The notes beneath the pieces were generated by a model, which was given only the letters and a program-made list of their open reading frames with translations, made no database searches and was not told the DNA's origin. Source: Rhodothermales bacterium (GTDB lineage Bacteria > Bacteroidota > Rhodothermia > Rhodothermales > Bin80). From it: DNA of 64,000 nt. The stretch is taken from the NCBI GenBank assembly GCA_022821385.1, contig JAJEDR010000074.1, positions 1 to 64,000 on the forward strand, written 5' to 3'. The translations under genes were made by a program, and so were the position numbers. Below are positions 1-64,000 of this stretch, one piece after another (position 1 is the first letter of the stretch; every line of letters starts with the position of its first letter).

Positions 1-1980
1 CAAATGCTTGCCGGATTTGCCTTCTTCAAGCAGGTTGAGCATTGCTTCAAAACGCTCGTCATGCGAGCGGATAGCGTTCAGTACCTGCCATATCACTCTG
101 AATGTTTCATTTCGATCAAGCTCTTCATTCGGGTCTGAACCAGCTGGAACAACTACGGGCAGGACGACATAGCCCATGTTCTTGCCCACCGACCTGCGCA
201 TGACCCGACCCACTGCCTGAACCACCTCAATCTGACTCTTTCGAGGATGCATGAACAAAATCGCATCCAGTGCAGGGACATCCACACCTTCAGATAAACA
301 GCGAACATTTGACAGCACATGACACCTTCGATCCTGTGGCTGCACCGCATCCAGCCACTCCAGACGCTCCGCCCGACTGAGTGCATTGAATGTCCCGTCT
401 ACATGCTCCGATGCAATATCATATTCAATGAGTTTCTCCGCCTCTCCTTTTGCCGCCTCGGACTGTCGGTATTGATGCGTAACCTCTTGAAAAAACTTTG
501 CTAGCAGCTTGGAGGTTTTGATGTCCCGACAATAGGCAATCGCCCGGCGCATGGGTAAATGGTCGTCCTCTGGAAACTCCTCTGCATCCATTTTCGACAA
601 GGCGCGCCAGCAGCCAATGAGCTTGCCTGCATCACCAAGTTTTAGCTCGTACTTGGATATTGATCCACCTACGTCACGAGCCACCTCCTCTTCAGAGACC
701 GTAAGCACGATCACTTTATAGTCCGTCAACAGCCCCTGTTCCACTGCACTACCAAAACCGATCTCATAGAGTACTGGACCATAAATATCCTCATCTTCCA
801 TGGAGCATAATGTTGCATTCACCTTGCCTGCTCTGTTGCGTGCAGATGATGCGTACACTTTGGGCGTTGCCGTCATGTACAGACGGCGGTCAGTTCGCAC
901 CTGCTCCTGATCATGGATTTGCACAAAGTGGCTATCTACTTCACCCTTGATCCGAGCCCCTGCTGTTCGATGTGCCTCGTCACAGATCGCGAGGTCAAAG
1001 TCTGGCAATCCGTACTCGCGTTGCGCCTTCCCAACTACAGGAAGCGAATGATATGTGGCAAAGACGACCGTTAGCCTATTTCTTAGTTGCAGTCTTGCCT
1101 CCTGAGCTAACTTAGCTGCATCCGTTGTCGCTGGAAAAGCTAAATCCAGTACATCCATATCAATGCGGTCATCGTTTCGGCTTCGAATGCGACCGACCTG
1201 TACATCTGAACATACTGCATACGCCAGAAGTGGAAACCGTGCATCTGCAGACCACTCCCGCACTGTCTGCGACATCAGGGCCAGACTGGGAACGAGATAT
1301 AATACCCGGCCTCCTGTACCTATCAAATCTTCCGCAATGCGAAGCGATGTAAACGTCTTGCCTGTGCCGCAAGCCATGAGCAGCTTTCCTCGCGATCCAG
1401 GTGTGCTGAGACCGGTGACTACACTCTGAATTGCTTCCTTCTGATGCGGGCGAGGTGTCTTATTCGGCCCCTTTCGGACAACCTGATTTACCCTGATGTA
1501 CTTCGCCCAATCAATTGGGCTCTCCCGAAGATCATGCAGACCAATGCGCGTCACCGGTACGCTCTGGGAACGGATCGTATCCGCCGCCTGTTTACTCCAA
1601 CGTTTACCAGTCGTGTCAATAATCAGACGGCGCGTAAACTCCTTTCTGCCTGAAGAGGCCAGAAAAGAATTTATCTCCTTTTTCTGAAGCGTCTTACCCT
1701 CGGCCCAGAACTTACACTGAATCGCACACCAGCCCCCGGTATTACGAAGCTTGGCAACTAGGTCAATTCCGATGTCCTGTTCGGGGAGCCCCCGCTCCCG
1801 TGCCCAGTCCGCATAGCCCAACGGAGTCTGGTATTGATCCTTCTGAACGGGATCATGTGTGAGAAAGGCTCTGCACAAATCCTCAAATGCTGTCCCCTTA
1901 TCCCGCTCTCTGCTAAAGCCCGCCTCGCTCGCCCGCCGCCGCCAACCCTCAAGAATCTTATCTATGTCGTGTTCAGCCAT
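1..1980 (-). CDS. Type ISP-like restriction enzyme / Mrr-like nuclease fused to DEAH-box helicase, partial (C-terminus beyond window)
   Basis: Not in ORF track because it runs off the left edge. Reverse-strand reading from ATG at 1980 (MAEHDIDKILEGWRRRASEAGFSRERDKGTAFEDLCRAF...) is open to base 1. PD-(D/E)xK-type motif DIGIDLVAKLRNTGGWCAIQCKFW; helicase motifs MACGTGKTFT (Walker A), DLAICDEAHRTAG (DEAH), MTATPKVY (III), VQAVGRVMR (VI). Confidence 0.85.
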   Translation of the reverse strand, partial: MAEHDIDKILEGWRRRASEAGFSRERDKGTAFEDLCRAFLTHDPVQKDQYQTPLGYADWARERGLPEQDIGIDLVAKLRNTGGWCAIQCKFWAEGKTLQKKEINSFLASSGRKEFTRRLIIDTTGKRWSKQAADTIRSQSVPVTRIGLHDLRESPIDWAKYIRVNQVVRKGPNKTPRPHQKEAIQSVVTGLSTPGSRGKLLMACGTGKTFTSLRIAEDLIGTGGRVLYLVPSLALMSQTVREWSADARFPLLAYAVCSDVQVGRIRSRNDDRIDMDVLDLAFPATTDAAKLAQEARLQLRNRLTVVFATYHSLPVVGKAQREYGLPDFDLAICDEAHRTAGARIKGEVDSHFVQIHDQEQVRTDRRLYMTATPKVYASSARNRAGKVNATLCSMEDEDIYGPVLYEIGFGSAVEQGLLTDYKVIVLTVSEEEVARDVGGSISKYELKLGDAGKLIGCWRALSKMDAEEFPEDDHLPMRRAIAYCRDIKTSKLLAKFFQEVTHQYRQSEAAKGEAEKLIEYDIASEHVDGTFNALSRAERLEWLDAVQPQDRRCHVLSNVRCLSEGVDVPALDAILFMHPRKSQIEVVQAVGRVMRRSVGKNMGYVVLPVVVPAGSDPNEELDRNETFRVIWQVLNAIRSHDERFEAMLNLLEEGKSGKHL

Positions 1981-2540
1981 AATTGTATTCAGAACGTTCT
2001 TTCAAGGTACGAAGATATCAAAGTTGCTGACAATATCAGCATACCCCGGGGAAACGCAAAGACAGCCCGCATGAATCAACTCTGAATTGGTATCACTGAA
2101 CGAAAACGAGCTGTTACCACACATCCCAGACCATTCCGCAGATCCTCCTCGAAAATGCGTGTAAATATCTGTGGACCGTTATGACTTTCTGGAAAAAACT
2201 CTATAACCTGCTCAAAATAACCGCAACGAAGCTACCAAGTTTCCAAATCAATAAATAAATTTTCACAACAGCCAATGACCAACTATTCGGAAGCGTCGTG
2301 CTCAGATCAGGTGATTTTTTCAACTGAACCAAACGCTCCGCGAAGCTGGGGAGGCCAGTCAGGCCCTGCGACTGACGCTCTTACGTCACTCCGGGTTGAT
2401 CTAGGACCTAAAACATATCCTGAACACCGAGGCACCGCTTCATTCACCTGGGTAGGCGGTTGATTCGACGCGGGCGGCTCTGCTGATGTAAAGCCTGAGG
2501 ATGTTCCTCCACAGGGTACCAGAGATGTTTGGCGGACACC

Positions 2541-2702
2541 AATTAAGGGAGACCTCGCCGGAGGCCCCCCTTCTTTTGTTTGGGCCTCCCTAATGAGGCC
2601 CCCTTGCGTTTGGGCCTCCCTATTGAGGCCCCTTTTGTTTGGGCCTCCCTATACTGAGGCCCCCTTGCGTTTGGGCCTCCCTATATTGAGGCCCCCTTGC
2701 GT
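2541..2702. repeat. Tandem array of hairpin-forming ~30 bp units GGGCCTC-CCTAnT-GAGGCCC-CCTTGCGTTT (four clear units plus one degenerate)
   Basis: Units at 2582-2611, 2612-2640, 2641-2672, 2673-2702; conserved complementary 7-nt arms, variable loops CCTAAT, CCTATT, CCTATACT, CCTATATT; degenerate first unit about 2547-2581. Confidence 0.85.
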
Positions 2703-2730
2703 GTTGTCCAGCGTAGTACCGAGGGACAAC
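2703..2730. repeat. Inverted repeat GTTGTCC-N14-GGACAAC directly abutting the hairpin array
   Basis: gttgtcc agcgtagtaccgag ggacaac read directly. Confidence 0.7.
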
Positions 2731-3328
2731 ACCGGTTGTAAATACATTCAATGAAATGTTCCGATAATCTACTACATCCGGGATGTGTTACTCAGCAAGA
2801 GGAATAAATTGTGTCATTCTCAGCACAAAACCCCAATGCAACCGTGGTAGAATATAGGTAGTGTCAGCCAGAAGAAACCTACGATGCCCGCTGAACTAGC
2901 TGCGATCCGTATACTTAAACGAAAGAGAATTGTAATTCAAACATCGTAGACTCATAGTGTAAATTCTCCCAGAAAATGCAGGGGAAGGTCCATGGACAAT
3001 TGCGATTAACCGAAGAAAAAATCCGCAACAATCTGCTTTGAGGCCACCTCAACGCAACCATTTGAAACTTTAAATCAATGAGCTACACCTTTCCAATAAG
3101 AACTCCAAAGACCAGCTGTCGAAAAAAGAGTTAGATCAAGCAATTAGCGCTCACAAGGCTTCGATTTGTGGTAAAGAGTTTGGTTGAATATGAAAAACCT
3201 ACAAAGGCGGCAAACCGGACCTAGCTAGAATCCCGCGAAGTCCAATTGAAACCACAACCAACTCTTTGGCGGTCTCTCATCATCTGACAAATAAGCCGTA
3301 CATTCCCCGGATATGATACAACTGAACA

Positions 3329-3622
3329 ATGCGGGACATCCTATTCGTCGCTGCCTTAGTCTTGATCGTGCTGAGCTGGCTCGGACCAATCGTGCTCTTT
3401 CGTCGATCATTAACAACTCGGACTAAGTTTTTCATTACTCTCGGACTCATCCTCCCCTTTGCCTCGTTCGGAGCACTTGCGCCAAGTAGAGGGGCGCTTT
3501 GGGGATCAGCCATACTAATTGTGATGGGCAGTATGATCGCAAAATACTGGCTGGACTGGCGTAGAGAATTAACGGCCTCCGATAAAACTCTGATCGGACA
3601 TGGTAATAAGCCAATAGCTTGA
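3329..3622 (+). CDS. Small hydrophobic (membrane) protein, hypothetical
   Basis: 97-aa ORF with several hydrophobic segments (LFVAALVLIVLSWLGPIVLF, FFITLGLILPFASFGAL). Confidence 0.45.
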   Translation: MRDILFVAALVLIVLSWLGPIVLFRRSLTTRTKFFITLGLILPFASFGALAPSRGALWGSAILIVMGSMIAKYWLDWRRELTASDKTLIGHGNKPIA

Positions 3623-3674
3623 AATCATGTACGTGCCCCGCGAGCGGTGTTCGGTGCCGAATATATCTGCACGC

Positions 3675-5357
3675 TTATTGCCACCCCCGTCCGCAAATAA
3701 AAGACTCTATCCCCAATTGCTCCAAAGTAGCCGCCTTCGCTAATAAAGCCTGCCGTGCCCCTCCCTCATCAGGTACATAAACAACCTGGATATGGTTTGC
3801 CTTGTGCCGTGCCATAAGCTGCTGCCGAGATGTACCCTCCAATACCGCATGCATGATTGGCCATTGGTGAGTCGTAGACTGCCAGCGCCGTTCAGTTTCT
3901 TCATCCGGTAATGCAATCGCCTCCCCACGTCCAAGGTCCGCCTTTAGCCTGCCATCTTCCACGTAAATACGACTCCAGATGATCTGACCAGGCTTGCATA
4001 CTCCCTTGACGGTCCCCCCACCCAAACGGAAATACATCGGCGGCTGCCGCTCACTCATTGTACCGCTGTAACCACCAACAAAATGAGCAGGAGGGGCCGC
4101 CCCGGAAATCTGAAATGTCCAGACAAACTTCCCATCGTACCGCTCACCCCAGCGCACATCGTGTAACGTATTTTCCGAGGGATATCCGAGCGACTGCCAC
4201 AGAACTGCAGTTATGTACCCGTCTAGCCCAGCGCACTCGTCCACCTCATTGAAATGGACCAGAGCCCGACCGGCGTAGAGTTCTCGGCTTCCATCTCGAC
4301 TCGAAACTGGAGGACGCTCTGTACTGTTGAGCAACCCTTCTGCCAGATCTGATGCCGGAAGGAGATCTTTCAAGCCTTGCTGATACTGTATACCGATCGT
4401 ATCACAACCAAAATCATCTGCAATCCGGAGCGCGGCGATATACATTTTGCATTGCTGTAAAACCTGGGCTTCCGTTAGCTCAGTAGCCTCATCCGTTCCG
4501 AATGCGAACGACATTCCCCGCTCCTGTACCCACGTCAGGCAGGACGCTGCTTCCTCATCGGTCACCTGAAGAGTTTCGTAATAAAGCGCACTCTGACTTA
4601 AGCGCTCCTTGAACATCCCTACCTGATTTAACAAATGATCCGGGATGATCGCATTGTACATTCCCATACATCCCTCATCAAAGACCCCCATAATGGGCAT
4701 ACTGTCTTTGATTTGCCTAGCAATACGATTCCCAAGCACACGGGCATACCCTGGTAGACTCATTCGCGCAACAGGAATTACATGCGAATCATCCTGGACC
4801 ACATTCTTTCCGGCCAGCCAGCGTGACAAACACGTGTTGAAATGTTCGTCCGCAAAATTCTCGCTCCAAAGCGTGGTGTATGGTACACCGGCCTTGGCGA
4901 GCGATCCGTTCATATTCAACATCCCCACAAGACCCGGCCATGTACCGCTCCAATTGGCAACTGTGAGAATTGGCCCCTTATGCACCATCAACCCCGACAA
5001 GACATGATGAGAATACTGCCAGGCAGCAAACACGACCACTATCGGACTCTCTGGGTGGATCCCCTGAAACACTTCGCGTCCATACTTCTGGCTGTCAATG
5101 AACCCGTGCCCCGTATTCGCATCTACCGGATGCCCCCGCACAACGTCATATCCGCTTGATCGAATGGCCTGGGCAACCGCAAGCTCAACTTTCTCCTGCT
5201 CCGGCCAACAAGTCTGGTTTGCCGAGAGGCGTAGATCCCCACTGGCAATGATCGTCACTTCGGGAGTATCCCGTCTCGCTAACTGCATTTTAACGCTGTG
5301 TTTGTTCCTGATAAGACCTAATATAGTCATCAACGAACGTCTGATTGCCTCCCACAA
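3675..5357 (-). CDS. L-fucose/L-arabinose isomerase-like family protein
   Basis: 560-aa ORF; overall pattern of FucI-like proteins (IVVFAAWQYSHHVL, GVFDEGCMGMYNAIIPDHLLN, C-terminal GGGTVKGVCKPGQIIWSRIYVEDG). Confidence 0.65.
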   Translation of the reverse strand: MWEAIRRSLMTILGLIRNKHSVKMQLARRDTPEVTIIASGDLRLSANQTCWPEQEKVELAVAQAIRSSGYDVVRGHPVDANTGHGFIDSQKYGREVFQGIHPESPIVVVFAAWQYSHHVLSGLMVHKGPILTVANWSGTWPGLVGMLNMNGSLAKAGVPYTTLWSENFADEHFNTCLSRWLAGKNVVQDDSHVIPVARMSLPGYARVLGNRIARQIKDSMPIMGVFDEGCMGMYNAIIPDHLLNQVGMFKERLSQSALYYETLQVTDEEAASCLTWVQERGMSFAFGTDEATELTEAQVLQQCKMYIAALRIADDFGCDTIGIQYQQGLKDLLPASDLAEGLLNSTERPPVSSRDGSRELYAGRALVHFNEVDECAGLDGYITAVLWQSLGYPSENTLHDVRWGERYDGKFVWTFQISGAAPPAHFVGGYSGTMSERQPPMYFRLGGGTVKGVCKPGQIIWSRIYVEDGRLKADLGRGEAIALPDEETERRWQSTTHQWPIMHAVLEGTSRQQLMARHKANHIQVVYVPDEGGARQALLAKAATLEQLGIESFICGRGWQ

Positions 5358-5429
5358 CCGCGTAGTGCAACCGTAGGTAAGAGATTGCGTAACTAGTGAG
5401 GAAGCCTTGCATAATTATCCATTCATTCC

Positions 5430-5759
5430 ATGAATACACGTAATCTAGGAGACCGTGTCGGGGAACGGTTCGAAGAAATTAAGTTAGAAGGATCGCAGCT
5501 GGTGGACAAAGTAAAGGAACTTGCAAAAGAGGGCAAAACCAGCAAAATCTCCATCATCAAGGACGGGCGAACATTGGCAGATTTCCCCCTGTATCTCGGC
5601 TTGGGAGGATCTGTCGCAGCGGTCGCGCTTTCGCCGACCCTCGCTGCGATTGGAGCGATTGCCGCGCTCGTGACAGATGACATCACGGTACGCATTGAAC
5701 GCAATCCCACAGAGGGTATTGAGCGGAGGCCGTCACAGAATAATGACGATCTGTCGTGA
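5430..5759 (+). CDS. DUF4342-like small protein
   Basis: 109 aa; VKELAKEGKTSKISIIKDGRTLADFPLYLGLGGSVAAVALSPTLAAIGAIAALVTDDITVRIER matches the recalled DUF4342 pattern. Confidence 0.6.
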   Translation: MNTRNLGDRVGERFEEIKLEGSQLVDKVKELAKEGKTSKISIIKDGRTLADFPLYLGLGGSVAAVALSPTLAAIGAIAALVTDDITVRIERNPTEGIERRPSQNNDDLS

Positions 5760-6721
5760 GTGTCTCCTTCGCCGTAGGATTTGGAGATATCGTTGCGGCA
5801 GCCGGTTTACTCCAAGGCGTAGCACATAATACGCCGGTAATCACGTCGCGTACACTGGACATGCGTGCGAACGCGCGTGTTTACTGCAAATGCGAAAGTT
5901 TTCAGCGTACCGGTGCATTCAAGTTTCGGGGGGCTTACAATGCATTGACCCGGGTTCCAAAAGCAACGCGGGAAGTATTAACCTATTCCTCGGGCAACCA
6001 TGCTCAGGCGGTCGCACTTGCGGGATCACTCCTCGACATCCAGCCGACCATCATTATGCCCCGGGATGCTCCAGAAGTGAAGCGTGAGGCCACTGCAGCT
6101 TATGGAGCAAATATTATCCCCTATGATCGGAGCGAGGTTACCCGCGAAGCACTCGCGCAGCAGTTGGCCAACGAACGCGGGCTACCGATCATTCCTCCAT
6201 ACGACCACCCGCACATTATAGCTGGTCAGGGAACGGCAGCATTGGAATTGTTGCAGTCTCAACCGGATATTGAAGTACTTCTTGTACCCTGTGGCGGGGG
6301 TGGACTTTTGTCTGGCACGACGTTAGCAGCCCATGCAATTCGACCAAGTATTCGTGTCATCGGTGTGGAGCCGGCAATGGCGAATGATGCTGCCCTCAGT
6401 TTCAAGAGTGGTACGCTACACACTGTGCACAACCCGCAAACAATTGCAGACGGTGCACGCACACCGTCACTCGGAGCACTGACCTTTCCAATCATACACG
6501 CCCTAGCCCACGACATCGTTGTCGTTACGGAAGATGCCATCGTTGACGCCATGCAGTTTCTGTGGGAGCGCATGAAGCTTGTTGTTGAACCAACCGGAGC
6601 AATGGGCGTGGCTGCACTCTTAAGTGGTGTGATTGCCGTAGAGCGCAGGAATGTGGGGGTAATTATCAGCGGTGGCAACGTGGATTTCAGCCAGACACCA
6701 GCGTGGTCAAAACACGCTTGA
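5756..6721 (+). CDS. Threonine/serine dehydratase (PLP-dependent fold type II)
   Basis: 321 aa; PLP-lysine motif FQRTGAFKFRGAYNAL, SSGNHAQAVA, glycine loop PCGGGGLLSGT; 4-nt overlap with upstream ORF. Confidence 0.85.
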   Translation: MSVSFAVGFGDIVAAAGLLQGVAHNTPVITSRTLDMRANARVYCKCESFQRTGAFKFRGAYNALTRVPKATREVLTYSSGNHAQAVALAGSLLDIQPTIIMPRDAPEVKREATAAYGANIIPYDRSEVTREALAQQLANERGLPIIPPYDHPHIIAGQGTAALELLQSQPDIEVLLVPCGGGGLLSGTTLAAHAIRPSIRVIGVEPAMANDAALSFKSGTLHTVHNPQTIADGARTPSLGALTFPIIHALAHDIVVVTEDAIVDAMQFLWERMKLVVEPTGAMGVAALLSGVIAVERRNVGVIISGGNVDFSQTPAWSKHA

Positions 6722-6908
6722 TTTGGAAGGTATTTTCAAGTAAAATTGCCCACCTGTGTGGAGTTAATGAAATAGTATTCACGGTGTTCAGCGGATTGCG
6801 GATTCGAACAGAGCCGCAAGGAATCTTGAGACAAGTCAATTACGCTTGGCTCCAGGTTTTTTCCCAGAACAACAGCCCTTTATAGGCTGTCCAAGCGTGT
6901 GCTTGGCG

Positions 6909-7541
6909 CTATTTCTTGTACTTTACCGAGCAGCCGTAAGGTCGGGAGATCGCCACGGATACCTCATCGCCATTCATGGCCTCCTCCAAAGCTGCACGGA
7001 CATAGTTGTTGGCCAACTTGGTCTTCTCATAGCTGGCGCGCGGCTGGTCGTCTATGCCGCCTTTGTAGATCAAGACACCCTCCTTGTCGATGATGTACAT
7101 GTGAGGCGTGGTTTTCGCCCCGTACAACTTGCCGACATCACCTTCTGGATCCAGCAGAATGGCGGACTGCATGCCACCCATACTCTCATTTTGCTCGTTC
7201 ATTTCGTCAGATTCGTAGTACCCTTGCGTGCCCGGAGCGGACGACACAATAGACAGCCATCTAACGCCTTTCTCGGTAAACTCCTTCTGAAGCGCCGGCA
7301 TGTTGCCGGTTCGATAGTGACGCTCAACGTACGGGCAACCGAAATTGAGCCACTCTAAAACGACAAACTCACCCTGCAAACTTTCCAGATCGTACGACTC
7401 GCCATCGGTCCCCGGAAGCGTGAATACAGGAGCTGGCTCGCCGATTTCGGCTTCGTCAGAAGAACTTTGCTGGTTGACACCTATGGAAACCAGCACGAGA
7501 AGGAGCACAATGAAATGTGCGGAGGCGTGAAACTCTTTCAT
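6909..7541 (-). CDS. Redoxin/thioredoxin-fold (AhpC/TSA-like) periplasmic protein
   Basis: 210 aa, N-terminal hydrophobic segment, GEPAPVFTLPGTDGESYDLESLQGEFVVLEWLNFGCPYVERHY; 4-nt overlap with upstream DsbD-like gene. Confidence 0.75.
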   Translation of the reverse strand: MKEFHASAHFIVLLLVLVSIGVNQQSSSDEAEIGEPAPVFTLPGTDGESYDLESLQGEFVVLEWLNFGCPYVERHYRTGNMPALQKEFTEKGVRWLSIVSSAPGTQGYYESDEMNEQNESMGGMQSAILLDPEGDVGKLYGAKTTPHMYIIDKEGVLIYKGGIDDQPRASYEKTKLANNYVRAALEEAMNGDEVSVAISRPYGCSVKYKK

Positions 7542-9682
7542 GTGTCCGTTGGATTTGTTGTATTAAGCGATTCAGCGCGATTTGGAAGCAAGGCTAACGC
7601 GTCCACGACAATGGACTCCGTAAGCACCTCAGGTAACAACACAGGGGGATCGTTGTTTCCACGGTAGAGCACATATAGCGGCACGCCACTTCGTCCATGA
7701 GACTCCAAGGCGCGCGTGATTTCGGCATTACGGCTGGTCCAGTCAGCCCGCATTAATACGACATCTTTTTGGGCGAAGGCGGATAATAGTGTGCTGCTGG
7801 AAAGTGTAGTTTTCTTGTTCACCTGGCAGGTCAGACACCATGCGGCGGTAAAATCCACAAACACCGGGCGTCCTTCGCGGCTGAGCTGCTGAACCTGTTC
7901 TGTCGAATAGACAGACCAAAGACCATCTGAGGTCACGTCAGTTTGCGACATGCTTTGCTGCTGAGCACCCTGATAAGCGGACCATATCCCCATGCACACT
8001 GAGACTAGTGCTATACCACGCGTAACGATCCGCACGGAAGAGCTCACTTGTACAGATGGCCAGCGCCCCACTATCCAGGCAGCTACTGCGAACAGCAGCA
8101 GCCCCAACAGCAATAGCCCGAGTCCGTTGACTCCTGCCTGATTGCCGAACACCCATGCCAACCAAACGCTCGTGCCCAGCATTGGAAAAGCCAGCACATG
8201 CTTGAGCGTCTCCATCCACTGCCCCGGTCGCGGAAGTTTGTCAGATAGCACGGGAAACGTGGACAAAATCACATACGGTGCTGCCATCCCTAATCCAAGG
8301 GCGACAAAGATGGCCAAGGCCTGAGCTGTCGGAAGCACTACGGCCGCACCGAGAGCCGCACCCATGAACGGTGCAGTGCACGGCGTAGCAACCAGCGTGG
8401 CCAATGCGCCATCCTGACAAGACCGCATCAGCGAGTGCGAGGTACCAGATTGGGTTAAGCCCGTGAAGGTGAAGCCCCGAATATCGAATACGCCGAACAG
8501 GTTGAGGCCAATGGCCAGAAACAAAAATGCCATGCCCGCTACAAAAAGCGGCGATTGAAGTTGAAAGCCCCAGCCAATTTGGCTGCCGGCAGCGCGCAGT
8601 GTAAAAAGCAGCCCAGCCAACACCAAAAATAAAACGACAACGCCCGTGGCGAACGCTACGCCGTGCCATACACGGTTTGCACTATCAAGTTTATTGTGCT
8701 GCGCAAGGCTCAGCAGCTTAATAGACAGCACTGGGAAAACGCAGGGCATCAGATTTAACAGAAGACCCCCGATCAGCGCAAACAGGATTAGAATAGGCAG
8801 GGTGCTGCTGGTATTTTGATCAGCCTCGGTTCGCAGCTGTACATCAATATCAAGCGCCCTTGCAGTCTGTGCTGTGTCGAAATACTGCCCCTCGCTAGCA
8901 ACCAAGACCCCTTGTAATCTGTCGGGCAACTCTGTTGCATATTCAGACTGCTGCAACGCAAATACGAAAGCATCGCCATCCTTGCTCATAGGCTGATCCA
9001 CCGCGTGCTCGAGTAGCATAAGCTGCGCGGGGAAGAAATATGCTCCCTGCAGGTCTGGTGCCGCATCTGTCGGAGGCGAGACACGCAAAGCGAAGGAATT
9101 TGAATAATGACTGGCCTCGATAGTCCAGGCCGGGTCCTGGACAGGCAATTTGGCCCGCGCCGCAGCAATTTCCTCAAAATATGGCCCGGGCGTAGGTACT
9201 GCTTCGCGCACTGGCAGCGATAGGGAAACAGTCTCTTGCGCAAAGAGACAAACATCTCTGCAGATCAACCAGTCGGCTGTCGTGGAAAGCGTTACGGGGC
9301 TTTCAGATAGCTCGTTAGGCGGCGTGATCGTGACCAAAAAGGTTACGACATTTGAGTACCCGTATGATCGCAGCGGCCCGGCATCAATTTTTTCTGGATA
9401 CGGCCACTGGATTGGACCTGCGCTAAATCCTGAAGGCAAATCCCATGTGAGTGTGATCGGTTCTCCTACATCCCCCGGATTGATCCAGTAGCTATGCCAA
9501 TCCTCGTCCAACTTCAGTGTCACTCCCACCGTAAACCGGGTACCCGGTGCGATCCATTCGAAATCACCTATTAAAGCGGCTTCGCTAAACGGACTGGGGT
9601 CGTCTGTCTGCCCAAACGTAGACGAGCTGCAGATGAGCATGCCGCACGCCACGGCCCAAACCAGCCTGAACTTCATGGTCAT
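7538..9682 (-). CDS. dsbD: Thiol:disulfide interchange protein, DsbD family (N-terminal domain + TM domain + C-terminal thioredoxin)
   Basis: 714 aa; signal peptide, LNLMPCVFPVLSIK, DGALATLVATPCTAPFMG, C-terminal FVDFTAAWCLTCQVNKK. Confidence 0.85.
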   Translation of the reverse strand: MTMKFRLVWAVACGMLICSSSTFGQTDDPSPFSEAALIGDFEWIAPGTRFTVGVTLKLDEDWHSYWINPGDVGEPITLTWDLPSGFSAGPIQWPYPEKIDAGPLRSYGYSNVVTFLVTITPPNELSESPVTLSTTADWLICRDVCLFAQETVSLSLPVREAVPTPGPYFEEIAAARAKLPVQDPAWTIEASHYSNSFALRVSPPTDAAPDLQGAYFFPAQLMLLEHAVDQPMSKDGDAFVFALQQSEYATELPDRLQGVLVASEGQYFDTAQTARALDIDVQLRTEADQNTSSTLPILILFALIGGLLLNLMPCVFPVLSIKLLSLAQHNKLDSANRVWHGVAFATGVVVLFLVLAGLLFTLRAAGSQIGWGFQLQSPLFVAGMAFLFLAIGLNLFGVFDIRGFTFTGLTQSGTSHSLMRSCQDGALATLVATPCTAPFMGAALGAAVVLPTAQALAIFVALGLGMAAPYVILSTFPVLSDKLPRPGQWMETLKHVLAFPMLGTSVWLAWVFGNQAGVNGLGLLLLGLLLFAVAAWIVGRWPSVQVSSSVRIVTRGIALVSVCMGIWSAYQGAQQQSMSQTDVTSDGLWSVYSTEQVQQLSREGRPVFVDFTAAWCLTCQVNKKTTLSSSTLLSAFAQKDVVLMRADWTSRNAEITRALESHGRSGVPLYVLYRGNNDPPVLLPEVLTESIVVDALALLPNRAESLNTTNPTDT

Positions 9683-10012
9683 GGTAATGGAAAACGCATT
9701 TCGGTGCTACAGCAATCACACATAATTGTTCTGCTTGCTAGTAGGGGTAATCCGTCAATCAATATACTGTGCGCAACCGTTGCCAGAGGATCCACGCATT
9801 CTCTGGCCAATTGCTTCCCCAGCCTTCCAGCCGGTGAATTCCCTTGCTGAGATGCTATCACTTGATCAAATGAAAACGATCTTGAATCGGACTGGCCTTG
9901 GGGATTACTCAATAGACCATAGCACTGCCGGTCCTCCGCATATCCGTTATGACGGACTCCAACTTTGCGATTTCGTCACCGAGCGTGCGTGTAAATGCAA
10001 GCTAATCACTAC

Positions 10013-10843
10013 TTAGATGGGGCTTTCCTTCCAACTCCAAGTGCTCAATACCTCTAGACACCCGTAGGCGGTACGGTCATGCTGCAATGGTGTGATGGAA
10101 ACGTAGCCATTCTCCAGTACGTGTATGTCCGTATCTGCACCCTCATCCAATATGTTCAGCGTTCCGCGATACCAGTAATAGGCCCTGTTAGCTGGGTCAA
10201 TACGCTCAAGAAACCCCTCTTGCCACCTAGATCTAGCCTGGCGAGTCACTACGATCCCTTTGATTTCATCCTCGGGGATCATTGGCACATTCACACTGAG
10301 AAGAACTCCCCTAGGCAGATGGCTTCTGAGTACTTTCTGCGCTATCATCCCAGCATACTTGGCAGCGGGACGATAATCAGCATCTGGTTCCTTCGCGTCT
10401 AGACTAACAGCGATTGAATCAATGCCATATATCGACGATTCGGTCGCCGCACTAATCGTGCCGGAGTATATAACGTTGATCGCTGTATTTGAACCCCTGT
10501 TGATCCCACTTACAACCAGGTCCGGTAGACGATGAAGCAACTGATGTAACGCCAGTTTAATGCAGTCACAAGGTGTGCCATCTATGGCCAAAGCTCGCAC
10601 ATGGTCAAGATCCTCGCCGAAACTCCAGCTCTTGGCCCGGATCGGATCATCCAGCGTGATTGAGTGCGCCACTGCACTTTGCTCACCTGCGGGAGCTATG
10701 ACCACAACATCTCCCAGTTTGACCAGAGCCCTCGTGAGCTCTCGAATCCCAGGGGACGTAATACCGTCATCGTTCGTAACCAGAATCAGTGGGCGTCGGC
10801 GAAATAGTCCATCACTGCCTTTGCCTTTATCAAGATTCACCAT
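10013..10843 (-). CDS. surE: 5'/3'-nucleotidase SurE
   Basis: 276 aa; [59 protein letters not shown]. Confidence 0.95.
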
Positions 10844-11660
10844 CTACCCAGTAGCTCTCTTCGGCTGTTGGAAAATCACGGGTTCGTACGTCCCTAACAT
10901 AATCCTTAACGGCCTTTGAAGTTAGTTCAGACAATTTGGCATAATGTCGTACAAACCGTGGGTGAAAGTCAGTGGTCAGCCCTAACGCATCGTGAATCAC
11001 CAATACCTGACCATCACAAACGTTACCCGCGCCTATACCAATCGTTGGAATAGTGAGTGATGCAGAAACCTCCGCAGCCAGCGGGGTGGGAATCTTCTCG
11101 AGCACGATCGCAAAACAACCTACCCTCTCGAGTTCCAGTGCGTCTTTCCGCAACTGATCCGATTCTTCTTTGTCCTGGGCCCTCACCTTATAGGTACCAA
11201 ATTTATAGATGCTCTGAGGAGTAAGACCTAAGTGGCACATGACCGGGATACCGGCCTGTAGTATACGCTCCGCTGCAGGAAGAACAGCTGTGCCGCCCTC
11301 CAACTTGATCGCATGCGCTCCTGTCTCCTTCATAACACGAATGGAGGATGCCAGGGCCTCTTTGCTATTACCTTGGTAGGTGCCAAAAGGTAAGTCTACT
11401 ATTACAAGCGCCCGGGTCACGCCCCGAACTACACACTGAGCATGATAGATCATTTGCTCCAGCGTTATTGGCAGGGTCGTTTCGTGTCCTGCAATAACAT
11501 TGGAAGCGGAATCCCCTACCAGAATGGCATCTATGCCCGCACGATCCAGGATCCGGGCCATGGTGTAGTCATAGGCCGTCAGCATTGCAATCGGCGTGCC
11601 GGCGGCCTTCATCTGCCGGAGCGTCTGCGTCGTGACTCGCCTTACACCTTCCATTAGCAC
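10830..11660 (-). CDS. panB: 3-methyl-2-oxobutanoate hydroxymethyltransferase
   Basis: 276 aa; [75 protein letters not shown]. Confidence 0.95.
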
Positions 11661-11707
11661 CGGCGAACTGTGGTCCTGTCCACTAGAAGCTGTCTGGTTC
11701 GTACGCT

Positions 11708-12295
11708 CTAGTTCTCAGAGGCTGACTGCATAGCGGCATCAACATCAATTCCAAGCTCACGCGCAACATCCAACGTGATGTCGACGATGCGATCTTCGTT
11801 TGCATAAAGCAAAATAGGCTGTGCAGGTCCTGCCTGGGTGCGCAAAACCAAATCAAGCCCCCGCTCGGTTGCAACCGTTCTGATCGCCTCATCCACGAGC
11901 TCGTAAATCGGACTGAACAAGTCTATCTCACGCTGCACAAGCCCCTGTTCTAACTCCGCTGATTTTTCCTGTAGCTCCTGCAAAAGTCCTTGGAGCTCCT
12001 GCTCACGCTCCTGCTGCCGTTCCTCTGATAATAAACTCCGCTGTGTCTGATACCGTTCTAGCTTGCCCGTATAGTCTTCCTGCATGCTTAGAAGAATCCG
12101 CTGACCGCTTTCCACTTCAGCCTGCAGTTCCTCTTGTATCGTGCGGGTTTGGGGCATATTGGATATTAGAACCTCGTGATCCGTGTATCCAATGCGCAAT
12201 GGGGGCAGCTGTTGTGCTTGAGCAGCAGCTGCAAAACCAAGTAATAATACAGCAGCGAGATAACCTGCGCTGCGTTTGAGCGAAAAGCGTCGCAT
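11708..12295 (-). CDS. OmpH/Skp-family periplasmic chaperone (copy 1)
   Basis: 195 aa, signal peptide and long coiled-coil; downstream of a second OmpH gene and bamA. Confidence 0.8.
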
Positions 12296-12327
12296 GAGAA
12301 TAATTAAATTGAAATATTTACCACAGG

Positions 12328-12864
12328 CTATTGCCCAATGATACGTGTAATGTCAACGCCTAGCTCCTCAAGGACAATGTCCGTTATGTCGAGGCTCTCG
12401 TTGGCATATAGAAAAACAAAGTCACCGTTGCGATCAAATACATAGTCGTATCCCTCGCCCTCGGCCACCTCCTGAATAACCGCCAAAACTCTTTCCTGGA
12501 TTGGACGCAGAATTTGTTCTTGCTGATGAAATAGCTGACCTTCTGGTCCAAAATACTGAATCCGCTTTCGTTCGAGTTCTTCCTCCGCAGCAATGATCTC
12601 GTTCTGTCTCTCCTGACGAGATTCCAACGTTAAGAGCAATTCACGTGCCTGAAACTCCCTGAAGTTCTCATCCAGGACCCGTGCCATTTCAGAAAGCTCC
12701 TGCTCCCACTGCTGGGCAAGTCGGTCCAAGGACTGCTGCGCAGTGGCAAACTCTGGATAATTCTGGTAAATCTTGTCCGAATCAATATAGGCTATCTTGT
12801 GCTGTGCCAATACAGGGGAACTCATCCATATCAAGACGATCCCCAGGCCAAACAATTTTTTCAT
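12328..12864 (-). CDS. OmpH/Skp-family periplasmic chaperone (copy 2)
   Basis: 178 aa; HKIAYIDSDKIYQNYPEFATAQQSLDRLAQQWEQEL, coiled-coil, immediately downstream of bamA. Confidence 0.85.
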   Translation of the reverse strand: MKKLFGLGIVLIWMSSPVLAQHKIAYIDSDKIYQNYPEFATAQQSLDRLAQQWEQELSEMARVLDENFREFQARELLLTLESRQERQNEIIAAEEELERKRIQYFGPEGQLFHQQEQILRPIQERVLAVIQEVAEGEGYDYVFDRNGDFVFLYANESLDITDIVLEELGVDITRIIGQ

Positions 12865-12873
12865 CCGAGTATG

Positions 12874-15453
12874 CTAGTTGAACCCTTGTCCGAGCGTAAA
12901 CTGGAAAAACCATTTGTTGGAGCCATCATGCTCTGACTCCTGACCCCTGATAGGCGTGAATTGGTCAAAATTGTAACCGTATGCGATCTCAAGCATGCCG
13001 AGGATCGGCAGAAACAGACGTGCACCGACGCCTGCTGAGCGATAAAACTGTCTCGGATTGTAACTCTCTATCTGATCCCATGTGTTTGCCGCATCCATGA
13101 AAAGGTACGGTGCAGCCGTTAACTGTGGGGTCTGGATCGCTAAAACCCTGAGTTCCGAAGTGAACTTGTTCAACACGCGGCCACCAACAGCCTCACCATT
13201 CCTCCGGGGACCGAGTACCCGGGACGGATAACCACGCATGTAGATTATATCTTTCCCAAAATTATTCCGATACCCTTGCACATCAAACGGTGACCCGCCG
13301 ACGATGTAACGTTCGAAAAGGACATCCTCTCCTGTGACCGAGCCGATATATCCAAAGTCCGCCGAAAAACTTGTGGTTAGCTTCCGCAAAATAGGAATGT
13401 TCCAGCTCGTGGAAAACCTCCACTTATGATACTGTATAAAATTCGAGATCGGTAACGCCAACTCTGCTGAGAGCAGGAATGTGGATCCCGCTGTCGGGAA
13501 GATTGGATGATCTACCGAACTCCGCGTGAGTGCCTGACGAATTGTAACCTGCTGGCTTTGACCAGACGGAAGCGCATAGGTATAGTCCCTGTTGAAATAA
13601 AACTGATAACCTAGCGATGTGCTGGCACTGAACTTGTCATCCGGCCATTGAAGCCGCTGCTCATAAAAAACGCGCGCTGACGTATTCGTGAAGCCGGTAT
13701 TGTCATTGGTTCCAATGTTTGAACCATAACCGTAGTAGCCATATCCGTAGTAGCCACCAAAGTTGCTGGTAAACCGGGAGTGCGATACCTGAAATCCTAC
13801 CGGGGTAGGCCGCCCCCTCAGCCAAGGCTCCGTGAAGCCGAGTGAATAGCTCTGGTACTGTCGACCGCTGGTCTGCAGACTGACCGACAACTGCTGACCA
13901 TCCCCCGACGGTAAAGGCCGCCAGGCCCTGCCCTTGAAGATGTCCTGTGCACTGAAATTGTTAAAACCGAAACGCAGCATCAGAATCACACCAAACCGCC
14001 CGTAGGTGCCGCTGAGCTCCAGTTGATCACTGCCGATCTCCTCGAGATTATACGTAAGGTTAACCTCCTTTTCTTCCTGATTGAGGTCGATCGAGGGACC
14101 CGCACCGAGCTTTTCCTGATCAAAGTAATTCAGTTGAGACAGCCGCCTGATCGTTTCCTGCACCATCTCCCGACTATAGGTCTGACCGGGAATCGTGTAG
14201 AGCTCCCGGCGCACAACGTGCTCCTTGGTCTTTTCGTTGCCCGTGATCGAAATTTCCCCGAAACTGAAAATTTCGCCCTCGTAAACGTCATAGTACAGGT
14301 CAAGAGAATCTCCCTCTACAACACGAACTTCCGGTTGCACGCGAAAAAGCATGTACCCCTGATTCATGTAGAGACTGGAAACATCACTGCTTGACTTGTT
14401 TCCATGCAGATTCTGCTCTAATCGCTCCGAATTATAAACATCACCGGGTGTTAAACCCAGAGCCCCCGAAAGTACTTCGTCGGGATAGACTGTATTCCCG
14501 TCCCACTCAATACTGCGTACATGGTACTGGGGGCCTTCTTGGACCTCCAGAGATACCACCAGACCCGGCTTCTCACCCGAGGTGTCAAGCCAGACCGAGT
14601 CCCGGACTACGCGGGCATCATAATATCCCTTAGAGTTGAAATGATTGACGACGTTAACCTTGTCTTCTTCGTAGAGCATGCGATCAAAGCGTGCTTTACG
14701 CCAGAAGAAGATCCCTTTCCTGGCCTTTGTTTTTTTTAGCTTGCGGCGCACCGTTCGGTCACTGACATTCTCATTGCCGGAAACCAGAACTTCCCTGATC
14801 CTGACCTTCTCTCCTATATCAATCTCAAAATCTAGGTTTACCGTGTTTTCGGGACCGGGCGTTTCGTTCACCGTCACTTCGGCGAGCATGTATCCCTTTT
14901 CTCCGAAATATTCCTTGACGATTTGCTTCGAACGTTCCAGGTCAGCGGGACGAACACGGGTTCCTTTGAAAAGAGGCACCTCCTCTTCAAGCTTACGACG
15001 ATGCTTTTTTTTGATTCCTGAGAAGGTGAATTCCGCCAGTTGTGGTTCTTCCGTTAGCTGGATCAGAAGGAAAATGCCGGTTCCAGCCCTGCGCTCCTCA
15101 ACAATTCGCACATCCGAAAACACCCGCAGCTTATAGATACTGCGGATGGCTTCTGAGATCGCAGGATCCCCAGGAAGCGTGATCTTCTGCCCCACAGCCA
15201 GTCCACTGCTCCTGAGGGCAAAGTTGCGCATGCTCTCGGTTTCCACGCCCTCAACCGAGATTCCCAAGATCTCAAATTCATCAGGACCTGAAAAAGAACG
15301 ATTGTCCCCCTGCAAGGATTCGGACTGGCCCTGCGCTACCGCTGTGCTCACGCACAGGAGGAGTATCAGCAGCGAGACAGCAATGCGCATTGTGGTTTGA
15401 TGCACTGTGGAGACGAATGGGGTTGGACGGTGCAATCTCATGGTACTGCTCAA
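12874..15453 (-). CDS. bamA: Outer membrane protein assembly factor BamA
   Basis: 859-aa ORF with POTRA repeats and C-terminal beta-barrel (IFPTAGS, GVGARLFLPILGMLEIAYGYNFD). Track start is TTG; a signal peptide begins at the internal ATG near 15390 (MRIAVSLLILLLCVSTAVAQ). Confidence 0.92.
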   Translation of the reverse strand: MSSTMRLHRPTPFVSTVHQTTMRIAVSLLILLLCVSTAVAQGQSESLQGDNRSFSGPDEFEILGISVEGVETESMRNFALRSSGLAVGQKITLPGDPAISEAIRSIYKLRVFSDVRIVEERRAGTGIFLLIQLTEEPQLAEFTFSGIKKKHRRKLEEEVPLFKGTRVRPADLERSKQIVKEYFGEKGYMLAEVTVNETPGPENTVNLDFEIDIGEKVRIREVLVSGNENVSDRTVRRKLKKTKARKGIFFWRKARFDRMLYEEDKVNVVNHFNSKGYYDARVVRDSVWLDTSGEKPGLVVSLEVQEGPQYHVRSIEWDGNTVYPDEVLSGALGLTPGDVYNSERLEQNLHGNKSSSDVSSLYMNQGYMLFRVQPEVRVVEGDSLDLYYDVYEGEIFSFGEISITGNEKTKEHVVRRELYTIPGQTYSREMVQETIRRLSQLNYFDQEKLGAGPSIDLNQEEKEVNLTYNLEEIGSDQLELSGTYGRFGVILMLRFGFNNFSAQDIFKGRAWRPLPSGDGQQLSVSLQTSGRQYQSYSLGFTEPWLRGRPTPVGFQVSHSRFTSNFGGYYGYGYYGYGSNIGTNDNTGFTNTSARVFYEQRLQWPDDKFSASTSLGYQFYFNRDYTYALPSGQSQQVTIRQALTRSSVDHPIFPTAGSTFLLSAELALPISNFIQYHKWRFSTSWNIPILRKLTTSFSADFGYIGSVTGEDVLFERYIVGGSPFDVQGYRNNFGKDIIYMRGYPSRVLGPRRNGEAVGGRVLNKFTSELRVLAIQTPQLTAAPYLFMDAANTWDQIESYNPRQFYRSAGVGARLFLPILGMLEIAYGYNFDQFTPIRGQESEHDGSNKWFFQFTLGQGFN

Positions 15454-15561
15454 TTGAGCATGTTGTTTCGGGGAACTAGTCCAAAAACGGACTTAAGCTA
15501 ACCGTTATTGCAAAACCCGTGCCGTGGTCAGGCTAGATACAGGAATTATAGTCGAGTAATT

Positions 15562-16980
15562 CTACTCTTCTCCGACCTCAGTCTCTACAACCTCGCAGGT
15601 CTGCGGAGTCTCCACGACATTAGCTTCCCCTCTCGAGCTGAACGCACGGATAACATCGTTTGTGATCAGAAAAGCCATCAAAATCAGCAGCAGGATCATG
15701 CCTGCCTGCTGCAAGAACATTCGCACCTTGATCGAGGGTTCCTTGCGGGCGATCAGCTCATAAAACAGAAAAACCAAATGCCCCCCATCCAGCACCGGGA
15801 TCGGTAAAATATTAACAATGGCCAGCGTTATAGACAGGACTGCCACAATATGCCAGAACGGACGGGGACCGCTGCTTGCAGCCTGTCCAATCACATTGGC
15901 AACCATAACCGGCCCACCCAGGTTCTCCCGGACGCTCTCCTTGCCTGCAACTATTCGCCATAAACTGGCAGCGATTATTCGCGTGTTGCTCCATACATCA
16001 TGCACTCCAATTCTGGCAGACTGCAGGGGCCCGAATTCGACCTGTGTTTGTCCTAACCCAATTCCGATTACATAATCGCAGCTGACAGTATTTATCACTG
16101 GTGTCACTGCAGCTTGATGTTCCACAGAAATCTGCCCATCGTCGCGCACCCATGTGATTTCAAGTGACTCTCCGCCCGAATTGCGGACATGATCGGTGAG
16201 TTCCGGCCAATAACGAATTGGACTCCCGTTAATCGCCGTGATTTGATCTCCGACCTGCAGGCCCGCAGCTTCGGCCGGCATACCCGCCGCAACAGTTCCG
16301 AGCGCGCTGGGCCAGGTATATATGCCAAGACCAAAGATTCCTTCCGCCGGCAGTTCCTGGACCCGGGTCATGATGTTTCCCGGGCCATCAAGAGTAATGC
16401 GTTGTCCTTTGCGTTCTACTTCAAACGTGAGATCATCCACTAGGAGCGCTGAAAGTGGAATTAATTCTCCGCCCGGGACATACTCATGCCCCCCTATTGC
16501 CAAGAGCCGATCTCCCGTCTGAATGCCAATGTCCAGCGCTGCAACTGAGCTGTCCACTACGAACACCGATCCGTCCTCGGTATGGGCCACACGGCTGGCA
16601 CCAAAACTCCAAGTCAGGGCAAAAAAGATCACCCCCGCTAGGACCATATTCATGATCACTCCCGCACTGATCACGATCATGCGCTGCCATAACGGCTTGG
16701 ATCTGAACTCGTAGGGCTGCGGCGCTGTGTCCTTAAAATCCGTGTCCATACTCTCGTCAACCATGCCGGCAATCTTGCAATAGCCTCCAAGTGGCGTTAG
16801 GCCAAGGACATATTCAGTTTCACCGAAGCGCTTTTTTAGGATGTTGGGCGGGAATCCAATGGAAAACCGGTCGACCCGCATACCAAATGCACGTGCTGCC
16901 CAGAAATGTCCCAACTCGTGCACAAACACGAGAATCATCAGGGCCGGAATGAACGTCAGGAGGATCCAGAGTATACTCAC
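15562..16980 (-). CDS. rseP: Site-2 protease RseP family zinc metalloprotease (two PDZ domains)
   Basis: 472 aa; FVHELGHFWAARAFGMRVDRFSIGFPP, PDZ segments, NILPIPVLDGGHLVFLFYELI. Confidence 0.92.
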   Translation of the reverse strand: MSILWILLTFIPALMILVFVHELGHFWAARAFGMRVDRFSIGFPPNILKKRFGETEYVLGLTPLGGYCKIAGMVDESMDTDFKDTAPQPYEFRSKPLWQRMIVISAGVIMNMVLAGVIFFALTWSFGASRVAHTEDGSVFVVDSSVAALDIGIQTGDRLLAIGGHEYVPGGELIPLSALLVDDLTFEVERKGQRITLDGPGNIMTRVQELPAEGIFGLGIYTWPSALGTVAAGMPAEAAGLQVGDQITAINGSPIRYWPELTDHVRNSGGESLEITWVRDDGQISVEHQAAVTPVINTVSCDYVIGIGLGQTQVEFGPLQSARIGVHDVWSNTRIIAASLWRIVAGKESVRENLGGPVMVANVIGQAASSGPRPFWHIVAVLSITLAIVNILPIPVLDGGHLVFLFYELIARKEPSIKVRMFLQQAGMILLLILMAFLITNDVIRAFSSRGEANVVETPQTCEVVETEVGEE

Positions 16981-17022
16981 GGGGAAATACTACCTAATTT
17001 GTTGTTTGGCGTACGGTATACT

Positions 17023-18198
17023 TCACAGAGCAAGGGTGTTCCTTTTGGATGCCTCATGCACATAATGTCGTGCAGACTGATCAACCTGGAGAATCTCTTC
17101 ATAAGTATTACACGAGGAACCCGAAAGCTTGCCTAGTGCCCCCTCCACCATCCTTGGTATGCCCATAAAGCCTATCCGCTCTTTAAGAAAAAGGTCGACT
17201 GCGGCCTCGTTGGCCGCATTGAGTATGGCCGGAGCGCTCCCACCGGCAGCCAGCGCCTCTCGTGCCAAACGCAAACATGGAAATTTCTCCAGATCGGGCG
17301 GAGCAAAAGTCAGGGATTGTGGGCGCGCCCAATCTACACGCCCCTCCGGGAGTGGCCATCGATCTGGATAGCTGAGCGCATACTGAATAGGTAGTCGCAT
17401 GTCTGGCAGGCTGAGTTGCGCCTTGAGCGATCCATCCTCAAACAACACCATTGCGTGCACAATCGATTGCGGATGCACGACCATCTCAATCTGATCCTCG
17501 CGAAGTCCAAACAGCCAGTAGGCTTCAATCACCTCCAAGCCCTTATTCATCATGGTGGCAGAATCAATTGTTACCTTCGCACCCATGCTCCAGTTGGGGT
17601 GCTTGAGTGCCTGCTGAGGTGTGACACTGTCGAGTGCTGTACGATCAATATTGCGGAACGGCCCCCCGGATGCCGTAAGTATGACCTTCTCTACATAGCG
17701 TGTACTATCCTCTAAGCACTGAAACACCCCTGCATGCTCACTGTCGACCGGTATAATTCTAGCCTTATGAAGCCTAGCTGTCCGCATTGCAAGATCGCCG
17801 GCGGCTACCAGAGTCTCTTTGTTCGCCAAAGCCAATACCTTTCCAGCCTCCAGAGCAGCCAGGACAGATTTGAGTCCTGCTATCCCCGAAGCAGCTCCAA
17901 GTACTATATCCGCCTCTGGATGCGTTGAACAGGCACATACTCCCTCACCGCCCTCAAGTACACGAATATCCGTACCCTCAAGTCCACTCCGAAGTGCCTG
18001 CGTACACGATCTGTCTGCTATGGCAACTACATCTGGATCAAACATGCGGGCCTGTCTGATTAGCAGATCTACATTCCGGTTGGCGGCAAGAGCTAACACA
18101 CGTAACTTATCCGTATGTTTTTGAACAATATCCAAGCACTGCGTACCTATGGACCCTGTTGCTCCTACAATGCTTATTCTGCGCCTGTCCGTATTCAT
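17023..18198 (-). CDS. dxr: 1-deoxy-D-xylulose-5-phosphate reductoisomerase
   Basis: 391 aa; ISIVGATGSIGTQCLDIV, LANKETLVAAGDL, PVDSEHAGVFQCL, LTASGGPFR, HPNWSMGAKVTIDSATMMNKGLEVIEA. Confidence 0.96.
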   Translation of the reverse strand: MNTDRRRISIVGATGSIGTQCLDIVQKHTDKLRVLALAANRNVDLLIRQARMFDPDVVAIADRSCTQALRSGLEGTDIRVLEGGEGVCACSTHPEADIVLGAASGIAGLKSVLAALEAGKVLALANKETLVAAGDLAMRTARLHKARIIPVDSEHAGVFQCLEDSTRYVEKVILTASGGPFRNIDRTALDSVTPQQALKHPNWSMGAKVTIDSATMMNKGLEVIEAYWLFGLREDQIEMVVHPQSIVHAMVLFEDGSLKAQLSLPDMRLPIQYALSYPDRWPLPEGRVDWARPQSLTFAPPDLEKFPCLRLAREALAAGGSAPAILNAANEAAVDLFLKERIGFMGIPRMVEGALGKLSGSSCNTYEEILQVDQSARHYVHEASKRNTLAL

Positions 18199-18261
18199 TT
18201 CTCGTTAGTCCACCCATGTGGATGATCAATCAGAATATAACGTAGTATTCTCTGAATCTTT

Positions 18262-20139
18262 ATGATTTCAGTAACCCGAATGCGATTCCTTCCTGTTTGC
18301 TGCCTGTGCGTGTTTGTATTTGTCGATCTGGCACTGGCACAACCGCAACGTGTAAACCGAACACCCCCTCCTTCAGAGGAAGAGCAACTTGACGGACATG
18401 CTGCATCCCGCTATCAACTTGCCCTCGGGTACCTGCGGGGCATGCAGTTTGAGCGCGCCATTGCCATCCTGCGCGATTTGTACGCTGAACAACCCGAACG
18501 TAAGATTTTCTTTGATAAGCTCAAAGAGGCTTACGTCGATGTTAAACGATATGACGATGCAGTGGCACTGTTAGACGATGCGCTCACACGCAGCCACACG
18601 GCGCAGCCGGAACTTGAAGCTGAACGTGCACAACTCTTTTACCTTGGTGGAGATGAACCTGCGGCAATGGAAGCCTGGGCTGCACTCCTACAGTCCGCAC
18701 CTGACACCGAAGCAGTCTATCGCGTCGTATATGCCAGCATGATTCAAATACGCCTCCTTATTCAAGCGATTGACGTATTAAAGCAGGGCAGAAAGGTTAT
18801 TGGCAGTATGAACCTATTTCAGGCAGAGCTTGCTCACCTGTACAGTCTTACCGGACAACATGAACTCGCTACACAGGAATACCTGGACCTACTGTCTACT
18901 AACGAACGACAGCTGAATTACGTACGCAGTCGACTCGGAAGAGATCTGGAGCAGGATGGCGCCCTTGAAGATGCCATTCGTATTACAGAAGCGCGTGTCG
19001 TATCTGAACCCGATCTACGTCAGCTACGAGACCTCTTAGCGTGGCTCTACGAACAGGCGGGGAGTTTCGAGCAAGCGTTTGAGGAAATTGTTGCACTAGA
19101 AGAAGACGCCGATGCTAGTGGACAGGGAGTCTATCAGTTTGCCCTGCGTGCAGCAGAGGCTGGTGCCTTTGTGGTTGCCGGCCGGGCATTCCAGTCAGTA
19201 ATCGAGACATATCCCGAGGTAAACATATCTATTGAGGCCCGCCTAGGTATGGCAGACATGTATCGTCTACGGGCTGAAAATAATAATAACCTCGAGCAGT
19301 ACCAGCATGCACTTGAAGCTTATGAGACATTCCTGAAGGACTTTCCCGAACATCCGCAGACCCCCGTTGTAATTGCGCGAATTGGTGCCTTGCACCAGGA
19401 CGTTTTTAGAGATCAGGAGGCTGCCGAACGCACCTTGTCCTATTTGGCCACACGATACACGAATTCCCCCATTGGCCATCAGGCCCGATTTGATTTAGGG
19501 CGCTTGGCTGTGACGAAGGGCAACCTGAACGAAGCTGGTGCCATCTTTGCGCGTCTGGCTGAACAGACTGAAGGCGAACTCGCGGCAAAAGCGCGATATG
19601 AAGAGGCCATGACGCACTTCTACGCTGGAAATCTGACTGAGACAGAATCTATCCTGAATAGTCTTAGAGAAAACACAGACAAAGAGACCGCCAACGATGC
19701 CATTGAACTGCGCGTACTGCTCATGGAAGACCCGGGCACCGACTCCACAAATAGTGCTCTCACAAGCTACGCACAGGCCCTGCTGCTCTTCCGACAACGC
19801 AAAGCAGATGCAACCGCCCGTGTTTCTCAGGATATACTGGCACAATGGGGACAACACCCAATTGCAGATGATGTCCGGTTTCTGCGCGCCCGGGCCCTCC
19901 TGCTTGATAGCCGTCCAGATGAAGCTTTGATGGCGTTCGGAGAACTCCCGCTTATTCATCCAGAAAGTCCGCTGCTGGATCAAAGTCTTTTTTACTATGC
20001 TGAAATTCTTGAAACCTTTCAAGGAGATGCTGCAGGTGCACTGCAAGCGTATACCGATCTGCTCACACAATACCCGGGTTCACTCCTGGTCAACAAGGCG
20101 CGTGAGCGCATTCGGGCGCTTCGCTCGGCAGGTGTGTAG
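18262..20139 (+). CDS. Tetratricopeptide-repeat protein (exported)
   Basis: 625 aa; signal peptide, repeated TPR-like helices. Confidence 0.8.
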   Translation: MISVTRMRFLPVCCLCVFVFVDLALAQPQRVNRTPPPSEEEQLDGHAASRYQLALGYLRGMQFERAIAILRDLYAEQPERKIFFDKLKEAYVDVKRYDDAVALLDDALTRSHTAQPELEAERAQLFYLGGDEPAAMEAWAALLQSAPDTEAVYRVVYASMIQIRLLIQAIDVLKQGRKVIGSMNLFQAELAHLYSLTGQHELATQEYLDLLSTNERQLNYVRSRLGRDLEQDGALEDAIRITEARVVSEPDLRQLRDLLAWLYEQAGSFEQAFEEIVALEEDADASGQGVYQFALRAAEAGAFVVAGRAFQSVIETYPEVNISIEARLGMADMYRLRAENNNNLEQYQHALEAYETFLKDFPEHPQTPVVIARIGALHQDVFRDQEAAERTLSYLATRYTNSPIGHQARFDLGRLAVTKGNLNEAGAIFARLAEQTEGELAAKARYEEAMTHFYAGNLTETESILNSLRENTDKETANDAIELRVLLMEDPGTDSTNSALTSYAQALLLFRQRKADATARVSQDILAQWGQHPIADDVRFLRARALLLDSRPDEALMAFGELPLIHPESPLLDQSLFYYAEILETFQGDAAGALQAYTDLLTQYPGSLLVNKARERIRALRSAGV

Positions 20140-21385
20140 CATTTCTGCAATGCTGCTGTTACTTATTTGTCCTGCCGGTGCACAGGATGTACTCATACCA
20201 ATGGACGACGGCCAGTCAGATCACCTGAAAGCCTATGGTGCAGTATACTGGGCGCTTCAGCGGGGAGAACCCGTCGACTGGCTGTTGAACTTTCGCGGTG
20301 GTTCTTTTCTGACTGCAGATTTCCCCGGACTGCGTGACGAGCTTGCGCTTCGCGGGATTATACACGAAACCCTTTCCGGGACCGCAACAGCCCGACTTGT
20401 TGCCGAAGTGGAAAGCGACCGGGCAAACACAGGCCTCGTGAGACTGGAAACACCCCCGCGCATTGCAGTATATGCCCCGCAACAGACCCTGCCCTGGGAC
20501 GACGCTGTACTCCTCGCGCTGGAATATGCTGAGGTAACATATGATATAATTTACGATGACGATGTCCTTGGCGGTGCACTGTCTGCTTACGATTGGCTGC
20601 ATCTTCACCACGAAGATTTCACCGGGCAGTACGGCAAATTCTATCAATATCGGAATATGCCCTGGTACATCGAACAGCAGCGCGATGCCGAATTAGCTGC
20701 CCATCGCCATGGATACCGAAAGGTGAGTCACCTGAAGCTACTGGTTGCGCAAACCATCAAGCAGTACGTTGCCGAGGGCGGTTTTTTGTTCGCCATGTGC
20801 TCTGGTACGGATACCTATGATATTGCTTTGGCTGCACACTCAACCGATATTGTTCCATCCGAATACGACGGGGATCCCATTAACCCCAATGCCATCGGGG
20901 AGCTGGATTATTCGGCCTCCCTCGCTTTTGAGGGCTTCCGTCCAAGTTTCAACGCTGCTGAATATGAACATTCCGATATCGATGCTGGGCCACCTCCGCA
21001 GCAGTTCCAGAATCCGTTACTGGACTATTTTACATTGTTTGAGTTTAGCGCCAAATGGGATCCGGTACCCTCCATGTTAACACAGAATCATGTTGGAACA
21101 GTGAAAGGGTTCGTCGGACAAACCACTGCGTTCAAAAAGCATCTCATTAAACCGAATGTGGTCGTGCTCGCCGAAGTACCGCAGCGCAGTGAGGTCAAAT
21201 ACCTGCATGGGTCCTACGGTCAGGGTACCTTCACCTACTATGCTGGCCACGATCCCGAGGACTATCAACACTATGTGGGAGATCCTCCGACTGATTTGAG
21301 CCTGCATCAAAACTCACCTGGCTATCGCCTTATCCTGAATAATATCCTATTCCCGGCAGCCCGCAAGAAAAAACAGAAGACCTGA
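20132..21385 (+). CDS. Exported protein of the Bacteroidetes family usually labelled 'asparagine synthetase B'
   Basis: ORF track starts at 19997 but likely start is GTG 20132 or ATG 20150 before a signal-like LLLLICPAGAQ; DGQSDHLKAYGAVYWALQRGEPVDWLLNFRGGSFL, DWLHLHHEDFTGQYGKF. Family name is from memory; enzymatic role doubtful. Confidence 0.65.
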   Translation: MCSISAMLLLLICPAGAQDVLIPMDDGQSDHLKAYGAVYWALQRGEPVDWLLNFRGGSFLTADFPGLRDELALRGIIHETLSGTATARLVAEVESDRANTGLVRLETPPRIAVYAPQQTLPWDDAVLLALEYAEVTYDIIYDDDVLGGALSAYDWLHLHHEDFTGQYGKFYQYRNMPWYIEQQRDAELAAHRHGYRKVSHLKLLVAQTIKQYVAEGGFLFAMCSGTDTYDIALAAHSTDIVPSEYDGDPINPNAIGELDYSASLAFEGFRPSFNAAEYEHSDIDAGPPPQQFQNPLLDYFTLFEFSAKWDPVPSMLTQNHVGTVKGFVGQTTAFKKHLIKPNVVVLAEVPQRSEVKYLHGSYGQGTFTYYAGHDPEDYQHYVGDPPTDLSLHQNSPGYRLILNNILFPAARKKKQKT

Positions 21386-21391
21386 CGGTCC

Positions 21392-21928
21392 ATGACCCCG
21401 CCGAAAACCCCGCGTGCATCGCGCTGCGTAATGTCCGAAATCGTTCTGCCAAACGATACCAATGCCCACGGCACCATGTTCGGCGGGCGGCTGCTTTCAC
21501 TGATGGACAAGTGTGCCGCTATCTGCGCGATGCGTCATGCGGGGCTGGTATGCGTAACCGTAGCGATCGACTCAGTGGAATTTAGTTCTCCGCTCTTTCT
21601 GGGCGAGGTCGTGATTATTGAGGGCTGGGTGAACCGGACGTTCAACACGTCCCTTGAGGTTGAAATTTCTGTAGAGTCCGAAAACCTAGATCGAAAGGAT
21701 CGGCGCGAATGCAATCATGCATACTTTACTTTCGTGGCACTCGACGATGAAGGCCGCCCAACCGCAGTGCCACCAATATATCCGGAATCAAAACTTGAGA
21801 AAGAACGCTACGAAAAAGCAGCCATGCGTCGCGAACTTCGCCTGCACCTGAAGGGACGCATTACCCTTGCAAACACCGTGTACCTGAAGGACGATCTTAT
21901 TGCAGCGATTTCGGGGAAAGATCTCTAG
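21392..21928 (+). CDS. Acyl-CoA thioesterase (hotdog fold, YciA/BACH-like)
   Basis: 178 aa; VLPNDTNAHGTMFGGRLLSLMDKCAAICAMRHAG. Confidence 0.88.
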   Translation: MTPPKTPRASRCVMSEIVLPNDTNAHGTMFGGRLLSLMDKCAAICAMRHAGLVCVTVAIDSVEFSSPLFLGEVVIIEGWVNRTFNTSLEVEISVESENLDRKDRRECNHAYFTFVALDDEGRPTAVPPIYPESKLEKERYEKAAMRRELRLHLKGRITLANTVYLKDDLIAAISGKDL

Positions 21929-21947
21929 CCAAAACACGAACGCCTAA

Positions 21948-22901
21948 TTGATGGCCAACGAGCGCATCTTGATTACTGGGGCCGACGGACTGCTTGGCCA
22001 GGAGCTTGTTCAAAAACTCGGAGAACGAGATTCCTATAAGTTGTTAGCCACCGGCCGGGAAGCTGCTCCCCGGACCGAGGATACGCCGCAAGACGACTAC
22101 GAAAAACTTGATGTATGCCAGGCAGATGAAATCCAGAGAATATTCGCTGACTTCTCGCCAGAGTACGTGATCAACTGTGCAGCAATGACCGCTGTAGATG
22201 CCTGCGAAAACAATCGTGACGAGTGTTGGCGTGTGAACGCACAAGCGGTTGAACATCTTGCAAAGGCGTGCCACAGTCGAGGTACACACTTGATTCAGCT
22301 GTCTACAGATTTTGTGTTTAACGGCAAGAATGGACCGTATCGCGAAAACGACCGCCCCGAACCGCTGAACTTTTATGGAAAAACAAAGCTTGCAGGTGAG
22401 AATGCTGCGCGCACCGCAGGAGTCGGCAAGTGGACTATCGTGCGAACGAATGTGATCTATGGTGCGGCGACAGGACTCCCGCGAATGGATTTTGTTGAAT
22501 GGGTCTGTGATAACCTCCAGAATAACAAGATAATCGGAGCGTATACCGATCAATGGCGTACGCCTTCATACACCCACGATCTTGCATTGGGGATTCTTCG
22601 CATCATACACTTTCAGAAGACTGGCGTGTATAACCTGTCCGGCCGTGAGCTTATGAATATGTACGACTTTGCCCTTACCATCGCACAGGCCTTCGATCTT
22701 GATTCAAAATTCATTAAGCCAGTCTTGCAAAACTCAGATAACCAACCCGCGCGGCGCCCCAAACACACCGGTCTCATTACGCTGAAGGCGGAGACCGAAC
22801 TTGACTATCGTCCCCTGTCCATTAAGGCAGCCCTAGCGCACCTGCGGCTTCGCAAGAAGTCTGCCAGGACTGGACATCCTCCGGTAGATGCTTGGTGTTG
22901 A
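21948..22901 (+). CDS. NAD-dependent epimerase/dTDP-4-dehydrorhamnose reductase-like (RmlD family)
   Basis: 317 aa; ILITGADGLLGQELVQ, VINCAAMTAVDACE, STDFVFNGKNGPYRENDRPEPLNFYGKTKLAGE. Confidence 0.85.
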   Translation: MMANERILITGADGLLGQELVQKLGERDSYKLLATGREAAPRTEDTPQDDYEKLDVCQADEIQRIFADFSPEYVINCAAMTAVDACENNRDECWRVNAQAVEHLAKACHSRGTHLIQLSTDFVFNGKNGPYRENDRPEPLNFYGKTKLAGENAARTAGVGKWTIVRTNVIYGAATGLPRMDFVEWVCDNLQNNKIIGAYTDQWRTPSYTHDLALGILRIIHFQKTGVYNLSGRELMNMYDFALTIAQAFDLDSKFIKPVLQNSDNQPARRPKHTGLITLKAETELDYRPLSIKAALAHLRLRKKSARTGHPPVDAWC

Positions 22902-24150
22902 ATTTATTCAAACAAATCCCCGGGAAGTTTGCCAGGCACTTGCCCGGCGTGGAATCCCGGCAGGCGTGGATCTCGTTGACCGTGTGCTGGAACAGGATCG
23001 TGTCCGTCGCGAGTCCCTGACATACCTCCAGGCCAAGCAACAGGAGGCAAACGCAGAGAGTCGGAATATCGGCATCCTGATGCGTGAGGGAAAGCACGAA
23101 GCGGCAAAAGCCCTCATTGCGCGCCAGTCAGGCCTTAAAACAGAGATCAAAGAACTCGGAGAGGCTGCTGCGAACGCGGAACACACCCTCTCTGAGCTAA
23201 TGCTCACGATCCCTAACCTCCCGCATGAAAGTGTTCCTGACGGGCTAAGCGAAGCAGATAATGTGGCAGTCTACAGACATGGTACAATCCCTTCGTTTGA
23301 GTTTGATCCTTTGCCACACTGGGAGATCGCCAGACGACACGGATTGATTGACTTTGAACGCGGTGCGAAAGTAGCCGGCGCGGGATTCCCATTCTATATG
23401 GATGCTGGTGCAAAACTGCACAGAGCCCTTATAAATTTTTTCCTTGACACGGCGACACGCCAGTACAGGGAGGTTCGTCCGCCACTGCTCGTGAACGAGG
23501 CCAGCGCACGCGGCACCGGACAACTACCCGACAAGGAAGGACAGATGTATCATGTGTCCCTGGATGGACTCTATCCTGTGCCCACCGCCGAAGTACCGCT
23601 CACGAACTATTTTCGGGACGAGATTCTGCCTGAATCCGACCTGCCCGTAAAGCTCTGTGCGTATACCCCCTGTTGGAGACGTGAAGCGGGCTCCTATGGC
23701 TCACACGTACGTGGACTCAACCGTTTGCACCAGTTCGACAAAGTGGAGATCGTGCAGCTTACGCACCCGGAACAGAGCTATGAGGTTCTGGAAACCATGC
23801 GTAATGAGGCAGAAGCGCTGCTGAAGGCATTGAACCTGCCTTACCGGCGGCTGCTAATGTGCGCCGGTGAGTTAGGCTTTAACCAGACCAAACAATATGA
23901 CCTGGAGGTATGGAGCGCCGGGCAGGAGCGTTGGCTCGAAGTATCCTCTATTTCAAACTTCACCGATTATCAGGCACGCCGGATGAATGTCCGGTTTCGT
24001 CCAGAGCGCGGCGGCAAACCGCAACTTGTACACACGCTTAACGGCAGTGCTCTCGCACTGCCCCGAGTTGTTGCAGCTTTGCTGGAGCATAACCAAACCG
24101 AAAACTGTTCGTATGAACTGCCCGAAGTCCTGATCCCTTACCTCAGTTAA
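22888..24150 (+). CDS. serS: Seryl-tRNA synthetase
   Basis: 420 aa; N-terminal coiled-coil, PTAEVPLTNYFRDEIL, YTPCWRREAGSYG, LNGSALALPRVVAALLEHNQ. Confidence 0.96.
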   Translation: MLGVEFIQTNPREVCQALARRGIPAGVDLVDRVLEQDRVRRESLTYLQAKQQEANAESRNIGILMREGKHEAAKALIARQSGLKTEIKELGEAAANAEHTLSELMLTIPNLPHESVPDGLSEADNVAVYRHGTIPSFEFDPLPHWEIARRHGLIDFERGAKVAGAGFPFYMDAGAKLHRALINFFLDTATRQYREVRPPLLVNEASARGTGQLPDKEGQMYHVSLDGLYPVPTAEVPLTNYFRDEILPESDLPVKLCAYTPCWRREAGSYGSHVRGLNRLHQFDKVEIVQLTHPEQSYEVLETMRNEAEALLKALNLPYRRLLMCAGELGFNQTKQYDLEVWSAGQERWLEVSSISNFTDYQARRMNVRFRPERGGKPQLVHTLNGSALALPRVVAALLEHNQTENCSYELPEVLIPYLS

Positions 24151-24151
24151 A

Positions 24152-26476
24152 TTGAATCGTACTGTGAGGAAGTTAACTGCAATGCCTCTCCCTCGGTACA
24201 CGCTCTCGGTTGTTGCAAAGGTCATACTCCTGTTCACTTTCGGCCTCTTTGCCGCCTCCGCGCATAGTCAGGAGCTTGCCGCATTGGATGGATTCATCAC
24301 TGACGCTACTAACGGAGAAACGCTGATCTCCGCAAACGTAATCCTGGAGGGTACCCTTCGCGGAGCGACAAGCAACCTGTCAGGCTATTACGCTATTTCG
24401 GGGATTGAACCTGGAACGTACACCGTTCGATGCTCCTACATCGGATTTGAAACGGTCACACGCGAAGTGGTCCTTGCTGCAGGAGAATCGGTCAGACTAG
24501 ACATAGAGCTGGCAACCACCGAAGAACTACTGGAGACCCTCGAGGTGTCGGCTGACCGTATCACAGAAGGAGAACAGCGCTCAATCGGGGTAAGCCAAAT
24601 CGGTGTAGCCACCATCCAGCAACTGCCACAGGTGTTTGAACCCGATGTATTTCGATCTCTTCAGCTGCTTCCCGGTGTAGCACAGTCCTCCGATTATTCA
24701 AGCGGCCTCTACATCCGCGGAGGCGATCCTGCGCAAACACTCATTCTTCTGGATCGCACAAAAATATACAACCCGAGTCATGTTTTTGGATTTTTCTCGA
24801 CGTTCAATACGGACGCGATCAAGGATGTACGACTCTACAAAGGAGGCTTTCCTGCCAACTATGGCGGTGTTCTGGGATCGGTACTGGACATCCAAAACAA
24901 GGACGGTAACAGACGCGAAACACACGGAAAGCTCAGCATTGGTCTGCTGGCCTCCAGAGCTTTTGCCGAAGGGCCGTATTCCCGCGGCTCCTGGATGGTT
25001 GCGGTGAGAAGGTCAACCCTTGAGCCTTTACTTGCAGCGCTGCAAAGTATTGACGCTGTTCCCCGCGCATTTTATTTCTACGATTTCAATGGAAAAATCA
25101 ACCTTGATGCTTCCCGGAACGACAAGCTTTCCCTCTCATTCTACGCGGGTTCAGATTACCTGCGTTCCGCCTTCACTGAAGGTATAGAGATCAAACTGCG
25201 CTACGGTAACCGTACGGTTGCAGGAAGCTGGGTACACCTGTGGTCCAATCAGTTCTTTTCCAATGTTACATTGACGACCTCTTGGTACGAATCCATGCCG
25301 CGTGCAACTTTTAGCGGCACCAACTTTAAGCAGATTAACCGCGTGATCGAAACCTCGATACGGGCGGATTTTGAATACTATCCAGGACCGAGACATGATC
25401 TGTCCGGTGGAGTATGGACCGGTATATTCAATGCGCCGCTAACGAATTTTTTTGATGACCGAGAAGTTTTCCACACACGGAACAGGGTCGAGCATGCGTC
25501 CTTCTATCTACAGGACACCTATCATCCAACGGAGAGCTGGTCCATCACTGCCGGACTTAGAGGTACGTACTACGGCTATGGAAGTCATTTTAGGTTAGCG
25601 CCCCGGCTTTCACTTGAACGGCAACTGGGGCCGGACGTGCGGCTTCAGGCAAGCGCCGGAAGGTATTACCAGTTCCTAACTCTTATTACCAATGAGGTCT
25701 TCTCCGGATTTGACTTTTGGCTAACAAGTGGTGAAGGGGTCAAGCCGGCGTACGGCGACCAATTCATTCTGGGCTTGAAGACCAACCTGTCCAGCGGGAT
25801 CACACTGGATACGGAAGCCTACTACAGGACTATGCGACAGCTTTTTGTGCTTGATCCATTCAGCACTGGCCTGGCAGGTCTGGAATATTCAGAATTGTTT
25901 GCCTTTGGCGACGGGATGGCACGCGGTGCAGAAATACAGCTGTCACGCCAGGAGGGCCGAATCAACGGGTTTATCGCCTACACCCTGTCTCACACGAACC
26001 GGGCTTATCCGCGGCTGAATCAGGATTTGTTCGGAGAGTCCCGAGTTTATGTTCCGCGTAACGACCGACTTCATGACCTGAATGTGGTAGGCCAATGGCG
26101 AATCTCTCGACGCTGGGAATTGGGGGCAGTATTTACGTACGCCACGGGACAGGCCTATACACGCCCAGAAGCTTCCTACACCATCCATGATCTCGATTTT
26201 GTGAATGGCCTTAACCAAACCGATCTGCTTGTATCCCCGGGCCTTAATCAGTCCAGATTACCAGCCTATCATCGCCTTGATGTGGGAGTGACCTGGACTG
26301 GCTCATTGAGGCGCTTTGCGGACTACACACTGCAAATACAGGCTATCAACGTCTATGCCAGAAGCAATACCTGGTTCATCTTTAACGAGATTGAAGATGA
26401 CGGTACGCTCTCCAGATCAACCATTCCGCAAATACCGTTCCCCCTTCCCAACTTATCCTTCACGCTCGATTTCTAA
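24152..26476 (+). CDS. TonB-dependent receptor with N-terminal carboxypeptidase-regulatory-like domain
   Basis: 774 aa; signal peptide, GFITDATNGETLISANVILEGTLRGATSNLSGYYAISGIEPGTYTVRCSYIGFE, plug domain LYIRGGDPAQTLILLD. Confidence 0.9.
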   Translation: MNRTVRKLTAMPLPRYTLSVVAKVILLFTFGLFAASAHSQELAALDGFITDATNGETLISANVILEGTLRGATSNLSGYYAISGIEPGTYTVRCSYIGFETVTREVVLAAGESVRLDIELATTEELLETLEVSADRITEGEQRSIGVSQIGVATIQQLPQVFEPDVFRSLQLLPGVAQSSDYSSGLYIRGGDPAQTLILLDRTKIYNPSHVFGFFSTFNTDAIKDVRLYKGGFPANYGGVLGSVLDIQNKDGNRRETHGKLSIGLLASRAFAEGPYSRGSWMVAVRRSTLEPLLAALQSIDAVPRAFYFYDFNGKINLDASRNDKLSLSFYAGSDYLRSAFTEGIEIKLRYGNRTVAGSWVHLWSNQFFSNVTLTTSWYESMPRATFSGTNFKQINRVIETSIRADFEYYPGPRHDLSGGVWTGIFNAPLTNFFDDREVFHTRNRVEHASFYLQDTYHPTESWSITAGLRGTYYGYGSHFRLAPRLSLERQLGPDVRLQASAGRYYQFLTLITNEVFSGFDFWLTSGEGVKPAYGDQFILGLKTNLSSGITLDTEAYYRTMRQLFVLDPFSTGLAGLEYSELFAFGDGMARGAEIQLSRQEGRINGFIAYTLSHTNRAYPRLNQDLFGESRVYVPRNDRLHDLNVVGQWRISRRWELGAVFTYATGQAYTRPEASYTIHDLDFVNGLNQTDLLVSPGLNQSRLPAYHRLDVGVTWTGSLRRFADYTLQIQAINVYARSNTWFIFNEIEDDGTLSRSTIPQIPFPLPNLSFTLDF

Positions 26477-27360
26477 TGTGCAGACAGATTCTCTTTGCCG
26501 GGCTGCTGCTGTTTCTGGCTGCCTGTGATTCCGGCGACTTCAGTGTACTGGACTATGAAACCGTGGTCGAGCTCACACTCATCGCAAACGAGCCGGTCCC
26601 CCCGGCGCGTGTGAGCAGGATTGTACCGGAAAATCAGTCAAGTGATTTTGAGGAGCGTGCAATTACGAATGCAGAGGTCGTGCTCAGTACAGGCTCAACG
26701 AGTTTGCTGCTGGAAGCATCCACTAAAAAGCCCGGAGTGTACGAGTACCTCGGCAAACATATCATACAACCCGGTGCGCGCTATGATTTGAAGGTAACCG
26801 TACCTGGCGTAGCGACTACGATCACAGGAACCACCAATGTGCCGACTGCTGTGGAAATCCTAAGCGCTTCGCCCGAAGCAGGAAGGTATCTGTCGGATGA
26901 ACAGCTGACCCTCATCGTGATGCCCGGCCGTAGTGGTGATCAAACCCAGAGCAGCTTCACACTGGTTACGGAAGCTTTTGATTTACGGGAGGATAATCTG
27001 GTGCCGAGCGCTGCTGGATTTCTGGAGAACGATTCCGATCTCAGTCTGGACGACTTCAGGATCAGTGCGTCTCCGATCATTACAGAGGGCAATTTTTTTA
27101 AGTTTCCTGACGGTACGATCAGGTTAGTCTATCCTTGGATCGGGGTCAGCTTCTACGGCCGAAATATGGTCTACGTGAATTCGCTGGATCGTAATCTGTC
27201 TGATTTTATCAGAGCTGCCGAGTTACAACAGGGAGGGGGAGGCACCTTTGGCCCCGGTGTTATTCCCAATGCAACTCCTATCCTATATGGTGCACATGGC
27301 CTTTTTGGAAGCCTGGCCAGGGACAAGACGCAATTCACCGTTTTTCCTCCAGACGAGTAG
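26476..27360 (+). CDS. DUF4249-like lipoprotein, partner of the upstream TonB receptor
   Basis: 294 aa; lipobox FLAAC; ATG overlaps end of receptor gene by 1 nt. Confidence 0.7.
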   Translation: MCRQILFAGLLLFLAACDSGDFSVLDYETVVELTLIANEPVPPARVSRIVPENQSSDFEERAITNAEVVLSTGSTSLLLEASTKKPGVYEYLGKHIIQPGARYDLKVTVPGVATTITGTTNVPTAVEILSASPEAGRYLSDEQLTLIVMPGRSGDQTQSSFTLVTEAFDLREDNLVPSAAGFLENDSDLSLDDFRISASPIITEGNFFKFPDGTIRLVYPWIGVSFYGRNMVYVNSLDRNLSDFIRAAELQQGGGGTFGPGVIPNATPILYGAHGLFGSLARDKTQFTVFPPDE

Positions 27361-27363
27361 CGG

Positions 27364-28515
27364 TTACACGCCGTGCATGGTTTCCCGAATGAGCATGTCC
27401 ACCACTGCTTTGATGGCCTGCTCTGCTGTGGCTCCTTTCTGTATCGCTTCTTTGTAGGCTTCACGCTGCCAGTGTGCACTGGTCCCCCGTTTCAGGATCG
27501 TGCGCGCATGCTCGATCTCTTCTACGCAGCCCAGGGTCTCCGCATCCGGCATGACTGACTCCAATAACTCTTCAAGCAGCTCCTCATACGGGATCGTCAG
27601 CCCCCTCCCAAAATCAATCAGTGCTCCATCAATCCCATAACGTTGGGCGCGCCAGCGGTTTTCGTATAACAGCATGTTGGCATAGCTGCGCCAACGCTGA
27701 TTTTCTCGGCGCAGGCGCCACAGCATGTGCAGCCAGCACTGATACAACGCCGCAATGCAGATCGCATCCTCTACTCTTGTACAGATGTCGGTTACGCGCA
27801 TCTCTAGCGTCGGGAACCGGTGGCTAGGCCGAATATCCCACCAGATCTTCGTGCTGTCCTCTATCACACCAGCATGTACCAATACATCTACATGCCGCTC
27901 AAATTCTGCGTAGCTCTCGAAGTGCTCCGGAAGTCCTGTGCGTGGAATTTCGTTCCAAACTGCAATGCGGTATGACATAAGCCCCGTATCCTGACCTTCC
28001 CAGTAAGGTGACGACGAGCTCAATGCCAGTAGATGCGGCAGTACGTAAGTAGTCTGATTCATCAGGTCAATCCGCAGATTGTCATCCTCAATCCCCGCAT
28101 GAATGTGCATTCCGCAGATGACCATTCTCTGAGCGATAACCTGCATGTTCTGCGCCAGGATTTCATAGCGGTCCCTTGGAGTATGACGCTGGGTAACGTA
28201 GGAAGCATTCGGATGCGAAGATGCGGCAATAATCGCTAGCCCGTACGGCTCTACCACATCATATACTGTTCTGCGTAATCGAATCAATTCCTCCTGTGCC
28301 TCCTGCACGTTTGCACAAACATGTGTTCCAACCTCTATCTGAGATTGGAAGAATTCTTGCGAGACCTGCCCACCGAGTGCCGCCTGCGCATCTTGCAGCA
28401 TCGTGGGCGGCACTTCGCGAATAAGTTTCCCGGTATCTTCCTCTACGATGAGGTACTCCTCCTCGACACCCAAACTGAGTTTGGGTTCCTTAAGAATTTC
28501 GCTGGCAACAGACAT
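27364..28515 (-). CDS. Carboxylate-amine ligase / GCS2 family (YbdK-like)
   Basis: 383 aa; LSLGVEEEYLIVEEDTGKL, GMHIHAGI, FPTLEMRVTDICTRVEDAICIAAL. Confidence 0.9.
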   Translation of the reverse strand: MSVASEILKEPKLSLGVEEEYLIVEEDTGKLIREVPPTMLQDAQAALGGQVSQEFFQSQIEVGTHVCANVQEAQEELIRLRRTVYDVVEPYGLAIIAASSHPNASYVTQRHTPRDRYEILAQNMQVIAQRMVICGMHIHAGIEDDNLRIDLMNQTTYVLPHLLALSSSSPYWEGQDTGLMSYRIAVWNEIPRTGLPEHFESYAEFERHVDVLVHAGVIEDSTKIWWDIRPSHRFPTLEMRVTDICTRVEDAICIAALYQCWLHMLWRLRRENQRWRSYANMLLYENRWRAQRYGIDGALIDFGRGLTIPYEELLEELLESVMPDAETLGCVEEIEHARTILKRGTSAHWQREAYKEAIQKGATAEQAIKAVVDMLIRETMHGV

Positions 28516-28827
28516 AAGCTTAGATTTTTCGGGGTTCGGTCAATAACCTCCCGTTGAGCAATTACGGGAACTTACAGACTGATTATACACATAGCAAGTG
28601 TCTATGCTCAATTAGGTACTGACAGACACTCATTCGTTAAACTCGTAATGAGGCCTTTGCAATTCAGAGACTTGAAGAAGGTCGTTGGACGGGTTTTTGC
28701 TGGACAGTAAGCATTTTGCCAGCATTTCTTGTAATGTGGCGCGCTGTTCTATCCCTATTCTTAGGTCAGTTGCCCATTTCTTCTTGAGTGGCACAAACCA
28801 GCCGGAAGGCACAAACACTTGTAAATC

Positions 28828-29502
28828 ATGATTAAGAGATCCAACCCCTTTATTGTTTTTACCATTTTGACAAGTTTTCTTTTCGCAACGGCCAAAGCAC
28901 AGGTTCCCGAAACCACACGCGCCAATTCAGATCGTCCTCCTGTATCTGTTTCTCTCCAGGCAGGGCTGAGTTTGGCAACAGTCAGCCCAGAGGCAAATGC
29001 TGATGCATCAGGTGTTGATTATGGCTATCAAAGTGGCCTCAATGTACGGGCATCCGTTTTCTTGCCATTCTCGGGACTTCTGGGCACGCAGTTAGGTGTT
29101 GGCTGGGTCCAGAAAGGATCTGTTATAAATGTTCGTTTTTCCGACATTGATGGTGTTTTTTCGTCGAACCTAAGGACTGAATTCCTTCAGTTTCCTCTTC
29201 TTCTTTCACTTATGCCAACGTCGAACTTACGCATACTTGTCGGCCCGGTGATCTCGTTTCCTCTCAGTTGCAACATTGAATCCATGGGGGCCACTGTTGA
29301 TTGTGACGAGGCTGACCTTGAATTAAATACCGACATATCCATCATGGCTGGAGCGGGTGTGAGCATACCTCTATCCAATTCTTACTCGCTGGCACTGGAT
29401 GCTGTATATGACTTGGGCTTGACTGCAATTGCAGAAGATTCCGAGTCTAATAACCGGGGTTTCTTGTTTACGGCTGGTATCCGTTTACCGCTAAACCGGT
29501 AG
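28828..29502 (+). CDS. PorT-like outer membrane beta-barrel protein
   Basis: 224 aa; signal peptide, SLQAGLSLATVSPEA, alternating beta-strand pattern, C-terminal GIRLPLNR. Confidence 0.65.
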   Translation: MIKRSNPFIVFTILTSFLFATAKAQVPETTRANSDRPPVSVSLQAGLSLATVSPEANADASGVDYGYQSGLNVRASVFLPFSGLLGTQLGVGWVQKGSVINVRFSDIDGVFSSNLRTEFLQFPLLLSLMPTSNLRILVGPVISFPLSCNIESMGATVDCDEADLELNTDISIMAGAGVSIPLSNSYSLALDAVYDLGLTAIAEDSESNNRGFLFTAGIRLPLNR

Positions 29503-29632
29503 TCGTGGTAGCATCTACGTGCTCGCCAATCCTCAGTGAAGGAACTCACAGAAACGCGCGGAATCAGCAACCCCTAATTCCCGCACAAACCCTAACTTAG
29601 AAATTACCCGGCCGGCATTCCTTCCTGCAAGC

Positions 29633-30460
29633 ATGGAATCTAACTTTACCGAACGCTTACGCAATGCCCAGTCTGCCAGCGATAGTATGGTTTGCGTAGG
29701 GTTGGATCCAGATATAGCGAGACTCCCCGACACTATACGCCAAAAGTACGCGACGCCTGAAACTGCTATCCTGGCTTTTAACGGCGCAATCATACAAGCT
29801 ACGGCTCCATTTGCCTGTGCTTATAAACTCAATTCGGCCTTCTACGAAAACCTGGGAAGCCGGGGATTTAGCATCCTTGCCGCAACCATTGACCTGATTC
29901 CGAACCATGCACTATGTATTGTGGATGCCAAACGTGGCGATATCGGAAATACCGCCCGTAAATATGCTTCCAGCATCTTTAACTTGCTCGGGGCTGATGG
30001 CTGCACGGTTGCACCGTACATGGGCTTTGATGCAGTTCAACCATTCCTTGAATATCGCGACCGAGCAACCTTTGTCCTAGTTCGAACATCCAACCCAAGC
30101 AGCGATGAGTTGCAGTCGCTGACCATAAATGGGAAACCGCTCTACGAACATGTCGCCAACCAAGCTTCCGCATGGGCGAAAAAATCATCTGGATCTGTCG
30201 GATTCGTAGTGGGGGCAACTAAGCCTCAGGAACTTCAACAGTTGCGTGATCAGCATCCCACCATCCCCTTCCTGATCCCTGGCGTAGGTGCGCAGGGCGG
30301 GTCAGTAAAAGCAGCTGCGCGTGCAGCAACCTCGAAAGGCCTGGTTCTCGTAAATAGCAGCCGCAGCATCCTGTACGCCTCGCCGAACAAGGATTTTGAC
30401 CAGATGGCCGCCAAAGCCACACGCAAACTGCGTGACGCACTTAACCAAACGAACCTTTGA
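29633..30460 (+). CDS. pyrF: Orotidine-5'-phosphate decarboxylase (type 2)
   Basis: 275 aa; VCVGLDPDIARLP, FACAYKLNSAFYE, CIVDAKRGDIGNTARKYA. Confidence 0.95.
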   Translation: MESNFTERLRNAQSASDSMVCVGLDPDIARLPDTIRQKYATPETAILAFNGAIIQATAPFACAYKLNSAFYENLGSRGFSILAATIDLIPNHALCIVDAKRGDIGNTARKYASSIFNLLGADGCTVAPYMGFDAVQPFLEYRDRATFVLVRTSNPSSDELQSLTINGKPLYEHVANQASAWAKKSSGSVGFVVGATKPQELQQLRDQHPTIPFLIPGVGAQGGSVKAAARAATSKGLVLVNSSRSILYASPNKDFDQMAAKATRKLRDALNQTNL

Positions 30461-30756
30461 AAATGCTGATCCGGATTGTGCGCCTCACATTGCAACCCGA
30501 TGCCGTCCATTCCTTTTACCGTATCTTTGCCGTGACCGCTCCAAAAATTCGACAGACACACGGTTGTAGAAAACTTGAACTCTGGACGGATGCCGAATTC
30601 TCAAACGTAATAACAACGTACAGCGAATGGGATTCTGAATCCCATCTGGATACCTACCGGAATTCCACCCTGTTCAGGGACGCCTGGGCAACCGTTAAAC
30701 CGATGTTTGCAGCTCCGGCTCTAGCCCACAGCTATCTCCCTCAAAAAGTTACCTGA
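30457..30756 (+). CDS. Antibiotic biosynthesis monooxygenase (ABM)-domain protein
   Basis: 99 aa; GCRKLELWTDAEFSNVITTYSEWDSESHLDTYRNSTLFRDAW; 4-nt overlap with pyrF. Confidence 0.7.
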   Translation: MKMLIRIVRLTLQPDAVHSFYRIFAVTAPKIRQTHGCRKLELWTDAEFSNVITTYSEWDSESHLDTYRNSTLFRDAWATVKPMFAAPALAHSYLPQKVT

Positions 30757-32738
30757 ACACCCCCATGTAACGCCCTCCCTGGCCCAGGTAGACCCAACTG
30801 TGGCAGTGTTACCGCGTCGGTGATGTTGTTGCCCCGTGCAAATACCTCGGCCGAATATTGCTTATACAGGACGAGCCAGGCCAAGCGAATATTCGTTACC
30901 ATAGAGCGCTCAAGCGGCACGAATGCATTATTCTGTGCCAGTCCGTGCGCCTTGCCTGTGTACTGTTCCTCCAGTACCACCGAAAAGCCTGCCGAAGACC
31001 GATAGCTTATCCTGCATCCTCCGACCCCGGACGGTTTCTCCACGAGTGGCTCCGTACCGTCGGTGGTGACCGCCCGTGCACGCATTATGGTCATGCTGCA
31101 GCTTGCCAGCACGTTTGCCATAATTCGAGAGACCAGCGTAGTCTCGAGCCCAAGCACTCGGCTGCCATCAAGATTAACTCTCTGCCGTCTGGGGCGCGCG
31201 TCGCCTTCGACGAGCACCATCCTCTGTCCGATCGTGTCGTGGGTCCGATTAAAGAAGACAATCGCCTCTGCGGTAGTTTCACCACGCTCAATACGCACTG
31301 CAACCTCTGTCAATAAAGAGGATTCAGGTACTAGATCAGGATTCACAAGAAACCTTCCCAATGATTCCCCGAACAACTCACGCATCGTCGGAAAACGTAC
31401 TTTGCGCCCGGCAACTCCCCTGATCGTCATACCGGGAGTAAGATCATGAGAGAGCCCCGCGGTGACGCCGATACCTGTCTGCGGGCCTCGATCCGGCTTG
31501 TCGCCGGTTTTTGGGGTTGCAAAAACATCCATACTAGCACCCACTGTAACATTTACGCGCCCCATTCTTGTGTATTCAATACCATTGCTAAGTACCCGCT
31601 GTGAGAAGGGCCGCAGAAGCGGGGCCTCCCCGATAGCAAGATCCTGTTGCTCATGGCTTGACGACAACCAATTTACGGCGGTCCGCAGCACACCATCCCC
31701 CGAAAAATCACGCAGGTAAGTAAGACGCAACCCATACGTATCATCCTGGTCTATTTGAGTACTGAGCTGTTCGCGGTAGGATGCATTTGAGTACTGTGCA
31801 ATCGTCTGGCCAAACCGGCTAACCCAGGCAGCTCCGCGTAAGGTTCCGTTCCGAACAGGAAACTGTCCACTGACAATGGCCATGTTAGTCTCCCATTCTG
31901 GATACCGCCAGAATCGAACATTCGACACCTCGGGATCCAGATGTCCTTCGGGGGCGACGCCCTTCTTACCGCTAAGGCTCAAGAGCGAAATACCAATACT
32001 TCCGCCGCCGTCCACATTGTAGGCCAGCTGCCCAAATGCGGACTGCATGCGACGGTCTGTATTAGTTCGTATATCGGTATGTTGACTGTATGGTAGATCC
32101 GCCTCATCAGGAACCCCTATCCCATTCTGATCCGACACGCCCACAAAAACTGTGGACTGGAACCGTTGCATGCGGCGAAGCCATGTGAGTCGGGCCTGTT
32201 GCGAGTCATACGAGCCAGTAATTCCGGACAGCTGCGCGAACGTTCCCTGATTTCTGAGCTGTCTGGACGTAAGATTAATCGCCCCACCAAGAACATTGGC
32301 CCCATAGAGAACAGACGGTACCCCCTTGGCAATTGAGATTTCTCCAACAACTTCTGAAGGAATCAGACTAAAGTCTATACGGTTATCCCATGGAACATTG
32401 AGCAGTGCCCCATCAAAGAATATGCTTACTTGCCGCTCCCCTGACCCACGCAGGTAAATCAGCGACTCTCCACGCGAGTTTGTCTGCAAATGTGCGGAGG
32501 GAACGAGCCTTAGAACATAGTCAATCGAAGCTACGTCTGACTGTGCAATGTCAGCCAGGCGGACGCGCTGCATCGTTGATACCGGTGAAGCCACCGTCAA
32601 ACTGCCCTGTGGGCCAACAACAATCTCTCCCAATTCGTAGTGGCTCAGCGAGTCGGCCGGTACTTGCGCCTGCATCGCCCCCCCCGCTAGCAGGCTACCT
32701 ACCATTGTGAGCAAACAAAAAGCTACCTTCAGGATCAT
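30741..32738 (-). CDS. TonB-dependent receptor
   Basis: 665 aa; signal peptide, plug domain GESLIYLRGSGERQVSIFFDGALLN, LYGANVLGGAINL, C-terminal VQVTF. Confidence 0.9.
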   Translation of the reverse strand: MILKVAFCLLTMVGSLLAGGAMQAQVPADSLSHYELGEIVVGPQGSLTVASPVSTMQRVRLADIAQSDVASIDYVLRLVPSAHLQTNSRGESLIYLRGSGERQVSIFFDGALLNVPWDNRIDFSLIPSEVVGEISIAKGVPSVLYGANVLGGAINLTSRQLRNQGTFAQLSGITGSYDSQQARLTWLRRMQRFQSTVFVGVSDQNGIGVPDEADLPYSQHTDIRTNTDRRMQSAFGQLAYNVDGGGSIGISLLSLSGKKGVAPEGHLDPEVSNVRFWRYPEWETNMAIVSGQFPVRNGTLRGAAWVSRFGQTIAQYSNASYREQLSTQIDQDDTYGLRLTYLRDFSGDGVLRTAVNWLSSSHEQQDLAIGEAPLLRPFSQRVLSNGIEYTRMGRVNVTVGASMDVFATPKTGDKPDRGPQTGIGVTAGLSHDLTPGMTIRGVAGRKVRFPTMRELFGESLGRFLVNPDLVPESSLLTEVAVRIERGETTAEAIVFFNRTHDTIGQRMVLVEGDARPRRQRVNLDGSRVLGLETTLVSRIMANVLASCSMTIMRARAVTTDGTEPLVEKPSGVGGCRISYRSSAGFSVVLEEQYTGKAHGLAQNNAFVPLERSMVTNIRLAWLVLYKQYSAEVFARGNNITDAVTLPQLGLPGPGRALHGGVQVTF

Positions 32739-32777
32739 GTGTCCAGTGCAATTGGTACACGCCCTGCTACGGCAGGA

Positions 32778-33344
32778 CTATGGAACGGACACGGATTCTA
32801 TGCCAGCCAACAGATCCTTCAAATCTATAGTGTTCTGCGACCGATTATAGTGGTGCGGCCTGATCTGGAAGCGTCCTTCTTCCGGCACCTGCACCCGTTG
32901 CGTAAGACCTAGGTGTATTCCCAAGTCTTCGGAGAGTGTTCGCCGCTTAGACTGGGCCAATTCTCTTTCACTGATTAGTGCACCGAATGCCCGATGCAGC
33001 GCCCCATATCGGGCCCGTCCCACCCAGTTTGTCATTACGTTATCTTCAACGGCCAATGCCTCGTTGATCAACTCCAACTGTCTCTGTGCTACTGCCGTGT
33101 ACTCGGAGGCTACGATCTGCATTCGATCACTATAAGGAGATAATGCGGGATCCGCAGATGCAGCGTCAGCCAGCCTAACGGCTTCTGTTTCCATAGCGGA
33201 AGCCTCCGCCGCTATTTGCTGCACTGTCAAAGAAAGACTCTTGGCAATCTCGTCTTCAGAACCACCATAGGTCCGACATCCCGCCAAGAAAATCAATCCG
33301 GCAAAAAGGACAACGGCCCATCGCCTCTGCGTAACCAGCTGCAT
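32778..33344 (-). CDS. Putative lipoprotein
   Basis: 188 aa; lipobox FLAGC; stop/start contact with glgC. Confidence 0.6.
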   Translation of the reverse strand: MQLVTQRRWAVVLFAGLIFLAGCRTYGGSEDEIAKSLSLTVQQIAAEASAMETEAVRLADAASADPALSPYSDRMQIVASEYTAVAQRQLELINEALAVEDNVMTNWVGRARYGALHRAFGALISERELAQSKRRTLSEDLGIHLGLTQRVQVPEEGRFQIRPHHYNRSQNTIDLKDLLAGIESVSVP

Positions 33345-34606
33345 CAGATTACAGTTTCGTCCGGGATTGTAACATTCTTCGGGATCACAACGACCCCGTC
33401 GCGGATGTATAAATCGTCACCATCGTGCTCTTGTACGCCTTCAGTGTTACGTATGATGCATCTGCTGCCAATGGCCACATTTTTGTCTACGATAGCCCCC
33501 TCAATAACCGTGTGGTCTCCGATGCCAGGCTGTTCTGGTCCTTCCACACGTTCGCGAATTTCTGTCCCGTGCCAAGGGTAGTAATCTGCACCCAGAAGTA
33601 CTGAATCACGAATGGTGGTATGATCGCCTATTTGCGTACGGATTCCAATCACCGATCCTGTGATTTCGCTCTTGCCGATGACACATCCTTCGGACACCAG
33701 GCTATCGGTGAGTTTTGCCCCAGAAATCTTGGCTGGCGCAAGCATTCTCGCATGAGTGTACAGGCGCATTGCAGGATTATAAAGGTTGTATCCCGGCTGT
33801 AAGTCGGCCAGCATTAAACTGGCATCATAATAGGACCGGATCGTTCCAATGTCACTCCAGTAACCCTCGAATGGATAACTGACCACACGCTTTTTTTTGA
33901 TTACGTGCGGAATAATCTGCTTTCCAAAATCATGGTGTTCCGGCTCCTCATTAAGAATTTTGAAGAGGAGTTCACTACTGAATATATAAATGCCCATGGA
34001 AGCCAGGTATACGCGCCCTGCAGCTTTCATCGACGCACTAACCGGGCTTTCTTTGCCGGTCAAGTCCTGAGGTTTTTCATGAAATTCGGTGATCCTCTGA
34101 TTTTCATCGGTCTTGAGGATTCCGAATGCAGGGGCCTCTTCCGCCGTGACCGGGATAGTTGCAACAGTAACGGTAGCATTGCTGTCTACATGAGTGGCCA
34201 GAAGTTTCCCGTAGTCCATTGAATAGAGTTGATCTCCCGAAAGAATCAATACATGCTCATTCCGATATACCGCGACATGAGGAATGCTCTGGCGCACCGC
34301 ATCCGCGGTTCCCTGGAACCAGTTCGCGGATTTCTGTGTCTGTTCTGCGGCTAAAACCGTCACGAAGCCTCGCCGATAATCGTCAAACCTGTATGTGTGC
34401 GCCAAATGGCGATTCAGACTGGCAGAATTGAATTGGGTTAAAACAAAAATCTTGCTGATCCCCGAATTAATACAGTTCGAAACTGGAACGTCAATGAGCC
34501 GGTATTTGCCTGCAAGTGGCACAGCAGGCTTGGAACGAAGTAAGGTTAGTGGAAATAAACGCGAGCCTGTACCGCCGCCAAGGATAATTGCTGCACAATC
34601 AGTCAT
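33344..34606 (-). CDS. glgC: Glucose-1-phosphate adenylyltransferase
   Basis: 420 aa; [65 protein letters not shown]. Confidence 0.95.
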
Positions 34607-34683
34607 TAATTGAATCAGGTTATTGAAAAAGTCGAATCACGGAGCAAATAATAATACTTTAATGCGCTGTTTCAGCGTTAACA

Positions 34684-37600
34684 TTGATGAAACCGTTGAT
34701 AATCATCAACGGTAAACATGGCACGATGAGCGAAGAATCCAAACGTATTCTGCACGGGGTCCAGATCCGGCTACGGGCTTGTTGGGGCCGACTGATCACA
34801 GAACGTGTCGCGGTTGGCCTTATTCTGCTCATCACTGCAATCACAGGTACGCTGCTTGTACTCCTGACAGTAGAGATGCGCCTATGGCTGCCAACTCCCT
34901 GGCGCGGCACACTCTTTTGGGTCTGGATTGGAACAGGTGTTGCACTACTCTCCTGGTTTGTAGTTCGCCCCTGGACCACAGGATGGCTTGGCCGTACACG
35001 CTACAAAACGATTGCACATACTGTGACCAGGAATCAACCTGACCTGCGGAGCAAGCTAGTCAGTCTGCTTGAGCTCTGTAATGGTGAATCCAGTGCGGCT
35101 CCACGTTCCCTGGTAGACAGCGCGGTGAAAGCGCTCGACACTGAGGTGTCCAACCTTCCGCTCGTTGAGAAAGTGAACTGGAGACAGCCAATTGTCTGGA
35201 GCCGATATGCAGCAATCCCGCTAGGGCTTATTGCCGTGCTAACCTTGGCGGCTCCCCATGGATTCCGGGACGCTTCGATTCGCCTGTTCTCGCCCGGAGC
35301 GACTTTCGAGCGCCCCGCACCGTTTGCGTTGACAGTTACTCCTGGCAATATTGAAGTTACCAGGGGAGACTCCCTAACCATCATTGCTACAGCCTCGGGC
35401 GAAACCCTGCCGGAAATCGTAACCTTTGAACTCGGGGTACCCGGGGAAAGCAGCCTTCGCTCGCAAAGCGTCCGATCCGATACACTTGGTCGGTTCCTGC
35501 ACCGGGAACACAACCTTCGCCTGCCCCTGAGATATCGCGCCGTGTCTGGTTCTGTTAGGTCGCCCTGGTATGATGTAACTGTAATTGATCGCCCGATTCT
35601 TCGTGACCTGCAGGTAACCTTGCGCCCGCCTGCCTACACAGGACTCCCAGCCGAGCAACTGCCGCCTGGAACAGGAAATATCACGGCATTGCAGGGCACC
35701 ATAGCAAATATTCGCGTTCGATCAAGTGACCCTGATGCTATGGCCTGGCTATCTATAGGCAACACCGACCAAGATCTTGTTCTTGATGGTATGGCCGGAG
35801 ATTTCACGCTTCACGAGGAGACCACTTATCGCATCATTCTACAGTCCCCGAGCGGTGTGCAGAATCTTGATCCGATTACCTATTCGATCACCCCGCTCAT
35901 TGATCAATACCCCTTTGTAGAACTGATTTCCCCGGCTCCCAAGACAAATATGGACTTTGATCTGTTGGTCCCGCTTGATATTCGTGTTCGGGATGATTTT
36001 GGTTTTTCACGGCTTACGCTTTCCTGGCGACTGTCTGACAGCCGCTTTGGAGATACCATGGAAACCTTCCAGGAAATTGTGCTGTCGCTACCAAGCACCT
36101 CCGAGGTTCAGTTTCTTTGGGACCTCGGCATGACAACGAGGCTGGATATTGTACCTGGCGATGTCATCAGCTACTTCGTGACTGTCTGGGATAACGACGG
36201 CTACAACGGTGCCAAGAGTAGTGTCTCTGCCACACAACAGTTGCGTCTCCCCTCTATAGCTGAACGATACGAAGCCCTGGAGTCAACGCAAGATGAAACA
36301 GAATCGGGACTTGAGTCGCTCATTGAAGAGGCGGAATCTGTACGTGAACAATTTGATGAGCTGCGCGACGAGCTTCGAGAAAAGCAGGATGCTGACTGGG
36401 ACGACCAGCAGAGCCTGGAAAGCCTACGCCAAGCGCAGGAGAAACTGCAAAACCGTGTAGATGAACTGGCAAATAACATGGAGGAAGCCGCTGATCAGAT
36501 GTCTGACCATAATCTGGTCAGCGACGAATTGCTGGACATGTTTGAAGAGCTGCAGAATGTGACAGAAGAAATCAACTCCCCGGAACTCGCGGAGGCGCTC
36601 GAGCAGCTGCAGGAAGCCATTACTGAATTTGATCCGGCTGTAATGCAGGAATCGCTCGAGAGCTTCGAATACAATGAGGAGATGTTCCGTGAACGAATTC
36701 AACGGGCCCTCGAATTGTTCAAAAACTTCCAAGTGCAGCAGCAACTGGAAGAAACAGCGCGACGCGCTGAGGATCTGCAAGAGGTGCAGGATAATCTGGC
36801 AGAGCAAACAGCTGAAGATACTCCGACGGAAGCGCCCGAGGAGCTCGCAGAGGAACAAATGCTGGCTGCCGAAGAGATGTCAGCCTTGGAAGCCAAGATG
36901 GAAGAAATTGCTGAACGCATGCGGGAAATGCAACGAGCCCCTGTGCAGCAAATGGAGCAGCTCAACGAACAAACACAGGCAAAAGAGCTACCCAAAGGCA
37001 TGCGGGAGAATGCCGAGCAAATGCAGGCTGGTCAGATGCAGCAGGCAAACCAGGGACAACAGCAAATGAGCCAGAGCATGCAGCAACTGCAGTCTGAGCT
37101 GCAAAATGTTCAGACCGGAATGCAGGGGCAGCAGATGCAGGTCAACATGGCTGCACTTAGACTGATCCTGAGCAATGTTCTGCGACTGTCCTATGATCAG
37201 GAAGACCTGCGCCGCAATATTGCAGATGCCACTCGCGACAGCCCCCTGCTGCGTGATTTTGCTCGGGAACAAGCGGTCCTAGCAACCGGGGGAGCAGTCG
37301 TTGCCGACTCAATCCAGTCTCTCGGGCGCACCCTGCCCCAGCTTTCACGGGCTGTCCAGGAGTTTGCCGGCAATGCGCTGATGAGCATGGAGACTTCCAT
37401 CGAAATGCTGACGGAAAGCAACAACCTCGCGGCAGAATCCAATGCTGCCGCGGCGATGACAAACCTGAATAACCTAGCCTTGCTGTTGAGTGACTTGCTA
37501 GACCAGCTCATGAATGCCTCGTCCTCCAGCAGTGGTGGAGGGATGTCCATGGAGCAAATGATTCAGCAACTCCAGGAGATGGCCATGCAACAGGATCAAC

Positions 37601-38085
37601 TGAATCAGGCACTTGAAGAATTATTCGGGCAATCACCGGGAGAGCGCATGAGCGCAGATATGCAGGAGCGCCTGCGGCAAATCGCCGGTCAGCAGGAAAT
37701 GATGCGGCGTCAACTCACAGAAATGGCAAGGGAACGCGATTTGGCAAGCCAATTAGCAGGCGACCTTGAACGGATTGCAGAACAGATGGCTGAATCTATT
37801 CAGGAATTACAGACCGGCCAGGTAAACCGCCCGACGCGTCAGCGCCAGCAGCAGATTTTGACCAGGCTACTGGATGCATCGCGCAGTCTGCAGGAGCGGG
37901 GGGAAGAAGAACGACGAGAAGGGCGCCGAAGTAACGACATTGAGCGTGTGAGCCCCGGGGAGCTGCAAAATAACTTGACCCAGGATGCACTGCGACGCGC
38001 GCTCATGAATGCACTCGAGAGCGGATACACAAAAGACTACCAGGCACTTATTCAGCGCTATTTTGAGTTGCTTCGCAATCAGTGA
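34684..38085 (+). CDS. DUF4175-like large membrane/coiled-coil protein (Q/M/E-rich)
   Basis: 1133 aa; N-terminal TM helices, long Gln/Glu/Met-rich coiled coil. Likely true start ATG 34726 (MSEESKRIL). Confidence 0.75.
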   Translation: MMKPLIIINGKHGTMSEESKRILHGVQIRLRACWGRLITERVAVGLILLITAITGTLLVLLTVEMRLWLPTPWRGTLFWVWIGTGVALLSWFVVRPWTTGWLGRTRYKTIAHTVTRNQPDLRSKLVSLLELCNGESSAAPRSLVDSAVKALDTEVSNLPLVEKVNWRQPIVWSRYAAIPLGLIAVLTLAAPHGFRDASIRLFSPGATFERPAPFALTVTPGNIEVTRGDSLTIIATASGETLPEIVTFELGVPGESSLRSQSVRSDTLGRFLHREHNLRLPLRYRAVSGSVRSPWYDVTVIDRPILRDLQVTLRPPAYTGLPAEQLPPGTGNITALQGTIANIRVRSSDPDAMAWLSIGNTDQDLVLDGMAGDFTLHEETTYRIILQSPSGVQNLDPITYSITPLIDQYPFVELISPAPKTNMDFDLLVPLDIRVRDDFGFSRLTLSWRLSDSRFGDTMETFQEIVLSLPSTSEVQFLWDLGMTTRLDIVPGDVISYFVTVWDNDGYNGAKSSVSATQQLRLPSIAERYEALESTQDETESGLESLIEEAESVREQFDELRDELREKQDADWDDQQSLESLRQAQEKLQNRVDELANNMEEAADQMSDHNLVSDELLDMFEELQNVTEEINSPELAEALEQLQEAITEFDPAVMQESLESFEYNEEMFRERIQRALELFKNFQVQQQLEETARRAEDLQEVQDNLAEQTAEDTPTEAPEELAEEQMLAAEEMSALEAKMEEIAERMREMQRAPVQQMEQLNEQTQAKELPKGMRENAEQMQAGQMQQANQGQQQMSQSMQQLQSELQNVQTGMQGQQMQVNMAALRLILSNVLRLSYDQEDLRRNIADATRDSPLLRDFAREQAVLATGGAVVADSIQSLGRTLPQLSRAVQEFAGNALMSMETSIEMLTESNNLAAESNAAAAMTNLNNLALLLSDLLDQLMNASSSSSGGGMSMEQMIQQLQEMAMQQDQLNQALEELFGQSPGERMSADMQERLRQIAGQQEMMRRQLTEMARERDLASQLAGDLERIAEQMAESIQELQTGQVNRPTRQRQQQILTRLLDASRSLQERGEEERREGRRSNDIERVSPGELQNNLTQDALRRALMNALESGYTKDYQALIQRYFELLRNQ

Positions 38086-38386
38086 TCCTTCGACGCCGGT
38101 TACGGGCGATAACCCGGTAAACTGCATCACGGATTGGTCGTGGAATGATCAGCAATACATGTGCTGTTATGCGCCATCCGACTCCTAGGTGCAGCAATGC
38201 ACGCAATGCGGCTGTGGAGGCTTGCGATGTTCCTGCTTCATCACGCAGCGTAACGCACGATGCTCCAGGCGGGAGCGCTGCGTACGAAAAACGACCCCTA
38301 TGGTCGCGTCTACGAAGCCAGTTGACCGAATTCTGACAAAAGACGCATTGATCGTCGTATTTGATCTCTATCTTTCTGGACATCAA
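38048..38386 (-). CDS. DCC-family (DUF393) thiol-disulfide oxidoreductase-like protein
   Basis: 112 aa; IKYDDQCVFCQNSVNWLRRRD; 38-nt convergent overlap with DUF4175 gene. Confidence 0.75.
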   Translation of the reverse strand: MMSRKIEIKYDDQCVFCQNSVNWLRRRDHRGRFSYAALPPGASCVTLRDEAGTSQASTAALRALLHLGVGWRITAHVLLIIPRPIRDAVYRVIARNRRRRITDCEATQNSAE

Positions 38387-38397
38387 ATAAAGGCCGT

Positions 38398-39501
38398 GTG
38401 ATGGGTGAACTGGTACGACTGTTTCTGAAGTTAGGTTTTATCGGGTTTGGGGGGCCTGCGGCAGTGATCGCAATGATGGACGACGAAGTGGTCACCCGAC
38501 GCAAATGGCTTACCAGAGAACACTTCCTGGACCTGGTTGGGGCAACCAACCTGATCCCCGGCCCGAACTCCACGGAAATGGCCATGCACGTCGGCTATGA
38601 ACAGCGCGGGTTTGGGGGGCTGGTCGTTGCAGGCCTTTGCTTCATCCTGCCTGCGGCACTCATGACTGGCGTGCTCGGATGGCTGTACGCCTCGTATGGT
38701 GAAGTGCCAGAGGTCGAACCGTTCCTGCGAGGAATTAAGCCCGCGGTACTCGCAATCATCCTGGGAGCGCTGTGGCGTTTAGGTAAATCTGCCGTCAAGG
38801 CCTGGGCGCTGGTCCCCATCGGTGCCGCTGTCTCTGTAGCGTTGCTGCTGGGTATCAATGAAGTGCTTGCCATGCTGGGTGGAGGGCTACTCGGTTTGGG
38901 GGGACTCTACCTGTGGCGTCGCCGTCTGGCAGCCTTCGGCGCGCTGCCCTTTATTGTTGGATTCCTGCAAACCCCCAAAGTGGAGTACAGCATCTGGAGC
39001 CTGGGATGGTTCTTCCTCAAGGTTGGTGCAGTACTATACGGGAGCGGTTATGTCCTCATCGCCTTTCTAGAAGGAGGACTAGTACAGACCTATGGCTGGC
39101 TGACCGAACAGCAGCTGCTGGACGCAGTAGCCATCGGTCAGTTCACCCCCGGACCTGTACTTACTACCGCTACATTCATTGGCGTATTCCTGGGGGGCTG
39201 GCAGGGCGGTGTAATAGCTACTGCAGCGATCTTCCTGCCTTCCTTTGTATTTGTCAGCATACTGAACCCGCTCATCCCCCGTCTGCGAAAGTCAACGCTG
39301 ATGGGATCATTCTTGGATGCAGTAAACGTCAGTGCGGTTGCACTTATGCTGGTCGTAACCATACGATTAGGGGTTAGTGTACTGACTGGTTGGGCACCTG
39401 CGGTGATCTTTCTGCTCGCGGCAGTAGCGAGCCTCCGCTTTAAGATGAACGCGGTCTGGATCGTCGCAGGCGGTGCACTCCTTGGCCTACTGCTCAATTG
39501 A
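38398..39501 (+). CDS. chrA: Chromate transporter, ChrA family
   Basis: 367 aa; duplicated CHR domain: LGFIGFGGPAAVIAMMDDEVVTRRKWLTREHFLDLVGATNLIPGPNSTEMAMHVGY and VGAVLYGSGYVLIAFLEGGLVQTYGWLTEQQLLDAVAIGQFTPGPVLTTATFIG. Confidence 0.92.
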   Translation: MMGELVRLFLKLGFIGFGGPAAVIAMMDDEVVTRRKWLTREHFLDLVGATNLIPGPNSTEMAMHVGYEQRGFGGLVVAGLCFILPAALMTGVLGWLYASYGEVPEVEPFLRGIKPAVLAIILGALWRLGKSAVKAWALVPIGAAVSVALLLGINEVLAMLGGGLLGLGGLYLWRRRLAAFGALPFIVGFLQTPKVEYSIWSLGWFFLKVGAVLYGSGYVLIAFLEGGLVQTYGWLTEQQLLDAVAIGQFTPGPVLTTATFIGVFLGGWQGGVIATAAIFLPSFVFVSILNPLIPRLRKSTLMGSFLDAVNVSAVALMLVVTIRLGVSVLTGWAPAVIFLLAAVASLRFKMNAVWIVAGGALLGLLLN

Positions 39502-39602
39502 GATGATGACTCGGCTTTCCCCTTTGATGGAATAAGCGTTGACTGTTGCCGCTGACCGCTGAGTGGACCTGCCAGTGTGATCTTCTGTAGCCGACAAATC
39601 AG

Positions 39603-40556
39603 CTACGTTCCACTTCGGATAGCGGCTGCAAGCGCCGGAACGACTTCAAACAAATCTCCGATGATGCCATAATCGGCAACTTTGAATATCGGCGCCGCCG
39701 GATCCTTGTTGATTGCAAGGATACACTTTGATCGGGCAATACCAGCTACATGCTGTGTTGCTCCCGAAATCCCCACGGCGATATATAGATCGGGAGCAAC
39801 CGCACGACCCGTCTGTCCCACATGTTCACTGTGCGGCCGCCAATTCTCATCACTCACCGGACGTGAACAGGCCAGAGCAGCATCTGGGCCAAGTGCATCC
39901 AGCAAATCCTCCAGTACATGCCAGTTCTCCGGTCCCTGAAGGCCCCGGCCTCCACTAACCACAATTGAGGCTTCCGTTACATCAGGACGCTCACTTGAAG
40001 CTTTTTCCTGAAGTGTGACCGCAGCCATTAGCTCAGAAAAGCGCACCTTGCATGGGCGGGCTTTCGTGACCTCATCTGAAAGCGGGATTGGTGCATAGGA
40101 TCTTGGTCGAAAACTGACGAGGGTCAACTCGCCTGACAACTTTACGTTGGCGGTCACCTTCCCCCCGTACAGTGCCCGCTTGAACACAGGTCTACCCGCG
40201 ATCACCTCAAAACCCGTACAGTCCTGTGCAAGTGGAGCATCCAGCGTCTGTGCCAATCGGCCCATCACATCCTTGCCTGTTGATGTGGCCGGCATAATGA
40301 CTAGGTCTGCCGCCTTTGCGACCTGGGCTGCGATATCAGTTAGCATTTCAGGGCCGGCATACGCTATTCCCTGGAGGTCAAAAGAAGAAACTTCCGGCGC
40401 AACAACACCGGCGTCTTCTGCGGCCCGGTGATCAACCAGCATCCCCCAGTGGCCGCCCAAGCGCACTGACAGTTCGGATGCCGCCCTGCACACCTCAAGG
40501 GTAGATACGCTCAGGCGATCTCCGCTTGATTCCGCTATGACCAGAACTTTGAACAT
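39603..40556 (-). CDS. etfA: Electron transfer flavoprotein alpha subunit
   Basis: MFKVLVIAESSGDRLS...; FAD motif IVVSGGRGLQGPENWHVLEDLLDALG, ...RPVSDENWRPHSEHVGQTGRAVAPDLYIAVGISGATQHVAGI. ORF track extends to 40586, start at 40556 preferred. Confidence 0.95.
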   Translation of the reverse strand: MFKVLVIAESSGDRLSVSTLEVCRAASELSVRLGGHWGMLVDHRAAEDAGVVAPEVSSFDLQGIAYAGPEMLTDIAAQVAKAADLVIMPATSTGKDVMGRLAQTLDAPLAQDCTGFEVIAGRPVFKRALYGGKVTANVKLSGELTLVSFRPRSYAPIPLSDEVTKARPCKVRFSELMAAVTLQEKASSERPDVTEASIVVSGGRGLQGPENWHVLEDLLDALGPDAALACSRPVSDENWRPHSEHVGQTGRAVAPDLYIAVGISGATQHVAGIARSKCILAINKDPAAPIFKVADYGIIGDLFEVVPALAAAIRSGT

Positions 40557-40563
40557 TTTACGC

Positions 40564-41313
40564 TCAAATAACTTTGGCTTCCTCACGCAAGAGCGCGATC
40601 ACCTGCTCTGCAACCCCATCTTCATAAGCCAGAATTTTACCTACTGACTTTGATGCCGGCAAAGCCAGTGACGCAATCTGAAGTTGCGCAACCTCAAGTG
40701 CAGCCGTCTCTTTTTCTATGGGTTTACGCTTTGCCTTCATAATGCCCCTGAAGGATGGGTAACGCGGTTCACCAATCCTGCGGTTGATGCCGACGATTGC
40801 CGGTAGGTTGCATCTGTGGATTTCGTCACCTTGCTCAACAGGATGTCGGGCGGTCAATCCATCTGAGGTTACTCTCAGTTCTTCAACCCCGGTAATGCAT
40901 GGCCAATTAAGCAGTACCCCTAGTCGCTGCGGCACTTGAGCTCCTGCACCATCAATGGCAACCTCACCCGTCAGAACTAGGTCGAAGTCACGCGTGCCGA
41001 TCGTGTTTGCGAGCGCACCTGCGACAATCTTTGGGTCATCCGGCATGGCATCACACTGGACATGCACTGCAAGGTCGGCCCCCATAGCTAAGCCCTGCCT
41101 GAGTGCGCTTTCTACGCGATCCGGTCCGAGAGCAATGAGCGTGACTGTTCCCCCCTGCTCATCACGCACACGTACCGCTACCTCAATGGCAGACTCGTCA
41201 TGCGGGTTTATTATCCATACGAGGCCCTCCTCCCCAACACTGGATCCATCAGGGGCCAACGTGGGCCGGGATTCCGTATCGGCGGTCTGCTTAATGCATA
41301 CGGCTATTTTCAT
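40564..41313 (-). CDS. etfB: Electron transfer flavoprotein beta subunit
   Basis: 249 aa; MKIAVCIKQTADTESRPTL, INPHDESAIEVAVRV, LTGEVAIDGAGAQVPQRLGVLL. Confidence 0.95.
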   Translation of the reverse strand: MKIAVCIKQTADTESRPTLAPDGSSVGEEGLVWIINPHDESAIEVAVRVRDEQGGTVTLIALGPDRVESALRQGLAMGADLAVHVQCDAMPDDPKIVAGALANTIGTRDFDLVLTGEVAIDGAGAQVPQRLGVLLNWPCITGVEELRVTSDGLTARHPVEQGDEIHRCNLPAIVGINRRIGEPRYPSFRGIMKAKRKPIEKETAALEVAQLQIASLALPASKSVGKILAYEDGVAEQVIALLREEAKVI

Positions 41314-41594
41314 CGGTCGAGATCAAAGGCTATCACTTGCCAATTCACGAAAGCCATAAGGTACTGTATAGATTCCCCGGTGAAATATTCGGGTACGTGA
41401 TACGATCTGTACTAATCGTAGATCATCACAGCCGTAAATAAAACGACTGTGGTCCATAAACTCGGCGGTTATACCACCAAGAGACCAGACTTATCCGGTA
41501 TCCGAGGGTCTACGATCTATCTGCGTATGTACGCTGATTGAATCTGATTAATTAAATTCATTCGAGTTCCCAATCATAACTATTAAAAAAGAAA

Positions 41595-42608
41595 GTGAAG
41601 TCGTCTATCAACTGGGGAATTATCGGTGCAAGCACGATCGCCAAGGAATGGATGATCAATGCCATCAACGCAGACCCCAAAAGTCATGTAACCGCCATTC
41701 TGAGCCAATCCCAGCAGCGCGGACAGGATTTTAGCGCACGGTTCGGTATTGCGCGCACCTATACCGATCTCTCTGTATTTCTGGCAGACCCTGACATAGA
41801 CGTGGTGTATATAGGAACCACCAATGAGCTGCATAAGCCACAAACACTGGCCGCTGCGTCTGCCCAAAAACATGTTCTCTGTGAAAAACCCCTTGCCCTC
41901 TCACTCGCAGACGCACGGCAAATGGCACAGACCTGCACAACTGCTGGCGTGGTCATGGGGACTAATCACCATCTGCGTAATGCTGTCACGCACCGCAAAC
42001 TTCGCGAGCTAGTCCGAGACGGTGCCATCGGGCAGCCGCTCGCGGTTAGGGTGTTCCACGCCGTTATGCTGCCTCCACATTTGCAGACTTGGCGGATCAA
42101 AAATCCTGCAACCGGGGCCGGAGTTGTCCTTGATATAACCGTTCATGATACAGATACACTTCGGTTTATTCTGGATGATGAGGTTGATTCTGTGGCGGCG
42201 TTAACTTCGGCACAGGGCCTTGGAGAACACGGAATCTCCGATACTGTAATGGGTATCATGCGGTTTAAAAACGGTACCGTGGCGCAGTTCCATGACTCAT
42301 TTGTAATTGGCCACGCTGGCACTGGACTTCAGGTTCATGGCACCAACGGATCGTTGATTGCCACAGATGTCATGACGCAGCAACCCGTTGGAAATATCAC
42401 GCTCCGCCGTGGTGATCAGATTGAGAATGTTGAACTTCCGCCCCATACCAATCTTTACGAACGTGCCGTAAAGTGCTTCAATAACGCTGTCCAGGGCAAT
42501 GGAACACCGGCCGCAACGGCTGAAGATGGCATTCGCTCGCTCGCCGTCGCTCTGGCAGTTGAACAGGCAGCGAAGACGGGCTCCCATGTCACAGTCACCT
42601 ATGCCTGA
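41595..42608 (+). CDS. Gfo/Idh/MocA-family oxidoreductase
   Basis: 337 aa; WGIIGASTIAKEWMINAI, VVYIGTTNELHKPQTLAAASAQKHVLCEKPLAL. Confidence 0.9.
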   Translation: MKSSINWGIIGASTIAKEWMINAINADPKSHVTAILSQSQQRGQDFSARFGIARTYTDLSVFLADPDIDVVYIGTTNELHKPQTLAAASAQKHVLCEKPLALSLADARQMAQTCTTAGVVMGTNHHLRNAVTHRKLRELVRDGAIGQPLAVRVFHAVMLPPHLQTWRIKNPATGAGVVLDITVHDTDTLRFILDDEVDSVAALTSAQGLGEHGISDTVMGIMRFKNGTVAQFHDSFVIGHAGTGLQVHGTNGSLIATDVMTQQPVGNITLRRGDQIENVELPPHTNLYERAVKCFNNAVQGNGTPAATAEDGIRSLAVALAVEQAAKTGSHVTVTYA

Positions 42609-44184
42609 GTTCTGCTCATTTACCGTTGCTGCCGAACAAATCAAAGATGATGCGGTGGTAACCGTGAGTTCATCAAGCGGTCTGGGCTGCCCCGATGCAA
42701 TGCTGTCTGCTATCGGCCGGCGCTTTACCAGCACGGGCCATCCACGCAGACTGACCACGATTCATCCCATTGCAGCAGGTGACATGTATGGCATTGACGG
42801 GATTGATCACTTGGCTTACGATGGCCTGCTGAAACGAGTGGTAGCTGGATCCCTGCCGAGTGGCCCCTCCTCTATGCCCTCCCCGCGGATATGGCAAATG
42901 ATCGGCGAAAACCGGGTCGAGGCCTATAACCTGCCCAGTGGAGTATTGTATCACATGCATCGTGAAGCTGCAGCACATAGACCGGGAGTACTCAGCAAAG
43001 TGGGAATGGACACGTTCGTTGATCCCCAACTTCTTGGTGCACGGATGAATGAGTGCAGCCCTCCTGATGTCGTTGAACGGGTTACTTTTGACGGTGATGA
43101 ATGGCTGTTCTACCGATCAATACCTGTTGATGTCGCTATCATCCGGGGAACCACAGCAGACAGGCTTGGCAACATCAGCACTGAGCACGAAGGGGGCTTC
43201 CTAGGCATCTATGACCAGGCACTTGCAGCTCACAACAATGGGGGCATTGTGATTGCCCAGGTTAAACGCGTGGTCGACTCTGGAACACTAAAATCACAGG
43301 AGGTCAGAGTCCCCGGTGTTGTAGTAGACTATGTGGTCACTGCGCCGGATCAGATGCAAACCACCAACACCGGCTACGATCCTACAATCAGCGGGGAGAT
43401 GCACCCCGAAGGGGTCACCTACGATCTCATGCCCTGGGGAGCCTACAAACCGATGGCGCGTCGGGCCGCAATGGAATTGCAGCGAGGGGATGCAGTCAAT
43501 CTGGGTTTTGGGGTATCCGCACAGGTCCCCCGTATCCTGTTAGAGGAAGGATTATCTGATGCCGTGACTTGGGTCATTGAACAGGGAGCCGTCGGAGGTA
43601 TCCCCCTCCTGGACTTTCAGTTTGGCTGTGCCTCCGGTGCACAGGCCATTCTCGCATCCCCTGATCAATTCACTTATTTCCAGGGCGGCGGGTTTGATCA
43701 GAGTCTGCTGTCTTTCATGCAAATCGGTGCCGAGGGATGCGTCAATGTCTCACGCCTTGCAGCCCGTCCTCATGTCACCGCTGGCGTGGGGGGCTTCATT
43801 AACATCACAGCCAGTGCACGCAACCTCACGTTTGTCGGCACTTACACAACCGGAGGTCTGCGCCTTACTGTAGAAGCAGGCAAATTGAATATTCTCAGAG
43901 AAGGGAAAATCCAGAAGCTTGTGCCGAATGTAGAACATGTTTCCTTCAGTGGGCGCCGCGCTCTTCGACATAGGCAGCATGTCACCTACATTACGGAACG
44001 CTGTGTGCTGCGTCTGCTGCCCGAAGGATTGACCGTGACCGAGATTGCGCCTGGAATTGATCTTGAGCGTGATGTCCTGGCACAGACTCTCCTGAAGCTC
44101 AAGGTTAGCCCATCCCTGAGCGTGATGGATCCTCGACTGTTTGACCCCGCGCCAATGAATCTCCAACTATCTCGGGCAGAATGA
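42601..44184 (+). CDS. Acyl-CoA:acetate/3-ketoacid CoA-transferase-like (YdiF type, fused alpha+beta)
   Basis: Likely start ATG 42601 (8-nt overlap with upstream gene; track starts 42499). Catalytic-Glu-type segment VTWVIEQGAVGGIPLLDFQFG. Confidence 0.75.
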   Translation: MPEFCSFTVAAEQIKDDAVVTVSSSSGLGCPDAMLSAIGRRFTSTGHPRRLTTIHPIAAGDMYGIDGIDHLAYDGLLKRVVAGSLPSGPSSMPSPRIWQMIGENRVEAYNLPSGVLYHMHREAAAHRPGVLSKVGMDTFVDPQLLGARMNECSPPDVVERVTFDGDEWLFYRSIPVDVAIIRGTTADRLGNISTEHEGGFLGIYDQALAAHNNGGIVIAQVKRVVDSGTLKSQEVRVPGVVVDYVVTAPDQMQTTNTGYDPTISGEMHPEGVTYDLMPWGAYKPMARRAAMELQRGDAVNLGFGVSAQVPRILLEEGLSDAVTWVIEQGAVGGIPLLDFQFGCASGAQAILASPDQFTYFQGGGFDQSLLSFMQIGAEGCVNVSRLAARPHVTAGVGGFINITASARNLTFVGTYTTGGLRLTVEAGKLNILREGKIQKLVPNVEHVSFSGRRALRHRQHVTYITERCVLRLLPEGLTVTEIAPGIDLERDVLAQTLLKLKVSPSLSVMDPRLFDPAPMNLQLSRAE

Positions 44185-44939
44185 GTAACGTTCATCTTGA
44201 AATTTGCGACTCTGTAGCAAAGCTAACGCTTGATCGTCCGGCAAAACGCAACGCCCTTAGTCCTTCGATGCTGGAGGCTCTGGAGGCCCACCTGGCCACT
44301 CTTGAGTCCAACAAGAAAGTTCGGGCCGTTACGCTTTCAGGAGCGGGAGACAAGGCATTTTGTGCAGGCGCCGACATCAAGGCATGGGGAGCACTGGATG
44401 CTCTCGGGATGTGGAACGAATGGATTCCCAGAGGACAACGCATTTTTTCGCGTCTGGCAAACTTGCGTCAACCCGTCATTGCACTTATGAACGGGTATGC
44501 GTTCGGCGGCGGGCTTGAGCTGGCTCTGGCATGCGATATACGCATCGCGGCAAGTACAGCCACCTTTGCAATGCCTGAGGTTAAGATCGCAGCAGTCCCT
44601 GGTTGGGGCGGAACCTCCCGATTAGCGAACATAATCGGAATTGCCCGTGCCAAAATGATGATCCTCACCGGGGATCCCATTGATGCACAGACTGCCCTCG
44701 CCTGGGGACTCGTGACCAAAGTGTGTTCGCCCGATCGACTATCTCTTGCAGCAGATGAGCTGAGCGCAACTATATCCAGTAACGCTCCCATCGCTGTGCA
44801 GATATCCAAACAGCTTTTAGATGCTGACTGTGCACCTCTTGAATCCATTGCAGGCGCCCTCAGCGCATACACGGACGATGGTCAGGAAGGTGTGCAGAGC
44901 TTCTCCGAACGCCGAAATCCGGACTATAAAGGAACCTGA
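44181..44939 (+). CDS. Enoyl-CoA hydratase/isomerase family protein
   Basis: 252 aa; SGAGDKAFCAGADIKAW, NGYAFGGGLELALACDIRIAASTATFAMPEVKIAAVPGWGGTSRL. Confidence 0.92.
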   Translation: MSNVHLEICDSVAKLTLDRPAKRNALSPSMLEALEAHLATLESNKKVRAVTLSGAGDKAFCAGADIKAWGALDALGMWNEWIPRGQRIFSRLANLRQPVIALMNGYAFGGGLELALACDIRIAASTATFAMPEVKIAAVPGWGGTSRLANIIGIARAKMMILTGDPIDAQTALAWGLVTKVCSPDRLSLAADELSATISSNAPIAVQISKQLLDADCAPLESIAGALSAYTDDGQEGVQSFSERRNPDYKGT

Positions 44940-44943
44940 TATC

Positions 44944-46533
44944 ATGCTGCATCAGCATGTGTTTGATTATGTGATTGTGGGAGCAGGCGCAGCAGGGTGT
45001 GTAGTAGCTCGCCGTCTTGCCGAAGATCAACATACTCGGGTACTTCTTCTCGAAGCCGGTCCCTCCGATCGATCTCCACTCATCCACATGCCGGCGGGTT
45101 TTACCAAACTCACCGGCAAAAATGTGAACTGGTGCTTCAAGACCGTACCCCAAAAGCGTTTGAACAACCGTGAAATGCACTATCCTCAGGGACGTACGCT
45201 GGGAGGCAGTACATCCATTAACGCCATGATCTACATCCGGGGACATCGCCTGGACTACGAAGAGTGGCGTGAACTGGGCTGCGATGGCTGGGGATATGCA
45301 GATGTACTTCCGTATTTCAAGAAGTCCGAGAACAACGAACGTTTTGTGGACGAGTACCACGGGCGAGGTGGTCCACTGAATGTTGCAGATCAGGTTCAAT
45401 CAAACCTGCTTACGCGCGCGTTCGTCAGATCAGCACAGGAGGTCGGCATCCCCTATAACCCCGACTTGAACGGTGCCAGCCAGTCAGGCGTGAGCTATTA
45501 CCAGGTTACGCAGCGAAATGTACGCCGGGAGAGTGCAGCAACGGCGTTTCTACGCCCGCCCAGACCGAATCTTACCATTCAAACCCGAGCGGTTGCAACA
45601 CGCGTGCTCGTTGAAAACGGCCGGGCCACCGGAATTGAGTACATACAGAATGGTAAACGCACCCAGGCTCGTGCGGAACGGGAGGTGATACTCAGTGGCG
45701 GAGCCGTCAACTCCCCAAAGATTCTGCTGCTGTCAGGGATCGGACCCGCAGATGAATTAAAAGCACTTGGAATTACGGTAGAACACGACCTGCCGGGCGT
45801 TGGCAGAAATTTCCAGGACCACATGGATGTGTACCTGGCTGCATCTTCCAGTAAACCCATCAGCTATAACGGGCACGACCGCTGGAATAGGGCAATCCTG
45901 CATGGTATTCAGTACCTGCTGTACAAGACCGGGCCGGTAACTGCCTCGGTATGTGAAGCCGGCTGTTTTCTCAAAAGCTCGCCCGAAGTCCGATCCCCCG
46001 ATATACAGATTCACTGCCTGCCCGCATATGTGGTGGACCATGGCCGGATGACCATCAAAGGTCATGGCTTAACCATCAATACTTGTAATCTGCGTCCGCG
46101 CAGCATTGGATCCGTAACTCTGCGCAGCAGCGATCCATTTGATGATCCCGCAATTGATCCAAATTTCCTGGACGACCCCTACGATCTTAAGGTGTCCATG
46201 GAAGGGTTTAAATGGGGACGGCGCATATTGGGTGCTCCTTCTTTCCGTCAATACATTGAAAAGGAAATCCTGCCTGGACCAGAAGCACAGAGCGAGGAAG
46301 AAATTGGAGCCTATATCCGAAAATGGGCAAAAAATGATTATCATCCTATAGGGTCCTGTAAAATGGGAACCGACGACGAGGCCGTGGTGGACACACAGCT
46401 TCGCGTACGGGGGCTTGAGGCGCTTCGCGTGATTGACGCCTCTATCATGCCCCGCCTAATCAGCGGCAACACACAGGCAACTTCCATTATGATTGGTGAA
46501 AAAGGAGCTGCCATGATCAAGGAGCCGGTCTAA
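44944..46533 (+). CDS. GMC-family oxidoreductase (choline/alcohol dehydrogenase-like)
   Basis: Start ATG 44944 preferred (track 44821). FDYVIVGAGAAGCVVARRLAED, GRTLGGSTSINAMIYIRG, C-terminal YHPIGSCKMGTDDEAVVDTQLRVRGLEALRVIDASIMP. Confidence 0.93.
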   Translation: MLHQHVFDYVIVGAGAAGCVVARRLAEDQHTRVLLLEAGPSDRSPLIHMPAGFTKLTGKNVNWCFKTVPQKRLNNREMHYPQGRTLGGSTSINAMIYIRGHRLDYEEWRELGCDGWGYADVLPYFKKSENNERFVDEYHGRGGPLNVADQVQSNLLTRAFVRSAQEVGIPYNPDLNGASQSGVSYYQVTQRNVRRESAATAFLRPPRPNLTIQTRAVATRVLVENGRATGIEYIQNGKRTQARAEREVILSGGAVNSPKILLLSGIGPADELKALGITVEHDLPGVGRNFQDHMDVYLAASSSKPISYNGHDRWNRAILHGIQYLLYKTGPVTASVCEAGCFLKSSPEVRSPDIQIHCLPAYVVDHGRMTIKGHGLTINTCNLRPRSIGSVTLRSSDPFDDPAIDPNFLDDPYDLKVSMEGFKWGRRILGAPSFRQYIEKEILPGPEAQSEEEIGAYIRKWAKNDYHPIGSCKMGTDDEAVVDTQLRVRGLEALRVIDASIMPRLISGNTQATSIMIGEKGAAMIKEPV

Positions 46534-47987
46534 TGACGCATCACTGGATAGGAGGAAAAAACACTCGCTCAGAGATCAGGGATCGGTTCACAACCGTGAG
46601 CCCTGCACACGATACCACCGTCGGGGACTATGCACTCGGGACCGCCTCGGACATGGATAAGGCGGTGCAGACGGCACGTGCCGCCTTTGATACCGGACCA
46701 TGGCCCCGAATGTCTGGACAGGAACGCGCCAGCATCCTGAATGCAACGGCGGACCTGATTGACGCACACAACGATGATCTGGCCAGACTGGAAACGCTCG
46801 AGAGCGGAAAACCCATCACACAGGCCAAAGCAGAAATGAATTCCGCAGCTGATCTGTGGCGCTATGCAGCAACGCTCGCCCGCCACACCTGCGGCGAAGC
46901 TTACAATAGCCTCGGCGAAAATAAACTCGGACTGGTTCTGCGCGAACCTGCGGGGGTCGTAGGCATGATTACGCCATGGAATTTTCCGCTGCTCATAATC
47001 AGTCAGAAATTGCCATTCGCGTTATCTGTCGGCTGTACAGCCGTGATTAAACCTAGCGAATTGACGCCAGGCACCACACTGCAATTGGCTGCACTGGCAC
47101 ATGAAGCTGGTGTGCCGGGAGGCGTGATCAATGTCGTAACCGGTCTGGGAGAACCTGTAGGAAGCCGCCTGTCCGAGCATCCCGATATTGATGTAATCTC
47201 ATTCACGGGCTCGACCGCCGTGGGGCGCCAGGTGGCAGCCACAGCTAGCAGAAACCTGAAACGCTGCTCTCTGGAGCTCGGAGGGAAGAACCCCCATATC
47301 ATATTCGCGGACGCAGACCTGGACGCTGCACTTGATCCAGTCGTGTTTGGCGTCTACTTCAACATGGGAGAGTGTTGCAACAGCGGCAGTCGGCTGCTGC
47401 TGGACGAGCGCATTGCCCAAGAATTCACCGAACGTGTGATCCAATTGGCACGTACCGTACCCGTTGGCGATCCGCTTGACCCTGCCACCAAGGTTGGAGC
47501 CATCATCAATATCCCGCAACTGGAAAAGATCAGAAGGTATGTGGGTAACGGTACAGAGTGCGGTGCGCAGCTGCGCCTCGGTGGACACAGCATCCCAACG
47601 CCCACCGGACGATTTTTTGAACCTACCGTGTTTGACGGAGTGACTCAGGAGATGATTATCGCGCGGGATGAAATATTTGGACCGGTACTGTCAATATTGA
47701 CGTTCAAAACAAAAGAGGAAGCCATCCAGATCGCTAACGACACCCTTTACGGACTCAGCGCCGGCCTGTGGACCTCCAATGTTGATACAGCATTTGAGGT
47801 CAGCCGCAAAATCCGCGCAGGCACTATATGGATCAACTGTTTCATGGATGGGTACCCTGAACTTCCCTTTGGTGGCTACGGGGACAGTGGGCTGGGGCGT
47901 GAGTTGGGGCGGTTTTCCACTGACGAATTTACAGAGCTCAAAACCGTCCAACTCCATTTAGGCGAACACACCGGTTCCTGGCTGTAA
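46533..47987 (+). CDS. NAD(P)-dependent aldehyde dehydrogenase
   Basis: 484 aa; PWNFPLLIISQKLPFAL, FTGSTAVGRQVAA, LELGGKNPHIIFADADLD, catalytic-Cys region MGECCNSGSRLLL, PFGGYGDSGLGRELG. Confidence 0.95.
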   Translation: MTHHWIGGKNTRSEIRDRFTTVSPAHDTTVGDYALGTASDMDKAVQTARAAFDTGPWPRMSGQERASILNATADLIDAHNDDLARLETLESGKPITQAKAEMNSAADLWRYAATLARHTCGEAYNSLGENKLGLVLREPAGVVGMITPWNFPLLIISQKLPFALSVGCTAVIKPSELTPGTTLQLAALAHEAGVPGGVINVVTGLGEPVGSRLSEHPDIDVISFTGSTAVGRQVAATASRNLKRCSLELGGKNPHIIFADADLDAALDPVVFGVYFNMGECCNSGSRLLLDERIAQEFTERVIQLARTVPVGDPLDPATKVGAIINIPQLEKIRRYVGNGTECGAQLRLGGHSIPTPTGRFFEPTVFDGVTQEMIIARDEIFGPVLSILTFKTKEEAIQIANDTLYGLSAGLWTSNVDTAFEVSRKIRAGTIWINCFMDGYPELPFGGYGDSGLGRELGRFSTDEFTELKTVQLHLGEHTGSWL

Positions 47988-47998
47988 AACTTTTCGCG

Positions 47999-49258
47999 AT
48001 GCGTATCCTCAAGCTCCTGCCCTTACTGCTCCTAGCCGCCTGCCAAGGCGCCAGCGACCAAACCGATACAGAAAAACAGGTGGAGGTCTTCACGTGGTGG
48101 ACCTCCGGCAGCGAGGCCACCGCGCTGGAAACTGTACTCGACGCGTACAGAGGAGCCTACCCGGAGGTCGACCTGATCAACGCTTCAGTCGCAGGTGGTG
48201 GAGGCTCAGCGGCCCGTCCAATACTTCAAACCAGACTCCTGGGCGGTAACCCTCCAGACAGCTGGCAGACCCACCACGGCGCCGAATTGATGGAGTATTA
48301 CGTCAACCCCGACTTTGTCGCGTCACTCAGGGATCTCTACGAGGCAGAAGGTTGGTACGAATTATTCGCCCCTTCCCTTATAGATATGGTTAGCCGAGAC
48401 GGTGAACCCTATCTGGTCATCCTGAATCTTCATCGTAGCAACACCCTTTGGTACAATAAGCCATTACTCGCCGAACACGGAGTTGTAATTGGAGATTCGC
48501 TTAGCCTAGAGGAATTGCTTGGTATCGCAGAATTACTTCAAAGTGCTAATATTCCGGCCATGTGTATGGGGGACACTGGGATCTGGGCTACTGGGATCAT
48601 GTTCGAAAATACACTCGTGGGCACTGTCGGCCCCGAACGGTATTTGGGGCTTTGGGATGGAACCGTCAGCTTCACAGACCCAGACGTGATGGCGGCCATA
48701 GAGAACTATGGCCGATTGCTTGACTACCAGAATGCGGACCATGCGGCCCTCTCATGGGACCAGGCAGCTAAAAAACTGGGAGACGGTGATTGTGCCTTCT
48801 ACTCGATGGGGGACTGGGTTTATGGTGAATTAATCCAGAACGGACTGGAAGAAAACGTTGACTTCGGCTGGGTTGCCCATCCTGGAAGTGACGGAACATT
48901 CCTGTTGGTTACGGACGGTTTTACCCTGGCCAAAGGCGCCCCCAATCCCACAGAAGCCCTTGAGCTGCTGCGAATCATGGGGGACCGCGTCGTTCAGGAG
49001 GACTTTAATCTGATAAAGGGCTCCATCTGTGCACGAACCGACTGCGACCGTTCCCGGTTTGGCCCCTACCTCCAGTGGTCAATGGACAAGTATGCCGAAG
49101 GAGCGGCTGTGCCTACAGTTATCCATGGTTCAGCTGCACCCCCAGCTTTTCAACAGGCGCTCAATGATGCGTTGACGAATTTTGTTGTGCAGCGTGACCC
49201 TCTGGCCTTTGCTGAAACCCTGGCCCGTGAGGCGCGTGCGGCAGGCTTTGGTCAGTAG
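47999..49258 (+). CDS. ABC transporter substrate-binding lipoprotein (extracellular family 1, sugar type)
   Basis: 419 aa; lipobox LLLAACQG; VEVFTWWTSGSEATALETVLDAYRGAYPEVDLI. Confidence 0.9.
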   Translation: MRILKLLPLLLLAACQGASDQTDTEKQVEVFTWWTSGSEATALETVLDAYRGAYPEVDLINASVAGGGGSAARPILQTRLLGGNPPDSWQTHHGAELMEYYVNPDFVASLRDLYEAEGWYELFAPSLIDMVSRDGEPYLVILNLHRSNTLWYNKPLLAEHGVVIGDSLSLEELLGIAELLQSANIPAMCMGDTGIWATGIMFENTLVGTVGPERYLGLWDGTVSFTDPDVMAAIENYGRLLDYQNADHAALSWDQAAKKLGDGDCAFYSMGDWVYGELIQNGLEENVDFGWVAHPGSDGTFLLVTDGFTLAKGAPNPTEALELLRIMGDRVVQEDFNLIKGSICARTDCDRSRFGPYLQWSMDKYAEGAAVPTVIHGSAAPPAFQQALNDALTNFVVQRDPLAFAETLAREARAAGFGQ

Positions 49259-49261
49259 AGC

Positions 49262-50254
49262 ATGGTCAACCCGCACTGGCTGGTCCGCAATAAAGGGCTG
49301 CTCTTTCTATTGCCCTCCCTCCTATTGACAGCCATCTTTGTCTACGGGTTCATCGGGACGAGCTTCTTTTACTCGCTCACCAACTGGCGTACACTTGCTG
49401 TTGATTTGTCCCTTCGTGACCCGCTGTGGCAAACCTACACGGACATGCTGGCTATGCCGCGCTTCCAGGCGGATCTCAGAAATACGCTCGTATTCACGGT
49501 ACTCTTCATCGGTCTTGCCGTCGGTATTGGACTTGGGCTTGCAATCTTGTTGGACCGACAGATAGCCGGTCGAGGCTTCTTCCGAAGTGCCTTTCTGTTC
49601 CCGTATGCGCTCTCATTCATTGTTACGGGAGTCGTCTGGCGATGGATTTTTAACCCGGAAACTGGCATAAATCTTTTCTTTGACATTCTGGGGATCAATC
49701 AGGTGCTGGAGTCTGCGGGGATGAGACCACTGTCACCAGGCTGGACAACTGATCCCGAGGTGGTCCTTTCTGTCAACCAGGTTCTGGCCCATGCCTTGCC
49801 TGGCGGGGCGACATTCCAGATTGAATGGGGAATTCCGGTGGCACTCATCCCCATAGCCATTGCAGCAACCTGGCAGTTATCCGGATTTGTGATGGCTATG
49901 TACTTGGGAGGGCTTGGAGGCATTAGCAGGCAGGTACGGGACGCCGCACGCATAGATGGCGCAGGAGAATTCAGAATGTACCGATCCGTGATCATTCCTA
50001 TGCTTACTCCAATCACGATTTCGACGGCGATCATTCTGTTACATGTTTCGCTAAAAATCTTTGATCTGGTTTTTGCCATGTCGGGGGTTGGGCCGGGCTT
50101 TGCGACGGATGTCCCTGCGATTTTCGTGTTCGAAATGATGTTCAAGGCCGCCCGGTACAACCTTGGAGCTGCCGCTTCCATCGTCATGCTGATCGCATCA
50201 TGCCTGATCATTGTGCCTTACCTCGTACACACATTCAGGAGCCGTGAGACATGA
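49262..50254 (+). CDS. ABC sugar transporter permease (MalF/UgpA type)
   Basis: 330 aa; EAA-like loop ISRQVRDAARIDGAGEFRMYRSVIIPMLTP. Confidence 0.92.
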   Translation: MVNPHWLVRNKGLLFLLPSLLLTAIFVYGFIGTSFFYSLTNWRTLAVDLSLRDPLWQTYTDMLAMPRFQADLRNTLVFTVLFIGLAVGIGLGLAILLDRQIAGRGFFRSAFLFPYALSFIVTGVVWRWIFNPETGINLFFDILGINQVLESAGMRPLSPGWTTDPEVVLSVNQVLAHALPGGATFQIEWGIPVALIPIAIAATWQLSGFVMAMYLGGLGGISRQVRDAARIDGAGEFRMYRSVIIPMLTPITISTAIILLHVSLKIFDLVFAMSGVGPGFATDVPAIFVFEMMFKAARYNLGAAASIVMLIASCLIIVPYLVHTFRSRET

Positions 50255-51066
50255 GCCTGAAACGCGGCATTCTGTGGTTTACTTTGGGGTTCGCGCTCAT
50301 TCTGTACGCGCTGCCTGTCTATGTGATGACCATCAATGGATTCAAAGATGCATCCAGCGTCAGCCTGGCCACGATGTGGCAATTACCGGGACGCGCCTCA
50401 CTAGGCGGCTTTGCAGAAGCCTGGGCGATGCTTTCTCCAAACCTGCGCAACAGCCTCGTGATGGTTATTCCCGCAGCATTGCTGTCCTCAATCATCGGCG
50501 CGCTGAACGGTTATGTTTTTTCAAAATGGCGTTTTCGCGGCTCTGAGGTATTATTTGCCCTGCTTCTGTTTGGCTTCTTTATCCCTTATCAGGCCATCCT
50601 GCTGCCTCTGGTCCGCTTCCTGCAGTGGATCAGTGTTTATGGCACACTTCCTGGGCTGGTGCTGACCCATGTAGTGTACGGTATCTCGGTAACTACACTC
50701 ATCTTCCGTAATTTTTACGTCAACATTCCAGGCTCTATCGTTGAGGCTGCTACCGTGGACGGGGCCGGCATGGTTGAGACCTTCTGGCGCGTTATGCTTC
50801 CATTGTCCCTGCCCGCTTTCGCTGTCACACTTATTTTTCAGTTCACTAATATCTGGAACGATTTTCTGTTTGGAATCACGGTGGTTCCGAACCCGAGAGC
50901 CCAACCAGTTACCATTGCGCTCAACAATCTTTCCGGATCCTTCTCGGTGGACTGGAACGTAGTTATGGCCGGCGCGGTCATAGCGGCTCTGCCCACGGCT
51001 GTGGTCTATATCGGACTGGGTAAATTCTTTGTACGAGGACTGGTATCTGGTGCGATAAAGGCATGA
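50251..51066 (+). CDS. ABC sugar transporter permease (MalG/UgpE type)
   Basis: 271 aa; EAA loop IPGSIVEAATVDGAGMVETFWRVMLPLSLPAF; 4-nt overlap with upstream permease. Confidence 0.92.
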   Translation: MSLKRGILWFTLGFALILYALPVYVMTINGFKDASSVSLATMWQLPGRASLGGFAEAWAMLSPNLRNSLVMVIPAALLSSIIGALNGYVFSKWRFRGSEVLFALLLFGFFIPYQAILLPLVRFLQWISVYGTLPGLVLTHVVYGISVTTLIFRNFYVNIPGSIVEAATVDGAGMVETFWRVMLPLSLPAFAVTLIFQFTNIWNDFLFGITVVPNPRAQPVTIALNNLSGSFSVDWNVVMAGAVIAALPTAVVYIGLGKFFVRGLVSGAIKA

Positions 51067-52538
51067 TCACTGCTGATATTGTCATAGTAGGTACTGGAAT
51101 TGGCGGAGGTACGCTGGCCTGGGGGTTGCGCAACACCGGTGCCCGCATCCTTTTGATTGAGCGTGGAGATTTTTTACCCCAGGAAGCACAGAACTGGGTC
51201 CCCGAAGCTGTTTTTGGCGATAACCGCTACAAACCGGACGAAACCTGGGAGTCTGCTGATGGTCGCTCCTTCAAGCCCGGAGTTCACTATTGTGTGGGAG
51301 GCAACTCCAAAGTTTACGGCGCCGCCCTGCCCCGTTTCCGGGAAGAAGACTTTGGGGCCCTTGAGCACGAGGGAGGAGTCAGTCCGGATTGGCCAATCAC
51401 CTATGACGAATTGGAACCGTATTACTGCCGTGCGGAAACATTGTATGGTGTGCGCGGGAATGCCGGAGAAGATCCTACCGATCCCGCACGTACTGCAGAT
51501 TACCCTCACAAGGCCGTTCCGCACGAACCTCAGATCGCCTGTTTAGCCACCTCCCTGCGGAAACAGGGACTCCATCCCTTCCACTTGCCCCTGGGAATTG
51601 ATCTCGGCGGACAATGCCTCCGTTGCCATACATGCGATGGTTTTCCGTGTAGAGTTCATGCAAAGCATGACGCTGAAGTATGTGTCGTGCGCCCTGCTAT
51701 TGACCACCCAAACGTAACTTTGTGGACAAATACTACAGCGCGCCGCATCGTGGTGCGCGACGGATCCGTCGATTCGCTTGAGCTGGAACGGGAAGGTGAA
51801 CTAGTAGCCGTGAGTGCAGGTACCTATGTACTCAGTTGCGGTGCCGTTAACTCCGCTGCATTGTTGCTTCGCTCCGATGGAATCCCGAACAACTCAGAAC
51901 TGATTGGCCGCAACTACATGGTGCACAACAACAGTGCGCTGATCGCTGTACGCCCGTGGGAAACGAATCGAACCACCTTCCAGAAAACGTTATCAATCAA
52001 TGATTGGTACTTTGGAGAGTCGTCGTGGCCGTGGCCCATGGGAAACCTGCAGATGATCGGCAAAGTGCAAGGATCTATGTTGAAATCCGCGCGCCCACGG
52101 TTGCCCCTTTCATGGCTGAGCTATTTGGCAAACAGAAGCATTGAATGGTGGGTGATGAGCGAGGATTTACCTGATCCCGACAACCGCGTTACACTTTCAT
52201 CAAGCGGGAGGATACAGATCCACTGGAAACCAAACAATTTAACTGCACACCGGCGTCTGTTAAGCAAGGCACGCAGGATGCTGCGCCGTGCCGGATATCC
52301 GATCCTGATAAGTCAGGAAATGGGGATTGAAACAAATTCGCATCAGTGCGGCACCTTACGCATGGGTAAGGATCCATGTGACAGCGTGCTTGATCCTTAC
52401 TGCCGTGTGCATGAACTCAAAAACCTCCGCGTCGTCGACGCTTCTTTTTTTCCATCCTCTGGGGCCATGAACCCGGCACTCACCATTGCGGCCCAGGCAC
52501 TTCGGGTTGCTGATAATGTGACAGACCAATTGCCATGA
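51063..52538 (+). CDS. GMC-family oxidoreductase with CX2CX2CX4C motif
   Basis: 491 aa; DIVIVGTGIGGGTLAWGLRNTGARILLIERG, GGNSKVYGAALPRFREEDF, GGQCLRCHTCDGFPCRVHAKHDAEVC; C-terminal VVDASFFPSSGAMNPALTIAAQALRVAD. Confidence 0.9.
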   Translation: MITADIVIVGTGIGGGTLAWGLRNTGARILLIERGDFLPQEAQNWVPEAVFGDNRYKPDETWESADGRSFKPGVHYCVGGNSKVYGAALPRFREEDFGALEHEGGVSPDWPITYDELEPYYCRAETLYGVRGNAGEDPTDPARTADYPHKAVPHEPQIACLATSLRKQGLHPFHLPLGIDLGGQCLRCHTCDGFPCRVHAKHDAEVCVVRPAIDHPNVTLWTNTTARRIVVRDGSVDSLELEREGELVAVSAGTYVLSCGAVNSAALLLRSDGIPNNSELIGRNYMVHNNSALIAVRPWETNRTTFQKTLSINDWYFGESSWPWPMGNLQMIGKVQGSMLKSARPRLPLSWLSYLANRSIEWWVMSEDLPDPDNRVTLSSSGRIQIHWKPNNLTAHRRLLSKARRMLRRAGYPILISQEMGIETNSHQCGTLRMGKDPCDSVLDPYCRVHELKNLRVVDASFFPSSGAMNPALTIAAQALRVADNVTDQLP

Positions 52539-52609
52539 CTTGTTTTACACATTTGTCTGTGCAGCTGGGTACACTGAGAAGTCGCTGATAATACAACAAA
52601 CCATTTGCC

Positions 52610-53077
52610 ATGACTCGACGCCACATTTTTCTCATTCTAGCCGGTTTGGCCATAACCTCAGGGATGCAGGCGCAATCTCCGATTCCGTCTGTACTTGACG
52701 ATTTCCATCTTGCTGCTTCCGAAGCCGATTATGACCGATACTTCGGTCATCTCGCCGAAAACAGTGTCTTTCTGGGAACAGACATAACCGAGCGCTGGAC
52801 TAAGTCAGAATTCCAGGATTATGCCAGGCCCCATTTCAGCGCCGGACGCGGCTGGACCTATGTGCTCAAGACCCGTAACGTTCTCGTAGCCCCGGACGGC
52901 CAGACTGCCTGGTTTGACGAAATACTCCACAATGAAAAGTTCGGAGATGTCCGTGGAACAGGAGCTTTGATTCTTGAAGAGGACACGTGGAAGATCATTC
53001 AGTATCACCTTACACTGCCCGTACCCAATGATCTTATTGGCAAACTTGTCGAAATGATCAACGAGCAGTCAGAATGA
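52610..53077 (+). CDS. Exported NTF2-like/SnoaL-type protein
   Basis: 155 aa; signal peptide LILAGLAITSGMQAQ; FHLAASEADYDRYFGHLAENSVFLGTDITERWTKSEFQDYARPHFSAGRGWTY. Confidence 0.75.
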   Translation: MTRRHIFLILAGLAITSGMQAQSPIPSVLDDFHLAASEADYDRYFGHLAENSVFLGTDITERWTKSEFQDYARPHFSAGRGWTYVLKTRNVLVAPDGQTAWFDEILHNEKFGDVRGTGALILEEDTWKIIQYHLTLPVPNDLIGKLVEMINEQSE

Positions 53078-53339
53078 TCGGATGAGAAGATTTTCGGCGG
53101 ACCGGATCTATCCGGGATTAGCCATGCGTGTTCTTTCCTGTCGAGAATTTTCGTAGGGCTCCTCCTGAAGTTGGCGGTACACGGATGCTCACACTTTAAG
53201 TTAATTTTTGGCGGTAGGGACTCAAGTTTCTCCGGGCCCTCCACTGGTAATTGACTGGAAGTTCACTCATTTGCATGAGTATTCAGATAGCCCCATCCGA
53301 CAAAACTATTGAGTGACCCTGACAAAAGAGTATGTGACG

Positions 53340-53590
53340 CTGGAAAACGTGCTGAACCCAACTCTCATAGCGGTAAGGCCTTGAAACTCGATAAACGAGC
53401 GGAGGGAAAGGTCATTGAGTCTGCCACCTTCACCGCAGGAGCCGAGATACCGCCCCATACCGGCAACCTGGTCGCTGCAGAATGGAACTTTGAGGGGACC
53501 GGTACATTTCCAATTCCGGGCTTTTCACCCCTGCCGGCGTAACGAGTTTCCATGTAACGCTGGAGACCACGTACACCTTTTCAATACTTG
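53340..53590 (+). pseudogene. Frameshifted remnant of a PKD-like domain (C-terminal portion of a larger lost protein)
   Basis: Frame 1: RAEGKVIESATFTAGAEIPPHTGNLVAAEWNFEGTGTFPIPG; continues in another frame as LFTPAGVTSFHVTLETTYTFSILG up to the permease ATG. Confidence 0.5.
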
Positions 53591-53591
53591 G

Positions 53592-55034
53592 ATGGCGTCC
53601 ACGCCCCCTGCATCAATCACCGAACGGCTCGACGCAATCAATGAGTTCGACCGCGAGCCTGTCTCCGAGGACGCCCTCCAAGGACCCGGCAACTTTATCG
53701 GCCTCTACGCCGGTGAGCATGTAGCTGGCACGGAGTTCGTCATCGGACCATTGTTCGTCGCCCACGGCGTAGCCGCCGGCGACCTGTTCCTGGGTCTGCT
53801 CGTGGGCAACCTGCTGGCTGTCCTGTCCTGGGCCTTCATCTGCGCACCCATCGCTACGCGCACGCGGCTCAACCTCTACTGGAAGCTCCGCAAGATTGCT
53901 GGCCCGAACCTGCTCTTTGTCTACAACCTCGTCAATGCTGCCATGTTTTGTTTCCTGGCTGGCTCGATGATCTCGGTCGCGGCCACGGCGGTAGGCATCC
54001 CGTTTGATATGACCATGCCCGGCCTCGACGACTTCTATCCCAACAGCGTCGGCTGGGTCGTGACGGTGCTCTTGGTCGGATCGGTTGTGACCGTCCTGGC
54101 CATCCTGGGCTTTGAAAAGATCGCCTATTTCTCAAAGATTGCCGCGCCGTGGATGTTTCTGGTCTTCGTTGCCTGCGGCGTGGCCGTTCTCCCGCAACTC
54201 GGCGTCACCTCGTTGGGCGACTTCTGGACGGTAGCTAACGAGAAAATCTGGACTGGCGAGCCGCTGTCAGGGCGCATCCGCTTCACATTCTGGCATGTGA
54301 TGTTCTTTGCCTGGTTCGCCAACATGGCCATGCACATAGGCATGGCCGATATGACCATCCTGCGCTACGCGAAGAAGTGGCACTACGGCTTCGCGAGTGC
54401 CTTCGGCATGTACCTCGGCCACTATATCGCCTGGGTCGCCTCAGGTATCCTGGTGGCGCTCGCGCTACAGAACGCCAGTGAAGTGGCACCGGGCCCGATT
54501 GCCTATCTGGGCGCAGGCGTGGCGGGCCTCGTGGCAGTGCTCCTCGCCGGCTGGACGACTGCCAATCCGACGATCTACCGCGCGGGCTTGGCAATGCAGA
54601 CAATCACACCAAATTGGAAGCGCTGGAAGATGACCCTCGCGGTGGGAATGATCACCACCATGGCGGCACTCTTCCCGGCGCTGATGATGCGACTCCTGGA
54701 CTTCGTAGCACTTTACGGCCTGCTGCTGATGCCGATGGGCGCGGTGATCTTCGCCGACTTCTGGCTGTTGCCGAAGCTGGGCCTGCGACAGGACTACGCG
54801 GAGTGGAAGCAACTCCTCTTCAGCCTCCCCGCTGCGCTAGCGTGGCTCCTCACGTTGGGAGCCTGCCTACTCCTTAATCTCGTCTGGGACGTTGAGATCT
54901 TTTTCTTGGGCCTGCCGGGATGGTTCATCGCCACGGGCCTATACGTTGCGCTAAGCGTAGCACAGCAGCGGCGCGTTCCAGTTCCACAGTCCAGCACGCC
55001 GACTACAGACTTTCTTTCCGAAGAGATTACATGA
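53592..55034 (+). CDS. NCS1/purine-cytosine permease-like transporter
   Basis: Likely start ATG 53592 (MASTPPASITERLDAINEFDREPVSEDALQG; track start 53415). 12-TM-like hydrophobic profile. Confidence 0.7.
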   Translation: MASTPPASITERLDAINEFDREPVSEDALQGPGNFIGLYAGEHVAGTEFVIGPLFVAHGVAAGDLFLGLLVGNLLAVLSWAFICAPIATRTRLNLYWKLRKIAGPNLLFVYNLVNAAMFCFLAGSMISVAATAVGIPFDMTMPGLDDFYPNSVGWVVTVLLVGSVVTVLAILGFEKIAYFSKIAAPWMFLVFVACGVAVLPQLGVTSLGDFWTVANEKIWTGEPLSGRIRFTFWHVMFFAWFANMAMHIGMADMTILRYAKKWHYGFASAFGMYLGHYIAWVASGILVALALQNASEVAPGPIAYLGAGVAGLVAVLLAGWTTANPTIYRAGLAMQTITPNWKRWKMTLAVGMITTMAALFPALMMRLLDFVALYGLLLMPMGAVIFADFWLLPKLGLRQDYAEWKQLLFSLPAALAWLLTLGACLLLNLVWDVEIFFLGLPGWFIATGLYVALSVAQQRRVPVPQSSTPTTDFLSEEIT

Positions 55035-55207
55035 AAACTGCCCTGAAACTCGCTTCGTTCCTCGGCCTCAGCCTGACGGTCGTGCCTGCCTTTCTGGTCT
55101 TCGCGGGTACCATCACATGGACCACCCACGCGACGCTGATGGCTCTCGGCGCGGTGCTTTGGTTCGTCACGGCCCCCTTCTGGATGCCCCATGATGCCCC
55201 TGTTTAA
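55031..55207 (+). CDS. Small membrane protein (58 aa)
   Basis: MKTALKLASFLGLSLTVVPAFLVFAGTITWTTHATLMALGAVLWFVTAPFWMPHDAPV; ATGA overlap with permease stop; two hydrophobic helices. Confidence 0.55.
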   Translation: MKTALKLASFLGLSLTVVPAFLVFAGTITWTTHATLMALGAVLWFVTAPFWMPHDAPV

Positions 55208-55333
55208 CCTTGCGAAAAACACCATTCTCCTCCGCGTCAATCCCGATTTGACGGGAGGCTCGTCGAATCAGATCGGTGGATCGGGTGGGCCGTTATCATG
55301 GCGAAGCTTGGAGGGCAATCCTGAACTCGAGAT

Positions 55334-56623
55334 TTGAAAATGATGAATCCAGCGCAGATCGAAATGAGCAACACGGCGACAATGGAGGCGCACCGGTGCG
55401 ATACCGAACACTTGGGGGAACAGCTCCAGCGGCGGGGAATCGACCTCAACGCCGTCGTTGCGCAGGTGGCCGCCTTTGAAGTGGCCGTGCCCTCCTGGGC
55501 TCTGGGCACCGGCGGTACCCGCTTTGGGCGCTTCCCCGAACCAGGCGAGCCCCGCGACGTCTTCGAGAAGATGGACGACATTGCCGTGATCCAGCAACTT
55601 ACGCGCGCCACGCCACGCGTCTCGCTACACCTTCCGTGGGACGAACCGGATGATCCCGGCGCCCTACGCGACCATGCAACTTCTTTGGGCCTAGGCTTTG
55701 ACGCGGTTAACTCGAACACTTTTCAGGACCAGACTCACCAAGTGCACAGCTACAAGTTCGGCTCGCTCTGCCACACCGACGCGGCGGTGCGTGCGCAGGC
55801 CGTCGCCCACAATGTGCACGTCATTGAAGTGGGCCGAGCGCTCGGCTCCGAGGCGCTCACGGTCTGGCTGGCCGACGGGGCCAACTATCCCGGCCAGATG
55901 CACCTTAGGAAGAGCTTCGAACGCACGCTTGAGGGCCTCCGCGAAATCTACACCGCGCTGCCAGAGAGTTGGCAGCTTTTTACCGAGCACAAACCCTTCG
56001 AGCCCGCCTTTTATGCTACTGTCGTGCAGGACTGGGGCTCGTCGCTCATGCTGGCGCAGGCGCTAGGACTTCGGGCCTCCTGCCTGGTCGACCTAGGCCA
56101 TCACCTGCCCGACACAAACATCGAACTGGTCGTGGCCCGGCTCGTGACGGCGGGCAAGCTCGGCGGCTTCCACTTCAATGACTCGAAGTATGGCGACGAC
56201 GATCTGACTGCAGGCTCGATCAAGCCGTATCAGCTCTTTTTGGTCTTCAACGAGCTGGTTGATGCGTCCGAGGCAGGCATGCTCGACGCTGCCCCAGCCT
56301 ATATGATCGATCAGAGCCACAACCTGAAGGATCCAATCGAGGCGCTTTTGATGACGGTGGACAACTTGCGGCAGTCCTACGCAAAGGCACTTCTCGTCGA
56401 CCGCGCAGCGCTGGCGCACTATCAGGATACGAACGACGTGGTGATGGCCGAACAGGTGCTTAAGACGGCCTACGAGACGGACGTGCGGCCCCTGATTGCC
56501 GAAGCCCGCCAGCGTTGTGGCGGCGCGCTCAATCCAGTCGCTGCTTTCCGCGCCTCCGGCTATCGCGCGGCGAAAGCCACGGAGCGGACCGGTGTCACCT
56601 ACGCGCCACCGCAAAGCCTTTGA
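55334..56623 (+). CDS. L-rhamnose isomerase-like sugar isomerase (RhaI type)
   Basis: 429 aa; TPRVSLHLPWDEPDDPGAL, LFTEHKPFEPAFYATVVQDWGSSLMLAQALG, LVDLGHHLPDTNIELVVARLV, GGFHFNDSKYGDDDLTAGSIKPYQLFLVFNEL. Confidence 0.8.
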   Translation: MKMMNPAQIEMSNTATMEAHRCDTEHLGEQLQRRGIDLNAVVAQVAAFEVAVPSWALGTGGTRFGRFPEPGEPRDVFEKMDDIAVIQQLTRATPRVSLHLPWDEPDDPGALRDHATSLGLGFDAVNSNTFQDQTHQVHSYKFGSLCHTDAAVRAQAVAHNVHVIEVGRALGSEALTVWLADGANYPGQMHLRKSFERTLEGLREIYTALPESWQLFTEHKPFEPAFYATVVQDWGSSLMLAQALGLRASCLVDLGHHLPDTNIELVVARLVTAGKLGGFHFNDSKYGDDDLTAGSIKPYQLFLVFNELVDASEAGMLDAAPAYMIDQSHNLKDPIEALLMTVDNLRQSYAKALLVDRAALAHYQDTNDVVMAEQVLKTAYETDVRPLIAEARQRCGGALNPVAAFRASGYRAAKATERTGVTYAPPQSL

Positions 56624-56636
56624 GATTGTGAACATC

Positions 56637-56765
56637 ATGAACTATTACCTCGCCTCCGACCTCGGTACCCCCAGCCGACAGACCGTGCTTGGCACGCTTG
56701 ACGGCGATGCAATACGACTGAGACACCCAAGCCGAAAGTTGAAGGTCATCGGGATAACACCTTAG
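56637..56765 (+). pseudogene. Truncated rhamnulokinase (RhaB-like) N-terminus
   Basis: MNYYLASDLGTPSRQTVLGTLDGDAIRL resembles the sugar-kinase start 'YLA.DLGAESGR.VLG.LDG..+.L'; similarity ends about 56720 and ORF terminates at 56765. Confidence 0.6.
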
Positions 56766-57131
56766 ACTGGCGAATTCATTTCCTGCAGTATCGGGACCGG
56801 AGCTGCATTCCCCTAAGAAGCACCGCCACGGATTCACACCATATCGGGTCGCTCCGCTCCCTGCGTGGCTCTGGCAGGTATCCATATATTGGGAACAGAC
56901 ATTCTTCCGAGGACTCCTCTGCAATTGCTCCAGAACTTCGGGATCATCCTTTGTCCTGCACTCAATTTGCACTACATGTAACTGCACCAAGTTCTCCCTG
57001 CCACGCGAGCACGGATTGTGGCGGGCGCTTGTGATGGGGTCGACCTGCGAGCCGCATGAGAATTCCCTTGAAGCCGTAGCCCTTTCCGTCACACCGCGCA
57101 CGATTCAGGCGGCGGGTGCGCTCACTTCAAG

Positions 57132-57325
57132 CGACTAGATTCCTCAAGTCTTCCAGACATCAGACCTAAATACGACCTAACCAAATACCGATCTTCCTCC
57201 ACCACCTCGTATGCCTCAGTAATCGACGTTAACGGAAGAATTCGACCTCAAATCCAGGCAAACCGACTGCCGGGGATTCGTTCAGTGCGCGGGCCACTGC
57301 CCGCTTCGCCTCGGCTACCTTGCAT
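57132..57325 (-). pseudogene. Decayed minus-strand gene remnant (unknown family)
   Basis: Reverse-strand reading TIYRICKVAEAKRAVARALNESPAVGLPGFEVEFF, then after a 1-nt shift PLTSITEAYEVVEEDRYLVRSYLGLMSGRLEESSRLK*; protein-like composition across two frames. Confidence 0.4.
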
Positions 57326-57683
57326 ATTCTGTAGATGGTGCTTAGTCAATTGTTGAGTAACGGTCAGTATAGTGAGTTTCAGTGGGATGTCGACCGTTTT
57401 TTGGACTGCTTGGTCTTCTGGGGATGAATTTTTGGTGCCCGGGTGCATATTCACATATAGAGTCAATGATTCTGTGCTTAACGGATTATCCTATTCAGTA
57501 AAAAACCGAAACCTGTGGGCTCTGTTACTGGCGCCGTGGAGAGCGTATCATACACTATTATGAGGAAAATAGCTACTGTAAACTTGTTTGGTTCGGATAG
57601 TGCGGGATTCACGGAATTTGGTTGGATTAGTATATTGGGGCTGCCATTGCACCTACCCTAACACTAACCAAGCCAGGAGTGTT

Positions 57684-57725
57684 ATGTCTGAAAACACAAC
57701 TGAAACAGAGCAGATGGATGTTTGA
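57684..57725 (+). CDS. Short leader-type ORF (MSENTTETEQMDV), TGATG-coupled to protease gene
   Basis: ATG 57684 to TGA 57723-57725, overlapping ATG 57725 of next ORF; preceded by purine-rich ccaggag. Confidence 0.4.
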   Translation: MSENTTETEQMDV

Positions 57726-58417
57726 TGGCCAACACCATTCTACGCAATGCCGATGTTATGGTATGGGATGACATCGTAAGTAGAGTATCACCCTACGTAG
57801 TTAAGATAGAATCCCCGGTCTGTACTGGAACAGGGTTTTTGCTAAACACGGGGACGGATTTACCTTTACATGAAATAGCCACCGCCAGACATGTGATTGA
57901 ACAGGCAGGTAAATGGCAATTGCCCCTGACACTAATTTTGAAGGATCAAAAGTGTCTGTATGAGAAGGAGGACTATTCAGTGCTTTCCGACCCAGGGGAA
58001 AAGGATCTTGCTATCCTCTTGGTTCGGAAGAGTAGCTTTCACTTTGAGAGCAGCCCGGTGGATCTCCTTCCAACTGACTTCTTTCTTCCTGCCGGAAGAG
58101 AGGTCGGATGGCTTGGATACTCCGCCGACTTCAACCTGTGTTTCTTTTCTGGTCAGATCAGTGGGAATATCGGAAGTTTTGGCAGTCATGATCACGAATA
58201 CCTTATTGATGGAGTGGCAATAAGTGGGGTGAGTGGCGGGCCAATTATTGTTCCCGATCCGCCCCACAATATACATATTGGAGGATTAATTACCGCATAT
58301 TTTTCCGATCCTGTGAAAGGCGCTGTTTTGCCCGGTCTCTCAATTGCTCAGGACAGCTCGTCATTACATAAAATGGTTGGTCTTATGAAAATGATAAAAA
58401 GTCACCTTAAAACTTAG
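57722..58417 (+). CDS. Trypsin-like serine protease domain protein
   Basis: 231 aa (first codon TTG 57722; ATG 57725); triad-type segments ATARHVIE (His), EKDLAILLV (Asp), GVSGGPIIV (Ser). Confidence 0.7.
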   Translation: MMANTILRNADVMVWDDIVSRVSPYVVKIESPVCTGTGFLLNTGTDLPLHEIATARHVIEQAGKWQLPLTLILKDQKCLYEKEDYSVLSDPGEKDLAILLVRKSSFHFESSPVDLLPTDFFLPAGREVGWLGYSADFNLCFFSGQISGNIGSFGSHDHEYLIDGVAISGVSGGPIIVPDPPHNIHIGGLITAYFSDPVKGAVLPGLSIAQDSSSLHKMVGLMKMIKSHLKT

Positions 58418-58770
58418 CTGCATTGAAATAAATAAAATGCCTTGTGTTGATTTGTTGGATCCAATCTATTCATAGGAATGATTTAGCTCAACGTGGAAGA
58501 CTTTGGGCAACACTTCTGCGAGGCTAACCCCGGAATACGCAGACACGCTTGAAAGACTTCGCCAATTATATTTCAAACAAGAAGTGGAACAAGCAGTCTC
58601 AACGCAACTCCTACTATCTATCGAATATTTCCACAGGCAAGACAAGATTGCCATAAATTGGCAGTTCAGACGGCAAGGGCAGGAACAGAAGGAATTGGAC
58701 GTCTTGGTATATAAGCATCATACTGAGAACCTGCATCTCTACCAAGCAATACGAGTAGCTGTACTCCCTG

Positions 58771-58855
58771 TACCCGGGGTGGGACTCGAACCCACACAGC
58801 CTTTGGGGCCAACGGATTTTGAGTCCGTCGCGTCTACCAATTCCGCCACCCGGGC
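58771..58855 (-). tRNA. tRNA-Leu (anticodon CAA)
   Basis: Reverse strand GCCCGGGTGGCGGAATTGGTAGACGCGACGGACTCAAAATCCGTTGGCCCCAAAGGCTGTGTGGGTTCGAGTCCCACCCCGGGTA; cloverleaf with long variable arm, anticodon loop CTCAAAA, no encoded CCA. Confidence 0.95.
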
Positions 58856-58875
58856 AATAAAGCGTTCTACTTATA

Positions 58876-60261
58876 CTAGACCTGAGCGGATCCTGCACAA
58901 GAGGCATAATGGGCATGGAATCGCACGATCGCTTCAATACCCTGCGCGAACCGATCCAGACCAAAATGTTCGTTTGGGGAATGAATCGCGTCAGAATCCA
59001 GTCCGAAACCCATAAGCACACTGTCTAATCCCAGCAAGTGCTTGAAATCAGCCACCACCGGTATACTGCCCCCTATGCGAGTGAAATAGGGGTTGCGGCC
59101 GTAGACATCATTCAATGCTTTTGATGCCGCCGTCATCGCAGCGCTCCCGGTATCAATCAGCACAGGCTGTGCCCCATGTAAGTTCCTGAACTGTAATTGC
59201 ATGGAATCGGGTACGCGCACACGCAGCCATTCCTCCATAAGCCCGGCTATCTCTTCTGGATCCTGATCAGGTACCAGTCGCATGGAAATCTTCGCGCTGG
59301 CCGTTGAGGGCAATACCGTCTTTGCTCCATCCCCGGTATAACCACCCCAGATACCATTACAATCAAGTGTAGGGCGTACCGTTGATGCCTCCAATACTGA
59401 ATAACCTGCTTCCGTGCGTGGTGTCTCAACGCCAACCTCCCGTGCCCAGGCCTCTGCATCAAACGGCAATGCTGCCATTGCACCCCGCTCACGCTCAGAA
59501 AGCGATCTCACACGATCATAAAAACCGTCAATCGCAATCCTGTTTTTCGCATCGTGCATCTCCCCAATCAAGGCCGCCAGCGCGTTGATCGGGTTGTGAA
59601 TGGCACCTCCGTATGTACCTGAATGAAGATCTCGGTCCGGTCCTGTTAAAGTGATTTCCACATAGGCCATACCCCGTAAACCATAAGTAATAGAAGGAAT
59701 TCCCGGTGCAAACAAGCTGGAGTCCGAAATCACAACTATATCTGCAGCCAGGGCGTCCTTGTGCTCCTTAATGAACCCTGGAAGGCTTGCAGATCCAGAT
59801 TCTTCTTCGCCCTCGAGAATTAACTTGAGGTTTACAGGCGGCTTGCCCGCAGTGTCCATCCAGCATTCCAACGCCTTCAGATGCATTAATAACTGACCTT
59901 TATCATCACAGGCTCCGCGTGCATAGAGCAATCCATTCTTGATCACGGGCTCAAAGGGAGGCGAGTTCCATAGATCAAACGGGTCCGGTGGTTGGACATC
60001 GTAGTGACCATATACGAGAATCGTTGGAAGTGCATCATCAACATGCACCCCACCCGTCACAATCGGATGTCCGTCTGTTTCAGACGACACAGCATCCTTC
60101 ACCCCGATTCCCCGCAGTGCTTCTGTTAACCATTCGGCCGCATCTGCGACACTCTGTGAGTAAGCCGGATCAGTGCTGATTGAAGGGATACGAAGCAAGT
60201 CAATCAACTCCCCTACAAAACGACTTTGATTCGCCCCTGCATAGTCCAACGCATCGTTCAT
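58876..60261 (-). CDS. M20-family dipeptidase/peptidase
   Basis: 461 aa; ILVYGHYDVQPPDPFDLW, LYARGACDDKGQLLMHLKALE, LILEGEEESGS. Confidence 0.93.
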   Translation of the reverse strand: MNDALDYAGANQSRFVGELIDLLRIPSISTDPAYSQSVADAAEWLTEALRGIGVKDAVSSETDGHPIVTGGVHVDDALPTILVYGHYDVQPPDPFDLWNSPPFEPVIKNGLLYARGACDDKGQLLMHLKALECWMDTAGKPPVNLKLILEGEEESGSASLPGFIKEHKDALAADIVVISDSSLFAPGIPSITYGLRGMAYVEITLTGPDRDLHSGTYGGAIHNPINALAALIGEMHDAKNRIAIDGFYDRVRSLSERERGAMAALPFDAEAWAREVGVETPRTEAGYSVLEASTVRPTLDCNGIWGGYTGDGAKTVLPSTASAKISMRLVPDQDPEEIAGLMEEWLRVRVPDSMQLQFRNLHGAQPVLIDTGSAAMTAASKALNDVYGRNPYFTRIGGSIPVVADFKHLLGLDSVLMGFGLDSDAIHSPNEHFGLDRFAQGIEAIVRFHAHYASCAGSAQV

Positions 60262-60280
60262 TTGAAGTTACATTTTTATG

Positions 60281-60802
60281 CTATAGTTCACTTTCGTCAC
60301 GCCAGCGGCGCAGCTTCCAGGCGCGGGTTGTGTCCGCGCGAGTAAGCAGGAAATTTACGTTACCATCACCTCTAAATACCTCGCCATTGTCTAGGCCAAT
60401 GGCAAGATTAAAGCTCCGCACCGCAATCGCCCGCGTGCCCTCATCGAAAACCTGCCTAGAAATTATCTGATTCCACTGCAACTGCACTTCTACAACACTC
60501 TCAAACATTCTGCGAGTTGTTTCGAGCTCCTGCCCGAACCCCCACTCCCGCTCAATGCCCGTATCAAAATCCGTATAGATAAACACGAAAGACGAATCAA
60601 TAAGCGGTTCATACAGGGAGAGGTCCCGCAGTTCATACGCGTTCCTGAAATTGGTGAAGTAGCCCTCAATGGTCTTGGGGTCGCCCAGTAGATCACCAAA
60701 CGGATCCCCCTCTCCGATGGCCGGTGCAAACGGATTGCATGCGGCCAACATAAGCGGCAGAACCACGACTGCCATCCCGGATATGTAGACTTGGCGTGTC
60801 AC
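60281..60802 (-). CDS. Putative lipoprotein, NTF2-like
   Basis: 173 aa; lipobox LMLAAC; C-terminal AWKLRRWRDES. Confidence 0.6.
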   Translation of the reverse strand: MTRQVYISGMAVVVLPLMLAACNPFAPAIGEGDPFGDLLGDPKTIEGYFTNFRNAYELRDLSLYEPLIDSSFVFIYTDFDTGIEREWGFGQELETTRRMFESVVEVQLQWNQIISRQVFDEGTRAIAVRSFNLAIGLDNGEVFRGDGNVNFLLTRADTTRAWKLRRWRDESEL

Positions 60803-60880
60803 TGCAGAATTTCAGGGAATTATCTCCATGAGCTTCATTTTTCAAACGAGGCTGTTGGGCGATTGTCCCGGTTACAGGCA

Positions 60881-60975
60881 TTAATGCTTTTGACATCTGT
60901 CGCACCAATATGTATCCGGTGAACTGACAACTCGCCTAGTTTCCCCGTACCCATTGCAGGTGGATACTCTGTCTC
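60881..60975 (-). pseudogene. Possible Fpg/Nei-type zinc-finger C-terminal remnant
   Basis: Reverse strand RVSTCNGYGETRRVVSSPDTYWCDRCQKH*; resembles the terminal 'S-T-Y-W-C-P-x-C-Q' knuckle of Fpg/Nei glycosylases; no intact upstream ORF. Confidence 0.3.
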
Positions 60976-61135
60976 AACGCGCCTGTTCAGGCCATCTAGA
61001 CTTCCCTTGTAAGTGGTTCAACTCTGACCATCTTTGCAGTCCACTTACCGAAATTGGCATGATCTTTTTGCTGCTTGCGGATTACTCCGTGTTGCCAACT
61101 CAGAAAATTCCACAGACTTGGTGACATGAGTGCCC

Positions 61136-61696
61136 TCAGTTACCAAACTCCGCTTTAAGATCGCTCCAGGAATCTGCCGATCCGATGCTCTGGTCCCTCC
61201 ACCGAGAAAGCGCCCAGAGACCATCGAGATTCCTTGCAATGGTCCAGATTAATCTTCCCTGTAGGGAGTCGGCAACCTGCCGGCTACCGTGCTTGATTAG
61301 CAGCACGTAATGGGCCTCCAATGTGTATGTCGTATCCCCTAGTTCGGTGGTCACATCTTCCAGGCGAAGAAAATGTCCCGTATTCTCCTTGGCGGCCTCC
61401 GCAACTGTCGTGAAATAGCTGTTCTCTTGGGCCTGCCCCCAAATGGCCCAGCGCTGTGGATCACGCGCCTGTGCGGAAGCAGTTGGCGTGAATATGAATT
61501 CCTGATCAATAGAGCGTCGGTAGTTGGTTGCATTAAGTTCTTCCACGGCAGCCCGCAGATTATCTACAACAAGATCAGGGGCTACAGGCTGCAGCCATGT
61601 GCCCGCCTCGCCCACGGGCGGTGCGGGTGTACGCGTACTGAAAACATCGCAGGATGCGAGGATAACAATACACACCCAAATACCACGCGTCGTCAT
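61136..61696 (-). CDS. Putative lipoprotein, paralogue-like to 60281-60802
   Basis: 186 aa; lipobox-like VILASC; shared C-terminal LWALSRWRDQS. Confidence 0.6.
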   Translation of the reverse strand: MTTRGIWVCIVILASCDVFSTRTPAPPVGEAGTWLQPVAPDLVVDNLRAAVEELNATNYRRSIDQEFIFTPTASAQARDPQRWAIWGQAQENSYFTTVAEAAKENTGHFLRLEDVTTELGDTTYTLEAHYVLLIKHGSRQVADSLQGRLIWTIARNLDGLWALSRWRDQSIGSADSWSDLKAEFGN

Positions 61697-61701
61697 TCGA
61701 C

Positions 61702-62970
61702 TTACGCTGCTGCAGGGGCATTCTGATACGGCGCTAACGCCTGTTCAAACGAGGCTGTGCCCTCGAAAAATGCCACCACTTTGCGAATCACTTCATCCAT
61801 TAACATCTCAGGGCAGGATGCCCCCGAAGTCAGTGCGATCGATGTTGGACGGCCCGTAGGCATCCAATTTACGGTTGTGCGCACTTCCTTGGCCTGATAG
61901 TCATAATGATGTATCCGGTTCCTGTCTGCAATATCATCGGCGCTCCCTATAAAATATGTGGGAACCACCTCACTACATAAAGAAACTATCTGGCTGGTGT
62001 TTGAAGAGTTATATCCCCCAACGACGAGCGCCAAATCAAGTGGCCGATCCAGCAGCGCTTTCGCCGCTTCCTGATTTTCGTGAGTTGCGTAACAAAGCGT
62101 ATCGCTGGTGTCTACAAAATGATCCTTTGCACCATACCGCTCAACAATGGCTTCCCGCAAAACGCCCGCAACTGCCTGCGTCTCCCTCACCAACATTGTG
62201 GTCTGGTTCACAACACCGATGCGCACCAGATCAACGTCTGGATCAAAACCTTTACTGTAACGATTAGCAAACCGGTCGAAAAAATATTCTCGTCCCTCCT
62301 CACCACGGATCACTTTTGCCAAATCATTCGCCTCGGCAATATCCCGTACCACGACCACCGGAGCATGCTCCTTTGCATGCGAAAAGGTCGCACGCGACTC
62401 CTCATGAAGCCGCTTACCGTGAATAACTACAGTGTAACCCTTATCCCCTATCTGTGCACTCCGACGCCAGACCTTTTCGACAAACGGACAGGTCGTATTG
62501 TAAGTACGTACATCCACCCCCAAGACTTCAAGCTCTTCAAGAATTTCCAGCGTGGTCCCGAAGGCAGGAATGACAACGATGTCCTCACGGGAGAGCGTAC
62601 TGAAGGGAATTAACTGCTCCCCCATCGTTGAACGCAAGAACTGCATACCCCGTCGACGCAGATCATTGTTCACATGCGGATTGTGAATCATTTCCGAGAG
62701 CATGAACAATCGCCGATCTGGATTATCTGCAATTGCCTGGTAGGCAATTTCGACGGCGTTCTCCACACCAAAGCAAAAACTGAAATTCCTTGCAATCCAC
62801 AGGCGGAGAGATCCGAAGTCCAGAAGTGACGGCGAAATGTCCTTCTTCCGCGGATCTGCCGCCATTCGCGCGGTTTTAATCGCCGATATAATCGGACTAC
62901 GATAAAACTGCGGGATCTTGAAGGTCCGTGCCATTGTATTTGAGTCTCTTGCAAAACTCCTTGGTTGCAA
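61702..62970 (-). CDS. ispH: 4-hydroxy-3-methylbut-2-enyl diphosphate reductase, long (plant/cyanobacterial-like) form
   Basis: 422 aa; SFCFGVENAVEIAYQAI, SEMIHNPHVNNDLRRRGMQF, TTCPFVEKVWRR, IHGKRLHEESRATFSHA; TSGASCPEMLMDEVI. Confidence 0.93.
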   Translation of the reverse strand: MQPRSFARDSNTMARTFKIPQFYRSPIISAIKTARMAADPRKKDISPSLLDFGSLRLWIARNFSFCFGVENAVEIAYQAIADNPDRRLFMLSEMIHNPHVNNDLRRRGMQFLRSTMGEQLIPFSTLSREDIVVIPAFGTTLEILEELEVLGVDVRTYNTTCPFVEKVWRRSAQIGDKGYTVVIHGKRLHEESRATFSHAKEHAPVVVVRDIAEANDLAKVIRGEEGREYFFDRFANRYSKGFDPDVDLVRIGVVNQTTMLVRETQAVAGVLREAIVERYGAKDHFVDTSDTLCYATHENQEAAKALLDRPLDLALVVGGYNSSNTSQIVSLCSEVVPTYFIGSADDIADRNRIHHYDYQAKEVRTTVNWMPTGRPTSIALTSGASCPEMLMDEVIRKVVAFFEGTASFEQALAPYQNAPAAA

Positions 62971-63127
62971 CTGATTCCTCGGCTGCTTCAGGGCATAAAT
63001 CAGCCAGTTAACCTAACTTACGCGGATGATGGCCATGGGTTCTGCGCTGCCTGCGAATCTGCACGCGATTTGCTTCTTGTAAAGCCTCAATGTAGCGAAC
63101 CTTGTCTACAACCTGTAAGGAGGCAGT

Positions 63128-64000
63128 TTAGGCACGGGGCAGATTGCGGCCAAGGAAATAAAACAGAGTCTTCAGGGCAATATCTGAACGTGCGAGCGCG
63201 CTCGTAGATACGACGACGGCTTTGACAGTACGCCGCGGGATTTTTACTTCCCGACCACTCTTGAATGTTGGTCTGCCGTATATACGCCGCAGGGTCGGAA
63301 GGGCCATCCCGAGTGCCCACAGACAGAAACGCCGGATTCCGGTTTCGTGAGATGGGATCAGAAGAATGTACCGGAGGGCGTTATCGAGGTGGTCTCTTGT
63401 AATTGCAATGAGTTCGTTTAAGCCTTGGGTAAATCGAGGATCCGTGTGGTTTTTAGAGAGCGAACTAAGATCAAAATCGTAAGCAAGAAAAATGCTCTGC
63501 GGGAGCCAACATGCACCGCGGTCGTGATCCTCCCACACATCTTTGAGGATATTGGTCATTTGAAGACCCTGCCCAAACGAGGACGATAGGGCAAAGAGAT
63601 CTTTTTTTCGCGCACCGATCTCGGCGGAATAGTCGCAGAACAGCTCGGTCAGCATTTCGCCGACAACTCCCGCAACGTAGTAGCAATAACTGTTTAATTG
63701 CTCAAGGTCATTAAGTCCTTTAAGGTTCGCACCTTCTTGAAAGACAGCCATGCCATCTGCCATGATGTTCACACACCGTTGGAGGATTTGCTGCTGAGAC
63801 ATAGAAAAACTCTGTGTAATCCGTATGACTCGGGGGGTGTTGATGATTAGGTCGTGCTCGTATTCAGTTGCTGAGAGCGTGAGCAGACCAGAAAGTTCAT
63901 GGGCAAACGCCTGCGCATCACTACGGCCTTCAACAACGCCGATCCAGCGATCTGAGAACTCACGTTTTTGCAATGGCGAGAGCGCTTCTTCGTCCTCAAT
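63128..64000 (-). CDS. Squalene/phytoene synthase family protein, partial (N-terminus beyond window)
   Basis: Track ORF begins 63973 but frame stays open to window end (IEDEEALSPLQKREFSDRW...); YCYYVAGVVGEMLTELF, GQGLQMTNILKDVWEDHDRGACWLPQ. Confidence 0.88.
   Translation of the reverse strand: MEDEEALSPLQKREFSDRWIGVVEGRSDAQAFAHELSGLLTLSATEYEHDLIINTPRVIRITQSFSMSQQQILQRCVNIMADGMAVFQEGANLKGLNDLEQLNSYCYYVAGVVGEMLTELFCDYSAEIGARKKDLFALSSSFGQGLQMTNILKDVWEDHDRGACWLPQSIFLAYDFDLSSLSKNHTDPRFTQGLNELIAITRDHLDNALRYILLIPSHETGIRRFCLWALGMALPTLRRIYGRPTFKSGREVKIPRRTVKAVVVSTSALARSDIALKTLFYFLGRNLPRA

Follow-up and report, generated by a model that had tools for sequence, protein, structure and literature searches.

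Type III systems (ToxIN/AbiQ, CptIN, TenpIN) have been searched for by a promoter, tandem repeats, a terminator and a toxin ORF (PMC8860590). A related arrangement was described for AbiF, a HEPN abortive-infection protein that is accompanied by a repeat-bearing ncRNA, RCd22, which was tested experimentally; the nuclease gene is prophage-borne and lies behind the structured ncRNA and a terminator, with no promoter predicted between them (PMC12373285). NYN domains are predicted RNases that have a PIN-like fold (Anantharaman and Aravind 2006, cited in PMC7180214). Here we describe a tandem hairpin array in a stretch of 64,000 nucleotides from a Rhodothermales bacterium (the window), together with its relatives, some of which stand next to an NYN gene.

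A tandem hairpin array in a variable genomic segment

Within positions 2582-2694 the window carries four perfect GGGCCTC/GAGGCCC hairpins, far above chance expectation. Pattern search located exact GGGCCTCCCTA-N-GAGGCCC units at four sites (2582-2601, 2612-2631, 2641-2662 and 2673-2694) and gave no match across 100 dinucleotide shuffles of the window, while Tandem Repeats Finder reported a period of 32 with 4.1 copies. Loops and linkers are as given in the initial annotation; the four copies have the same arms and differ in these loops and linkers. The initial annotation had missed a fifth, longer hairpin at 2545-2572. The additional inverted repeat that it had noted, GTTGTCC/GGACAAC, was confirmed and is part of a longer one, GTGTTGTCC/GGACAACAC, at 2701-2732. 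The features of the region are as follows.

1-1980 and beyond, minus strand: restriction-methyltransferase gene
2545-2572, minus strand: end hairpin of 12 bp in the MFE structure, terminator-like, followed by a weak U-tract (UUAAUU)
2582-2601, minus strand: array hairpin 4 in RNA order, loop AUUAGG
2612-2631, minus strand: array hairpin 3, loop AAUAGG
2641-2662, minus strand: array hairpin 2, loop AGUAUAGG
2673-2694, minus strand: array hairpin 1, loop AAUAUAGG
2700-2838, minus strand: leader of the proposed RNA gene (model R1), with upstream block, promoter-like block and 5' stem-loop
2701-2732, minus strand: 5' stem-loop GUGUUGUCC...GGACAACAC with a 9-bp stem, identical to the additional inverted repeat
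2737-2742, minus strand: TTTACA, putative -10 position (CGTATA in element B of the sister species G003, see below)
2758-2762, minus strand: GGAAC, candidate -35, invariant in 5/5 elements and at constant spacing to the 5' stem-loop
2830-2837, minus strand: ATTGGGGT, invariant in 5/5 elements
3675-5357: gene with weak L-fucose isomerase domain matches

Folding of the array was significant on both strands, with the minus strand giving the stronger structure (-102.2 kcal/mol, z -8.1) and the plus strand the weaker one (-89.7 kcal/mol, z -6.4). Two pairing registers arise automatically because the arms of the units are palindromic, and the alternative folding suggested in the initial annotation was correct; in the thermodynamic model the nesting of neighbouring units into long hairpins is favoured over separate hairpins (p about 0.92-0.93). 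Separate hairpins would probably come first while transcription proceeds, and a functional switch between the registers would be thermodynamically possible. A CRISPR array was rejected, as the variable stretches are only 6-10 nt long and alike and do not resemble unique spacers. Across the array Rfam 15 gave no family at or above the gathering threshold, a comparison with plasmid and phage DNA gave no matches, and a genome-wide search found no second array copy in the own genome, a draft assembly of 96 contigs with 97.6% completeness.

The array sits in a variable segment between the restriction-methyltransferase gene and the gene with isomerase matches. The stretch had been called gene-poor, and no ORF with a family match was indeed found within 1981-3674; pseudogene-like, decayed-looking fragments surround the array. 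Two related genomes (G004 and G009) carry both flanking neighbours with other sequence between them, and in a third (G008) a contig matches on the isomerase side only. In G009 the segment that matches the array's own encodes a PADLOC PDC-M02B candidate defence protein (L031 6547-7677); since this candidate lies beside the restriction gene, the segment is likely a defence hotspot. Positions 2299-2450 of the window hold a decayed copy of a dispersed sequence with further copies in the own genome (G000, C55 and C18) and two in G009; in L028 6515-6760 its reading frame is like FFQLDQTLRKSGNAGQ...RHFGDLIRDLRHNLDTE.

Related arrays in two sister species

When the region was compared by BLAST with 59 related genomes, an array was found in G003, which together with G005 represents two sister Rhodothermales species of the same genus as the window genome. 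Judged from these two species, the window array belongs to a putative RNA gene of ~330 bp on the minus strand, which consists of a promoter-like block, a 5' stem-loop, 1-6 tandem hairpins and a terminator-like hairpin. G003 carries a tandem pair of elements, A (six hairpins) and B (three hairpins), both of which have a leader, a 5' stem-loop and an end hairpin; at the matching locus of G005 the two tandem elements comprise two hairpins and one. The end hairpin of the window at 2545-2572 matches the terminator hairpins of both species in position. Sequence similarity strongly supports homology between the window array and these arrays. A purely local product of replication slippage, which the initial annotation had allowed for should neither copies nor conservation turn up, does not fit an array that is conserved in relatives, even though the own genome holds it only once. 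Regarding the number of units, for which the initial annotation had proposed a comparison between strains, the orthologous loci of G003 and G005 differ (6 vs 2 and 3 vs 1) while their flanks are similar, so slippage or recombination acts on the units.

In the GTDB species collection (~85,000 species) the leader pattern yielded 33 stretches, with arrays only in the two sister MAGs. Order-wide, the tandem-arm pattern gave, beyond the own genome, G003 and G005, only scattered single matches that look like chance, and none of its 15 matches in viral sequences had three or more units.

Leader, promoter-like block and strand

The five leaders (window, A and B of G003 and the two of G005) align over 144 columns with a mean column identity of 79%. 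In all five elements the leader and 5' stem-loop are followed by hairpins, and their homology by BLAST is independent of R1, a covariance model of the leader. R1 scored 134 bits at the window leader (E 9.5e-32), the window being one of its five source sequences, and, G003 and G005 aside, found no further strong copy when 114 genomes of the order were scanned. Both GGAAC and TTT.ATTG are invariant in 5/5 elements, as are their distances to the 5' stem-loop. We consider GGAAC, which also stands before an RNA of a further genome of the genus (G007, see below), a candidate -35 of a putative ECF-sigma-like promoter, with sigma type and start site inferred. In the window the putative -10 is weak, as is the U-tract. 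As a widespread promoter motif GGGAACTTTT was rejected, as it is not enriched in the window. Allowing ≤2 mismatches, the leader motif GGRAACWTTTYATTGRA is ~3x commoner than its reversed control across the genus, particularly in G002 and G006; its matches include recurring GGGAACTTTTTATCG forms, and perhaps this is a common promoter type.

Regarding the orientation of the proposed RNA, the wobble pairs favour the minus strand. Over 17 hairpins on this strand, pairing is kept by 9 G-U pairs vs 1 A-C pair, an A-C being a G-U on the opposite strand (one-sided p 0.01, with units inside one array not independent), and the end hairpin at 2545-2572 uses G-U pairs on the minus strand too. In the 5' stem-loop the inner six pairs are kept in 5/5 elements; five cells are G-U, and one change is two-sided. 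As the covariation of the stem does not rise above shuffles of these only five sequences, its pairs say more about the strand than about the stem as such.

An NYN gene beside the sister arrays

In G003 and G005 the two tandem RNA genes are located directly upstream of an NYN gene, the end of element A being about 16 nt away from the ATG of this gene. The encoded protein of 265 aa matches the NYN domain PF01936 (E 2.3e-13), and the aspartates in three of its motifs (FVDAG, GVDS and GDED) do not vary among 15 homologues. Its AlphaFold model has a mean pLDDT of 89 and is closest to 2qip (VPA0982; E 2.5e-7) among PDB folds, while the NYN profile found no sequence relative in the PDB.

The sister cassette of RNA genes and NYN gene sits between etfB and a Gfo/Idh gene. 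In the window these two genes (40564-41313 and 41595-42608) are separated by only 281 nt, so the cassette site (41314-41594) is empty, and the window array is found at another site. No NYN homologue was found in the own genome, and no NYN relic in the window. An NYN-RNA cassette occupies the etfB-Gfo/Idh site in G003, G005 and, with a broken NYN gene, in G007 of the same genus; the NYN gene of G012 is broken as well, and in both G007 and G012 a single GC hairpin precedes the NYN ATG. G003 and G005 share one NYN insertion, and the adjacency of array and NYN gene hence counts as one event.

Predicted NYN-upstream RNAs in other bacteria and viruses

Homologues of the NYN protein are encoded on alphaproteobacterial plasmids (Azospirillum and Sinorhizobium), in a single record of a phage collection and on 18 viral contigs, in some of which the gene lies amid likely phage structural genes. 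A terminator-like hairpin (GC stem, T-rich tail) within 75 nt upstream of the start codon was found for 23/23 of these wider NYN loci and for 12/141 of the other ORFs in the same loci (Fisher p 1e-19, too favourable a value given the close relatedness of many loci). In this RNA a stem-loop that covaries, with two-sided changes in several pairs, is joined by a linker such as ACAUACAAA to a hairpin, for example GGGUCCC-UGAG-GGGGCCC. In loci L164-L167 and L172-L190 stem-loop, ACAUACAAA linker and terminator-like hairpin stand directly before the NYN genes. A. thermophilum carries two tandem copies of the RNA. More distant actinobacterial NYN genes are without such an upstream hairpin. Two exact patterns from this RNA matched 13 viral contigs, each of which is an NYN locus; as the patterns were taken from NYN loci, this says only that no NYN-free exact copy was found. 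On the Sinorhizobium plasmids (L165 and L167, 3441-4526) the NYN gene has an annotated RES/Xre toxin-antitoxin pair as its immediate neighbour, and two NYN-bearing viral contigs (L185 5042-5223, L190 4239-4419) have Rfam matches to C4 antisense RNA and isrK. For the NYN-upstream RNAs themselves Rfam holds no family, and we found no NYN-RNA partner in Rfam, PADLOC or the searched literature (mostly without subscription papers and preprints).

We built a covariance model of the wider NYN-upstream RNA, R2. The 5' stem is missing from R2 owing to its misplacement in the joint alignment, and it reappears in sub-alignments A5 and A6. In G007 the RNA that precedes the broken NYN gene is a match to R2 (25.6 bits) and comes with a GGAAC-N16-CGTATA motif. 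No match to R2 at E up to 10 was obtained in the window array or in those of G003 and G005, so sequence does not show that the array RNAs derive from the RNA of the wider NYN loci. A common descent is nevertheless likely, given position, layout and the intermediate in G007. That NYN genes are paired with their own upstream RNA across distant bacteria is strongly supported by these comparisons.

Interpretation of the window array

To the reading that the window array is an orphan, hairpin-expanded copy of the RNA partner in a type III-like RNA-RNase module we give an even chance. The array would form the main part of a minus-strand gene for a small non-coding RNA, with a promoter near 2737-2762, a transcript start at about 2732 and an end at the terminator-like hairpin near 2545. 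In the predicted fold of the RNA a 5' stem-loop is followed by four tandem hairpins, whose loops are AU-rich and whose linkers are A-rich. A gap of about 16 nt separates the terminator from the NYN start codon in the sister species, so synthesis of the RNase would depend mainly on read-through. By analogy to ToxIN and AbiF the RNA may bind and restrain, and thereby neutralise, a putatively toxic RNase, although NYN proteins may have non-toxin roles; the number of hairpins could then set the dose or valency of the restraining RNA. The window copy, being without the protein, would be an orphan RNA and not a complete module, either a leftover or a guard RNA against an incoming module. More tentatively, and with somewhat less than even confidence, we propose an undescribed family of RNA-controlled NYN nucleases on prophages, plasmids and chromosomes, whose RNA became array-expanded in one Rhodothermales genus and whose orphan array in the window could protect against an incoming module.

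The hairpins and terminator might instead be an attenuator or leader that controls read-through into whichever gene follows (the NYN gene in the sisters), the RNA having no independent role. In each case the terminator immediately precedes the NYN start and leaves no room for a promoter between, as an attenuator would. In the window, however, the next minus-strand gene starts ~560 nt downstream and is present in related genomes without the array. Elements B and A of G003 moreover each have their own leader and terminator, so that B as an attenuator would control nothing but A, and the number of hairpins varies freely; we regard attenuation as unlikely. A decaying remnant, that is a non-functional leftover of a lost module whose perfect arms stem from recent unit duplication, would agree with the pseudogene fragments in a variable segment, the lack of an NYN gene in the own genome, the weak -10 and U-tract and a copy number that is unstable between species. 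Yet spacing and stem are intact in a leader that still scores 134 bits (with the window among the sources of R1), all four copies share the same arms but not the same loops and linkers, and the site is not the sisters' cassette site, which is empty here. This explanation, too, we consider rather improbable.

That the RNA is a CsrB-like sponge, with repeated hairpins titrating a host RNA-binding protein unrelated to NYN, appears very unlikely: the multiple identical hairpins and the window loops, which run into AGGGA and fit ANGGA, would suit it, but the GGA motif is absent from element A of G003 (AUUAUAGGGGGCCC) and the NYN adjacency would be left unexplained. Hardly any weight can be given to a slippage-amplified terminator or a palindrome array acting at the DNA level (REP-like, protein-binding). 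Palindromic units at near-regular spacing, three of them terminator-like on the plus strand, recall such arrays, but the terminator count is little above shuffles, the units occur at one genomic place only and are not dispersed, G-U pairs keep the pairing on one strand, and leader and end hairpin are conserved in other species. Among the three options of the initial annotation (structured ncRNA, protein-binding array and phase-variable spacer), the structured ncRNA thus gains support from the relatives, the leader, the one-strand G-U pairing and the nuclease adjacency, while nothing was found in favour of the phase-variable spacer.

Comparison with known systems

Judged by sequence, the sister-species layout agrees, apart from the toxin fold, with the elements used to search for type III systems, the promoter being a candidate one, and it mirrors that of AbiF and RCd22. 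Like ToxIN/AbiQ, CptIN and TenpIN, the loci of G003 and G005 combine a promoter-like block, RNA repeats of ~30-36 nt, a terminator-like hairpin and a predicted endoribonuclease gene. Tandem structured repeats number 4 in the window, 6 + 3 in G003 and 2 + 1 in G005. A terminator hairpin lies between repeats and putative toxin gene in G003 and G005, as it does before the gene in all wider NYN loci, while in the window the terminator-like hairpin is followed by no toxin gene. The differences from type III systems are that the sister nuclease is NYN/PIN-like (PF01936, nearest fold 2qip) and does not have the ToxN/AbiQ fold, that the array repeats are plain hairpins with no evident pseudoknot, and that the putative toxin ORF present in G003 and G005 is missing from the window locus. 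CsrB/RsmZ sponge RNAs are likewise multi-hairpin small RNAs, but the GGA loop motif is not conserved here (absent from the element A loops of G003) and the relatives adjoin NYN genes.

With AbiF-RCd22 the present system shares a structured repeat-motif ncRNA with a terminator before a prophage-borne nuclease gene and the lack of a predicted promoter between the two; the nuclease is unrelated (NYN and not HEPN), the RNA is a different one, and our system is known from sequence alone. The sister-species protein in turn resembles the NYN-domain RNases (PF01936) in its domain match and conserved aspartates. If our reading is true, NYN RNases would join ToxN and AbiF as nucleases checked by a dedicated, upstream-encoded structured RNA, and the Rhodothermales arrays would show such an RNA growing from one hairpin to many and its RNA half surviving alone.
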